Shown here in pieces: positions 1 to 48,994 of a stretch of DNA of 48,994 nt; within the stretch, counting starts at the first letter, position 1, and each line of letters starts with the position of its first letter. The notes below the pieces were generated by a model that saw only the letters and a list, made by a program, of their open reading frames with translations, was not told the origin of the DNA and made no database searches. Location of the stretch: positions 1-48,994 of the forward strand of contig CALIZI010000171.1 of NCBI GenBank assembly GCA_938028705.1. The letters are read 5' to 3'. A program made the translations under genes and the position numbers. The stretch comes from an uncultured Saprospiraceae bacterium. Lineage in GTDB: Bacteria > Bacteroidota > Bacteroidia > Chitinophagales > Saprospiraceae.

Positions 1-76
1 AGTGTTGTGGTGTTGAAGTGTCGTAGTGTTGAAGTAAAAACACCACAACACTACGACACTTCAACACCACAACACT
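1..76. repeat. Perfect 31-bp inverted repeat of short words
   Basis: Bases 1-31 are the exact reverse complement of bases 46-76, leaving a 14-base loop. The arms are built from near-repeats of the word gtgttg/gtcgta. A transcript would form a long hairpin immediately before the ppx start codon. It may be the terminator of a gene left of the window or one of the word-palindromes that recur at gene boundaries here. Confidence 0.85.
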
Positions 77-83
77 AAAACAG

Positions 84-980
84 ATGAAAAAAGCGGTTAT
101 AGATTTAGGCACCAATACCTTCCATTTGCTTATCGTTGAGCCTGACGGTGCAGGGCATTTCAAGGAAATATATCGCAAACGTATTTTTGTACAACTCGCT
201 GAGGAAAGCATTACGCGAATAGGTGCGGCAGCCTTTGAGCGCGGATTGGCTGCCTTGCGCGAATACCGAAATACACTCAACAAGCATGGTGTCCGCGAGG
301 TTCGCGCCTTTGGAACGGCTGCCCTGCGGCGTGCCGAAAACAGCGCAGATTTCAGAGCAGCTATCAGGCAGGAAACCGGCATTGAAGTACAGGTCATCGA
401 CGGAGCAGAAGAAGCAAAACTCATCACCGAAGGCATAAGACTTGCAGTTCCGCCACACCAAAAAACCATGTTGATTATGGACATCGGCGGCGGGAGTGTG
501 GAGTTTATTATCGCCAACCATCAGGAGGTATTTTGGGCGCAAAGTTTTCCGGTAGGTGTGGCGGTTTTGTACAATGATTTTCATAAAAGTGAACCCATCA
601 CAGCACAAGAAATCACCAAAGTCAACACGTTTTTACACAAACAACTAAGCCCGCTCAAAGCAGCTCTGCAACAATATCCGGCAGACCTGCTCGTAGGTGC
701 TTCCGGCACTTTCGATGTCTTGGAAGCTATGTTGATTGAGGTAAAAGAACACCCTTTACATGCCACCATTCAAGCCAAAGATTTCTATCCCATTTACAAA
801 AAAATCGTCAGTGCCACCCTCCAAACCCGCCTTAATATCGAAAAACTCCCTGCCCAACGTGCCAAACTCATCGTCGTTGCACTCATTTTAATTCACTACG
901 TATTGGAGCAAGTGGATATTGAAGACATTATCATTTCCATGTATGCGATGAAAGAAGGGATGTTGGCAGAAATGCTGTAA
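84..980 (+). CDS. Ppx/GppA-family phosphatase (exopolyphosphatase-like)
   Basis: This is a 298-residue cytosolic protein of the ASKHA phosphotransferase fold. Residues 7-12 (DLGTNT) form the first phosphate-binding loop, and a second loop with the DIGGGSVEF signature lies near residue 133. Both are diagnostic of the Ppx/GppA family, which hydrolyses the terminal phosphate of polyphosphate and/or pppGpp. The length matches the short form of the family, lacking the C-terminal HD-like domain of E. coli Ppx (about 500 residues). The ATG at 84 starts the conserved N-terminus MKKAVIDLGTNT directly, so the start is secure. Which of polyphosphate or pppGpp is the substrate cannot be told from sequence. 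It sits alone on the plus strand before the bamD group, with a 31-bp inverted repeat just upstream. Confidence 0.92.
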   Translation: MKKAVIDLGTNTFHLLIVEPDGAGHFKEIYRKRIFVQLAEESITRIGAAAFERGLAALREYRNTLNKHGVREVRAFGTAALRRAENSADFRAAIRQETGIEVQVIDGAEEAKLITEGIRLAVPPHQKTMLIMDIGGGSVEFIIANHQEVFWAQSFPVGVAVLYNDFHKSEPITAQEITKVNTFLHKQLSPLKAALQQYPADLLVGASGTFDVLEAMLIEVKEHPLHATIQAKDFYPIYKKIVSATLQTRLNIEKLPAQRAKLIVVALILIHYVLEQVDIEDIIISMYAMKEGMLAEML

Positions 981-1024
981 TCAAGTGCTGATGTACTGAC
1001 GTGTTGAAGTGCTGAGGTATTGAC

Positions 1025-1215
1025 GATATAACGAGGTCTTTTTTATATTAAAAAATGCTTTTGCTTGGCACCGCCGTAGCCTAGTGCTTCCAGTCTGCGT
1101 TGCGTCTATGCGATACGACATCAATGCTTTATCGTTTTCATGTACCCACATTCGTTCTTTACTCACTTGCTAAATAGGTGGATAGTTGAAGGCTGCTTCC
1201 GGCATGCAAATACAT
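1025..1215 (+). repeat. Dispersed intergenic repeat, copy A
   Basis: One of three copies of a ~190-bp non-coding element; the others are at 5682-5887 (minus) and 19883-20052 (plus). Shared blocks, in order, are an aacgaggtc-plus-T-run start, tattaaaaaatgcttttgc, a ttggcacc...gcttccag block, a gcgatacga core, and a tail resembling tggcatac. Copy A has the head and core best preserved. It carries no open reading frame and its role is unknown. Confidence 0.7.
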
Positions 1216-1296
1216 CATGTAGGCATCATTTTCGTACTATCCAACGTTTGTACATAAAGGTTTTTTAAACTAATAAAAATTTAAATAAATTTTTGA

Positions 1297-1445
1297 AGTG
1301 TAAAATGTAAAAATTATACAACATAAAACAAACACAACACTTTACTATCTCATTAATTATCAACACTTTATAAACAAAAACACTCTACTTGCGTACTATT
1401 GACACTTTTATATTTATTATTTTACATTTTACATTTTACATTTCA
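1297..1445 (+). repeat. Repeat rich in acattttacattt words, copy 1
   Basis: This gene-free stretch between ppx and bamD opens with gtgtaaaatgtaaaaatt and closes with several tacattt words, so its ends are partly complementary. The inner motif gcgtactattgacactttta recurs at 2890-2926 and, inverted, near 48916-48950. The homologous copy after the omega-like gene (2797-2926) shares the same order of blocks. It is AT-rich with no coding potential. Confidence 0.6.
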
Positions 1446-1460
1446 ATAATCGTACAGACA

Positions 1461-1491
1461 TTGTACCACAACAAAAAAAAGCGTAATTTTG
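1461..1491 (+). promoter_or_regulatory. Bacteroidota-type promoter of bamD, near-leaderless
   Basis: TTG at 1461-1463 and TAATTTTG at 1484-1491 are separated by exactly 20 bases, matching the Bacteroidota housekeeping sigma consensus TTG-N20-TAnnTTTG. The ATG of bamD begins only 7 bases after the -7 element, so the mRNA would have almost no 5' leader. Confidence 0.75.
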
Positions 1492-1497
1492 CAAGCT

Positions 1498-2322
1498 ATG
1501 TCGAAAAAATCCATTTTTCAGGTATTTATTATACTTTCTTTAGTCATTTTAGCAGCTTCTTGCAATAGCGATTTTGAAAGACTCCGCAAGCAGGATGATT
1601 TCGGATTGAAGTACGAGAAGGCAATAGAATATTACGACAAAGGAGATTACTACAAAGCTCAGGTTTTGCTTGAGCAAATTATGCCTTTTTATAAAGGCAG
1701 AGATGAAATTGAAAAAATCTACTTCACCTATGCTTACACGCATTATAAGATGAATAAATTTATCTTAGGAAGTTATTATTTCAAAAATTTCTCAGTCACT
1801 TTTCCCAACAGCGAATATGCCGATGAGGCGAGTTTCATGGCAGCATACAGCCATTACCAATTGTCGCCCAAATACCGCTTAGACCAAACCTACACCGATA
1901 AAGCCATTGACGAATTGCAATTATTTATCAATACACACCCCAACAGCGAGCGTGTAGAAGAATGCAATAGCTTGATGGACGAATTGCGCCGCAAAAAAGA
2001 AGAAAAAGCATTTGCACAGGCAGATTTATATTTCAAACTCAAAGATTATAAAGCCGCCACTCATGCCTACCAAACCGTATTGAAGGATTACCCCGATGCC
2101 ATAGAAGCTGAACAAGCAAGATTTATGATTGTCAAATCAAATTATAAACTTGCTCAAAATACAATTGAATTGACCCAAGAAGAACGATTCAAGAATGTAC
2201 TCGAAGCCTATAAAGACTTCACAGACCGTCACCCGAAAAGCCAATTTTCAAAAGAAGCACAAGAAATATACAATGCTTCTAAAAATAGAATTATCAAATT
2301 AGGTGGAACGACAAGTAAGTGA
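1498..2322 (+). CDS. bamD: Outer-membrane assembly lipoprotein BamD
   Basis: The protein is 274 residues from the ATG at 1498. It has a signal peptide ending in the lipobox LAASC, with Cys22 as the lipidated residue, followed by TPR-like helical repeats with paired YDKGDYYKAQ / FKLKDYKAATHAY motifs. BamD is the essential lipoprotein of the BAM complex that folds beta-barrel proteins into the outer membrane. An in-frame TTG at 1489 would add three residues, but it is part of the promoter -7 element (TAATTTTG), so ATG 1498 is preferred. The next genes encode an omega-like RNA polymerase subunit and CoaBC, a gene order common in Bacteroidota, which supports the call. Confidence 0.93.
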   Translation: MSKKSIFQVFIILSLVILAASCNSDFERLRKQDDFGLKYEKAIEYYDKGDYYKAQVLLEQIMPFYKGRDEIEKIYFTYAYTHYKMNKFILGSYYFKNFSVTFPNSEYADEASFMAAYSHYQLSPKYRLDQTYTDKAIDELQLFINTHPNSERVEECNSLMDELRRKKEEKAFAQADLYFKLKDYKAATHAYQTVLKDYPDAIEAEQARFMIVKSNYKLAQNTIELTQEERFKNVLEAYKDFTDRHPKSQFSKEAQEIYNASKNRIIKLGGTTSK

Positions 2323-2324
2323 CT

Positions 2325-2424
2325 ACAATGAGTGAATGAGTGAATGAGCGAATGAGTGAATGAACTCACTACTCGCTACTCACCACTTTTATACTCACTA
2401 CTCGCCACTCGTTACTCAACTATC
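2325..2424 (+). repeat. Word palindrome between bamD and the omega-like gene
   Basis: About five tandem copies of a gaatgagt-like word (2330-2365) are followed by repeated actcactactcgc-like words (2365-2420), which are close to its reverse complement. The transcript could form a long imperfect hairpin just upstream of the next start codon. The stretch is open in the omega-like frame but its translation is low-complexity and is not conserved protein. Confidence 0.7.
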
Positions 2425-2790
2425 ATGGATATTAAAAAAAGAGCACAAGGTTTGCCTGCCGACGCAGAATCACAAAACATCATGGATTTTGTAGAAGATA
2501 CCGGAAATGTTTACGAAACACTCCGCGTCATTGCCAGTCGTTCCGACCAGATTTCTCGTGAATTAAAAGAGGAATTATTGGCAAAATTAGAGGAATTTGC
2601 CGTAGCCGGCGAAAACCTCGAAGAAATACATGAAAACAAAGAGCAAATCGAAATCTCTCGTTTTTATGAGCGTTTGCCCAATCCTTCACTCATTGCTACT
2701 CATGAGTTTCTCAACGGACAACTACAATTTCGATACAAAGAAAAAGACGGAGAGGCAAAAATCGGTAAGAACACCAGAGTATATCAATAA
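2425..2790 (+). CDS. rpoZ: RNA polymerase omega-like subunit (RpoZ family, Bacteroidota type)
   Basis: This 121-residue protein starts at MDIKKRAQGL. Its N-terminal half has the omega-like pattern of a short helical region with NVYETLRVIASRSDQIS, resembling the omega segment that binds the beta-prime C-terminus. The C-terminal part (ERLPNPSLIATHEF) is characteristic of the Bacteroidota form. The reading frame extends upstream to 2356, but those 23 codons translate simple-sequence DNA, so the ATG at 2425 is chosen. Position between bamD and coaBC is the usual one for this gene in Bacteroidota. The family assignment rests on pattern and synteny. Confidence 0.8.
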   Translation: MDIKKRAQGLPADAESQNIMDFVEDTGNVYETLRVIASRSDQISRELKEELLAKLEEFAVAGENLEEIHENKEQIEISRFYERLPNPSLIATHEFLNGQLQFRYKEKDGEAKIGKNTRVYQ

Positions 2791-2796
2791 TTTTTA

Positions 2797-2926
2797 AAAT
2801 GTAAAAATTGTATAACGTGAAACAAACGTAATTTTATCTATTTTATTAATATTCAATTTTTTACAAATAAAAAAAGAAAAAATACTATACTCGCGTACTA
2901 TCGACACTTTTACATTTTACATTTCT
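2797..2926 (+). repeat. Repeat rich in acattttacattt words, copy 2
   Basis: Homologous to the repeat at 1297-1445: aaaatgtaaaaattgtata head, aaacaaac block, and a cgcgtactatcgacactttt tail followed by acattttacattt. It is immediately followed by another local palindrome (2952-3005) made of gaatgagtgaat and its near-complement actcactcattc. No gene is visible here. Confidence 0.6.
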
Positions 2927-2951
2927 ATCCGACTGTCTCATAAAAGACAAC

Positions 2952-3005
2952 AAGTGAATGAGTGAATATGTATGTTTGTAAAAATTACATACTCACTCAT
3001 TCGTT
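2952..3005. repeat. Word palindrome upstream of coaBC
   Basis: The left arm, gaatgagtgaatatgtatg, pairs with the right arm, catactcactcattc, across a short AT-rich loop. It lies just before the coaBC start codon and uses the same gaatgagt word as the palindrome at 2325-2424. Confidence 0.7.
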
Positions 3006-3014
3006 TTTTTTAAT

Positions 3015-4235
3015 ATGCAGGGCAAAAAAATCATTCTCGGTATAAGCGGTAGCATTGCTGCTTACAAATGCGCCTTCCTGACCCGTTTGTTGGTCAAGGC
3101 AGGTGCAGAGGTGAAGGTCATTATGACCCCTTCGGCTACCGACTTTATCACTCCCCTCACCTTATCTACCCTTTCCAAAAATCCGGTTTTCAGTGATGTC
3201 AGTTCCGAAGAAGGCTGGCACAATCATGTCGAACTTGGCTTGTGGGCTGATGCCATGATAGTTGCTCCGGCGACTGCCAACACCCTTGCACGCATGGCTA
3301 ACGGCTTGTGTGACAATATGTTATTGGCTGTGTATCTGTCGGCGCGTTGTCCGGTATTCTTTGCTCCGGCTATGGATTTGGACATGTGGACACATCCTGC
3401 CACACAAAAAAATATCTCAACATTAGAGCAGTATGGCAACCATCTCATCCCTGCCGAACATGGCGAACTTGCCAGCGGATTGGTCGGTGTAGGACGCATG
3501 GCAGAGCCGGAAAATATCGTCAAAACATTATCCAATCATTTTATTAAAAAAAATATAAGACAAGATTTGATGGGTAAAAAAGTCTTGGTCACTTCCGGTC
3601 CTACCCACGAGGCTATTGACCCGGTGCGCTTCATCGGCAATCGTTCCACAGGCAGAATGGGTGTATCACTCGCCGAAGAACTTGACCGACGCGGTGCGAA
3701 AGTTACCTTGATTACAGGTCCGGTCAATATCAAAGCGTTTGGTAAAAATATCAATAGCATTCCGGTCAAATCTGCACAAGATATGTACGAGATAGCTATG
3801 CAGCATTTTCCTGATGTGGATGTGGCTATTATGGCAGCGGCAGTGGCAGATTATACGCCCAAAACGGTATCAGCTACAAAGGTCAAAAAGAAACCCGGCG
3901 ATATGAATATCGAACTCAAACGCACCAAAGACATCGCCTACGAGTTGGGTCAAATCAAGCAAGCCCACCAAATCACGATAGGTTTTGCCCTCGAAACCAA
4001 TAATGAAGCGGAGAACGCCAAAAAGAAACTCGCCAAGAAGAATTTTGACTTTATCGTACTCAATTCACTCAATGATAAAGGCGCAGGATTTCAACATAAT
4101 ACCAATAAAATCACGATATTAGATAAGCAAGGTAATTCGCAAGTCTATCCGCTCAAATCCAAACCGGAAGTCGCCAAAGATATTGTCGATTATTTTCAAA
4201 AAGTGAGCGCATTGAATGTGAATATATCTGATTAA
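3015..4235 (+). CDS. coaBC: Bifunctional phosphopantothenoylcysteine decarboxylase / phosphopantothenate-cysteine ligase (CoaBC)
   Basis: This 406-residue cytosolic enzyme carries out two steps of coenzyme A synthesis: CTP-dependent joining of cysteine to 4'-phosphopantothenate, then FMN-dependent decarboxylation to 4'-phosphopantetheine. The N-terminal CoaC flavoprotein domain (residues ~1-180) has the GSIAAYK flavin loop, the NHVELGLWAD segment with the catalytic His, and PAMDLDMW, corresponding to the substrate clamp PAMNxxMW. The C-terminal CoaB domain (~185-400) starts at KKVLVTSGPTHEAIDPVR and keeps NRSTGRMG, the AAVADYTP loop and the VKKKPG lysine motif. The ATG at 3015 gives the canonical start. 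It follows the omega-like gene as in other Bacteroidota. Confidence 0.96.
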   Translation: MQGKKIILGISGSIAAYKCAFLTRLLVKAGAEVKVIMTPSATDFITPLTLSTLSKNPVFSDVSSEEGWHNHVELGLWADAMIVAPATANTLARMANGLCDNMLLAVYLSARCPVFFAPAMDLDMWTHPATQKNISTLEQYGNHLIPAEHGELASGLVGVGRMAEPENIVKTLSNHFIKKNIRQDLMGKKVLVTSGPTHEAIDPVRFIGNRSTGRMGVSLAEELDRRGAKVTLITGPVNIKAFGKNINSIPVKSAQDMYEIAMQHFPDVDVAIMAAAVADYTPKTVSATKVKKKPGDMNIELKRTKDIAYELGQIKQAHQITIGFALETNNEAENAKKKLAKKNFDFIVLNSLNDKGAGFQHNTNKITILDKQGNSQVYPLKSKPEVAKDIVDYFQKVSALNVNISD

Positions 4236-4258
4236 CTGCTCAACTGATTTACTAATTC

Positions 4259-5545
4259 CTAATCTCCATACTTTCCTCTGAATTTTTTTGCCAATCGTTT
4301 AAATTTATTATCCAGACTAATTGCTTTGCCTTGAATAAAGGCTTGTTCGAGTTTTGCTGTACGCATATCGAGCGCATCGCCTGCACAGATAAAAAACGTG
4401 GCATCTTTGCCCGTTTCCAGCGTACCGGCTGTGTCACCTATACCCAAAATTTTGGCTGTATTTGCCGTCAATGCCTTGATGCCTTCCTCATAAGGTAAGC
4501 CGTAAGAAACCGCTTGTCCGGCTTGGAAAGGTAGGTTAAATTGTTGCCATGCACCCTCCATACTCAATCCGAAAAGTACGCCTTTGTCGTGCAGTATTTT
4601 AGGTGTTTTGAAAGGTTGGTCAATATCGTCGTCAATATTGGAAGGCAAGTCCTGTGTATTGCCTAAAATGACGGGAATATTGTTGGCAGTCAACTCGTCG
4701 GCAACCAACCAAGCGTCTTTTGCACCTACGATAACACCCTGAACATCAATATCTTTAATGAATTGTATGACCTCAATCATCGCCTTGGCAGAGTTGGTGT
4801 GGATAAAAAGTTTTTTCTCGCCGTTGAATAGTCCGCGCATCGCTTCAAACTTGAGGTTTTTCGTATCTGCCTTGCTTTGAGCATAGGCTTTGGCAGCACT
4901 GAAATGCTGTTTGACTTCGGTGATTTGTTTGTCGTAGTTGTCATTCTTTTTGGTTGGTCCGGGAGCTGCCCACCAGCCGGAGCGTGTGTGCATACGAGGC
5001 CAATTGAGGTGAATACCATTGTCTATTTTGTAAGCGGCATCTTCCCAATTCCAGCCGTCGAGCTGTACAATGCTCGAACTGCCCGGCACACGTCCGCCTT
5101 CGGGTACGATTTGGGCAGTCAATACACCATTGGTACGAATGGTGGGCGTGACCCGCGAATCGGTATTATAAGCAATAATGGAACGGATATTGGGATTAAA
5201 ACCGCCGACTTCGCGTGCATCTCGCGTGGCGCGTACTGCACCTATTTCTACGAGTCCGATTTGAGAATTGGGCGCAATAAAACCCGGATAAATTTCTTTT
5301 CCCGCAGCATCAATGACCTTATCCCACTCGCCTGTATTCGGCGGATTGGTGCGGGCATCAGTGACCAATGTGATTTTGCCATTCGTAAATCCAATGGCAC
5401 TATTTTCAATAACTTTTCCTGTACCCAAATGCGCCTTGGCATTCAGGATGAGTATGGATTGGGATTGTGCTTTGGCAGGTGTTTCTTGTGCCAAAACTGC
5501 CGTACTCATGAAGCAAAACAGGAGTATAAATATCGTATTTTTCAT
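4259..5545 (-). CDS. Exported amidohydrolase-family protein lacking the HxH metal motif
   Basis: The 428-residue protein has a signal peptide (residues 1-19, ending VLAQ). It matches the imidazolonepropionase-like amidohydrolase superfamily: an early beta-sandwich (LILNAKAHLGTGKVIENSAIGF), KEIYPGFIAPNSQIGLVE, and a C-terminal TANTAKILGIGDTAGTLETGKDATF segment. Active members carry HxH directly after the PGFID motif; here that position reads PGFIAPNSQ, so the binuclear metal site is missing. Bacteroidota often encode such degenerate paralogs next to a catalytic partner, but no partner is adjacent here. It is convergent with coaBC, with only 23 bases between the stop codons. It is likely periplasmic, with unknown or lost activity. 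Confidence 0.82.
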   Translation of the reverse strand: MKNTIFILLFCFMSTAVLAQETPAKAQSQSILILNAKAHLGTGKVIENSAIGFTNGKITLVTDARTNPPNTGEWDKVIDAAGKEIYPGFIAPNSQIGLVEIGAVRATRDAREVGGFNPNIRSIIAYNTDSRVTPTIRTNGVLTAQIVPEGGRVPGSSSIVQLDGWNWEDAAYKIDNGIHLNWPRMHTRSGWWAAPGPTKKNDNYDKQITEVKQHFSAAKAYAQSKADTKNLKFEAMRGLFNGEKKLFIHTNSAKAMIEVIQFIKDIDVQGVIVGAKDAWLVADELTANNIPVILGNTQDLPSNIDDDIDQPFKTPKILHDKGVLFGLSMEGAWQQFNLPFQAGQAVSYGLPYEEGIKALTANTAKILGIGDTAGTLETGKDATFFICAGDALDMRTAKLEQAFIQGKAISLDNKFKRLAKKFRGKYGD

Positions 5546-5556
5546 AATCGTTTCAG

Positions 5557-5637
5557 TTTATTGAGTTGACCAGTTTATTGAGTTTATAAAGCATTTACAC
5601 AAGCCATTATCAACTCAATAAACTAATCAACTGTTAT
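5557..5637. repeat. Word palindrome upstream of the amidohydrolase gene
   Basis: Two copies of cagtttattgagtt on the left face tcaactcaataaacta and tcaactg on the right. A hairpin would form in the 5' leader of the minus-strand amidohydrolase gene. Confidence 0.7.
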
Positions 5638-5681
5638 ACTAAATTTGACTGGCTAAGATAGGAATAAAATGATTGATATTT

Positions 5682-5887
5682 GTATGCCAAGAGAAATATT
5701 CTGCGTATCCACATATTTATGCCGATAGCTATCGGTAGAGTGGAAAACGGATATGAGTATGTGAAAATGATAAGGCTCTGACCTCGTATCAAATCCCGAT
5801 AGTTATCGGGAGAAATACTGCGAAGGGTATCTTGCGAGGACATCAGGCAAAAGCATTTTTTAATATAAAAAAAGACCTCGTTATTCG
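5682..5887 (-). repeat. Dispersed intergenic repeat, copy B (inverted)
   Basis: Read on the minus strand it opens with aacgaggtctttttttatat and aaaaaatgcttttgc, identical in blocks to copy A at 1025-1215, and ends with the ctcttggcatac tail shared with copy C. It also holds two short palindromes, ccgatagctatcgg and cccgatagttatcggg. The rest of the gap, 5888-6240, is AT-rich and I see no gene in it. Confidence 0.65.
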
Positions 5888-6240
5888 ATTTTAAATATTG
5901 AGAAAGGATGTCATTATATGGAGAGATAGGGAACGAAAAGTCATTTTAATAAAATATAAATTTATTTGTGACGCACTCAATTTATTTCAAATTATAATTA
6001 AAATATTTTATAAAAATTATATTTATACGATAAAAAACACATAACAAGTTTTATAAATTATTTTACAAATATTTTTATTTAAATTTTGTAATAAACTAAT
6101 TTTCAATAGAATAAAAATACTTTGTTGCCTGACATTTTAAAAATGTCCGCCAACTTATCCATTTCCAGAGATGTGGGGTATTGATAGATTTTGAAAATGC
6201 AAGGCGAGTTGCGTTTGTCTTTTTTTGTACAAAATTCGCT

Positions 6241-7725
6241 TTATGCCAGCAAAAAGTATTTATCTTGTTGTTCGATTAATGCGGTCATATTGGTTCGGGC
6301 AATTTTACTTTCGCACCAGAGTTTCAAATTATTCAATCCTCTTCGGCTGTTGACTTCACTTTTCAATGTGGTATCAAAGGCTTGGATAAGTTTTTGCCAT
6401 ATTTCCTTTTTTTCTTGGTGGGTAATGGCTTTGTACAGTTCTCTGAAGGTTTGCAGAATATGCTGCTCGACTTCAAAATAATATTCATTTCTGACGAAGT
6501 ATTTGTAGGCAGATTGGATGTGTTTGTCGAGTTCGTAGGAAGCAAGTTCGTAGCAGATGACAAGTTGCCATATTCGCGCCGCCACTTGCACATCTTTGCG
6601 GTCTGTCATCCGATTGACGGCAGTGACTTTGTCGAGCCATTTTTGTGCCTTATCCCACTCTTCAAACATACAATAAAAAATCATAATGGTGTAAGAGAAG
6701 GTGGAAAGTCGGGTCTCTTTGATGTGCTTGGTATAGTGTTGCCATTGCTGTTCGGCTTGTGCAATGAGTTGCTCGCCTTCCGTTTTGTTGAGGGTTCGGA
6801 CACAGTAGGTGAGGCTTTGCAGATGAATATTATAGCTGACATCCAAAGAATCTACGGGTAAGCCTTCGAGGAGTTGAATGACTGTTTTGTCCGACGGCTT
6901 TTTGAGTTTCATGGTTTTGGTTTTTTCCCAAAACCAGACTTTTACATAAAAAGCGGTGTATTCGGGGATGTGAAAAAGAAATTCATTTTTATCAAATATT
7001 TCAAGAATGAGTTGGTAATAATGATAGGATTTTTCCATTTCATTGGCATATTTGTGGTAGAGACTTTTGACGTAACAATAGTCTATCATGGCTTTTTTTG
7101 AGAGGGGTTTCGCTTGTTGGTGTAGGAGTGGTGAGTTAATCAGGCGTTGAAATATCGTCTCATTTTCGGGCTTGCTGAGTGCTTTATCGGTGACGAGCAG
7201 GGCATCAATTTGCATACATAAGTTGGAGTATGCCAATTCATTATTGAGTTGTTCCGTTACGGCTTTTTTTTCCTTGACCAAAGTATCTATGGTATCATAA
7301 AAATCATTTTTGACGGTTTTAAAAATCAGATTTTGCTCCCATTTTATAATGTCTAAGAGTAATGTGAAGCGTTCATTTTCGCGTGCTGTTTTCTTGGCTC
7401 TTTTGATATACTTACCGAGCAGATTCCATTGCCTTTTTTGATGTAGGATGCTAAAATAACTTAGCATCATACACAATTCCGCATCTACGGATTTGTGCAA
7501 TTGCATGATGTGGAGCGTGTCGAGTATTTTTTCGGTGAGGAGGTTTTTATCGTCCGAAGTAAAGCCTTTTTCTTTGAGTGCTTGCTCATCATATTCGCTT
7601 TGTTTTTTGATCGCATCGAATAGCTGTACGTATCTGGGCGTGTTTTTTTTCCCTATTTGTACATGCAATTTGAAATACCGCTTTTCGGCTTTCGACATAG
7701 ACTGTATGAGTTCATGTAATAGCAT
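6241..7725 (-). CDS. Large alpha-helical (TPR-like) cytosolic protein, paralog 1
   Basis: This 494-residue protein is not recognised as a named family. It has no signal peptide or membrane segment. The composition is helical throughout, with repeated patterns such as YFKLHVQIGKK, YYQLILEIFDKNEF and WDKAQKWLDKV that resemble degenerate TPR helices. It begins LHELIQSMSKAEKRYFKLH; the protein at 17189-18688 begins LFALIQSLNPHEKAYFGKY and matches along its length (LLDIIKWEQNLIF versus LIDLFIWERRLFG), so the two are divergent paralogs. Both lie on the minus strand next to secreted repeat-protein genes. A scaffold or regulatory role is possible but unproven. Confidence 0.75.
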   Translation of the reverse strand: MLLHELIQSMSKAEKRYFKLHVQIGKKNTPRYVQLFDAIKKQSEYDEQALKEKGFTSDDKNLLTEKILDTLHIMQLHKSVDAELCMMLSYFSILHQKRQWNLLGKYIKRAKKTARENERFTLLLDIIKWEQNLIFKTVKNDFYDTIDTLVKEKKAVTEQLNNELAYSNLCMQIDALLVTDKALSKPENETIFQRLINSPLLHQQAKPLSKKAMIDYCYVKSLYHKYANEMEKSYHYYQLILEIFDKNEFLFHIPEYTAFYVKVWFWEKTKTMKLKKPSDKTVIQLLEGLPVDSLDVSYNIHLQSLTYCVRTLNKTEGEQLIAQAEQQWQHYTKHIKETRLSTFSYTIMIFYCMFEEWDKAQKWLDKVTAVNRMTDRKDVQVAARIWQLVICYELASYELDKHIQSAYKYFVRNEYYFEVEQHILQTFRELYKAITHQEKKEIWQKLIQAFDTTLKSEVNSRRGLNNLKLWCESKIARTNMTALIEQQDKYFLLA

Positions 7726-8198
7726 AATTTGGTAGAAAATGAGTGAAATAAGTGAGTGTTGACCGAGTGGATAGCAATAATATATTGTATTTGGGTATCA
7801 GTCTGCAAACAGAAATATACGTAGATTTTCTTATAATAAAAACCTAATTAACAGTAAATTATGTAGGCTTTATTTTTAGTAGTGAGTAATGGCAAAGGTA
7901 TAAAAGAATTGTTGAAGGTCGAAAAATAAAATGTACGTATTTGTGCATTTTATTTAAAAACACGAATATTGTTTGTAGGATAGGGGCTGATTGGATATAA
8001 GTAATTTTTTGTTGGATTTGAATTGCACCTCCTCCTAGCCTTCAAGGAGAGCAGTGACTCAACTATGATAAGATTGGTCAACGAACTTTCGTAAAAAAGT
8101 GTTGTAACTCTATGCGAAACAACCTCGTAAACCTATTAATTTTTGTTAATGTTTTAGTGTGCTGCTCTCCGATTTATTTTTTGAATGAGTATTCTCCT
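7726..8198. other. Gene-free gap with a possible minus-strand -7 element
   Basis: No gene is visible in these 473 bases. CAAAGGTA at 7893-7900 reads TACCTTTG on the minus strand, a match to TAnnTTTG, but no TTG lies at the right distance, so a promoter for the gene ending at 6241 is only possible. GGAGAGCAG near 8048 and CTGCTCTCC near 8161 form a 9-bp inverted repeat enclosing about 100 bases, which could be a small MITE-like element. Confidence 0.4.
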
Positions 8199-8690
8199 TC
8201 AAAAACTAAGTTCCCCGCTTCCCTTGCCACGTTGTAATAATACACTCTTTTCTTCATCACCTACATATACGTGTACTATGTTTTTTTGTTCGTCAAACAA
8301 TTCTGTCAATAGGAGATTGCTGATATTGATTTTGCTGACGGTCGGCACATCATTGATTTCGAGGTAGCACCATGTTACATCGGCTTCAAGTTCTTTGCCG
8401 AGCAAGGTGGCTTTTTGGGTTTCGCCATCGACCTCAATAGTCAATCGCCGCTCAAAATAATTAGCGAGCAAGCTGTCGGTTTCGGGGGCTTCGCGGTCGG
8501 GGTCACCCACCCACAGTTTCGTGGTAGTTCCGGCTTCCAATGCCGCCTCCAAATCATCCGTAAATAATTTGACCGCAATTTCGAGCGAGGCATTTTCCGC
8601 ATTATGCGTCACCTCCATGATGCTGACATAAAATTTGTGAGCAAAACCCGTCAAAAGAAAAAAACCGACAACTAATATAAAGTAACGCAT
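8199..8690 (-). CDS. DUF6702-family exported protein
   Basis: The 163-residue protein has an N-terminal signal/anchor (residues 1-17) followed by AHKFYVSIMEVTHN, the start typical of the DUF6702 family found in Bacteroidota. The body is predicted beta-rich, with LFTDDLEAALE and ATWCYLEI-like strands. The function of the family is unknown. It is divergently arranged with the HupE/UreJ-like membrane protein at 8833. These two families are frequently neighbours, which supports both calls and suggests a shared periplasm/inner-membrane role. The start ATG at 8690 gives a normal signal peptide. Confidence 0.75.
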   Translation of the reverse strand: MRYFILVVGFFLLTGFAHKFYVSIMEVTHNAENASLEIAVKLFTDDLEAALEAGTTTKLWVGDPDREAPETDSLLANYFERRLTIEVDGETQKATLLGKELEADVTWCYLEINDVPTVSKINISNLLLTELFDEQKNIVHVYVGDEEKSVLLQRGKGSGELSF

Positions 8691-8709
8691 GATTCATTAT
8701 TTTTACAAA

Positions 8710-8808
8710 AATTAGTTCATTGTTGATGGTTCATAGTTCATAGAAGTTTATCAGACTTTAGGAAAACTCGCTCTATGAACTATCAACTATGAACCATGAA
8801 CTGCAACA
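8710..8808. repeat. Word palindrome between divergent genes
   Basis: The left side carries gttgatggttcatagttcatag and the right side ctatgaactatcaactatg followed by aaccatgaactg; these are imperfect reverse complements. The palindrome fills almost the whole gap between the divergent DUF6702 and HupE-like genes. Confidence 0.75.
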
Positions 8809-8832
8809 AGCAACAATCAAACCAATCCAATA

Positions 8833-9417
8833 ATGGGGTCATTTTCTACATATTTGCAATTGGGTTTTGAGCATATTTCTGATATTAATGCTTACGACCA
8901 TATTTTATTTATCGTGGCTTTGTGTGCCATATACCGTTTGTCGCAGTGGCGGTCTATCGTCATACTTGTGACAGCATTTACGATTGGTCATTCGGTGACG
9001 TTGGCTTTGGCGGCACTGAAGATTATTCCGGTACGGCAGGAAGTGGTTGAATTTTTGATTCCTGTAACGATATTACTGACCTGCCTGTACAACGTGACCG
9101 GCTATGCTGCAAATTTCGACAAAAAATCATTACGTATCAAGTACCTCTTAGCTGCTTTTTTCGGATTGATTCATGGTATGGGCTTTTCCAATTATTTTAG
9201 TATGCTGATAGGCAAAAGCGATAGCCTTGTGCTGCCTTTATTTGCCTTCAATGTGGGTATCGAATTGGGTCAATTGATTATTGTAGCCATTTCACTGGCA
9301 GCGGCTTATTTGGCTCTGAATATTGCCAATGTCAAACAACGGGAGTGGAATCTGTTTATCTCCGGTGCAGTGGCAGGTATGGCATTGATGCTGATGGTGG
9401 AAACTAAATTTTGGTGA
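8833..9417 (+). CDS. HupE/UreJ-family membrane protein
   Basis: This 194-residue integral membrane protein has about six hydrophobic helices. The His-containing motifs of the HupE/UreJ family are present: YDHILFI near residue 22, TIGHSVTLALA near 52 and GLIHGMGFS near 112. Characterised members move nickel or other metals across the inner membrane; in Bacteroidota the substrate is not established. It is divergent from the DUF6702 gene. The ATG at 8833 is the first available start and fits family length. Confidence 0.82.
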   Translation: MGSFSTYLQLGFEHISDINAYDHILFIVALCAIYRLSQWRSIVILVTAFTIGHSVTLALAALKIIPVRQEVVEFLIPVTILLTCLYNVTGYAANFDKKSLRIKYLLAAFFGLIHGMGFSNYFSMLIGKSDSLVLPLFAFNVGIELGQLIIVAISLAAAYLALNIANVKQREWNLFISGAVAGMALMLMVETKFW

Positions 9418-9573
9418 GTTTTTGAATGTATCTGCTGTTTTTTGAAGTTGAAATTTTATAAAATATTAAGCCCTGATTTTGAATAATTATAAAAAATAAG
9501 TAAAAGTTATCAGACCATTTTTCTAATTTTAATGACCTTATTTGTTGTTTTTCAACATTTTAAAAAACATAAT

Positions 9574-9853
9574 AATCCTAATTTGTAAAAACAAACAAAA
9601 CTGTTCCTTTGCACTTTCCTAAAAAGCCCGCACCTTGTGGTCGAATTGAGGGATGAACGATGAAAACTAATCCTTCCTTTCTATAACAAAACGAATCGGC
9701 GAACATACTATTTTTGATTCGCGCGAATTTAATTAATCAATAATATGCTTTACGGTTTTTTACTCCGAATCCATGCTTTGGCATGGGGTGAAATTCGTAT
9801 GTGTTGTGTGTACCGATTCGATATTTATTAATTTCTTTAAAAAATTATGAACG
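9574..9853 (+). promoter_or_regulatory. Structured leader element 1, homologous to 14093-14356
   Basis: The element shares blocks in order with the region upstream of the 14433 gene: aatcctaatttgtaaaaa; a promoter-like TTG (9583) - 18 bases - TTCCTTTG (9604-9611); CTTGTGGTCGAATT at 9634-9647; a small hairpin CCATGC/GCATGG at 9771-9786; a long-range pair CGAATCGG (9692) with CCGATTCG (9813); and ATGAACGATGAAAA at the end. The two copies keep the hairpins despite base changes, using G-T pairs in copy 2. Tiny frames MNDEN (9653) and MKTNPSFL (9660) lie inside. It is likely a regulatory 5' leader of the T9SS protein gene; its mechanism is unknown. Confidence 0.6.
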
Positions 9854-10885
9854 ATGAAAACAAATTTTTTAAGTAGAAACATCCTGCCAAGAGGGTCAGG
9901 AAAATTGCTAAAAATCGGCTTGATGTTTATGATTTTGGTTGGCTTTGGCTTATCAAGTCATGCCCAAACTCCATCCGACTTAGGGCAGCAACAGCACTTG
10001 TACCTCAAATTACACAATGATGATCCAACAATTCAAGATCATATCAAAGCAAAACCTGCAAGTGATGAAGCTACCAAACCATTCAGTTACAGCTACTATT
10101 GTTACGCAAATAGCGAACAAGCTACGCTGAGACTTTTTGAAGGCAGTGATATTGTAGCACCGGACAATGGTGTTTCTTTTCATACCGAATTAACACTGAT
10201 GGATGACGTACCGTTTACTTTTATTCGCTTTGGCGTATCCATAGGGAATTTTGAAAGAACGTACAGCCTAAACAACTCAAAACTGTATCATAACAAAGGT
10301 CATGTATCAGTCAGTGAAGGCGGAAAAATTGACATTTATTACGATGGTAATTACTATCAAATGCACTACGACGGTGTACCCGTAGAATGTGCCGAAGTAG
10401 GTGCATTTATTGGCTTACGAGAGGCTTTTGTCTCTACCTATGGTCGTGTAAATAGAGGTGGTGAAGTCGATTTTATGCTTGAACCGTATAGCGAGACTTT
10501 AGAACCTTGCGAAGTTGGTTGCCTTCATTTTTATGACCCGAATTTATATCAAGGCAAACCCACTCCCTGTGTACCACAGTATCTGGACATTGCTTGTGAG
10601 ACCGGGAATAAGGAAGAAGCAGTACAAGTAAATGATTTTGATGTTTATCCAAATCCTGTTAGCGACCTATTGACCGTCAAGTTTAATCCATTAAAAGATG
10701 AGCTTATTCGGGTTAATGTAGTTGATGTAATGGGACGAGTCGTGCTTTACGAAGAGCGAGATGTAACAACTAATCATACAAGTATAATCCACCTTGATAC
10801 TAAAAATCTTGTTGTTGGTATGTATTACATCAAAATTGATTCAGCATATAAATTTGAGACAAAGAAAATTAATGTACTCAGATAA
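9854..10885 (+). CDS. Secreted protein with T9SS type A sorting domain
   Basis: This 343-residue protein has a long signal peptide (hydrophobic core GLMFMILVGFGLSS, cleavage near SHAQ-T, residue ~38). The middle region (~40-250) is beta-rich with no family I recognise and resembles a lectin-like or jelly-roll domain. From about residue 260 there is a T9SS type A C-terminal domain: DFDVYPNPVSDLLTVKF, VVDVMGRVV and GMYYIKI, which directs transport across the outer membrane and anchoring or release. The start codon at 9854 is preceded by an overlapping short frame from ATG 9847. It is followed 28 bases later by the beta-helix gene, so the two are probably co-transcribed from the structured leader. 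Confidence 0.82.
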   Translation: MKTNFLSRNILPRGSGKLLKIGLMFMILVGFGLSSHAQTPSDLGQQQHLYLKLHNDDPTIQDHIKAKPASDEATKPFSYSYYCYANSEQATLRLFEGSDIVAPDNGVSFHTELTLMDDVPFTFIRFGVSIGNFERTYSLNNSKLYHNKGHVSVSEGGKIDIYYDGNYYQMHYDGVPVECAEVGAFIGLREAFVSTYGRVNRGGEVDFMLEPYSETLEPCEVGCLHFYDPNLYQGKPTPCVPQYLDIACETGNKEEAVQVNDFDVYPNPVSDLLTVKFNPLKDELIRVNVVDVMGRVVLYEERDVTTNHTSIIHLDTKNLVVGMYYIKIDSAYKFETKKINVLR

Positions 10886-10913
10886 TTAAAAACATTTTAA
10901 CAAATCATTAGAT

Positions 10914-12710
10914 ATGAAAAATATAATAATTTCTGTCTCCTTTGTGCTGATTGGCTTACTAACCCTATCATTTGGACATGCACAATGCCCACAGGGACAA
11001 ACGCCACCGGCAGAAGGATACAGTATAACAGATTATCAAAGTGAAATAGCTCAAAGGGTCAGTACAGCAGAAACCACTATTAGTACTGTACTGGATAATA
11101 TTTCACTTCAAGCAGGAAATTATATCGTTTTGAACGATAGAGATTTCTATACAAATAATACCGGAGGGTATGGTACAAAATGTAAATGGCCTTATATAGA
11201 TGCGTATAAAGATATTTATATAGATGAAATTAATGACATTACGTACATCATACTAACACCCGGAGATTATCGTGACTATTTGACTTTTAACCCACGTGCT
11301 AATCAAAATACTTATACTTATGCTCGAAAGTATTTACTGCACTATCCCGGATCAAGAGATGACCCGATGAGTACCATCCAAGCATACTTTGATGGCACAC
11401 CAACGGCAGCAGTCGATCAAGCGGAAGAGGATCGAGCTATTATTGAAAATTTTACTTTTAATCAAGGGGAATGGACTTGGGCAGTAAGAGGGATTACAAT
11501 AAGAGGAAACCACAGCTCACGACGTGATGATGAAAATAACATTTGGGGATACGGAAGCTCCACAAGTATTATCACTAGTGATAATAATATTATCGAATCA
11601 TGCTTGTTTGAAAATCAAGTAAAAGGTAATTACTTGAACATTACAAATGGTGATAACAACATTGTACATAATAATGTGATTAGAGACCAACAAGAATGTA
11701 TGATTACATATCTGGCGGGTAATGATATTATTGGGATAAAATTTGGAGCCGTCAAAGATAGCTTTGCTATCAACAATACTGTTTTGAATAACAAAATATA
11801 TAATGTTACTGATGCTATACATTTAGTGTATCAGGCAGATGACCCAACGAACCCCAACTGGGATGGAACTGATGCAGATGATACTATAGGCGAATTACCC
11901 GGTTCTTTTATCTATGGCAATGAAATGTTCAATGAAAGAATATACATGGACGACTGTGGTGAGGAGAAAATGAATGGAGAAGGTGCAATTGATATTAAAC
12001 AAGGCACTGGCGGCTATGGATTTGGTACTTACGCCAATATTTGTGAAAAAGTAATTGTTGCGAATAATGAATTTTACGGTTGGCGCAGAGCAGGTACAGA
12101 TGGACTTGGTCGGGTTATTGATCCGGGAGATAGTGATTTGGATTGCGCTAATGACCCGGGTGGTAAAGGTGGTGGTACCGGCGAAGCCGTAACATGTCAC
12201 ATCAACGCCAAAAATGTGGTGATATATAATAATGTTGTCTCTGATTGTGCTATGGGATTCTTAGCAGGTGGAGGTTTGACAACAGATGGATATGGTAATG
12301 ATTTAGAAGTCAGCCATATCGAAATTCTTGACAACCTGATTTGCGACCTATATCCATCAAAGCAAACATTCGAAAACACACCATATTTGCAAGATAAGCA
12401 AGCTGGTTTGGGTATCAAGATAAATGCTCCTTACAGTAAAATTGCCGGAAATAAAATTGTCAATACCATTCAAGGCATTCGCACACCGGAAGTAAATTGG
12501 ATAAGCGCAACAGTCGAAATTTCCAATAATTACTTTGAAAATATCGCCCGACAATTCTTTAATAGGTGTGGAGACTATAGCAACTTCACAAATAATTTTA
12601 TTGCAGATACTGAATATCAGTTGAGTTGTGGCGGAGGTGATTGTCAGGTACTTACAGATGAATTGCTTGAAGGCAACAACTGCTTGTATAACAGTCCTAT
12701 CTGCCAATAA
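10914..12710 (+). CDS. Secreted right-handed parallel beta-helix protein
   Basis: The 598-residue protein has a signal peptide (MKNIIISVSFVLIGLLTLSFG, cleaved near GHAQ). Residues ~150-560 hold repeated PbH1-type turns with stacked Asn/Ile patterns such as NNIIESCLFEN, NNIVHNNVIRD and NNVVSDCAMGF, which indicate a pectate-lyase-like parallel beta-helix. Such folds are found in polysaccharide lyases and in structural surface proteins; no catalytic set is recognisable. No T9SS C-terminal domain is present: the protein ends in a Cys-containing tail (SPICQ), so export beyond the periplasm is uncertain. It is 28 bases downstream of the T9SS gene. Confidence 0.78.
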   Translation: MKNIIISVSFVLIGLLTLSFGHAQCPQGQTPPAEGYSITDYQSEIAQRVSTAETTISTVLDNISLQAGNYIVLNDRDFYTNNTGGYGTKCKWPYIDAYKDIYIDEINDITYIILTPGDYRDYLTFNPRANQNTYTYARKYLLHYPGSRDDPMSTIQAYFDGTPTAAVDQAEEDRAIIENFTFNQGEWTWAVRGITIRGNHSSRRDDENNIWGYGSSTSIITSDNNIIESCLFENQVKGNYLNITNGDNNIVHNNVIRDQQECMITYLAGNDIIGIKFGAVKDSFAINNTVLNNKIYNVTDAIHLVYQADDPTNPNWDGTDADDTIGELPGSFIYGNEMFNERIYMDDCGEEKMNGEGAIDIKQGTGGYGFGTYANICEKVIVANNEFYGWRRAGTDGLGRVIDPGDSDLDCANDPGGKGGGTGEAVTCHINAKNVVIYNNVVSDCAMGFLAGGGLTTDGYGNDLEVSHIEILDNLICDLYPSKQTFENTPYLQDKQAGLGIKINAPYSKIAGNKIVNTIQGIRTPEVNWISATVEISNNYFENIARQFFNRCGDYSNFTNNFIADTEYQLSCGGGDCQVLTDELLEGNNCLYNSPICQ

Positions 12711-12785
12711 AAACTATCATCATTTAAAAGACCCCCTCAAAAAACATTAACAATTATTTCAACAAAAATTATAAAAGTAATAATC

Positions 12786-13943
12786 ATGAAAAATTTAAAA
12801 GTAATCATCATAATGCTCTTAGTAGCTAACTTCTCATTCGCCCAAACTAACTCATACTTTGCTCCTCCTCAAGGACAAACAGGAGACCGCAATACATTCA
12901 TTGGAGCCAAAACAGGACTTGATGCCGAAATTGGCGGAGGTAACACCCTCGTCGGACATCAGGCAGGTCAATTTGCAAAAGGACAGCGAAATGTATATAT
13001 CGGTGAAAATGCAGGTAGAGATGCCACAGGTGCAGCTTCGTATGCTACTGCAATAGGCTTTGCGGCAGGTATGAAAAACCAAACAGGATACAATGTATTC
13101 ATTGGTGGATATAGCGGACAAAACAATATTAATGGTGCTAATAATGTATTCGTCGGTAGAGATGCAGGTAAACTAAATGTATCAGGTGGTGCCAACATGT
13201 TCTTGGGAACTTACGCCGGACAAAACAATAATGCAAGCAGCAATACCTTTGTCGGCACATTTTCAGGAAGGTATAATACGACAGGTAGAGGCAATATGTT
13301 TTTAGGAACAAAATCCGGTGAAAATAATGTCGATGGAGACTTCAACTTATTCAGTGGTAACAATGCAGGTCAAGCTAATGTATCAGGTGACAAAAACGTG
13401 TATCTCGGTGCCAATGCAGGTTACTTGAACACAGGCGGTAGTAATGTATTCATCGGTTACCAAGCTGCCAAAGGCTTAACCAATGTAAGCAACAAACTCT
13501 ACATCCAAAACTCTGATGACCTTGAGACTCCACTTATTTATGGTGATTTTATCAGCGACCAAGTTGGTATCGGTACAACTGATGTACCTTCTGATTACAA
13601 ACTTGCTGTGAAAGGACATATCGTAGCCGAAGAACTTACCCTTAGCGTTTATCAAGACAATGCAGGTGGTTCGGGATGGCCTGATTATGTATTCACTGAA
13701 GATTACGACCTAATGCCACTTACTGAACTTGAAGCGCAAATTGAAACATTAGGACACCTACCCGGTGTACCTTCTGCGCAAGAAGTTGGTGAAAACGGGC
13801 ATAATGCAGGTGAAATGGATGCTATCTTACTTGAAAAAATCGAGGAATTGACCTTACACTTAATTGATATGAATAAGGACATTAAGAGACTCGAAAAAAT
13901 TGAGAAGGAACTTCGTAAAGAAAACGAAGCATTGAAAAAATAA
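12786..13943 (+). CDS. Exported YadA-head-like repeat protein with C-terminal coiled coil, paralog 1
   Basis: The 385-residue protein has a signal peptide (residues 1-20, ending FSFAQ). Residues ~28-235 are about ten repeats of ~20 residues with the core NVFIGxxAGxxNxxG, resembling the left-handed beta-roll of YadA/trimeric adhesin heads. Then comes a GIGTTxVPxxYKLAVKG segment typical of Bacteroidota fiber proteins, a WPDYVF...LPGVPSAQEV block, and a final heptad-rich coiled coil (LLEKIEELTLHLIDMNK onward). There is no T9SS domain and no YadA membrane anchor, so the route to the surface is unclear; trimerisation is likely from the coiled coil. It is paralogous to the protein at 14433-15605 and has its own terminator-like hairpin at 13959. 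Confidence 0.8.
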   Translation: MKNLKVIIIMLLVANFSFAQTNSYFAPPQGQTGDRNTFIGAKTGLDAEIGGGNTLVGHQAGQFAKGQRNVYIGENAGRDATGAASYATAIGFAAGMKNQTGYNVFIGGYSGQNNINGANNVFVGRDAGKLNVSGGANMFLGTYAGQNNNASSNTFVGTFSGRYNTTGRGNMFLGTKSGENNVDGDFNLFSGNNAGQANVSGDKNVYLGANAGYLNTGGSNVFIGYQAAKGLTNVSNKLYIQNSDDLETPLIYGDFISDQVGIGTTDVPSDYKLAVKGHIVAEELTLSVYQDNAGGSGWPDYVFTEDYDLMPLTELEAQIETLGHLPGVPSAQEVGENGHNAGEMDAILLEKIEELTLHLIDMNKDIKRLEKIEKELRKENEALKK

Positions 13944-13958
13944 GCAATTTTAATGTCT

Positions 13959-13991
13959 TAGTGCGGTGGTTTATCCGTTAAATCACCGCAC
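13959..13991 (+). terminator. Hairpin after the first YadA-like gene
   Basis: A 9-bp GC-rich stem, agtgcggtg (13959-13967) with caccgcact (13983-13991), is extended by ttta/taaa inside the loop. No long T-run follows. It lies 16 bases after the stop codon at 13943 and probably ends or stabilises that transcript. Confidence 0.65.
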
Positions 13992-14092
13992 TATAATAAT
14001 AGTTACTATAAGTTTTAATAAAAAAAACAAATTTTATTTTATAACCTTTATAATTATTGTACACTAACAATCAACTAATTCAACAATATCAA

Positions 14093-14356
14093 AATCCTAA
14101 TTTGTAAAAATGCCCTAAACCGTTCCTTTGAGATGCTGCAAAAACCCTGCATCTTGTGGTCGAATTAAGAAAGCAAGTAGATGAAAACAAAGCACTTAAT
14201 TCAAAACAACAAAACGAATTGGCAGACAACTCTTAGAGAAATATAATTCACTCACAACATGATAATTATTCTACATCTATGCTATTGCATGGACTGGGTT
14301 TTGTATGCACGGATTCGATATTTTCCTAATGACTTAAAAAAATATGAACGATGAAA
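14093..14356 (+). promoter_or_regulatory. Structured leader element 2, homologous to 9574-9853
   Basis: It has the same block order as element 1: TTG (14102) - 18 bases - TTCCTTTG (14123-14130), CTTGTGGTCGAATT (14153-14166), hairpin CTATGC/GCATGG (14277-14292), long-range CGAATTGG (14215) with CGGATTCG (14310), and the terminal ATGAACGATGAAAA. A 21-codon frame (14181-14246, MKTKHLIQNN...) lies inside. After the terminal motif the reading frame runs only 17 codons (14351-14404, MKINTQKTII...), so the gene that once followed may be lost, and the element now precedes the YadA-like gene at 14433. Confidence 0.6.
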
Positions 14357-14432
14357 ATTAATACCCAAAAAACAATAATATTTTCATTAAAACATCTAAA
14401 CTAATTTTCTAACAACATACAATTTCTTAATT

Positions 14433-15605
14433 ATGAAAATTTTAAAAATAACTGTTTTACTGCTATTCACAACCAACTTTATATCCGCACAAACTTACTC
14501 TGCCCCTGATCAAGGGCAAACAGGTGAGCGCAATGTATTTGTCGGACAAGATGCCGGACTTAATAGCAATGTGGGAGACGGGAACACCTTTTTGGGACAC
14601 AAAGCTGGAGAGTTTGCCAGTGCTGGTAGCAGAAGTGTATTCGTTGGTGAAAAAGCCGGTTACAATGCCACCGGAACATACTTAACCGCAATAGGATTTA
14701 ATGCGGGGGCAAGTAGTTCGGCAGGTTATAATGTATTCATTGGTGGATACAGTGGACAGAATACGACCACCGGAGGTAATAACGTATTCATCGGAAGAGA
14801 TGCCGGTAAAAATAATATAACAGGAAGCGCAAATACATTCATTGGTGCTTCCGCTGGTGGAAACAGCACTGGAAATGGAAATACCTTTTTGGGAGCTTTG
14901 GCAGGGCAAACCAATACAACCGGTAGAGCTAATATGTTCATAGGAGCCAATGCGGGTCTCTCCAATCTTGATGGAGAGTTTAATCTATTTTTAGGTAATG
15001 GTGCCGGTCAGGCAAACACTTCAACAAGTCGAAACCTCTATCTAGGCATCAATGCCGGTTATACCAATCAAGGTTCAAATAATGTCTTTATTGGTTATGA
15101 AGCAGGAAAAAACCTTGAAACTACTAACAACCAACTCTACATCCAAAACTCCAGTGACATCGCTGAACCACTAATTTACGGTGACTTTGCGAGAGGCGTA
15201 GTAGCAATTGATACCAGTTATGTACCCAACGGCTACAAGCTGGCAGTCAGTGGCAAAGCCATTGCCGAAGAAGTACAGGTAATGACAACAGACACTTGGC
15301 CCGACTATGTATTCGCAGAAGACTACAAGTTAATGTCCCTTACCGACCTCGAAACGGAAATCGAAACACTCGGTCACTTGCCCGGTGTACCCTCTGCCGA
15401 AGAGGTAGAAACCAACGGACATGCACTTGGTCGTATGGATGCGATATTACTCGAAAAAATTGAAGAATTGACCCTACACCTTATTGACATCAACAAGGAA
15501 GTCAAAGAGGTACGTCAAGAAAACAAAAGCCTCAAAACCAACCTCAACCTCCTCCAACAACAAAACACCAGGCTAAAAAATGAAATCGAGGCATTAAAGA
15601 AATAG
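14433..15605 (+). CDS. Exported YadA-head-like repeat protein with C-terminal coiled coil, paralog 2
   Basis: The 390-residue protein shares its architecture with the one at 12786-13943: signal peptide (residues 1-20, ending FISAQ), beta-roll head repeats NVFIGxxAGxxNxTG over residues ~28-235, a YKLAVSGKAIAEE strand block, WPDYVF with HLPGVPSAEEV, and a C-terminal coiled coil. The coiled coil is longer here and rich in Gln/Asn/Lys (RQENKSLKTNLNLLQQQN). The two are closely similar in head and C-terminal block, so a tandem duplication is likely. It lacks a T9SS domain and an outer-membrane anchor. A surface or extracellular fibre role is inferred from fold only. Confidence 0.8.
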   Translation: MKILKITVLLLFTTNFISAQTYSAPDQGQTGERNVFVGQDAGLNSNVGDGNTFLGHKAGEFASAGSRSVFVGEKAGYNATGTYLTAIGFNAGASSSAGYNVFIGGYSGQNTTTGGNNVFIGRDAGKNNITGSANTFIGASAGGNSTGNGNTFLGALAGQTNTTGRANMFIGANAGLSNLDGEFNLFLGNGAGQANTSTSRNLYLGINAGYTNQGSNNVFIGYEAGKNLETTNNQLYIQNSSDIAEPLIYGDFARGVVAIDTSYVPNGYKLAVSGKAIAEEVQVMTTDTWPDYVFAEDYKLMSLTDLETEIETLGHLPGVPSAEEVETNGHALGRMDAILLEKIEELTLHLIDINKEVKEVRQENKSLKTNLNLLQQQNTRLKNEIEALKK

Positions 15606-15960
15606 AGGAGATACTCCGGTATCCCTCACAGGCATGTTGTTGGAGAATTACAAATACAGTAATTCATCGGTGCAGTTCCCACCGCAGGGTGGGGCTGCGC
15701 CATATTTCCCTCCAACGGCAAGCAACAAACCTTATCCACTGTTCTGAGTGGTCGTCTAAGTTTACTCAATGCTGATAGTCAGCAAATTGTAATCTTGGCA
15801 GTTATCGGGAATAGTTCAATGTATTGCAAAAAACGATGAACCATGAACCGATAATTATGAACTGATAACCACTGTTTTTATTTTTTCTAACAACAACATT
15901 TATCGCAGTATTTTCTCCCCAAACACGAAAATACCCGATAAATCCAACAACACAATTATT
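15606..15960 (+). other. Gene-free region with GC-rich hairpin
   Basis: No gene is visible. gcagttcccacc near 15676 pairs with ggtggggctgc just downstream to give an ~11-bp GC-rich hairpin. It is bracketed by complementary words around gttgttggag (~15640) and ctccaac (~15711), so the segment can fold as a unit. A phrase at 15831-15870 (gatgaaccatgaac with tatgaactgataa) is repeated at 18830-18869 before another gene. It may be the 5' leader of the S74/T9SS gene at 15961. Confidence 0.4.
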
Positions 15961-17130
15961 ATGAAAAACTTAACCGCTTTTTTGAAAAACTCCATATCCA
16001 CACTATGTTTACTTTTTGTTTTATGCAGCACTTCTGATGCACAACTTCTTCATAATTTTACACGAGTACAGCAAAATGAAGGCTTGATACTACAACGCAT
16101 ACATGATGGTGGCGGTGTAGCAGACCCAACCATAGGTACCGGCATGCTAAACTTTAATAGTGATGACCACCTCGCAGGTATGGATAGATTTGAGTATATA
16201 TATATGAGAGCTACAGCAACTGATGATGGTAATAACGTAGTCATTACTAATGATGGTACAGTGATGATTGGTGCAGAGGATAATTGTGAAAATTTAAGAG
16301 ATATGAAAGAAGATGTTGATGACACTTCAAATGCTGATTATTCAGATATAAAACTATATGTTAATGGAGGAATTGCTGCCACTACGGGTAATGGAACTAT
16401 TACTATTTTATCCGACCAGCGATTTAAGAAAAACATTATTCCGCTTAAAAACAGCTTGGATGTCATCAGACAAAGTAATTTTGTAGAATTTGAGTACAAT
16501 GATCTGTCCGGTGTTGCTTCCAATAAAAAATATTATGGAATACTTGCTCAAGAGATGCAAAAAATATTACCAAGTACCATCAAAAAAGGAAGTAGAAGAG
16601 TGCGCCCTGAAGATACGAAAGGTACAGAGTTTTTAATGTTTAATCCAAATGATTTGATATATTCAGGATTAAATGCCATTAAAGAGTTGGATGAAGAAAA
16701 TCAAGTATTGAAGGATAGAGTTGCAGAATTGGAAACAGAAGTAGAAAAAAATAAAACACTTGAACAAAGAGTCAGTGAATTAGAAAAAATGTTGGCTCAA
16801 CTTACCGAAGGGGAAGGTTTAGGTGAACAAAATACCTCTACTCGAACAATTAGTGATGCAGCTTCGTCACATCTCTATCAGAATCAACCTAACCCAAGTC
16901 GCAATTCTACAGATATTGAATATTATTTATCCAGTGATTTATCAAATGCTAAAATTGTTATTCAAGATTTGAATGGTAATAAAATTACTGAATTTAATAT
17001 ACAAGGAACGGGCATAGGTAAAGTTACTTTTAATGCCAGACAATTTGGCATCACTAGTGGCACTTATATTTACTCATTGCTTGCTAATGAAACGGTCATT
17101 ACATCTCAAAAAATGATTTTTATTGAATAA
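15961..17130 (+). CDS. Secreted fiber protein with S74 chaperone domain and T9SS sorting domain
   Basis: The 389-residue protein has a signal peptide (residues 1-28, ending SDAQ). From residue ~150 a peptidase S74 / intramolecular chaperone segment begins with SDQRFKKNIIPL. The Ser-Asp pair is the self-cleavage dyad region in phage endosialidase tails, and the GILAQEMQKILP motif follows. Next comes a leucine-zipper-like coiled coil (~235-280). Residues ~308-389 are a T9SS type A sorting domain (LYQNQPNPSRNSTDIEYYL, GTYIYSLLANE). S74 domains help trimeric beta-fibres fold; joined to T9SS they imply a surface fibre. Its architecture matches the protein at 43295-44395. Confidence 0.85.
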   Translation: MKNLTAFLKNSISTLCLLFVLCSTSDAQLLHNFTRVQQNEGLILQRIHDGGGVADPTIGTGMLNFNSDDHLAGMDRFEYIYMRATATDDGNNVVITNDGTVMIGAEDNCENLRDMKEDVDDTSNADYSDIKLYVNGGIAATTGNGTITILSDQRFKKNIIPLKNSLDVIRQSNFVEFEYNDLSGVASNKKYYGILAQEMQKILPSTIKKGSRRVRPEDTKGTEFLMFNPNDLIYSGLNAIKELDEENQVLKDRVAELETEVEKNKTLEQRVSELEKMLAQLTEGEGLGEQNTSTRTISDAASSHLYQNQPNPSRNSTDIEYYLSSDLSNAKIVIQDLNGNKITEFNIQGTGIGKVTFNARQFGITSGTYIYSLLANETVITSQKMIFIE

Positions 17131-17161
17131 AACAGTCCAGCTATCTGCTTAAATTTGTCTA

Positions 17162-17194
17162 AGATGACAGGCATTTTCAAAATGTCTGTCATCT
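17162..17194. terminator. Hairpin between convergent genes
   Basis: The stem agatgacaggcatt (17162-17175) pairs with aatgtctgtcatct (17181-17194), with one mismatch. It overlaps the TGA stop codon of the minus-strand gene and lies 32 bases after the plus-strand stop, so it can serve transcripts from both sides. Confidence 0.65.
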
Positions 17195-18688
17195 ATTTGT
17201 ACTTTGCTCTCCGATTTTTAATTTACTCCAAAGTAATAAGCATTCTAAATCTATGGTTTTAGTATTATGTTCATGTTTCGCTTTCATTAATGTAAGCTGC
17301 ATATCAGAAATACAAGCTATCTTTTCTTTTTTATCTATACAACGGACTAATTTTCTAAAACCGGAAAGAATGATTTGTCGGTAATCATTTAATTCATTTT
17401 TTTTAGCTAAGACTTTTCGGGTAGAGCCAATTCTGTTTTCCAAATTATCATCTTGATAATCATAATAAATTGGGAGTTGTATAATACGTGCAGCATTAAC
17501 AAAACGTTGCCCTTGTTGGGTAGTTTCAAAGGTTAAAATTTTACTTAACCAATAAACTGCAGACTCCATTTCATTACCAAACCAATAAGCAAGTACGATA
17601 TTATAACAATAAGCAAGTTGCCTTCTTTTTTTTATAACGGTGCATAATTCCTCCCACCTATTCTGCACATCTTCACACACACTAATCGCTTTATCAAACT
17701 GACGCTTTGCTAAATAATAATTCAATATTTTAAAATGAATCGTATTAAATAAACGAATATTATCTTCAGAATCTATTGCTTTTAATTTATTAATTGCATC
17801 AGGATAAGCATCAATTTTATTTGCAAAATTAGAAGCGGTAAGATAATTGCATAAATGGTATTTATAATTTTTGGAAAGGATAGGGTTTTTAGCATCATCT
17901 TCTGAATAGCTGTCAACGAGATTTTTAGCAATTTCATGAGCTGAATCCCACTCTTTTGTAAAATAGTAATAACTACATTTTGCATAAAAATAACTACGTT
18001 TTGCCACTATTGGCAAATCATCCGAATCGTACTTATCTAATACGCTTATTACCGACTTTTGGAATCGCTGACGACTTTCTTGATTTATAATCTTGGGGTC
18101 TTTTATAATGATTAATTCTGTACGGATTGATGCTCCCTCTAAATCCAGTTCTTGGTTAAGTTTGTTTTGAAACCCCTCACGTTTTTCTAATAATGATAAG
18201 GTAGTGCTATCACTTTTATTAGCATCCAATAAACCAAATAACCGCCTTTCCCATATAAATAAATCAATCAAAATAGAAAAACACTCCCCATCTTCTGCCT
18301 TCTTCTTAATCGCCTTAATTTGATTTTCAAATTCCTTCAAAAGTGTCTTATCTTCTTTTGCTTTATCATACAGTATTGGCAGCACATTCATCTGCAAACG
18401 TAGCGATGCTTCCACTGTCCGGTTGGCATGGTAGTGGCTGAGAGATTCTATGATTTTCTCTTTGAGTTGCGTCTTTTTACGCGATAGCTGGGAGATGAAT
18501 TTTTGACCTTTGAAATGCTTTTTAATGGCTGCTTCATCATAAGATGTGGCATGGTCCAAAAATTCAAATAAGAGCAAATAGTCCGGCTTTTCTTTCGCTG
18601 CATTTAAGCGGGAGTATTTACCAAAGTAGGCTTTTTCATGGGGATTCAAGGATTGTATTAATGCGAATAACTTATCAGTTTGAATCAT
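17189..18688 (-). CDS. Large alpha-helical (TPR-like) cytosolic protein, paralog 2
   Basis: This 499-residue protein has no signal peptide or membrane segment and belongs to no family I recognise. It is entirely helical, with degenerate TPR-like pairs (KCSYYYFTKEWDSAHEIAKNLV, YWFGNEMESAVYWLSKIL). It matches the protein at 6241-7725 in the N-terminal LFALIQSLNPHEKAYF segment, in overall length and in order of blocks, but is strongly diverged. Like its paralog it is on the minus strand at the border of the secreted-protein cluster. The stop codon overlaps a hairpin. A structural or regulatory role is a guess. Confidence 0.75.
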   Translation of the reverse strand: MIQTDKLFALIQSLNPHEKAYFGKYSRLNAAKEKPDYLLLFEFLDHATSYDEAAIKKHFKGQKFISQLSRKKTQLKEKIIESLSHYHANRTVEASLRLQMNVLPILYDKAKEDKTLLKEFENQIKAIKKKAEDGECFSILIDLFIWERRLFGLLDANKSDSTTLSLLEKREGFQNKLNQELDLEGASIRTELIIIKDPKIINQESRQRFQKSVISVLDKYDSDDLPIVAKRSYFYAKCSYYYFTKEWDSAHEIAKNLVDSYSEDDAKNPILSKNYKYHLCNYLTASNFANKIDAYPDAINKLKAIDSEDNIRLFNTIHFKILNYYLAKRQFDKAISVCEDVQNRWEELCTVIKKRRQLAYCYNIVLAYWFGNEMESAVYWLSKILTFETTQQGQRFVNAARIIQLPIYYDYQDDNLENRIGSTRKVLAKKNELNDYRQIILSGFRKLVRCIDKKEKIACISDMQLTLMKAKHEHNTKTIDLECLLLWSKLKIGEQSTNR

Positions 18689-19037
18689 ATCACGCCTATA
18701 TCGTTAGAGTGTTGTTGGATAATGTATTGTTGAATATCGGATATAGCAGATTTGTTTAATATTGATTATCAATACTTTGCAGCCTCACAATTATATCATT
18801 TTACAATTAAAATAATATTATAATTGTAAAAACGATGAACTATGAACCCGTAAATATGAACTGATAATCGTCAAACAAAATCTATTAGCGTGTTGGCTTT
18901 ATTTCCCAATGAATGTCAAATATACAAAAAAACATAGACACTTACCAGAAAAAAATGGATAATAAGTAAATTTGATAATAGAATAAGGCGGTTTGCAATA
19001 AGCACCTAAGTAACTTATAATCAACTATTTAAAATTT
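18689..19037. other. Gene-free gap with a repeated phrase
   Basis: No gene is visible. Bases 18830-18869 (gatgaactatgaac...tatgaactgataat) repeat the phrase at 15831-15870 with a few changes. The rest is AT-rich, and I see no clear promoter for either neighbour. Confidence 0.4.
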
Positions 19038-19541
19038 ATGAAAAAAATATACTTATTTGCGGCTTGCACCATAATATTGTTTGTATTGTCCATACCTTCA
19101 TCAACAGCACAAGAAGCAAAACCCAAGAATACCGTTTATCTGACTTACGGTAATATCATTTTCTCTGCCCAAGTATCCGGTGCTTACGAAAGAACCCTTT
19201 TTCAAAAAAATATACTGACCACCAAAGGAAAAATCAATGCAGGTGGATACCTATACAATCATGCGGATTACGACGACGATGCCAAAGTCTATTCGAGTTA
19301 TGTCTCCTTATCGGCAGTACAGCTATTGAGTATTGTGGAAATCAATGCAGGGCTGGCATACACTACATTCTCACGCGCCAAAAACCTTTCCGGTACATCC
19401 GACATGGTGAATGCGCTTGAATTTTACGGCTGTCTCGGACTTAGATATGAGAAAAATCGTATTATAATCCGCGGTGGAATCGGTAATTTGGAGTTATTGT
19501 ATTTGGGGCTTGGATTTAGTTTTCCGTACCGACGACTTTAG
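19038..19541 (+). CDS. Small exported beta-barrel-like protein of unknown function
   Basis: The 167-residue protein has a signal peptide (residues 1-25, ending SSTAQ). The mature part alternates polar and aromatic/hydrophobic residues (NTVYLTYGNIIFSAQVSGAYER, FYGCLGLRYEKNRIIIRGG) and ends in a strand with terminal aromatics (LGLGFSFPYRRL). This is the pattern of a small outer-membrane beta-barrel, but no family is recognised. The stop codon lies inside an 11-bp sequence duplicated by a MITE-like insertion directly after it, which separates the gene from its terminator at 19841. Confidence 0.65.
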   Translation: MKKIYLFAACTIILFVLSIPSSTAQEAKPKNTVYLTYGNIIFSAQVSGAYERTLFQKNILTTKGKINAGGYLYNHADYDDDAKVYSSYVSLSAVQLLSIVEINAGLAYTTFSRAKNLSGTSDMVNALEFYGCLGLRYEKNRIIIRGGIGNLELLYLGLGFSFPYRRL

Positions 19542-19798
19542 CCGACCTGTGCGATTAAAATAGTAAGCGATGAAATTTCGCTTTATGTCGTTCAAGATGC
19601 GTTAGCATCGACCCCGTTTGTTAGCAAAAACCCAAGCAAAACCTATCAAGGTGCGTAGCACCGACACCGTTAAATGTACAAACAGTGCCGCTCCTATGGA
19701 GCTTAGGAGATTTTGGGGAACATTTTGCTACAAACAGGGGCGGTACTATGTACCTTTTTGGTCAAGCTAATTTTAATCGCACAGGTTGACTTTAGCCG
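19534..19798. mobile_element. MITE-like element with 17-bp terminal inverted repeats and 11-bp target duplication
   Basis: The direct repeat gactttagccg occurs at 19534-19544 and 19788-19798. Between them, acctgtgcgattaaaat (19545-19561) is the exact reverse complement of 19770-19786. The element is about 243 bp, encodes no transposase, and has an inner imperfect inverted repeat (ccccgtttgttagcaaaa with ttttgctacaaacagggg) plus small hairpins such as ggtgcgtagcacc. The target contains the TAG stop of the 19038 gene, so the insertion left that protein intact. It needs a transposase supplied in trans. Confidence 0.85.
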
Positions 19799-19840
19799 TC
19801 ATACAAATAAGAGTTTTTTTTAAATATCATAAAAAAATGA

Positions 19841-19890
19841 GCGTATAATTGAAAATGAAATTTTCAATTATACGCTTTTTTATTTTTTTT
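19841..19890 (+). terminator. Intrinsic terminator
   Basis: A perfect 16-bp stem (19841-19856 with 19860-19875), a 3-base loop, and a following run of about 14 T interrupted by one A make a strong plus-strand terminator. It probably originally ended the 19038 gene and was displaced by the MITE-like element. The T-run merges with the start of dispersed repeat copy C. Confidence 0.85.
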
Positions 19891-20052
19891 ATGGTAAAAA
19901 ACGCCTTTGTTTGGCACCCATAGCACAACGCTTCCAGCCTGCATTGCGTTTGAGCGATACGAGGTTAGTGGCATATAGTTTTCAGGTATCTATATTCGGT
20001 TTCCACTCCCACGCTGAATATGTGAATAGCTGAATATCTCTCTTGGCATACA
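19883..20052 (+). repeat. Dispersed intergenic repeat, copy C
   Basis: It shares blocks with copies A and B: T-run, taaaaaacgcctttgtttggcac, gcttccagcctgc, gcgatacgagg and a tctcttggcatac tail. It is the copy that preserves the middle and tail together. A shorter look-alike word, gcttccagcccgcat, occurs at 25073 in a terminator. Confidence 0.65.
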
Positions 20053-20190
20053 GTGAATCAACGAATCACAAATTACCAATTACAAATTCAAATTCGTACA
20101 TTTGTAAAAAAATAACAAGTTCATTTAAAGGATAAAAATAGTTGACATTTTTGGAATTTGATTTTAAAATCAAAACAAAATTTAAATACC

Positions 20191-20305
20191 CCGTTTGCTA
20201 AACTTCAAAAAGTTTGGTAAACGTAAGCAATGTACCGATATTTAACTAATTACAAATATTAGTGCCTTGCCCACGTTTAGCAAACTTGAAAAGTTTACCA
20301 AACGG
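20191..20305. repeat. Pair of inverted CGTTTG palindromic units
   Basis: Two ~32-bp imperfect palindromes (20191-20223 and 20274-20305) each read CGTTT-G-YAAACTT-AAAAGTTT-G-YAAACG. They are inverted relative to each other and separated by 50 bases, so they can fold singly or together. They sit in the leader region of the ornithine aminotransferase gene, resembling REP-type elements. Confidence 0.7.
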
Positions 20306-20373
20306 CTTTATTATATTTTGTGTAAAATTAATATCGTATAAAATGTCATAATATCCACCAATAATTAAATAAA

Positions 20374-21615
20374 ATGGTAGCAGAAAAAAAAATGACCTCT
20401 GCCGATTACATGGCATTGGAAGATAAATACGGCGCACACAATTATCACCCGCTTGCGGTGGTGCTTGCACGCGGCGAAGGCGTACATGTATGGGATGCTG
20501 AAGGTAAAAAATATTATGATTTTTTGTCAGCGTATTCCGCTGTCAATCAAGGGCATTGCCACCCACGCATACTCAAAGCCTTGCATGAGCAGTCTCAAAA
20601 CCTGACGCTTACCTCCCGCGCTTTTTACAATAATATACTCGGACCTTACGAAAAATTTATCACTGCATACTTCGGATACGACAAAGTATTGCCGATGAAC
20701 ACAGGCGTAGAAGGCGGCGAAACTGCCGTCAAACTTTGCCGAAAATGGGGCTATGAAGTCAAGGGTATTCCGGTCAATGAAGCTAAAATTATTTTCGTTA
20801 CGGGCAACTTTTGGGGACGGACTTTAGCGGCGATTTCGTCATCTTGTGATGCCAGCAGCACCAAAGGCTTCGGACCCTATATGCCCGGTTACGAACTCAT
20901 ACCTTATAATGATATTCCTGCGCTTGAAGAAGCATTAAAAGATCCGACAGTAGCCGGATTTATGGTAGAACCCATACAAGGCGAAGCCGGAGTGGTCGTG
21001 CCTGAGGACAATTATTTGAAGGATGCTTATGACCTCTGCCGCAAAAATAATGTGCTTTTTATTGCCGACGAAGTGCAGACAGGTATTGCCCGTACCGGTA
21101 AACTGATTTGTTGTGACCATCACGGTTTCAAACCTGATATTCTGATACTCGGTAAAGCCCTTTCGGGCGGTGTATTTCCGGTGTCGGCGGTCTTGGCGCG
21201 TGACGAAATCATGCTCACCATTAAGCCCGGCGAGCATGGCTCCACCTTTGGTGGCAATCCGCTTGCCTGTGCCGTAGCTATGGCAGCCCTCAAAGTGGTA
21301 GAAGACGAAAACCTCGCCGAAAATGCCGAAAAACTCGGTCAGATTTTCCGCAAGCGTATGCAAAATCTGGTCGAAAAAAGCGACTTGGTGAATCTCGTGC
21401 GTGGTAAAGGTTTGCTCAATGCTATTGTCATTAATGATGATGAAACAAGCGATACCGCATGGAATATTTGCCTGAAATTGCGCGACAATGGCTTACTCGC
21501 CAAACCTACACATGGCAATATCATTCGCTTCGCACCACCACTCGTCATGACGGAAGAGCAACTACACGAATGTTGTGATATTATTGAAAAAACTATTCTT
21601 GGATTTGGGGATTAG
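20374..21615 (+). CDS. rocD: Ornithine aminotransferase
   Basis: The 413-residue PLP enzyme of class III aminotransferases transfers the delta-amino group of ornithine to 2-oxoglutarate to give glutamate semialdehyde, linking arginine/ornithine breakdown to proline. The N-terminal segment ([16 protein letters not shown]) and [19 protein letters not shown] are specific to ornithine-oxo-acid transaminase. PLP-binding features are the ADEVQTG Asp (about residue 232) and the Schiff-base Lys in ILGKALSGG (about residue 261); [15 protein letters not shown] is also present. The ATG at 20374 precedes a second in-frame ATG six codons later; both are plausible. No arginine-pathway gene is adjacent. Confidence 0.94.
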
Positions 21616-21838
21616 TTTATAGAGTTTATGAAGTTGACGAAGTTTATAAAGTTGATGGCGTTTATAAAGTAATTACCGAACTTTTGCATTAAAATAATTT
21701 AAAAACATCCTTATTTCAGTAGAATCAATGTTTTATAAATTATTTAAAATTAAAAGGCAAAAAGTTGAGTGATTAATTTATCAACTTTATAAACTCCATC
21801 AACTCTACAAACTTTATAAACTCCATAAACTAACAAAC
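21616..21838. repeat. Word palindrome between rocD and the hexapeptide gene
   Basis: Left of the AT-rich centre are repeated gtttataaagttgat words (21616-21670). Right of it are repeated atcaactttataaactcc words (21778-21835), their reverse complement. The right arm ends directly at the TTG start codon of the next gene, so the hairpin could affect its translation. Confidence 0.75.
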
Positions 21839-22435
21839 TTGATATACGAATTTAAAGGTTTCAAGCCTGTTGTTCACGAATCGTCTTTTGTGCATCCTTT
21901 GGCGGCAGTGACCGGTAATGTCATTATCGGGCGGGATGTCTATATCGGACCGGGTGCGGCGATACGTGGTGATTGGGGCGGTATTGTTATTGAAGACGGG
22001 TGTAATGTACAGGAAAATTGTACCGTACACATGTTTCCGGGTGTGACGGTGCGCTTACACGAAGGCGCACATATCGGACATGGCGCGATTATTCATGGTG
22101 CTGAAATCGGACGTAATTGCTTGGTCGGAATGAATGCAGTGGTGATGGATAATGTCGTCATTGAGGAGGAATGTATCATCGGGGCTTTGTGTTTTGTGAA
22201 AGCAGATAGCCGCATTCCGCGTCGTAGTTTGGTGGTGGGCAATCCGGGTAAAATCATCAAACAAATCAGTGACGATATGATAGCTTGGAAAACAAAAGGT
22301 ACACAACTCTACCAAGCCTTGCCCAAAATGTGTCACGATAGCCTCAAGCCCTGCGAAGCACTCCGCGAATTGCCCGATAATCGCCCTACACAAGATAAAT
22401 TGCTGGAGGCTTGGGATGAGATTAAGGGGAAGTGA
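21839..22435 (+). CDS. Gamma-carbonic-anhydrase-like / PaaY-type hexapeptide protein
   Basis: The 198-residue protein has a left-handed beta-helix built from hexapeptide repeats (VTGNVIIGRDVYIGPGAAIRGD, GAHIGHGAIIHGAEIGRNCLVGMNAVV). The three metal-binding His positions of gamma carbonic anhydrases appear as CTVHMFP, AHIGHGAIIHG. It resembles PaaY-type transferases/thioesterases and CaiE. The gene starts with TTG: that position gives the conserved N-terminus MIYEFKGFKPVVHESSFVHP and no ATG lies upstream in frame. The C-terminal ~40 residues are helical, as in PaaY-like proteins. Substrate is unknown; it follows rocD but is separated by 223 bases of palindrome. Confidence 0.82.
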   Translation: MIYEFKGFKPVVHESSFVHPLAAVTGNVIIGRDVYIGPGAAIRGDWGGIVIEDGCNVQENCTVHMFPGVTVRLHEGAHIGHGAIIHGAEIGRNCLVGMNAVVMDNVVIEEECIIGALCFVKADSRIPRRSLVVGNPGKIIKQISDDMIAWKTKGTQLYQALPKMCHDSLKPCEALRELPDNRPTQDKLLEAWDEIKGK

Positions 22436-22459
22436 AAGCGAATAAAACTCTCCGATAGA

Positions 22460-22570
22460 TTAATGAGACAATGTACTTACATCAATCGTTTCTTTGCGAA
22501 TGTGAGTTTGACTTTTGAAGATAGCACAACCGACAATAAAGACGACCAAAATTAACGCGAAATATCTCAT
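22460..22570 (-). CDS. Very small putative lipoprotein
   Basis: A 36-codon frame begins MRYFALILVVFIVGC, a compact signal peptide with a lipobox-like IVGC and Cys15 as the possible lipidated residue. The mature part is only ~21 polar residues ending in STLSH. It is convergent with the hexapeptide gene (24 bases between stops). Its start lies 4 bases from a 56-bp direct repeat that also flanks the xis/xre island. It is either a real small lipoprotein or a truncated relic; no family is recognised. Confidence 0.45.
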   Translation of the reverse strand: MRYFALILVVFIVGCAIFKSQTHIRKETIDVSTLSH

Positions 22571-22574
22571 GCTC

Positions 22575-22630
22575 TGTTTTTTGTGTAAAGTTAGTAAAAA
22601 ATGAATGTGTGGAATAAAAAAGCGCGATTT
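22575..22630. repeat. 56-bp direct repeat, left copy
   Basis: Matches 23816-23871 at 55 of 56 positions; the single change is a-to-g in the ggaata(a/g)aaaagcg part. The two copies bracket the 1185-bp segment with both xre genes, xisI and the xisH remnant. This copy also supplies the A-run that forms the T-run of the minus-strand terminator at 22615-22659. Confidence 0.9.
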
Positions 22631-22659
22631 CAAACCAGTTTACTGGTTTAAAGTCGCGT
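22615..22659 (-). terminator. Intrinsic terminator of the xre-xisI operon
   Basis: On the minus strand, acgcgactttaaaccag pairs with ctggtttgaaatcgcgc around a short loop, followed by TTTTTT (22615-22620). It lies 24 bases beyond the stop of the last xre gene at 22683, so it closes the minus-strand operon. Confidence 0.8.
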
Positions 22660-22682
22660 TGAATATCTTGATTTACAACTTG

Positions 22683-22976
22683 CTACACCGTCACCGCTAT
22701 TCCCTCAAAAATCCGCTTCCCCGTCAATACCTCAATCAACGTATAAGTATCTTGCGTAAAATTATGCCCACCACTCAACCAGTCAGCAACTTCGGAAGGC
22801 GTTTTGCTGAGTAGTTCTGCAAATTCAGATACGGTCAGGTTGAGTTCTTGGCGGATATCGTCTATGCGTGCGGCTACGCGCATTTTGGCGCAGACTTGTT
22901 CGCGGTGGATAAGGTCGCTTTGAGAGCGATTTTTTCTGCGTGGATTGGTGTACGTTCTATTCTTCATCGTAGTCAA
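22683..22976 (-). CDS. Xre-family HTH protein (antitoxin-like), downstream gene
   Basis: The 97-residue protein is basic at the N-terminus, followed by a helix-turn-helix domain (about residues 33-82: IDDIRQELNLTVSEFAELLSKTPSEVADWLSGG). The recognition pattern SEVADWLSGGHNFT is the Bacteroidota HigA-like type. No HigB-type toxin is next to it. It starts 17 bases after the xisI stop and ends the operon. It resembles the Xre protein at 23411-23728 in the WLSGxHN motif, but the flanks differ. Likely a DNA-binding autoregulator. Confidence 0.75.
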   Translation of the reverse strand: MTTMKNRTYTNPRRKNRSQSDLIHREQVCAKMRVAARIDDIRQELNLTVSEFAELLSKTPSEVADWLSGGHNFTQDTYTLIEVLTGKRIFEGIAVTV

Positions 22977-22993
22977 ATTTCATCAAATACTAA

Positions 22994-23323
22994 TTACAAC
23001 ACCGCATATTCGCGTTTATATGGTGCGTGAAAAGCCGGTACAATATCTTCTTTGGTTACACCCATTGCTAAGAGGTCATCCACGATACCTTCCGTCCAAT
23101 CTTGATGTATCCATATTTTATCATCTTTTAAATCGATATGTAAAATACAGGAGAATATGCGTTTATATTGATTCCAACCAATATTAATGAGGTAGTAATG
23201 TCCATGTTCATCATCAAAAGTGATTTGCGACTCAAATTCATCATATTGGTGTACTACCTTCGGATGATGATGTTTTTTGATAGCCGTTTTGATGATATGT
23301 TGGTATTGTTTTATCTTATCCAT
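22994..23323 (-). CDS. xisI: XisI-family protein
   Basis: The 109-residue protein matches the XisI family (named for the fdxN-element excision controlling factor of Anabaena). It begins MDKIKQYQHIIKTAI, then FDDEHGHYYLINIGWNQYKRI, LHIDLKDDKIWIHQDWTEG and the ending MGVTKEDIVPAFHAPYKREY, all hallmark blocks in order. Its length is that of the family. XisI normally works with XisH, encoded immediately upstream and overlapping xisI; here only a deleted remnant of xisH remains (23311-23373). XisHI pairs are widespread in cyanobacteria and Bacteroidota outside the fdxN element, and their general role is unsettled. Without XisH its function here is doubtful. Confidence 0.88.
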   Translation of the reverse strand: MDKIKQYQHIIKTAIKKHHHPKVVHQYDEFESQITFDDEHGHYYLINIGWNQYKRIFSCILHIDLKDDKIWIHQDWTEGIVDDLLAMGVTKEDIVPAFHAPYKREYAVL

Positions 23324-23373
23324 GTCGTGATTAATGCCGCTTTTGCTTCTTCGTGAAAGATGTCTTTTGCCAT
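23311..23373 (-). pseudogene. xisH: xisH remnant with in-frame internal deletion
   Basis: The 20-codon frame reads MAKDIFHEEAKAAL followed by ITTWIR and stop. The first 14 residues are the canonical N-terminus of XisH (MAKDIFHxxVKxAL). The last residues correspond to its C-terminal end, whose codons overlap the xisI start (TGG ATA AGA TAA around ATGGATAAG). XisH is normally about 140 residues, so ~120 central residues, including its nuclease-like core, are missing, while the frame and the overlapping xisI start are preserved. Confidence 0.8.
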
Positions 23374-23410
23374 TGAGTTTGAATTTGGATATAAGATATA
23401 GTGTTAGAAT

Positions 23411-23728
23411 TTACGAATTTATGGCTAATTCTGCCGCTTGAAATTTAACTTCCGCTTTTCGTGTAGTCAGGATAATTTCTTTGCCAAGTGCCGCTTCCAT
23501 TTTAGCGATACTTTTCAAGGTAAGATTATGCATACCTGAAAGCCATTTGCTGATTTCTGCTTCGCTTTTACCAAGTGCATCGGCAAGGTCTTTTTGTGTC
23601 CAGCCTTTTTCTTTTAGATATTCACCGACTTGCATGGCAATATCTACATTAATATCTGCAAATCGTTGTACTTCGGCGGGTACTTCTTTTTCCAGATATG
23701 CGGCGGCTTCTTTGCTAAAATCTTTCAT
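23411..23728 (-). CDS. Xre-family HTH protein (antitoxin-like), promoter-proximal gene
   Basis: The 105-residue protein has an N-terminal helical region (EAAAYLEKEVPAEVQRFADIN) and a helix-turn-helix core at about residues 35-85 (YLKEKGWTQKDLADALGKSEAEISKWLSG). This is a typical Xre/HigA-like antitoxin of Bacteroidota. No toxin frame is found in the 88 bases upstream. It is first in the minus-strand operon xre - (delta)xisH - xisI - xre and has a consensus promoter (23747-23777) 19 bases before the start. It probably represses its own promoter. Confidence 0.8.
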   Translation of the reverse strand: MKDFSKEAAAYLEKEVPAEVQRFADINVDIAMQVGEYLKEKGWTQKDLADALGKSEAEISKWLSGMHNLTLKSIAKMEAALGKEIILTTRKAEVKFQAAELAINS

Positions 23729-23746
23729 AAATTACTGATTCTCGAC

Positions 23747-23777
23747 CAAATTTATTCATTTTTAAGTTAAGTGTCAA
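23747..23777 (-). promoter_or_regulatory. Bacteroidota-type promoter of the xre-xisI operon
   Basis: On the minus strand TTG (23777-23775), exactly 20 bases, then TAAATTTG (23754-23747) match the consensus TTG-N20-TAnnTTTG. The first Xre start codon follows 19 bases after the -7 element. Confidence 0.75.
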
Positions 23778-23815
23778 GTGGAAATTAACTTTTAAAGTAA
23801 GTTTTTTGCTTGTTT

Positions 23816-23871
23816 TGTTTTTTGTGTAAAGTTAGTAAAAAATGAATGTGTGGAATAGAAAAGCGCGATTT
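23816..23871. repeat. 56-bp direct repeat, right copy
   Basis: 55/56 identical to 22575-22630. Its right end (gattTG) also supplies the -33 element of the promoter of the pentapeptide-repeat gene. Confidence 0.9.
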
Positions 23872-23902
23872 GTGAGGGGAATGGCAAAATTCGCTACCTT
23901 TG
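23869..23902 (+). promoter_or_regulatory. Bacteroidota-type promoter of the pentapeptide gene
   Basis: TTTG at 23869-23872 and TACCTTTG at 23895-23902 are separated by 22 bases. The -7 element contains the TTG at 23900, which would otherwise look like a start codon. The ATG at 23930 follows 27 bases after the -7 element. Confidence 0.65.
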
Positions 23903-23929
23903 CGTCGTAATACACTAATTTTACTCGAA

Positions 23930-25066
23930 ATGGATAGATTCCTCAAATTTATTGGATTAATCACTATCATCATACTCATTGTTTTTGGTGCGAATTGGTT
24001 AATTCAAAACTTTCCAAAATATGCCAAGCCAGCTTTACAGTTATTAGGCATACTTGCTTTGGTTGCTATTTTTATTCGCCTATATCTTGGTAAAGATTGG
24101 TTGATGAAAATTGGGAAAGAGTTTGTCATTGGTAGTGATTTGATTAAAGCCTCTGAGAATTTTCTGAAAGATTTACCAAAACCCAAAGACGAAACTACCG
24201 CAAATCTTATCGGACATTTAGTTTATCGTTTTACGCGATTAGGTTTAATTGGACTTGCTTTGGCTTCTATTCCGATTATTCTTTTATATCAACAAAATCA
24301 ACTTCTATCAAATCAAAATGAACGCATTGATACTCAAAATGAATTAGTTATCCAGCAAAATGAGTTAGTGAAAAAACAAAATATACGTCTCGACCAACAA
24401 ACCTATCTACAAGAAGCGGAGCGCAGAAGTTCCCTTGTTTTTCTTTTCAGTAATGTTATGGATGCGATTGATGAGGAATTGAAAACCGATATAGGTATAA
24501 AAGGAAAACGAGATTTAAGTCCGCAACTCGTAGGGCGCATAATTGCTCTTAGTACGAGATTGAAACCCTATCATTATATGGACGGCGATACGTTAATTGG
24601 TAGACCTTTAAGTCCAGAAAGAGGACAGTTGTTAACATCTCTATATCATAGTAAAATTGACACATCCTCACTCTTCAAAATTTACAAAAATGCTGATTTT
24701 TCTTATGCAGATTTAAAAGGAGCTCCTTTACAAAGTGCCTATTTACGCTATCTCAATCTAAAGTTTGCAGATTTGAGAAACGCAGACCTAAGAAACGCAG
24801 ATTTAAGATATTTAGACCTATTTTCAGTTCAAATCGAAGATGCAAGAATCGACGGTCTCTTTTTTAAAAGGATAAAAGAATATTCTGAAATTGAGAAAAA
24901 AGGACTTTTAAATCTAATAAATAGGTATGGATTGAAAGAAATTATCATGGCAGGAAACACATTTGATGCTTATCGATGTACAATCGAAAAAAAAGAAAAA
25001 ATACCTAAACCAATGACAGTTCATGAATTAGATTCAATAAACTCAAAGAAGAAGCTATCAAAGTAG
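23930..25066 (+). CDS. Membrane protein with short pentapeptide-repeat region
   Basis: This protein is 378 residues from the ATG at 23930. Two N-terminal transmembrane helices (about 4-25 and 36-52) and a third near residue 105 (IGLALASIPIILLY) are followed by a Gln/Asn-rich heptad region (~115-155: QNQLLSNQNERIDTQNEL). Residues ~250-300 hold a short pentapeptide-repeat stretch with A(D/N)LR units (ADFSYADLKGA, ADLRNADLRNADLRYLDL). The TTG at 23900 is rejected as start because it lies in the promoter -7 element. The combination of TM helices, coiled coil and pentapeptide repeats recurs in Bacteroidota proteins of unknown function. It is the right-hand neighbour of the xis/xre island. Confidence 0.78.
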   Translation: MDRFLKFIGLITIIILIVFGANWLIQNFPKYAKPALQLLGILALVAIFIRLYLGKDWLMKIGKEFVIGSDLIKASENFLKDLPKPKDETTANLIGHLVYRFTRLGLIGLALASIPIILLYQQNQLLSNQNERIDTQNELVIQQNELVKKQNIRLDQQTYLQEAERRSSLVFLFSNVMDAIDEELKTDIGIKGKRDLSPQLVGRIIALSTRLKPYHYMDGDTLIGRPLSPERGQLLTSLYHSKIDTSSLFKIYKNADFSYADLKGAPLQSAYLRYLNLKFADLRNADLRNADLRYLDLFSVQIEDARIDGLFFKRIKEYSEIEKKGLLNLINRYGLKEIIMAGNTFDAYRCTIEKKEKIPKPMTVHELDSINSKKKLSK

Positions 25067-25077
25067 TGTGATGCTTC

Positions 25078-25108
25078 CAGCCCGCATCATTACGCAAAAC
25101 ACGGGCTG
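25078..25108. terminator. Hairpin between convergent genes
   Basis: cagcccg (25078-25084) pairs with cgggctg (25102-25108) around a 17-base loop, between the plus-strand pentapeptide gene and the minus-strand alpha-2-macroglobulin gene. No long T-run follows on either side. Confidence 0.55.
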
Positions 25109-25119
25109 AAAGTACCGTG

Positions 25120-28100
25120 CTACTGTGTCACCTGCACCTTCACCCCCTCCGAATGACTCGTAAATTCCGGCGCATACATACACTGAATAGTCGTAATTCC
25201 ATTAGAAAAATCGCCAGCGTGTTGTACTCGTAGTGGGTACTCGAATACGTAAGTACCTTTCGGCAGACGCTCCATAAAAAAGTGTGTCGCGGCATCGCGG
25301 GTGGACTCGTAATAGCCCAATCCGCCTTGCCATTTATACTGACTGAGTACGTTGACGGGTTCAAATCCGGCGGCACGCATATCTTTCATGTGGATGTACT
25401 CCATGTCGCGGTCCACGCGGAGTTCGATGCGGACTTTTAGCTTGTCGCCGGGCGTGAGGGGCGTGCCTGTGGCGAGTGGGCGAATGGCTGGTCCGGTGTC
25501 GGTATTTTCTTCGCGGAAGAGTTGCTTTTTGAGCGTGAGGGGCGTGTCCTCGAAGGTCGTGATTTTGTCGAGTTGCTCAAAATATTGCCAGTACATCGCG
25601 CCCCAAGCTACTACATCATTTGGGTTGCTGACTTCGACTTTCGACATGTCATTTTCGACTGCCTCGCCATCCCAACTTGTCTTAAAATATCCCGTTCCGG
25701 CTTCAGCTTGGAGTGTGCTTTGGTCGATTTTTTTCTTGCCGACTTTGACTTGTACGGGGGCATCTTCAAGCAACCAATTCGTACCCGACATCAGCAAGGC
25801 ATAGACCGCCGAAGAAGTCGCCTTTGTGGTGCGCCAATGATTGGTTTGTTTGTGCTTGAGCATCCATACTTTTAGGTCGTCCACTGCCTTATCGTCTTGC
25901 GCTACATCTTGGAACACTTCTATCATTAAAGCATGTGTTTCGATGGGATGTTGATACCAATAATAACCGCGATTATATTTCCAATACATGCCCAATTCAT
26001 CATTATTTAATGACCTTTCTTTCAATGATTTAATGATGTTTGTAGGAATGTCGGGTTTATCATTTCGATGAAGGGCGAGGGCAATCATTCCCTGTAAATA
26101 TAAACCCTTATCCGTCCAGTATTTTTCGGATTGTGAAAGGTAATAATCGAAGGCTTCGCGTGTACCGTTGGGAATGGCAATTTCTCCGAAAAAAGACCGC
26201 GTATAAAGGTAGTGAATTGCCATTCTGTCTAAATGGTCATCTTCCAATTTGCCGCCATATTTTTTCAGGTTCTTTTTCATTTCATTATAATGTTCTGCCA
26301 AGCGTTTATCAATATAATTGACGGATTTGGTCATCATCTGATTGGCTTTTTTATCGTCTTTCAATGCCTTCACACCGAGCTTGTCGAGATGCCCCATGCC
26401 CGACACGATATGTTGCGTAATATACCAACTATCGCGCCCACCGGGAAACCACGAAAAGCCACCATTGCGGTCCTGTCGTTCACTCATTTTTTGTAGGGCA
26501 ATTTCCTGTTCATTCGCCATTTTATTGAGGTCGAAAAGCAAGCCGATACGCTTCTTTTGTGCTTCTTCGCTTTGGGCATTGAGTACCCACGGGGTCTCGG
26601 TGAGGAGGGCGGTTTTGAGTTCTTCATTTTTCGACAAATTACTCAACATCGCGTCCGTATTTTTCCATTGTTCAAATACTCGCTGTACTTTCGGATGCGA
26701 ATTTGCCACCGAAGAAGCCAAACTATTCGCATAAAAACGACTAAAAATTTGCTCGGTACAATCATGCGGATATTCCATCAAATAAGGCAGTGCCTGCACC
26801 GCATACCAAGCCGGATTGGAGGTAAATTCGAGGGTCATTTTGTGGTGGTCGAGCGTATTGGAAGCGGCGGCTTTTTCCATCGCTTTGAAGGTGAAAGTCT
26901 TGGTTTCGTTGCCACGCACGGGCAGGGGCAGCGTCTCTGTGACGAGCATACGATTGGTGAGGACGGGCAGGGTACTTTCTTCACCATCCGAGTAATTCCC
27001 CGCCTTCGCCACCACACGCCATGTCACCGCCATAATGCCTTTCGGAATGTCAAGTTTCCATGATAAAGGCGCGGATTGCCCTTGCGCTACGCTGAAATTT
27101 TGCGAGGCATTTGCATTGCCCAAATCCGTATCAATTGGCTGCATCGTGAGTGCATCGAAGAGTTCGAGTTTTGCTGTTCCGTTGAGGTCTTTTTCGGAGA
27201 TATTGCTAACTTTGGCAGAGAAATATATCTCGTCTTGTTCGCGGAAAAAACGCGGTGGATTGGGCATCACCATCAATTCTTTTTGCGTGACGATTTCTTT
27301 TTCTGTAAAACCATATTCGTAATCTTTCGTATGGGCAAATCCCATAAATTTCCAACGGGTGAGGGCTTCATTCATCTTAAATTTGATGATAACACTACCT
27401 TCCGCGTCGGTCTGTAATTCAGGGAAAAAGAAGACGGTTTCATTGAGATTGGTGCGGACTTTTACGTTGGAGAAATCGGTTTCGGTTCGGGCTTCTTTTG
27501 CTGATGACGATGAAGCCCCCATGAACACAACATTAGGGTCACCGGATTCATACGTTTCTGTTATCGCCATATCTGCGCTTCCTACTACTGCGCTTTCTGC
27601 CATTTGCTCATATTTCCCCGCACCGTCACCCATCGCCACATTTGCCATTGGTGCGGGGGCGGACTTAGCTACGCGACCACCTCTAACTCTTATACCATCA
27701 ATGTAAATAATCTCATCATCTTCACGCGCACCGCGAAAAGAAACAGAACCATATGCCGAGAATCCAAACCAATTCAAGCCCGGATACATCCGATTTTGCG
27801 TATTTTCATACTGCATTCTGTTATTTCTATCTTGTGCAATATTGCCTCTACTTTGAGCGAAATTATTATTGGAAGACCAGCCTTGTCGGGCATTATTCAT
27901 CGGATAGCGCGGGATGCCCTGCCAACTGTGCGCGACAAATTGGTCGAGTGAAGCATCGTACATGGAAGCAAGCATTTCGGCAGCGACTTTATCGCCTTTA
28001 TTGCCCGAAATTTTGATTTGCCATTCCTCATCTTGTCCGGGCAATAGCTTGTCACGGAAGGTGGCGTATTCAATATTGAGGTCTTTATTGGACCACGGAA

Positions 28101-31100
28101 CGGCTATCGTGTGATTGCTCGTATATGCGCGATTATTTTTGACAAAACTTAATTTATAAAAAATATTACCACGATGTTTTTCTTCTATTTTAATGCTTTC
28201 ATTTTGAATAGAATTAGGCGTGAACCACTTGGCACTTAACTCTTTTTTGCTTAATTGTTTTTCGTATAAAATATGGGTATTCTTTTCGGCGGAGCCAAAA
28301 TAAATATTAACCGTTTCACCGGGTTCGGCTTTTGATTTATCTTGAATGTGAAAATCCACGACATTCGCGGGAGCTTTCTTTTCATTTAAATCATATAAAA
28401 CGAAATATTTGATAATTTCAATTTTTTTACCGTATTTATCTGCCGTATTAAAAGTGACTTTATAATGTCCTATATCACTCTTTTTCAATTTTTTATCAAT
28501 TACAAATTCCTTTGAAGTATTTGTATCAAATTTATCTTGAATGACCGTTTTTTCTACCTTCCAATTTTGAACTTCATCCTCATTCGCGTAAGCGTATAAA
28601 GGAAAATCGCGTTTAAATTCACCTTCGGGAATGACCTGTTTATCGGGTCTATCCCAATAGCGTTTGATATAATTTTCGGCGGGAGCGCGGAGTTTTTCGA
28701 CCTTGATGGTACCGCTTGCAGGTTCAAATTCGCCATTGAGGTTTTTCGTAGAAATAGCAAAGGCTTTGAGTTCGTCGCGGTTGAGTTTTTCGGGTACTTC
28801 GATGTCGGCACTAAGGGCGATATAGCCGACCTGTACGCGGGTGGTCGTGCTACGTGTTTCGCCTGTAATGTCGGTGATGTCGGCGGTGATTTTGTAGGTG
28901 AATTGCGGTTTTTGGTCGGCAGGAATACCACGGTCGGGCAGGGCATCAAAATCAATCGTATATGCACCCGTCGCATCGGTCACGGTCTCGCCATTTGTGA
29001 TTTCCATAGCCGGACGTTGCCACGGATTATACCAACCACAACGCCACCATTCCCAATATGGAAAACGTACCTCACGTTGCACACGATACACGACTTTCGC
29101 ACCGTCCACATTGCTTCCTGCAAAGGCTTTTGCTTGTCCTTTTACCGTAACTTTGTCGCCGACTCGGTAGCTTTCTTTTACAGGGTCAAATTTGACTTCA
29201 AACTTAGGGCGTTTATACTCTTCTACGCGGATTTGTTTGTTGCCATTTAAAGAAGAACGCAACTGCATACGCCCCATCAAACCTGCACTTGGCGCAGTGA
29301 ATGAACCGTTGATTGTGCCGTATTCATTGGTGCGTAATTCGAGTGTCTCAACATCCTGATAATTTGCGTCTTTAAAGGTGACGGTGACGGCTGTATTCGG
29401 TACAATCGTTGGCGTATTTTTGCCGTCAATATTCATCACCAAACCTTTGAAATAAATCGTTTGTCCGGGTCGGTAAATGGCGCGGTCGGTGAAGAAAGTG
29501 GTTGTTTTTCGGTCTTTGTTCTGTCTTCTATAATTATAACTATTATATCTATCATTGAGGTATAAAATATCGTTATTATAAGTAAATTTAACACGTACTG
29601 AACGACCATTTTTTGAAGTCGTTTTTTTATTAATTAAACCATTGTTATCACTCGTTGCTTCACCATCAGGTTTATAGATATTCTTGCGACTTGTACGATT
29701 GTACTCTTCCCTAAAAAACTCGGCTTTTACACCTTGCAATGGCTTTCCTGATAACCTGTCCACCATATAAAACGAGTTAGTGCCATCGCTTTCATTTCTA
29801 CTCAAAAATGCAATATTCGATACGTAGGTGAATGTATAAGCTACACTTGAAACTTCGATATTAAAACCTTCATTATCAGCAACTAAGATGGCATAATGCC
29901 CGGAAGATAAACCTTCGACCTTCAGTTCTACACTATGATTTTGATAGTCACCTTCATCCGGCAAATCATAATTTGAAGTATAAATTGCCTTTTTACTTTT
30001 CAATAATTTGATGATTTCATTTTGGTCTCTTCGATTGTTTCTATTAAGCTCGCCTTCTTCTATTTTTACTGTTTTTAAATATACTTTTTTTGTGTTTTTA
30101 TAATTTAATTTTAATAAAAAAGGCGCATCAATCGGATTGACTTTTTCCGCTTGAATGTTGATGCTTTTTTGTGTGATGTTACGCATCATATTACGACATT
30201 GCGCTGCACCATAAGAGTCAGGAAATTTTTCAGAAGCGGCTTTGAGAATGTCGTAGGCTTTTTTGATGTCAAATTGATTGGTAGCTTCGGGAGAGGGCTT
30301 GTAGGAATTTCCGCGATTGAGATAAATCTGTGCGATTTGCAACGCGATTTCGGTGTAGGCAGGATGATTTTTGTGGGTGTTTTGTAAATCTTCTAATGCC
30401 TTCAAATACAAGTCGTCTTTGTCGGACATGACGGCGTTTTGATGTACAAATTTGAGGCGTTTGAGGTCGGCATCAATGAGGGCATCAGGCGTTTTATCTT
30501 TTAAATGAAAATTTATCAAGTCCTGTAAACGCAAGATTGTGAGGTATTTATTGGAGGTTTTATCTTTTGTTTCAAAATTGTGCTTTGCAAAAGTTTTGGC
30601 TGATGCAAAGGCTTCGGGTTGGTCAATGTAGAATTTGTAGGCAGGTTGGGTGAGGTAAGTGCGTTCATTCATAAAGAAATCAATCGCACGATGCGCTAAG
30701 AAATCGTAGAGCGTGGGGCGGAGTTTTTCTGTTAGTTTTCCTTCCGTAAGGATGGCATTGAAATCGTCGAGTTTTTCCTCTTGTGTACGCTCATGTGTAA
30801 CGGAAGCATTGAAGAGGTCAATGGCTTTTTGATTGAGTTGTTCGGCAGTCCATGTTTGTACATCATCTTGCTTAAAATCAAGGGTTTGTGTACGATTTCT
30901 TAATTGCCATTGATTTTGGTCAAGGTAGTTTTGGTACATCTCACCGACCATAGATTGTAGTATCGGTTGGGCGGGAAAAGCCGCCTTTTCCGCTTCCTGT
31001 TCCATGCGATAAATCGCCTTTACATAACCGTCTTCTTCGAGTTGAGTTTGGTATTTATTATAATAGACCAATGCCTTGACGGTCTGCGGGGCGTTCTTTT

Positions 31101-31311
31101 CAGACTTGGCGCGAGTGAGCAAGGCTTCGGTTTTTTCAAGGGCAGATTTGGGTAAGCCTTGTTGCTCCAAAGAGTCTATCGTGCGCCATTCGGCATCGTA
31201 ATTATCGTAATCAGTGGACATAGTGTGGTCGGTATTTTGGCGAAAGCCGGAAAAAATAATAATCGCTAAGGTAGCAATTATGGCTATGGTAATGATGGTT
31301 ATTTTTTGCAT
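25120..31311 (-). CDS. Alpha-2-macroglobulin family protein with a TonB-plug-like insert
   Basis: The 2063-residue envelope protein has an N-terminal hydrophobic anchor (~residues 4-22) and a helical N-terminal third. The MG2 domain begins around residue 605 (TDRAIYRPGQTIYFKG). The A2M core starts near NETVFFFPELQTDAEG, with the ALTRWKFMGFAHT motif. A thioester site is present as YPHDCTEQ, Cys1518 to Gln1521, in place of the vertebrate GCGEQ. Bacterial A2Ms trap proteases in the periplasm through this bond. An insert at ~1180-1215 (SVSFRGAR, IIYIDGIRVRGG) resembles the TonB-receptor plug start. pbpC, a common partner, is absent nearby. It is convergent with the pentapeptide gene. Confidence 0.93.
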   Translation of the reverse strand: MQKITIITIAIIATLAIIIFSGFRQNTDHTMSTDYDNYDAEWRTIDSLEQQGLPKSALEKTEALLTRAKSEKNAPQTVKALVYYNKYQTQLEEDGYVKAIYRMEQEAEKAAFPAQPILQSMVGEMYQNYLDQNQWQLRNRTQTLDFKQDDVQTWTAEQLNQKAIDLFNASVTHERTQEEKLDDFNAILTEGKLTEKLRPTLYDFLAHRAIDFFMNERTYLTQPAYKFYIDQPEAFASAKTFAKHNFETKDKTSNKYLTILRLQDLINFHLKDKTPDALIDADLKRLKFVHQNAVMSDKDDLYLKALEDLQNTHKNHPAYTEIALQIAQIYLNRGNSYKPSPEATNQFDIKKAYDILKAASEKFPDSYGAAQCRNMMRNITQKSINIQAEKVNPIDAPFLLKLNYKNTKKVYLKTVKIEEGELNRNNRRDQNEIIKLLKSKKAIYTSNYDLPDEGDYQNHSVELKVEGLSSGHYAILVADNEGFNIEVSSVAYTFTYVSNIAFLSRNESDGTNSFYMVDRLSGKPLQGVKAEFFREEYNRTSRKNIYKPDGEATSDNNGLINKKTTSKNGRSVRVKFTYNNDILYLNDRYNSYNYRRQNKDRKTTTFFTDRAIYRPGQTIYFKGLVMNIDGKNTPTIVPNTAVTVTFKDANYQDVETLELRTNEYGTINGSFTAPSAGLMGRMQLRSSLNGNKQIRVEEYKRPKFEVKFDPVKESYRVGDKVTVKGQAKAFAGSNVDGAKVVYRVQREVRFPYWEWWRCGWYNPWQRPAMEITNGETVTDATGAYTIDFDALPDRGIPADQKPQFTYKITADITDITGETRSTTTRVQVGYIALSADIEVPEKLNRDELKAFAISTKNLNGEFEPASGTIKVEKLRAPAENYIKRYWDRPDKQVIPEGEFKRDFPLYAYANEDEVQNWKVEKTVIQDKFDTNTSKEFVIDKKLKKSDIGHYKVTFNTADKYGKKIEIIKYFVLYDLNEKKAPANVVDFHIQDKSKAEPGETVNIYFGSAEKNTHILYEKQLSKKELSAKWFTPNSIQNESIKIEEKHRGNIFYKLSFVKNNRAYTSNHTIAVPWSNKDLNIEYATFRDKLLPGQDEEWQIKISGNKGDKVAAEMLASMYDASLDQFVAHSWQGIPRYPMNNARQGWSSNNNFAQSRGNIAQDRNNRMQYENTQNRMYPGLNWFGFSAYGSVSFRGAREDDEIIYIDGIRVRGGRVAKSAPAPMANVAMGDGAGKYEQMAESAVVGSADMAITETYESGDPNVVFMGASSSSAKEARTETDFSNVKVRTNLNETVFFFPELQTDAEGSVIIKFKMNEALTRWKFMGFAHTKDYEYGFTEKEIVTQKELMVMPNPPRFFREQDEIYFSAKVSNISEKDLNGTAKLELFDALTMQPIDTDLGNANASQNFSVAQGQSAPLSWKLDIPKGIMAVTWRVVAKAGNYSDGEESTLPVLTNRMLVTETLPLPVRGNETKTFTFKAMEKAAASNTLDHHKMTLEFTSNPAWYAVQALPYLMEYPHDCTEQIFSRFYANSLASSVANSHPKVQRVFEQWKNTDAMLSNLSKNEELKTALLTETPWVLNAQSEEAQKKRIGLLFDLNKMANEQEIALQKMSERQDRNGGFSWFPGGRDSWYITQHIVSGMGHLDKLGVKALKDDKKANQMMTKSVNYIDKRLAEHYNEMKKNLKKYGGKLEDDHLDRMAIHYLYTRSFFGEIAIPNGTREAFDYYLSQSEKYWTDKGLYLQGMIALALHRNDKPDIPTNIIKSLKERSLNNDELGMYWKYNRGYYWYQHPIETHALMIEVFQDVAQDDKAVDDLKVWMLKHKQTNHWRTTKATSSAVYALLMSGTNWLLEDAPVQVKVGKKKIDQSTLQAEAGTGYFKTSWDGEAVENDMSKVEVSNPNDVVAWGAMYWQYFEQLDKITTFEDTPLTLKKQLFREENTDTGPAIRPLATGTPLTPGDKLKVRIELRVDRDMEYIHMKDMRAAGFEPVNVLSQYKWQGGLGYYESTRDAATHFFMERLPKGTYVFEYPLRVQHAGDFSNGITTIQCMYAPEFTSHSEGVKVQVTQ

Positions 31312-31511
31312 GGTAGAACGCAGGTTTAATATACGCGGTTTTTTAATTTATTTTGATAAATATATCAACGTTTTTTATAGATAATTAGTTGGGCTGCAAA
31401 TTGGTTGCCAAACTATTAACATGATGTCGGAGAGTTGTTTTTTGGTGGGTTAAGGGTGTTAAGAATTGGTTAATATTTGGGTTCTAAAATTAACGCTACC
31501 ATAAATTTCGG

Positions 31512-31708
31512 GTAGTGCTACACATGTAATGCTGTAACCACGAAGGGCACGAAGAACACAGAGGTCGAACAAACGAAGTAAGAAAACTAAGATAGTGTAA
31601 GAAATTCATTATTAAATACTTAGAAATACTTTGTGAACTCTGCGTCTGTTCGACTTTCGTGTCCTTTGTGTACTTCGTGGTTCAATAGCATTACATCCAC
31701 TACACTAC
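31512..31708. repeat. Large imperfect inverted repeat with ccacgaag words
   Basis: gtagtg...atgtaatgct followed by accacgaagggcacgaag (31512-31556) is mirrored at 31630-31708 by cgtgtcctttgtg, acttcgtggtt and agcattacat...cactac. The arms are ~45 bp with mismatches. Words like accacgaaggacacgaag are a common dispersed repeat type in bacteria. The right end touches the 3' end of the Uma2 gene. No gene lies in 31312-31704. Confidence 0.7.
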
Positions 31709-32262
31709 CAAATTTCGCTCATAGGGATTTGGATATTTACGGATTCAAATACCACATCATCATTCAAATTATCATAAGGTCGCATCAACCATTCTTTGTT
31801 GCCTATCGGTTGAAATATTTGAATGCAGGGAAAGCATGTCTCCACTAAAATATACTCGCGTAGTGAAGGTAATTTTTCGTAGAAAAGTCGTTTTATATAA
31901 TAATCCAAATTTGCTGTATTATCAGATACTACTTCAATAATAGCCAATGGATTAGCAATAACATGAGGATGCCCGATGAACATTTTTAAAGGCTTTTTCG
32001 CAATGGACGCATCAGGATAAACTATTGCTTTAGCCTTTTCAATACCCACCTTCAAATTGCTGTCATAAATAATGTGTTCTGAAGTTTTAAGTGCTTCATT
32101 AATGAGAGATAATGCGTTCACACTTATCCGGCTATGTAATACATCTACATCCGCTCTTTTGACTATTTCGCCGTCATGATACTCGCTTTTATATTCAGCT
32201 TTCTCCTCTAAGGCAAGATATTCCTCGTAAGTATAGTATTTTTTCTTTGTAGCCGGATTCAT
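31705..32262 (-). CDS. Uma2-family (DUF820) PD-(D/E)XK nuclease-like protein
   Basis: The 185-residue protein has the Uma2 layout: YTYEEYLALEEKAEYKSEYHDGEIV near the N-terminus, YPDASI with the catalytic Asp at about residue 95, LAIIEVVSDNTANLDYYIKR carrying the Glu and Lys positions, and LREYILVE near the C-terminus. The fold is restriction-endonuclease-like; cellular function is unknown, and members are often multicopy in Bacteroidota and cyanobacteria. A consensus promoter ends five bases before the ATG, so the transcript is probably leaderless. A frameshifted C-terminal fragment of a second family member lies at 33738-33926. Confidence 0.88.
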   Translation of the reverse strand: MNPATKKKYYTYEEYLALEEKAEYKSEYHDGEIVKRADVDVLHSRISVNALSLINEALKTSEHIIYDSNLKVGIEKAKAIVYPDASIAKKPLKMFIGHPHVIANPLAIIEVVSDNTANLDYYIKRLFYEKLPSLREYILVETCFPCIQIFQPIGNKEWLMRPYDNLNDDVVFESVNIQIPMSEIW

Positions 32263-32266
32263 ATTT

Positions 32267-32297
32267 CAAAAATACGATTAAATTATGGGAATGGCAA
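32267..32297 (-). promoter_or_regulatory. Leaderless promoter of the Uma2 gene
   Basis: On the minus strand TTG (32297-32295), exactly 20 bases, then TATTTTTG (32274-32267). The ATG starts five bases after the final G, where transcription would start in this promoter class. Confidence 0.75.
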
Positions 32298-32392
32298 CTG
32301 ATTTTCACAAATGAATGTAATTTGACATTTTCACAAAAACCTTTACAACAAACTTACGTATAATTTCGCGTCAGTATTTTTTAATCATTCAT

Positions 32393-32519
32393 GGTCACAC
32401 TAAAATATAGGTATTTTTTAATTAATTAAAATTATTTTATAACATTTAGTTTATTGAAAATAGACAAGATATAAAATTATTTTTTTAATAATAAAAACAT
32501 ATACTATTTTAGTGTGACC
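32393..32519. mobile_element. Small MITE-like element with 15-bp terminal inverted repeats
   Basis: ggtcacactaaaata (32393-32407) is the exact reverse complement of 32505-32519. They enclose ~97 bases of very AT-rich DNA without coding potential. No clear target duplication is visible. It lies just upstream of the MscS gene and may instead act as a hairpin leader. Confidence 0.6.
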
Positions 32520-32541
32520 GTTTTATATTCATTCAAATTAT

Positions 32542-33363
32542 ATGGAAAACTTATTAGATTTCAGTAAATTAAGCGGGCTACTTACTGCATGGGCACCGAA
32601 AGTAGTCGGCGCAATTTTGACCCTGATTATCGGTTTTTTCATCATCGGTATTATCGTCAATACTGTTAAACGCATGATGGAGAAACGGAATGTGGATGTG
32701 TCTATCCGTTCTTTTTTAGGTTCCCTGATTAATATGGGCTTGAAAGTAATGCTTCTGCTGAGTGTAGCGGGGATGTTTGGTATCGAAACGACCTCTTTTG
32801 TGGCTATTTTCGGAGCCTTGGCTTTTGCGATAGGGATGGCATTGCAGGGAAGTTTGGGTCACTTTGCAAGTGGCGTGATGCTCTTGGTTTTTAAACCGTA
32901 TAAAGTGGGTGATTTGGTAACAGTCGGTGGTGGACAGACGGGCACAGTAGAGGAGATTCAGGTGTTTAATACCGTTCTCAAAACGCTGGATAATAAACGA
33001 ATTATCGTACCCAATAGTGTAGTGACGGGCAATATTATTACCAACATATCAGGACAGGGCGAAATTGGTGTGGAACTGACCTACGGCATTGGCTATGAGG
33101 ATGATATAGATAAGGCGCGGGAGGTGATTTTGCGGGTCGGAAATGAGTGTCCGTATATTTTGCACGACCCACAACAGGCGGTGGTGGTGGCAGAACTCGC
33201 AGATAGTTCGGTCAATCTGGCTACCCGTCCGTTTTGCAGAAGCGAACACTACTGGGATACCTATTTTTACATGCAGGAAAACGTGAAAAAAGCCTTTGAC
33301 ATGGAAGGTATCAGCATCCCGTTTCCGCAGATGGATATGCACACAAGAGCAATGGTAGCTTGA
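32542..33363 (+). CDS. mscS: Small-conductance mechanosensitive channel (MscS family)
   Basis: This 273-residue inner-membrane protein releases solutes upon hypo-osmotic shock. Three transmembrane helices occupy about residues 15-110; TM3 has the Gly/Ala-rich pore pattern (FGALAFAIGMALQGSLGHFASG). The cytoplasmic vestibule follows with FKPYKVGDLVTVGG, VPNSVVTGNIITN and the C-terminal MEGISIPFPQMDMH end typical of the family. The length is close to E. coli MscS (286). It stands alone on the plus strand. Confidence 0.92.
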   Translation: MENLLDFSKLSGLLTAWAPKVVGAILTLIIGFFIIGIIVNTVKRMMEKRNVDVSIRSFLGSLINMGLKVMLLLSVAGMFGIETTSFVAIFGALAFAIGMALQGSLGHFASGVMLLVFKPYKVGDLVTVGGGQTGTVEEIQVFNTVLKTLDNKRIIVPNSVVTGNIITNISGQGEIGVELTYGIGYEDDIDKAREVILRVGNECPYILHDPQQAVVVAELADSSVNLATRPFCRSEHYWDTYFYMQENVKKAFDMEGISIPFPQMDMHTRAMVA

Positions 33364-33418
33364 TTGTATTTTACTAATAAACTTTGGATATTGGGGAATT
33401 AGGAAATTTGGTATTAGT

Positions 33419-33522
33419 GGTTCGGGCTTTAAGTTTCGGACAATTTTAAAATATCTTAAATTACTGATAATGAGTAGTTTAATGGAAATTCAAAAACTGT
33501 CCGAAACTTCCATCTTAAACCA
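33419..33522. mobile_element. MITE-like inverted-repeat element
   Basis: aagtttcggaca (33431-33442) is mirrored exactly by tgtccgaaactt (33498-33509). The arms extend imperfectly outward to ggtt/aacc and inward through taaattact/agtagttta, so the whole ~104 bp can fold. It has no coding potential and no clear target duplication. Confidence 0.5.
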
Positions 33523-33702
33523 TTAGGTATCCCGATAGTTATCAAAATTTTTATCAAATAATTATAAAATTAAATTAATTAAATATTTTTTAATTTTAAT
33601 AAAAATAAAATACCTGATAATCAATTACTTACGATTTAAAACCTAATTTCCAAAATATCCAAAGTCCAGTTACTAATAATCAGCTAATTATAATGAAATT
33701 AG

Positions 33703-33733
33703 TCGCAAGATGTTTTACGGAAATGTCTTGCGA
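33703..33733. terminator. Hairpin next to the Uma2 fragment
   Basis: tcgcaaga (33703) pairs with tcttgcga (33726-33733), with extra A/T pairs in the loop, followed on the plus strand by TTTTTT. It lies just beyond the stop of the broken Uma2 fragment. Confidence 0.6.
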
Positions 33734-33737
33734 TTTT

Positions 33738-33926
33738 TTAATTTTCATCAAATTTGATTTTTTTATAAATACGGCTCATGGGGGTTTCTACATTGATTGA
33801 GTTCAATTTGACGTTTTGTGAAAGCTCTGTAATAGGTTTCGAGTAGCCACTTGCCGGGTTCGTGAAACGTAAAAACGTCCACATAAAGTTCGTCTTTCTC
33901 AATCAAAACATACTCCCTAAGAGATT
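33738..33926 (-). pseudogene. C-terminal Uma2 fragment with frameshift
   Basis: Minus-strand translation gives ESLREYVLIEKDELYVDVF, then PGKWLLETYY and IELN, which align with the C-terminal third of Uma2 proteins. After IELN the frame shifts by one base; the alternative frame continues NVETPMSRIYKKIKF to a stop at 33738, which is the expected family ending. The N-terminal two thirds are absent: upstream, the DNA changes abruptly into a duplicated piece of the rhs gene at 33927. Confidence 0.8.
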
Positions 33927-34356
33927 CGGTGGTTGCGGTAGGCTCGCCACTTGCCGAGTGTGCCGCCTGTCCGGTTGCCGAGTTGGTACTCGCCCAAATT
34001 TAAGCCTAAATTTTCAAAGGTACTATTATTCAGCGTATTATCTACACTGCGGAGACCAAGACGGCTGCTGCCATAGAGGTGTTGTTCGTTGAGGGTGAGG
34101 TGGTCTTCTATCTCTGCATTTGCCTTGACTTCTTGCGCTCGTTTATAGACCGCCATCGTGTTGCCACTCGCATCGCGCACGTAATGCGTGTAGGTGACAT
34201 CCGGCTCACCAACTGCGGGGTTTTTGTGAAGGACGGCTTTGGTGATGCGATTGCCCGAGGGGTCGTACTTGAATAAGAGGTCGGGCTTGGGGCTGCCTGC
34301 CTCGCGGATGACACGCTCTACTTTGCCATCTACCCGCCATACGATTTCTTTGATGT
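33927..34356 (-). pseudogene. Duplicated rhs fragment (orphan)
   Basis: These 430 bases match 36027-36456 inside the large RHS gene (constant offset 2100) with about a dozen substitutions. The frame is open and encodes the equivalent of RHS residues ~2122-2263 (KEIVWRVDGKVERVI through GTLGKWRAYRNH). It has no start of its own before an internal ATG at 34180, breaks off upstream at a hairpin (34380) and downstream at the Uma2 fragment. Orphan rhs pieces downstream of an rhs gene are typical debris of C-terminal tip replacement. Confidence 0.88.
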
Positions 34357-34379
34357 TCTTTGGCGTGGTTGAGGTATAG

Positions 34380-34422
34380 AATCAAGACACAAAACTAAAA
34401 TGGTTTTGTGTCTTGATTTTTT
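34380..34422 (+). terminator. Strong hairpin with T-run downstream of the immunity gene
   Basis: A perfect 16-bp stem (34380-34395 with 34403-34418) is followed on the plus strand by TTTTTT. The genes here are on the minus strand, where the hairpin lies ~50 bases after the immunity stop but lacks a T-run. It may work in both directions or terminate plus-strand read-through. Confidence 0.7.
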
Positions 34423-34472
34423 AGACCATCTCATACTTTGTAAACTAGTCTTTTTGCATTTGAAATTAGAAG

Positions 34473-34850
34473 TCAAGGGAAGGGTACCTCTTCACTTTTG
34501 TAACCTCCTTTATTGATTAATTGATTTTCATAGTCACAAGCTGATACTGCTGATTTATTTTTAGACCAAAATAATTTTAATAATATGTTAGTGAATTTTA
34601 TGCAATCTTGCTTGCATACATTTTCATTAAATTCTAAATCAAGACGAAAAGGAAAAAATAAAAAACCATCAGGAAATTCTTTTTCCTTAATATCGTCAAA
34701 TTCTTCATTCTCATCAATATCAATTTCAACGAAATCACTGACTACCAATGTCTCTCCTTTCAAAATACCTTTTGTAAGAGACATCAAGAATACCACTAAC
34801 TCTTTTTGGTTATTAAAACCAGATATATAAATAACACATGAATAATCCAT
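34473..34850 (-). CDS. Candidate immunity protein for the RHS toxin tip
   Basis: This 125-residue acidic protein (DFVEIDIDENEEFDDIKEKEF) has no signal peptide, so it is cytosolic. It starts two bases after the RHS stop codon, the position expected for an immunity gene of a polymorphic toxin. The C-terminal pattern SAVSACDYENQLINKGGY is reminiscent of small proteins found beside toxin tips, from memory and unverified. It would bind and neutralise the nucleotidyltransferase-like tip of the RHS protein. It is AT-rich compared with the RHS body, as expected for an exchanged tip/immunity cassette. Confidence 0.72.
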   Translation of the reverse strand: MDYSCVIYISGFNNQKELVVFLMSLTKGILKGETLVVSDFVEIDIDENEEFDDIKEKEFPDGFLFFPFRLDLEFNENVCKQDCIKFTNILLKLFWSKNKSAVSACDYENQLINKGGYKSEEVPFP

Positions 34851-34852
34851 AA

Positions 34853-37800
34853 TTATCTTTTTAAGGGAACTTGGGTCCCGTTGTCAAATTTTCCACCACT
34901 TTTTATTATTGATAAATCAACTTTCATACCTCCTAGTTTATCACTTACCTGTTTCTTAAGTTCTCGCAAGCCTAACCCTTTAGCATCACCAGTTGTTATT
35001 TTACCCGTTTTAACAGCATGTAACATCGTTCTCTCTTTCGCACTACCAGGATTAGGGGTTCCAAAGGATTTCTTCATTAATTCATCAAACTTTTTTGGAG
35101 ATACTTTAATGGCTATATCTATATCAGAGTCTTTTCTTGCAGTATGGCTAGCCCTACTCCCCTGAACTACTATATTGTTTGTTAAATGTCCAACTTTGCC
35201 TCGTATCAGTTTAGAAACAGCCCCAAATTGCTCTGGAGTTACACCTTGGATAACTTGTACCTTTGGTTTACTTATCGTTGTTTTAATAGGTTTTGGTTTG
35301 GATTTTGCCTGTGACCTAACCATTCCTCTTCCTCTTCCCGCCATAGCGTATTCTTCAATTAAGTCTTGCTTTTCTTTTGCTTCTCTTTCTCTTTTTTCTC
35401 CCACAGACTCCATGGAAGCTATTCTATTATTCAATTGGTCTTCTGTGAGTGCCCTATATTCATCTAAGACTTTGGCAGCTTTACCATATCTGTCACCATA
35501 AAGATTTCCTGCAATTCTATATGCTTTACCATTTGCGACTAAATGTACATTAAGTCCATTACAGTTACAAGCTAGACCATCCCAACGATTAATAAGTTTC
35601 AATTTACTTGTTCCATCTTCTTCAAATTTAATCGTATAATATAAATTTTCAAGTCCATCAAGGTCGATATTAGATATCGGCATATTTCCCGCAAACTGAT
35701 AGGGAGTTAATTCAGGATAACCATCGGTCAAAGGATCAACACTCAAAAACTTCCCAAGCCCCGGATTATAAATCCTAAAACCATAATCATAGATAGCTTG
35801 GCTGCCCCACTCGCCGGAGGGGTCTTTTTCTTTGCCGTTGAAGCCATATCGGTAGCCTGCCACAGACATCGTTCTGTCTGCCATCTCCATCCCGAAGGGA
35901 TAATAATCAGAAGCACTTTTGACATCGGCTATGCGAGTGCTACCGCTCCACAGCTTTCTGTCGGAGACGGTGGTGAGGACATTGCCGAGGTGGTTGCTGA
36001 ACTCGTAGGTTTTGGCACCGAGGGGGCGGTGGCTGCGGTAGGCTCGCCACTTGCCGAGTGTGCCGCCTGTCCGGTTGCCGAGTTGGTACTCGCCCAAATT
36101 TAAGCCTAAATTTTCATACGTACTATTATTCAGCGTATTATCTACACTGCGGAGACCAAGACGGCTGCTGCCATAGAGGTGTTGTTCGTTGAGGGTGAGG
36201 TGGTCTTGGATTTGAGCATTTGCCTTGACTTCTTGCGCTCGTTTATAGACTGCCATCGTGTTGCCACTCGCATCGCGGACGTAATGCGTGTAGGTGACAT
36301 CCGGCTCACCAACTGCGGGGTTTTTGTGAAGGACGGCTTTGGTGATGCGATTGCCTGAGGGGTCGTATTTGAATAAGAGGTCGGGCTTGGGGCTGCCTGC
36401 CTCGCGGATGACACGCTCTACTTTGCCATCTACCCGCCATACGATTTCTTTGATGTCTTCGGCATTGTCACCGGTTAGGTTGCCGATTTCGTCGTACTCG
36501 TAGTTATCGGGGTTTTGGTCGTCTATGTCGTTGCTGTGGTTGCTGGCATTGACTGCATCGTCCACGTGACGTAGGCGGTTGCGGATGATTTTACCATTAG
36601 CGTCTTTTTCATAATGATAGGTCAAATTGTCCATTGCCTGTTCTTGTGGGGTGTTGCCACTTGCGTTTCGGAGTAGGCTGAGGATATTGCCGTTGGCATC
36701 GTAGGTGTATTGGGTATGGTAGTCCTGATTGTCACTTGCATTTCCGAAAGAGTTGGTGCTGTAGGCATTGCCTCTGAAACTGTTGCTTGACAATATACGG
36801 TTGAGTTGGTCATATTTGTAGGCATTACCTTGTATAGGAAAAGGGGTCTGACCATTGACAGGATTTATCGCAGTGACCATTTTGGAAATATTGCCATTAA
36901 AAAGGTCATCACTTGCTGCGTCTAAATCAGTACCTACAATTTTTGCCATAAAATCACTCGCAGTATTGCCCGTAGTACCACCGATTGCTTTATAATCGCC
37001 ATTATAATATTGCAAACCATAACCGTAGGCATCAGGCGCAAGATCAGCGTTGGGATTATTAGCAACGGTATGACCATCTTTTCCAATGTCTTTACCGGCT
37101 CTTAGCGTATTGCTATTGACACCTTTTATCCAACCTTGTATGGTATAGGCAAAGTCGCAGCCCTGTACGCGGAGGTCGCCGATTTCGGTACGGGCGAGGG
37201 GTCCGTGTTGATAATATTCGTAGCGGGCATCTTCATCCCATATCACGCCGTCGGGGCTGGTCATGACTTTGGTGATGCGATTGTCGCCGTCGTATTCGTA
37301 GCGGTGGAAAAATTGGTCGGCTTTGCCTTCTTGGTAATTGACCTGATGTACATTGCCTGATATGAGGTCGTAGTCGTAGGTCATGGTTTTATATCGCTGC
37401 CCTTTGAAATGCGCCAATTCGGTGTTTTCTTGTATAAGTTTTTTTACATTACCATGTATATCATAGCTGAAGTGGGAAGCACTTTGGTAGCTTGTTGCTC
37501 CTTTCGCCAATTCTTCCTGATAAATAATACTGGCTACGCGGTTGCGGAGATTTTGCTGACCTGCCGTACCAAATTCGTCATTAATATTATCATTAATAGG
37601 TCTGTCGTAGAAAGTTTTGACGACCTGAATGCGGTCTAAACTCCAATTGTTTGGGTAGTTGTCAACTTCAAACATAGTCTCAGTGGGTACGGTATTCGAC
37701 TTCAATTCTCCGGCTTCTACTATTCTACCCAATTCGTCGTATTTGGTGTAGCTGTATCTGCTCTCTGGCGTGTAGGCTTTTTGTTTACTGTTTTGGGAAG

Positions 37801-40800
37801 CGACAATACGTCCTAATTTATCATAAAAAAACTGCGTTGACCATTCCGTGCCGGGCATTTTATCGTGGTCGGGCATGGTTTGGTGCGTGAGTTGGTTGAG
37901 GCTGTTGTATTTGTAGCGGGTTTCCATGCGGTGATTGGTAGAAATATTTGTGGTGCCATTTTCGCGGTCTGCATTTACGGCAGCCCAATTGCCCGGCGGC
38001 ACGAGTTCTACACCCGCAGGCGGTACGGTGCGTGTGAGGTTGCCCGCTTGATTGTAATAATAAAGCGTGTAATGGTGTTCATTATCAGGATATTGCATGG
38101 TGAATGTTTCGGCATTATCCGCCGGGGTACATTGCTCCATGTAGTTATTTTCAATATCATCAATGACTTCCTCAATGTAATCGCCATATTGATTTTCGGC
38201 ACTGTGTGTGGCTTCGGCTATCAAATCCTCTTCACAGGTGTCTTCAATTTCAAGATAGAAAGTACGATTGCATAGTTCCATATCATCGGCTGTGGTGATA
38301 CATTCCCAAAGGGTGTAACAATCGACAGAGGTGATGACGAGAATCGTTGCATCTCTAAGTTCATTATCAACAAGGACTTGTACATCTGCCAAAAATTGCT
38401 GAACATAGCTAGGGTCATTGGCAGGCACATTTTCATTGGGGCGAATATTTTGTAAAGTTGAAATAATGTTATTTAAATCATAATCTGCATTATTATCCGA
38501 GTTCGGTTCAATGAAAGATATAGACCAATTGCAGGTTTGTCCTGTAGCACTTTGTACGGTTATGTTGATAGATGTAGGGGTGATACTGTTTGGTGTATAA
38601 ATATCATGACAATATTCTGTGTTATTATAATTTAAGTTCAAGACCTCCGCGAGTTCTGGTGCGTAAGGCTCAAGGAATGGGTCAACACAAAGACAATTGA
38701 CATCATCAAGCGTTTTTTCCTTTATAATTCGATTGAATGTATTGACAAAGGCTTCGCCCTGTGCGGTAAGGGTATCGCATACGGGCGTACTTGGACTTAC
38801 TATCCCGCAGTTGTTGATAAAATCTTCATAATCATAATAGTTCAAATCAAGGTTGAATAAATTGTTGAGGTGCGTTGCAGCCATGGTTCGCCGATTAACA
38901 AATTCCTCTGGAGTCTCGGTTGAAGGGTCGGTAACTTGTATCCATGGTTGACTGGCGTAAGCATTAAAAGCATCTGTAATTTCGGTACAAGTTGCACAGT
39001 TTTGACAAGTGATATCAGCAACGACATATTCGGTAGCACCTTCCAGGGCGGTGGTGATAGCGTTATTAGTCCAAGGCGCACCGGGAATCCAATCCTTGCC
39101 TGATTCAGCATAAGCACTCGTACAAATACAGATTTTAGCACTATAACCTTCGATTTCGGTTTCATAAGTGTATTCAAAAAGCTCTTCTACTGTGGTCACT
39201 CCTACGGGTAAGTTGCCTGTCGAGAGGTCTGTACTGAATCGATGATTAGTTTCAAGAATAGCCTCGCAAGCACACTCATCTATAGGCTTGAAGGCGGTAT
39301 ATGAAGCGTACTCATGTCCGTTGGCACCGGGGAAGTTGATGAGGTCGGCATTACAATTGATATTGATACCTGCACTGGTCAGTACTCCTACTAGTACTTC
39401 TTCAAAACTTGCATAAGTAGTACCTGTAGCACCTGTTGATGCGCCAAAAGGTTGTTCGGCACTACAAGTTGCCACCATGACATTTATAAGTTCCAGTCTT
39501 ATATTATCATAAGTAGAATTACCCGCTACCCATGTGGTAGGATCTGCGGCACAGCCTTCGAGTTTCTCCATCCAAGTATTGGCAAGTCCTTGTGCGCGGT
39601 CTGTACATTGGGTGGCAATTTCGGCTTCGGCTTCAGCGGTAAGTGCATTTATCTCAGCTTGTGTATCTACACCATCCACTTGGTCAATAAAGTCGGACAT
39701 GACATCCTCGTATTCCGGAAAATGAGAGAGTTTGCCGGAAGGTGGGTCGCAGTCTTGGTTATTATTATTCAATGCTTCTTGGTGCAGTCGCATTTTTTCA
39801 CCTATATAAAGACCTCTGAATATTTGCCACATTCTATCGGCAGTACAAATATCCGGGGGATTGAAACCATAAGTGGCACTATTATTCGCTGCGCTTGCTC
39901 CGGCGAGTTGCCATACATTGACGTTTATATCAGTATGATTATTTAAAAAAGTAATCATGCTGCTTCTCAAATTCTGACCTTCTCCGCCCGAAATAAAGAA
40001 GGGGTCGTAAGTATATGGTGAATTTCCGGCACCGTTTGGAAAATTATGCGGCGGATTCGTTCCCTGTACAGGGTTCAATAAACCTAATTGATATGCTTCT
40101 TCATAAGAATCCGTCATCGTCATCAGAAAATCATATCTTTGAGAGGCTTCCATGTCCGCACAGTCATCAAGCTGGCATTTTTCAGGATGATATTTTACAA
40201 ATACTTGTCCCCATTGCGGCTCATAAGCATTGATAAATTCTTCAAGGCTGAGTTGGTTGGGAAATACCAATTCTCCGGCTGAATTTAAGACCTTAATTTC
40301 TACTGTGATCGTCTCCGTAATGCCGTCTTCATTTGTTTGTTCATAAGTATAAAAATATTCTTCATCCGGTATATTCCCATAATATACTATCGGACTTTGG
40401 GGATTGGGATTGAGAATGGAATACGGATAATTGCTAGCAGAATAAGTACCGTTGTTTATTGCATACAGCGCATATTGCCCCGCTGCAACGGGTATAACTT
40501 GTCCGTCAATTTCAATATTCAAATCGGTATCATTGAAATCTCTCGGTTGAAAATCACCGATAAGGATGTCTGCTCTGGTCTCACATTGATTCAAAAATTC
40601 ACAATCCAATCTGCATTCGGTCTTGTCAAACAGTGTGGGCAGGTCGGCACATTCTTCATTACAATCAATTTGTTCGCATTGTGAAAAATCTATTTCTGCA
40701 ATAGCATCATCAATAAAATCGCCCAAACCAAGAATACCATCACTGTCTTTGATACAGGCTTTGGTATTTGCTTGTAAGGCTTCCTGATTCATTTGAAGGG

Positions 40801-42823
40801 TACGGCTGATGACGTATTTTCCGATGGGTAAAATAATTTGTTGAGAAGAAAGTTCTACATTTACAACGTATGAATTATTGCATATTTCACTAATCGTAAT
40901 TTCACTTTCTATATGGTTGAAGAAGGTATTACCACATTCTCCAACAATATCAATTTCTAAATCATAAACACAATTTAAACAGGCATTTGTATCGAACATA
41001 CCGTTTGCTTGAAAGGCATCAGATACGCAACCCAGCTCGTAATGTAGCCCGTGCGCCCCTCCGGTAGTAACTAAATGATGATAGGTTGAACTCAAAGGTT
41101 CTACACCGGGCTGTACAGGTTGATTATCCAAAATATCAATAATCATATCTGTACTATTTCCACCATTACTTGCCAATGCCTCCAAATTATCCGGCTTATC
41201 GCCCGCCAATGCCGTAGCAATGGTGCGCCCCTGCTGGTCCATATACGATACACTGACTTGTCCATTGGGGTCAATGACCATATTTTTTTTATAATGTTCG
41301 TTGTAACCAACTTCAGAAGCAAACAGCCTGTTGAGTTCTTCCTGCGAAGGTTTGCCATAGAAATATTTGGTGTCTTTTCCGCCGAGTTTGTGGGTTGGTC
41401 CTACACCGCTTTGTCGGCGGATGCGTCCGGTATTATCGGGTTCGTACTCTACGTGGGTGAAAGGGTAGAGTTCGGCATCAGGCACATAAGCCTGATGCCC
41501 ACTCTTGTCAGGATTGTTAGGTGAATAGTATCTTGAGGCTCCGGCATTTTTGGTCATGGGGTCGGCTAAAGTCTCGCAGGCATTTTGCGTGATGTCAAAG
41601 TGCTTTCGGTTATAACCTTTACTGTCGCTTTGGGCTTTGTTGAAGTTTTCATAAAATCCGAGTACGGCAATTTTGTTTCCGTTAGGGTCGCTTACCGGTG
41701 CGGGCAATGCCTGTACCGCTGCACGTCCTTGGTGGTCGTAAAAGGTCTCGCCAACAATCGCCTGATTGTCTGTATTGATTCTGGTAACCACCTGATGACT
41801 ACGCAACGAACCGTCGAAATACGTAACAACTTCTTTTTTCTTGCCTTCTTCGGCGTAGCTGGCGGAGTATTGCCAGTTGAGTTTATCTTGTTCGTGAATG
41901 TGGAAATTTTGAATATTAAATTTGTGTGCAAAACCACAAGGGTTTTGCCCTGCGTCAGCCGAACTCCAATTGCCCGGTATGCGTATATCGAGGTCGGTCT
42001 CATCCAAAGTCAAAGCACGTACACGAAACAACACATAGCCCTGCTCAAAAAGTAAAGAGACATTATAGGTCGTGGCAGTCGTAGTGATGCGGGTAGAGTT
42101 GTTTCTGAAATTATATTTTAAAGCCGAACAGTTCGTTATCTCATAATCATTAATGTGTAACCACTCCAACTGATATTCTTCGGCACCTGTTACGGACTGC
42201 CAGTTGACTTCGATTTGATTACCCGCTGCAAGTGTCTGATTAACAGTGAGATTGGGCGCAGCACCCGAAAAATTAAATAAACGATTGACGGTGATGTGAT
42301 TGACTAATTCTAAATTGTCATAATTTGCTGGTGATGTGGGCGTAAAACCAATATTTCCGCCTACTATTTGGACTGTAACATCATGCCCACCATTAAAAAG
42401 AAAAGCATCTCTATCTTGATGAACGACACCGGATGTATTGTCATGAGTTACGGTCAATACAGGATTAGGACTTACCGTCTGAAGTGTGTTGGTTTCATCC
42501 AAGTATGTGATGAGTAATTCCACCGTTGCCGTATAATCCGTAGCAACATAAACATCAGGATTGAGCCGCAACATGATATAATTTTGTACTTCCTGATGAC
42601 GGATATTTTGTGCGCTCATCCAATTAGGATTGGTAGAAAACAAGTCGTCTTTTATATACGATGTCTGACTTTCTATATTAGTTCCTTCTAAAACCTGTTC
42701 ATACTCTACCTCTATGGCTTTCGCAGAAAAAGAAGCCAATAAAAAGAGCATTAGCAGTGAATAAATGCCTGTATTTTTCATCGTCCGATATAGTCTATTG
42801 AGTTGATTTTTCATGTCGTTCAT
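34853..42823 (-). CDS. Giant DUF6443/RHS-repeat protein with nucleotidyltransferase-like C-terminal toxin tip
   Basis: The protein is 2656 residues. The signal peptide is best read from Met15 (MKNTGIYSLLMLFLLASFSAKA), so translation may start at 42781. Order: a beta-sandwich/Fn3-like region (~190-290), DUF6443 (~330-480), a Cys-rich region of unknown fold, YD/RHS repeats from ~1585, and the RHS core ending GFRIYNPGLGKFLSVDPL. The 264-residue tip after DLDGLE has no RHS character. Residues ~2524-2656 look like a minimal nucleotidyltransferase: GS at 2555, SDID giving Asp2567/Asp2569, and a third Asp at ~2636 in MKVDLSII. The RHS shell would encapsulate the tip before delivery. The immunity candidate follows by two bases. 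Confidence 0.92.
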   Translation of the reverse strand: MNDMKNQLNRLYRTMKNTGIYSLLMLFLLASFSAKAIEVEYEQVLEGTNIESQTSYIKDDLFSTNPNWMSAQNIRHQEVQNYIMLRLNPDVYVATDYTATVELLITYLDETNTLQTVSPNPVLTVTHDNTSGVVHQDRDAFLFNGGHDVTVQIVGGNIGFTPTSPANYDNLELVNHITVNRLFNFSGAAPNLTVNQTLAAGNQIEVNWQSVTGAEEYQLEWLHINDYEITNCSALKYNFRNNSTRITTTATTYNVSLLFEQGYVLFRVRALTLDETDLDIRIPGNWSSADAGQNPCGFAHKFNIQNFHIHEQDKLNWQYSASYAEEGKKKEVVTYFDGSLRSHQVVTRINTDNQAIVGETFYDHQGRAAVQALPAPVSDPNGNKIAVLGFYENFNKAQSDSKGYNRKHFDITQNACETLADPMTKNAGASRYYSPNNPDKSGHQAYVPDAELYPFTHVEYEPDNTGRIRRQSGVGPTHKLGGKDTKYFYGKPSQEELNRLFASEVGYNEHYKKNMVIDPNGQVSVSYMDQQGRTIATALAGDKPDNLEALASNGGNSTDMIIDILDNQPVQPGVEPLSSTYHHLVTTGGAHGLHYELGCVSDAFQANGMFDTNACLNCVYDLEIDIVGECGNTFFNHIESEITISEICNNSYVVNVELSSQQIILPIGKYVISRTLQMNQEALQANTKACIKDSDGILGLGDFIDDAIAEIDFSQCEQIDCNEECADLPTLFDKTECRLDCEFLNQCETRADILIGDFQPRDFNDTDLNIEIDGQVIPVAAGQYALYAINNGTYSASNYPYSILNPNPQSPIVYYGNIPDEEYFYTYEQTNEDGITETITVEIKVLNSAGELVFPNQLSLEEFINAYEPQWGQVFVKYHPEKCQLDDCADMEASQRYDFLMTMTDSYEEAYQLGLLNPVQGTNPPHNFPNGAGNSPYTYDPFFISGGEGQNLRSSMITFLNNHTDINVNVWQLAGASAANNSATYGFNPPDICTADRMWQIFRGLYIGEKMRLHQEALNNNNQDCDPPSGKLSHFPEYEDVMSDFIDQVDGVDTQAEINALTAEAEAEIATQCTDRAQGLANTWMEKLEGCAADPTTWVAGNSTYDNIRLELINVMVATCSAEQPFGASTGATGTTYASFEEVLVGVLTSAGININCNADLINFPGANGHEYASYTAFKPIDECACEAILETNHRFSTDLSTGNLPVGVTTVEELFEYTYETEIEGYSAKICICTSAYAESGKDWIPGAPWTNNAITTALEGATEYVVADITCQNCATCTEITDAFNAYASQPWIQVTDPSTETPEEFVNRRTMAATHLNNLFNLDLNYYDYEDFINNCGIVSPSTPVCDTLTAQGEAFVNTFNRIIKEKTLDDVNCLCVDPFLEPYAPELAEVLNLNYNNTEYCHDIYTPNSITPTSINITVQSATGQTCNWSISFIEPNSDNNADYDLNNIISTLQNIRPNENVPANDPSYVQQFLADVQVLVDNELRDATILVITSVDCYTLWECITTADDMELCNRTFYLEIEDTCEEDLIAEATHSAENQYGDYIEEVIDDIENNYMEQCTPADNAETFTMQYPDNEHHYTLYYYNQAGNLTRTVPPAGVELVPPGNWAAVNADRENGTTNISTNHRMETRYKYNSLNQLTHQTMPDHDKMPGTEWSTQFFYDKLGRIVASQNSKQKAYTPESRYSYTKYDELGRIVEAGELKSNTVPTETMFEVDNYPNNWSLDRIQVVKTFYDRPINDNINDEFGTAGQQNLRNRVASIIYQEELAKGATSYQSASHFSYDIHGNVKKLIQENTELAHFKGQRYKTMTYDYDLISGNVHQVNYQEGKADQFFHRYEYDGDNRITKVMTSPDGVIWDEDARYEYYQHGPLARTEIGDLRVQGCDFAYTIQGWIKGVNSNTLRAGKDIGKDGHTVANNPNADLAPDAYGYGLQYYNGDYKAIGGTTGNTASDFMAKIVGTDLDAASDDLFNGNISKMVTAINPVNGQTPFPIQGNAYKYDQLNRILSSNSFRGNAYSTNSFGNASDNQDYHTQYTYDANGNILSLLRNASGNTPQEQAMDNLTYHYEKDANGKIIRNRLRHVDDAVNASNHSNDIDDQNPDNYEYDEIGNLTGDNAEDIKEIVWRVDGKVERVIREAGSPKPDLLFKYDPSGNRITKAVLHKNPAVGEPDVTYTHYVRDASGNTMAVYKRAQEVKANAQIQDHLTLNEQHLYGSSRLGLRSVDNTLNNSTYENLGLNLGEYQLGNRTGGTLGKWRAYRSHRPLGAKTYEFSNHLGNVLTTVSDRKLWSGSTRIADVKSASDYYPFGMEMADRTMSVAGYRYGFNGKEKDPSGEWGSQAIYDYGFRIYNPGLGKFLSVDPLTDGYPELTPYQFAGNMPISNIDLDGLENLYYTIKFEEDGTSKLKLINRWDGLACNCNGLNVHLVANGKAYRIAGNLYGDRYGKAAKVLDEYRALTEDQLNNRIASMESVGEKREREAKEKQDLIEEYAMAGRGRGMVRSQAKSKPKPIKTTISKPKVQVIQGVTPEQFGAVSKLIRGKVGHLTNNIVVQGSRASHTARKDSDIDIAIKVSPKKFDELMKKSFGTPNPGSAKERTMLHAVKTGKITTGDAKGLGLRELKKQVSDKLGGMKVDLSIIKSGGKFDNGTQVPLKR

Positions 42824-42834
42824 TTTTATGCTGA

Positions 42835-42895
42835 GTGTTGTTGTGTTGTTGTGTTGTAGTATCGTAGTGTTGTGGTATCGTAGTGTTGTAGTATT
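42835..42895. repeat. Word array of gtgttgt/gtatcgta upstream of rhs
   Basis: About eight near-copies of gtgttgt and tatcgtagt-like words lie directly upstream of the RHS start. They are the same words as the 1-76 palindrome at the left window edge. No matching complementary arm is next to it. Confidence 0.6.
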
Positions 42896-42977
42896 TTTTA
42901 TTTTATAAAAAATATAATATTTATAATTTATAAATATTATTATTTAAATTTTATTTTTTAAAAACGAATCCACCAAT

Positions 42978-43112
42978 TCACGATTCGCCATTATTGAGGT
43001 GATTAATGATAGTGTAATCGCTGTATGGGGCGTGTACTTCTACCTTGCCGCCACTTTTAATGTTGATGTATTTTTGGATGTCGAAGGGTTTGTTTTGGAA
43101 GTCGGGTGTGTG
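42978..43112 (-). pseudogene. C-terminal coding remnant of unknown gene
   Basis: A 44-codon minus-strand frame with no start reads PDFQNKPFDIQKYINIK then SGGKVEVHAPYSDYTIINHL and stops at 42978. It has protein-like composition and is richer in GC than the surrounding DNA. Upstream it is cut by word-repeat DNA (43113-43300). It looks like the tail of a beta-rich exported protein lost next to the rhs gene. Confidence 0.4.
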
Positions 43113-43300
43113 TTATCGGTTCATGGTTGTCAGTTCATAGTTCATAGTTTGTAAACAATTGAATTTGTTTACAATTTCATAATCATCAAATTCTGACAAG
43201 CCTATGTAGATAACCTACGTGTGTCATGGTACGTGATTCGTGATTCGTAACTCGTAAACTCGCTACTCACCACTCGCTACTCTTTACTCACCACTTACTT
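43113..43300. repeat. Word-repeat DNA between the remnant and the S74/T9SS gene
   Basis: It holds ggttcatgg, agttcatagttcatag words, an inverted repeat aacaattgaatttgtt, then gattcgtgattcgtaactcg and repeated cgctactcaccact words running up to the stop of the next gene. The ctactcaccact words are the same as at 2365-2420. Confidence 0.55.
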
Positions 43301-44395
43301 AGCAATTATCATTTGTTTAGTGTCCAACACTTTTCCGTTGACAAGCAGTGAATAATTATATGTTCCGGCGGGTATGGTTCCGGCTTCTATTTGAACCCTG
43401 CCTTCGCCCATACTACGGATGGATTCGGAGTGAATCAGCGTACCGGTAATATCATGGATATTGACCACAGCTTTGTCGGTATTCGCGGGTACATAATATT
43501 CGATTAAAGTATTGGTAGAGAATGGGTTAGGACTGTTTTGTTTCAATGTGGGTTTTCTATCATTGAGTTCTATGCTTTGGCGCGAATTGCCTGTTCGGGA
43601 GCTACCGTTTTCTACGATGTCTCGGAGTTCGGCTACTTCTTTTTTCAACTCTTCAATGATTTCTTGTTGTTCTTTTACGGCGTTGATGAGAAGATATTTA
43701 ATAGCACTCTCTTCCACACACAAGTAGTTTTCCGATTTTTTGACATTGCCTTTATCATCTTCTTCCTCGTAAGTAAACTCATTGACAAGATATGGAGCGG
43801 CTTGCTGCAAATTTTGAGCAAAAATACCAACATGCTCATCTGCACTTTCAATACCGGCTTTGCCATTGTACTTGTAACGAATTGGATTGAGCTGCTTGAT
43901 AACATCTAATCCATCTTCCAATTCATTGACATCCTTTTTCAGCCGCTTATCCGAAGCATTATTCAATGAACCATTATAGGTAATAGAACCATGTACGTGT
44001 AGCTTTGTCAAGGGGTTATTAGTTCCAATTCCGACTCTTCCGTTATTACTTAGCCTGAGTACGAGAGTACCTACTGAGAGTTGTCTATTTAGTATATTGT
44101 TTTTGCTGGTAATTCTGAAATCGAACACTGTATTGTCGGGGAAGGTAATGCCCGGGTATGCACCTGCTCCTATGGACATAGGAAATCTGTCCGGTCTGTC
44201 ATATAAGGTAATTGCAGAAGCATTCGATTTTTTGACTGTATTACCTTCTGTTTTCGAGTAACCTGCAACCTCCAACTTCTCAGTAGGTGTAGTCGTTCCT
44301 ATCCCCACATCTCCCACAGGTGGCACTACATGGACTTGTGAAAATGCCAACAATGGCGTACAAATCAGTAAAAAAATATAAAATGTTGTTTTCAT
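43295..44395 (-). CDS. Secreted fiber protein with S74 chaperone domain and T9SS sorting domain
   Basis: The 366-residue protein has a signal peptide (residues 1-19, ending AFSQ), then GDVGIGTTTPTEKLEVAG and NNGRVGIGTNNPLTKLHVHG, the beta-strand repeats typical of Bacteroidota tail-fiber-like proteins. The S74 chaperone segment begins SDKRLKKDVNELEDG at residue 148 and continues GIFAQNLQQAAPYLV. A coiled coil (~240-265, QEIIEELKKEVAELRDIV) leads to a T9SS type A domain (LKQNSPNPFSTNTLIEYYV ... GTYNYSLLVNGK). It shares its layout with 15961-17130. It lies upstream of the RHS gene on the same strand. Confidence 0.87.
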   Translation of the reverse strand: MKTTFYIFLLICTPLLAFSQVHVVPPVGDVGIGTTTPTEKLEVAGYSKTEGNTVKKSNASAITLYDRPDRFPMSIGAGAYPGITFPDNTVFDFRITSKNNILNRQLSVGTLVLRLSNNGRVGIGTNNPLTKLHVHGSITYNGSLNNASDKRLKKDVNELEDGLDVIKQLNPIRYKYNGKAGIESADEHVGIFAQNLQQAAPYLVNEFTYEEEDDKGNVKKSENYLCVEESAIKYLLINAVKEQQEIIEELKKEVAELRDIVENGSSRTGNSRQSIELNDRKPTLKQNSPNPFSTNTLIEYYVPANTDKAVVNIHDITGTLIHSESIRSMGEGRVQIEAGTIPAGTYNYSLLVNGKVLDTKQMIIAK

Positions 44396-45492
44396 AATAT
44401 TTAATTTTCTATTTAAAAGTTATTTATGCAATACAATGAGTGAATAAACTTTTGTTTATCCATCAATTCATTCAAAAAAAATCATCAAAATATCTATGTC
44501 TTATCCATAATTTTGAGTTAGGACATAGCACTCCTGTTAAGTAAAATGTTGATTTTACTTTCTGAATCATGACAGGCACAGCAAGCCCTTCGGCAGAGAG
44601 ACTCGTATCTCATGCTTTGCCCGAAATAATGCTAACCGAAATTGGCTGATACAATATGGCTAATTCGTAATGCTGTTTGGATATGACCGCTCTAAGGGAT
44701 TATAAGTGTGGTCAAACGTTTTCATTGAATTAGTAGTTGTTTCCTATCGTATCATAATGTTCATTTTTTTATCATATCAAAATGAGGCGGATAATTTTGC
44801 CAACATCATCCTGCTTCTTCATTCATTGCCTGTAACCACTACTTAAAACCAACAATGAGTTGAAAAAAGCACAGTATAGTTGACAAAAAAATCTTACCTC
44901 ATTTCAATATGACTATCTTTTTGAGAAAGCCTTTTGCAGTTTTAATGGAGTCGTTTTTTCAGAGTTTTGATTTAGGGGTATTTTTTGATGTTTCCTTTTT
45001 GTTATTTTTTGATTACGATTGCAAGGTCAGGATTCTTTATAAAAAGTCAAAGGAACAGTTTGGGTCATTTTTACAAAGTTTAATTTTTTAAATGTGTTTA
45101 GGTTTAAAAATAAAACGATAAAAATAAAATAAAATTTTAAAATTTAAATTTATTTAAAATTTTATTTTAAATAATTTAATTATTCCTTCAAATTACATTT
45201 AATTATAATGTAAATTATTACAAATAATAATCCATATATTGGGCTAATTTTTCGTAAAAAAACATCATTTTTTCCTTTTTTACGAAAAAATAAGCCCATA
45301 AACACAACTTAAAAATTCTCAAAAAACAAATTCCAAATTTCAATTCAATGATATTTTATCAGAATTTGGAGCTTGATATTTGGATAAATCTACCAATTAT
45401 TCTCCATATTTCTTTTTGGGATTAAACACATTTTTAAACAAAAAAATAATATTTTTGCAGCAAAAAAATGATACATTTGTTCAGCTAAAATT
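44396..45492. other. 1.1-kb gene-free region with a strong hairpin
   Basis: No convincing gene is visible. A 60-codon frame at 44909 is Phe-rich, AT-driven and unsupported. ctatgtc/gacatag near 44494-44530 forms a small hairpin just upstream of the S74/T9SS gene. At 45241-45297 an inverted repeat of ~21 bp (gggctaatttttcgtaaaaaa with its near-complement ending aagccc) gives a strong hairpin. The remainder is extremely AT-rich. Confidence 0.5.
45450..45479 (+). promoter_or_regulatory. Possible priA promoter -7 elements
   Basis: TATTTTTG (45450-45457) and TACATTTG (45472-45479) both fit TAnnTTTG upstream of the priA ATG at 45493, but neither has a TTG at the usual distance. Confidence 0.35.
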
Positions 45493-47967
45493 ATGTTTAA
45501 AGAACAGGAAATATCTGCTTATATAGATGTCATTTTACCATTGGCACTACCCAAACTATACACCTATACCGTACCTGCGGAATTGCTAGAGCGGGTACAG
45601 GCGGGAGTGCGTGTAGAAGTACAATTTGGTAAAACGCGGGTCTATTCTGCACTCGTGCGGAGGGTGCATCAGACCCAACCCGACTATGCTGCAAAGCCCG
45701 TATTATCTGTCTTGGATGCTGTACCGATAGCCACCGATATGCAAATGGCATTGTGGGAGTGGATGTCCGAATATTATTGCTGCACTACGGGCGAAGTGAT
45801 GAATGCTGCCTTGCCCGCCGGATTAAAATTGGCGAGTGAAACACGAGTTTTGTTAAGTCCGATTTTTCAAGATGATTATTCACAACTAACTGATAATGAA
45901 TATCTTATTGCCGAAGCATTGAGTATTCAAGAAGAATTGAGTATTGAAGATGTCCAAAATATTTTAAATCGAAAAACCATTTATCCATTAATCAATTCTT
46001 TATTATATAAACGGGTTATTATTTTAAAAGAAGAACTCAAACCAAAATTTAAACCCAAACAAGCCACCTACGTCCGACTGACCGAACCCTACCGCAGCGA
46101 TTCCGAAACCTTGAAATTTGCCTTTGAAAAAATCGGTAATCGCGCCCGGAAACAACAAGAAACTTTGCTCGCCTATATCCAACTCAAACGTGAACCACTT
46201 GATTCGCCCAACATCACCCTTAACCAACTCTGCGAGTATGGTGGCATCAAAAAAAATCATATCAAAGAGTTGGAAAAAAAGGGTATTTTCGAGGTCTATA
46301 AAAAAGAAGTCAGTCGCATTACACCCTATGATGACGAGTTGGTCGGTACATTCGAATTATCTACTCAACAGGCGAAGGCACTCATCGAAATTCAAGCAAA
46401 TTTTGGAGAAAAAAATACTGTCCTGCTACATGGCGTGACAGGTAGTGGCAAAACCCGTGTTTATATCGAATTGATTATTGAAGCCCTTAAAGAAGAAAAA
46501 CAAGTCTTGTACCTGCTCCCCGAAATCGCGCTTACTACCCAGATAATCAATCGTTTACAAAAAGTATTTGGTAATGATATTGCAGTCTATCATTCACGAC
46601 TGAATAATAATGAACGAGTCGAAATATGGCACGAAGCCCTCATTGGCAAGCCGATTATCGTAGGTGCGCGGTCTGCGTTATTTTTGCCATTCAAAAAACT
46701 TGACCTCATTATTATCGACGAAGAACACGATGCTTCATTCAAACAACACGATCCTGCGCCACGCTATAATGCCCGCGATACAGCCATTTATTTGGCACAC
46801 AAACATGGCGCAAAAGTTCTGTTAGGTACAGCTACGCCCTCGCTCGAAAGCTATGTCAATACCCAAATCGGCAAGTATGGTTTGGTGGAAATGACCAAAC
46901 GATTTGGTGGTCTGCAAATGCCCGAAATCGTGGTGGCTGATGTGGCGAGCGAGACCAAGAAAAAAATCATGCAGTCGCATTTTACAACTGTTTTGTTGGA
47001 CGAAATTAAGGCGGCATTAGAGCGCAAAGAGCAGGTAATTTTGTTTCAAAATCGGCGCGGTTATGCGCCCACTTTGCGCTGCGAAACCTGTGGTTGGACT
47101 GCCGAATGTATCCACTGCGATATTTCACTTACGTATCACAAATATTCTAATGAAATGCGCTGCCACCTCTGCGGCTATCATACCAAACAGCCTTCGGATT
47201 GTCCGGCTTGCGGCAATCACAAATTTCTTATTCAAGGCTTTGGTACAGAAAAAATAGAGGATGAATTGCAGATATTTTTGCCCGAAGTACGGGTGGCACG
47301 AATGGATTGGGATACGGTAAAAGGCAAGAACGCTCACCAACGCATCATCACGCAATTTGAAGATAAACAGATTGACGTACTCGTTGGTACTCAAATGGTT
47401 ACGAAAGGTTTGGACTTTGATAATGTGGGATTGGTGGGCGTGATGAGCGCAGATTCCTTGTTGTATTTCCCTGATTTTCGGGCTACCGAACGTGCCTTTC
47501 AATTGATGACGCAGGTAAGCGGTAGGGCAGGACGCAAACAGAAGCAAGGCAAGGTCGTCATACAAGCAATGAATACTTCACATCCCGTTTTAACGGAGGT
47601 TTGCCTTGGCGATTTCAGTAAGTTTTTTGAGCGCGAGGAAATAGAACGCCGTAAGTTTAAATATCCGCCTTTTTATCGTTTGATTGGTTTGGAACTGAAA
47701 CACAAAAAGAAACATATCGTGGATGATGCGGCAGAATTTTTTGCACGAGAATTACAGAAAAAACTGGGCAGTCGCGTACTTGGTCCATCCGAACCCGGTG
47801 TGTCGCGGGTGCGCTCGTATTATGTGATGAATATTTTGGTGAAACTCGAACGTCGCAAAGAAGTGATTGATAAAACGAAGGCTTGGATACGAGATATTCA
47901 AGTAGATTTATCGGGCAGAAAGGGTATGTCGAGTGTGCGGGTGAATGTGAATGTGGATCCGTATTAG
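45493..47967 (+). CDS. priA: Primosomal replication restart helicase PriA
   Basis: The 824-residue superfamily 2 DNA helicase restarts stalled replication forks by reloading the replisome. The N-terminal DNA-binding domain spans ~1-110. The helicase core has Walker A GVTGSGKT (near residue 318), the DEEH box (IIDEEHDASFKQHDPAPRYNARD) and LLGTATPSLES. The zinc-binding region holds eight cysteines (CETCGW, CIHC, CHLCGY, CPACGN). Conserved GTEKIEDEL, GTQMVTKGLDFDNVGLVG and QVSGRAGR complete the family. The ATG at 45493 gives the expected N-terminus (ISAYIDVILPLALPKLYTY). No neighbour is functionally linked. Confidence 0.96.
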   Translation: MFKEQEISAYIDVILPLALPKLYTYTVPAELLERVQAGVRVEVQFGKTRVYSALVRRVHQTQPDYAAKPVLSVLDAVPIATDMQMALWEWMSEYYCCTTGEVMNAALPAGLKLASETRVLLSPIFQDDYSQLTDNEYLIAEALSIQEELSIEDVQNILNRKTIYPLINSLLYKRVIILKEELKPKFKPKQATYVRLTEPYRSDSETLKFAFEKIGNRARKQQETLLAYIQLKREPLDSPNITLNQLCEYGGIKKNHIKELEKKGIFEVYKKEVSRITPYDDELVGTFELSTQQAKALIEIQANFGEKNTVLLHGVTGSGKTRVYIELIIEALKEEKQVLYLLPEIALTTQIINRLQKVFGNDIAVYHSRLNNNERVEIWHEALIGKPIIVGARSALFLPFKKLDLIIIDEEHDASFKQHDPAPRYNARDTAIYLAHKHGAKVLLGTATPSLESYVNTQIGKYGLVEMTKRFGGLQMPEIVVADVASETKKKIMQSHFTTVLLDEIKAALERKEQVILFQNRRGYAPTLRCETCGWTAECIHCDISLTYHKYSNEMRCHLCGYHTKQPSDCPACGNHKFLIQGFGTEKIEDELQIFLPEVRVARMDWDTVKGKNAHQRIITQFEDKQIDVLVGTQMVTKGLDFDNVGLVGVMSADSLLYFPDFRATERAFQLMTQVSGRAGRKQKQGKVVIQAMNTSHPVLTEVCLGDFSKFFEREEIERRKFKYPPFYRLIGLELKHKKKHIVDDAAEFFARELQKKLGSRVLGPSEPGVSRVRSYYVMNILVKLERRKEVIDKTKAWIRDIQVDLSGRKGMSSVRVNVNVDPY

Positions 47968-48284
47968 CCCTATTCTTACAAAATACAAATGTTAAAAATA
48001 TATATTCTTTTTTTTTTAAAATAAATTTATAAAAAATTAATAATTAATTTTTAATAAAATAAAAATAAAAATAATTAGAATGTAAGATTTTAGATAAATG
48101 ATTTAAAAATGTTTTATACAGGTTGAAATAATATCAAACAAAATTCATTATTATTTGTATATCAAAAATGCTATGATTGCACAATTAGCTTTTTACCCAA
48201 AACAGAGGCTCTTCGATATACGCCCTCTGTTGGATGAATGACGGTGAGCTTGAATTTTCGGGCTTGCCGTTTTTTTTTAATACA

Positions 48285-48369
48285 AATAGTACGGGCTGTC
48301 TTTAGCTGCCCAAAAGGTCGAAAGACCTTTTCCCCACATTGGGGGCAGCTAAAGACAGCCCGTACTATT
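48285..48369. repeat. 27-bp perfect inverted repeat enclosing a GAAA-loop hairpin
   Basis: 48285-48311 is the exact reverse complement of 48343-48369. Between the arms, aaaaggtc-gaaa-gacctttt (48312-48331) forms an 8-bp stem with a GAAA tetraloop, then ccc/ggg pairing. As RNA it would form a very stable branched structure. It directly follows, in minus-strand direction, the three tandem units at 48381-48750. Confidence 0.85.
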
Positions 48370-48380
48370 CCATTAGGCAC

Positions 48381-48485
48381 AAAAAAAAACCTCCGAAATC
48401 GAATGCCTAAGCATCCGATTTCATTGGTTTCTGAAATATCCACACTTCTTTATGTAGTCCAAACAATGGTGTTTGGTGACATTTT
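48381..48485 (-). ncRNA. Tandem hairpin unit U1 (putative small RNA)
   Basis: Minus strand: AAATGTC, hairpin CCAAAC/GTTTGG, the linker GTGTGGATATTTCAGAAACC, then a 12-bp stem (gaaatcggatgc with gcattcgatttc, one mismatch, 4-base loop), GGAGG and nine T. The end is a classic intrinsic terminator. A 10-codon frame (MSPNTIVWTT) starts at 48482. It shares its layout with U2 and U3. Confidence 0.5.
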
Positions 48486-48494
48486 GAATCTGAA

Positions 48495-48613
48495 CAAAAA
48501 CCCTGGAATCAAACGTAAACGTTTGATTCCAATGGTTTTCTGAAATATCCACACATCTTTATAATCACTCAAACAAACAGCAAACAATTGCTTTTTTGTT
48601 TGATGACATTTTT
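48495..48613 (-). ncRNA. Tandem hairpin unit U2 (putative small RNA)
   Basis: Minus strand: AAATGTC, a longer first hairpin (tcaaac...gtttga), the linker GTGTGGATATTTCAGAAAACC with one change from U1 over 26 bases, then a perfect 11-bp stem (ggaatcaaacg with cgtttgattcc, 4-base loop), AGGG and five T. The second stem has a sequence unrelated to that of U1, yet pairs fully. A 14-codon frame (MSSNKKAIVCCLFE) starts at 48609. Confidence 0.5.
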
Positions 48614-48619
48614 CCGAAT

Positions 48620-48750
48620 AAAAAAACTTCAGAACCAAATGTATTGCTACACTTGGTTCTATATGCTTCTGAAATGCTTTTAATCTCTTCAAGAAAGTTG
48701 TAACCTCTGACCATACATACAGCTAACGCTGAGGATGTAAACAGTCATTT
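48620..48750 (-). ncRNA. Tandem hairpin unit U3 (putative small RNA)
   Basis: Minus strand: AAATGAC, first hairpin with CAGC/GCTG and TACAT/ATGTA pairing, a diverged linker keeping ATTTCAGAA, then a 13-bp stem (agaaccaagtgta with tacatttggttct, one mismatch, 4-base loop), GAAG and seven T. It is the most diverged unit and comes first in the direction of transcription. A 19-codon frame starts at 48748. Confidence 0.45.
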
Positions 48751-48994
48751 CAATATTTTTTTAAGAAAATTTTAAATAAAGTAATAACCCACTGAAAATC
48801 AATAAGTTAATTTTTAAATTTAAATTTCAAAAACGAGTGAAATGTCCGCTCATATGTATTAAGCGGTGAAAAATGTAAAATCCCGTCATTCGTCGGGACA
48901 AGTTGTAAAACACAAAATGTAAAATGTAAAAGTGTCGATAGGACATGAAGTTATTTATTTTTAAATTGTTATATATTTAAAATTTTGAAAATCA
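48751..48994. repeat. AT-rich right edge with inverted copy of the acatttt repeat
   Basis: No gene is visible. Bases 48916-48950 (aaatgtaaaatgtaaaag then tgtcgatag) are the inverted counterpart of the tails of the repeats at 1297-1445 and 2797-2926. A small hairpin tcccgtcattcgtcggga lies near 48881-48900. Confidence 0.5.

Follow-up and report, generated by a model that had tools for sequence, protein, structure and literature searches.

A tandem array of putative paralogous small RNA genes in two species of a Saprospiraceae genus

Three homologous units lie in tandem on the minus strand near the end of a Saprospiraceae contig and, judged from their sequence, they are probably free-standing paralogous small RNA (sRNA) genes. 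We put the probability of this reading at roughly two in three and prefer it because it explains the terminators, the kept linker, the covarying stem and the lack of downstream genes. A family of small RNAs had been one of the proposals made in the initial annotation of this DNA, and it has gained support from homologs in a sister species, from stem covariation and from the low divergence of the presumed transcript. Taking tandem paralogs to be at least two adjacent homologous units, each with an intrinsic terminator of its own, we count three in the window and two in the sister species.

Results

Array architecture

The window, meaning the whole stretch of DNA that was analysed (48,994 bases), is an entire contig (C171) of the 8.0-Mb draft genome G000, in which the three units sit between the 3′ end of priA and a dispersed repeat that closes the contig. 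One layout runs through all of them: AAATGwC and a 5′ hairpin come first, then a linker containing ATTTCAGAA, and last a hairpin whose loop has 4 bases, followed by a T-run. In transcription order, U1 covers 48614-48751, U2 48487-48613 and U3 48376-48486 (minus strand), with ATGs at 48748, 48609 and 48482 and hence spacings of 139 and 127; the common layout and the period of about 127-139 bases described in the initial annotation, whose U1 and U2 seem to be U3 and U2 of the present numbering, were seen again. The candidate sRNAs, the hairpins that end them and the block upstream of U1 are listed below, with bit scores from R1, a covariance model that covers linker and terminator and is based on five units, U1, U2 and U3 among them.

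48619-48742, minus strand: U1 candidate sRNA, from the CTGTTTACATC start region (putative start) to the T-run; linker at 48669-48692; R1 68.3 bits
48490-48613, minus strand: U2 candidate sRNA, putative start; linker at 48540-48562; R1 82.9 bits
48381-48486, minus strand: U3 candidate sRNA, putative start; linker at 48431-48453; R1 90.2 bits
48630-48661, minus strand: U1 terminator hairpin, 14 pairs, 4-base loop, T-run after it
48503-48532, minus strand: U2 terminator hairpin, 13 pairs, 4-base loop, T-run after it; the plus strand also scores as a terminator
48394-48423, minus strand: U3 terminator hairpin, 13 pairs, 4-base loop, T-run after it
48735-48802, minus strand: upstream block whose outline recurs in the sister units, made up of TTGATTwTCAGT, an A/T-rich stretch, an A-run and CTGTTTACAT; probable promoter

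Each unit beats all of its 200 shuffles in fold energy (z values of -3.56, -7.05 and -4.80). The resemblance of the second hairpin and its T-run to an intrinsic terminator, pointed out in the initial annotation, is borne out in that all three unit hairpins score as terminators; the 4-base loop given there is correct, and the stem length of 11-13 bp has to be revised to 14, 13 and 13 pairs. Seven terminator-like sites are found on the two strands between 47900 and 48994, against a mean of 0.5 in shuffled sequence, and three of the seven are the unit terminators.

Conservation of the units

Counting by eye in alignment A4 revealed that the 5′ arms of the second stem are identical in 7 of 12 columns between U2 and U3 and in 5 of 12 between U1 and U3, and we therefore regard these as homologous stems with compensatory changes. 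That the stems differ almost completely while pairing is kept, as had been stated, is true of the pairing but overdrawn for the differences. Two further units are present in G002, a species of the same genus, and in the alignment of all five, both sides change in 7 of the 12 upper-stem pairs with pairing retained. The five units have 94.1% paired cells (86.4% in shuffles) and a covariation score of 0.506 (0.314 in shuffles), values that 0 of 500 shuffles reach in either case, with the structure taken from the same sequences that were tested and with the sister copies being near duplicates, so that the five units stand for about four independent sequences. Sliding the stem arms leaves at most 56.5% of the cells paired. 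One of the five measures gives no support for structure, namely the number of further pair types (12, against 13.5 in shuffles; 470 of 500 reach it).

The two units of G002 are duplicated at 227-base spacing and belong to a 225-base direct repeat that is 91% alike without gaps. A comparison of the copies shows 2 differences in the 125 positions of the inferred transcript and 13 in the 100 flanking positions (Fisher p = 0.0008; 0.003 with substitutions only), where the transcript start was assumed at position 9293 of locus L029 and the upstream differences (two substitutions and two one-base indels in 49 positions, beside 9 differences in 51 downstream) were counted by eye. One of the two changes in the transcript falls in the stem, where pairing is kept as G-U. 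Together with the homologs in a second species and the compensatory stem changes, a transcript that diverges less than its flanks supports the selection on structure that had been proposed for this array.

The linker ATAAAGAwGTGTGGATATTTCAGAAA is common to U2 and U3 at 25 of 26 bases (by eye), and U3 is identical to both sister units at 26 of 26. The near-identity of two linkers reported in the initial annotation thus stands for U2 and U3; the third unit, U1, retains mainly ATTTCAGAA. Linker and stem core taken together (73 bases) are 84% identical between the species and not more alike than the DNA of the priA 3′ end (83.7% over the last 466 bases compared), and it is therefore the linker alone that stands out. 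As the predicted folds, viewed by eye, have no linker pairing in which all units agree, the sequence of the linker rather than its structure seems to be kept. The linker is predicted to be only partly open, with moderate accessibility: its mean unpaired value in the predicted ensembles is 0.43-0.54 in single units (0.26-0.34 for the rest of the unit) and 0.38-0.51 in the whole array. Outside the arrays, sites complementary to the linker with at most three mismatches number 0 in G000 and 1 in the sister species, and the reversed control gives 1 in G000; because this search stays at control level and yields no target common to both species, we name no target. The lack of near-complete complementary sites leaves room for the usual short seeds.

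The family appears to be restricted to the genus, in which units were found in two of the six species surveyed. When 60 genomes, G000 among them, were searched at the DNA level, 21 had matches at E ≤ 0.1, and the only genome besides G000 with matches below 1e-4 was G002. Allowing up to three mismatches, the linker pattern occurs in 2 of 398 family genomes (G000 and G002), with the reversed pattern as a control found in one (G152). An exact 20-base pattern has the G002 contig as its sole match in a collection of 84,980 species, from which the window's own genome is possibly missing. BLAST with a sister unit and its upstream block returned many short A/T-rich matches in 20 of the 60 genomes, with no unit in the 20 stretches inspected.

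A covariance-model search seeded with the units, recommended in the initial annotation, re-found the five units in the two species. R1 scores its source units at 68-93 bits, whereas all other rows in 40 genomes reach at most 35.4 bits (opposite strand of U2) and those away from the arrays at most 31 bits. At E ≤ 1 there are 26 rows in 16 of the 40 genomes (G000 included): the five units, four opposite-strand rows of the arrays and 17 elsewhere, of which the one inspected, a weak row in G003, is a plain terminator. Across 298 family genomes, searched at E ≤ 0.01 with stricter filters, one match lay outside the arrays; this match (G060, 32.1 bits), the only one of that search from outside the genus, is a plain terminator as well. 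The small RNA proposal had been made to depend on further homologs with conserved structure, and these do exist, in one other species only. Distant family members could have been missed, because first-pass scoring took at most 126 candidates per genome in the 40 genomes and at most 16 in the 298, and because two of the six genus species (G002 and G005) are drafts at 69% completeness.

Two isolated linker matches were set aside. An 18-base exact match in G028 lies inside a methyltransferase gene (Pfam), has no R1 match and is attributed to chance; a match to a 19-base pattern on a phage-like viral contig, within a 180-codon frame without Pfam match, was also taken as chance, its R1 score of 27.6 bits (E 0.0019 in that search) being carried by the linker letters. 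A text search of the literature with the linker letters found no bacterial paper, and one unrelated planarian paper contains them.

Genomic context

The next gene beyond the array is priA (45493-47967, plus strand; PriA domains by Pfam), which is convergent with it; in G002, this place is held by a convergent OmpA-family gene, and a divergent alanine dehydrogenase lies on the other side. The window's contig stops 244 bases upstream of U1, and whether the array stands free was assessed downstream in both species and upstream in the sister. As the upstream alanine dehydrogenase in G002 is divergent, the array there needs a start of its own, which argues against a 3′-UTR leftover. No credible same-strand gene was found downstream of the array in either species: the same-strand frames (of at least 60 or 80 codons) either overlap the units (48171-48443 and 48450-48692 in the window; 9233-9478 of L029) or are antisense to the convergent gene, and we take all these frames as chance.

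Since the flanking genes differ—priA in G000, alanine dehydrogenase in the sister—and the corresponding places elsewhere carry no array within contig reach, the arrays have moved or arisen separately. Neither R1 nor inspection by eye found a unit in the stretches compared, which covered the upstream side of alanine dehydrogenase (G001, G004 and G005) and the downstream side of priA (G001, G002, G003 and G004); G005 gave no priA match, and the G003 contig stops 122 bases past the matched part of alanine dehydrogenase. Joining the right end of the window to C230, which carries alanine dehydrogenase, so as to give the order seen in the sister, proved unsupported: C230 holds copies of the dispersed repeat in which the window ends, and the 651 bases before its alanine dehydrogenase contain no unit (by eye and R1).

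That dispersed repeat is intergenic and occupies 48847-48994 of the window, and a query of 48760-48994 gave 67 matches in G000 (itself included), many of them at 96-100%. It often has a second, inverted arm, and several contigs start or stop in it. Directly after the array, an inverted repeat at 48285-48369 has 34-base arms that are 91% complementary with 17 bases between them, and no second copy was present among the 135 sequence records compared. The minus strand of the window also carries two very long open frames, at 25120-31311 (2063 codons) and 34853-42823 (2656 codons); no tRNA or tmRNA was found in the window.

Upstream of the units, TTGATTwTCAGT is found in U1 and in the sister unit V1, and the A-run and CTGTTTACATC in U1 and the sister units. 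U2 and U3 lack this block, and their AAATG follows the preceding T-run at 8 and 11 bases, respectively (by eye). A sigma-70-type scan of the window stretch found no canonical promoter, with 5 sites against 6.0 expected, and the start-region pattern matches in 5 of 60 genomes, its reversed control in 4. In G000:C229 and G005:C245, a similar CTGTTTACATTTC...GAATGTA stretch occurs with neither linker nor terminator; the pattern matches in G000:C58, G011 and G034 show no such likeness to the units. Short CTGTTTACATTTCAA..AAAAGAATGTA stretches at G000:C229:14673 (L132) and G005:C245:9640 (L126) resemble the 5′ part of the sister units and possibly represent a shared promoter type. A MITE-like repeat found at L105, L109, L111, L113, L114 and L118 (G002) and at L107 and L115 (G000) carries TTGATTATCAGTTATTT or a close variant of it, almost identical to the motif upstream of the sRNA units. 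The genus has short upstream motifs of a similar kind at other places, so this block could be a promoter type in general use or simply A/T-rich sequence.

Discussion

The initial annotation had also suggested serial attenuators, and these, or riboswitch-like leaders, would put the terminator end, the small hairpin and the tiny frame at the start of every unit to use in controlling a downstream gene. In each species, however, the next gene runs convergently to the array, and as no credible same-strand gene was found downstream, the array seems to lack what defines an attenuator or a cis-riboswitch; its tiny frames are, moreover, conserved neither across units nor across species, with all four in-frame substitutions in the sister duplication altering amino acids (three residues; by eye), and we consider this reading very unlikely. 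Those frames could themselves be the product, as in a type I-like toxin-antitoxin system or a peptide-coding repeat, and an ATG frame does open every unit, with the 19, 14 and 10 codons in U1, U2 and U3 that had been described and 42 codons in both sister units. No two window units, however, encode similar peptides, none of these peptides resembles those of the sister units, and the window frames end before the kept linker. A peptide product thus seems very improbable.

In both species the array points at the 3′ end of a convergent gene, and the units might instead be plain intrinsic terminators, partly two-way, that insulate convergent genes and have no function in trans, and the U2 hairpin as well as one sister hairpin do score as terminators on the other strand. 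Insulation would leave the linker kept between species, the 5′ hairpins and the shared upstream block unexplained; the genes adjoining the array differ from one species to the other, and priA comes with its own terminator-like site (48240-48271), all of which makes this explanation unlikely in our view. Quite improbable, too, is a mobile element or repeat, resembling a MITE, a REP or an integron attC site, that folds well by chance (attC-like core sites were compared by eye). Such an element would agree with the different positions of the array, by priA in one species and by alanine dehydrogenase in the other, and with the dispersed repeat adjoining it in the window, but one array per genome was found, without scattered strong copies, and phages and plasmids gave no match.

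In the free-standing sRNA genes that we favour, the upstream block of U1 would serve as the likely promoter, with transcription starting near CTGTTTACATC, and each unit would fold into a 5′ hairpin, a linker kept in sequence and an intrinsic terminator. The RNAs of U2 and U3 probably derive from read-through of the upstream terminator, or from processing, because both units lie close behind the preceding T-run and have no upstream block. The linker is the likely stretch for pairing with target mRNAs or for protein binding, and the RNAs would act in trans. The same positions of U2 and U3 prompt a more speculative design, which we think unlikely: an sRNA operon that doses itself, in which the U1 promoter is followed by three leaky terminators in series and read-through sets a fixed, falling ratio of the units. 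Were this doubtful design real, it would yield RNAs of one, two and three units with related seeds and different stems, and a ratio set by read-through would be an unusual way to dose an sRNA. With its conserved linker, its covarying terminators and its presence in two species that can be compared, the family offers a compact and testable start on the small RNAs of Saprospiraceae.

Comparison with known systems

The initial annotation knew of no described family with this pattern, and none was found: Rfam 15 gives 0 matches at gathering score over the window, and with E values up to 10 the stretch 48200-48994 gives 32 matches, all below gathering score and none named FopS, the five best of which fall on the neighbouring inverted repeat. 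The literature search found no paper combining “Saprospiraceae” with “sRNA,” and the papers that pair it with “small RNA” concern, by their titles, plankton genomes, a lake and figs.

FopS of Bacteroides thetaiotaomicron is described as a family of paralogous sRNAs (PMC11697453), 14 in number, which share a kept seed and carry a terminator hairpin; according to the same paper it was deposited in Rfam, and release 15 may include it. As far as that description goes, the array resembles FopS in coming from Bacteroidota, in consisting of putative multicopy paralogous sRNAs, and in having a short conserved stretch, here a putative seed, and an intrinsic terminator hairpin at the end. It differs in layout: FopS counts 14 members, and the main text of PMC11697453 does not use the word “tandem”. 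The array has this other layout and gives no Rfam match at gathering score; we class it as a family that is new but belongs to a known and well-described kind, multicopy paralogous sRNAs.

Tandem layout is familiar from OmrA/OmrB and LhrC, in which several copies share a kept pairing stretch while the remainder drifts, and from NgncR_162/NgncR_163. OmrA/OmrB and LhrC belong to other phyla, their likeness to the array was judged from their description, and in the array the kept stretch lies between two hairpins. They are named as paralogous or multicopy sRNAs in PMC11697453. NgncR_162/NgncR_163 of Neisseria gonorrhoeae are described as sibling sRNAs and post-transcriptional regulators of metabolism (PMC13104608, PMC9973317). 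The array is like them in being made up of putative sibling sRNAs; the gonococcal pair, however, are known metabolic regulators, whereas the Saprospiraceae units are known from sequence alone.
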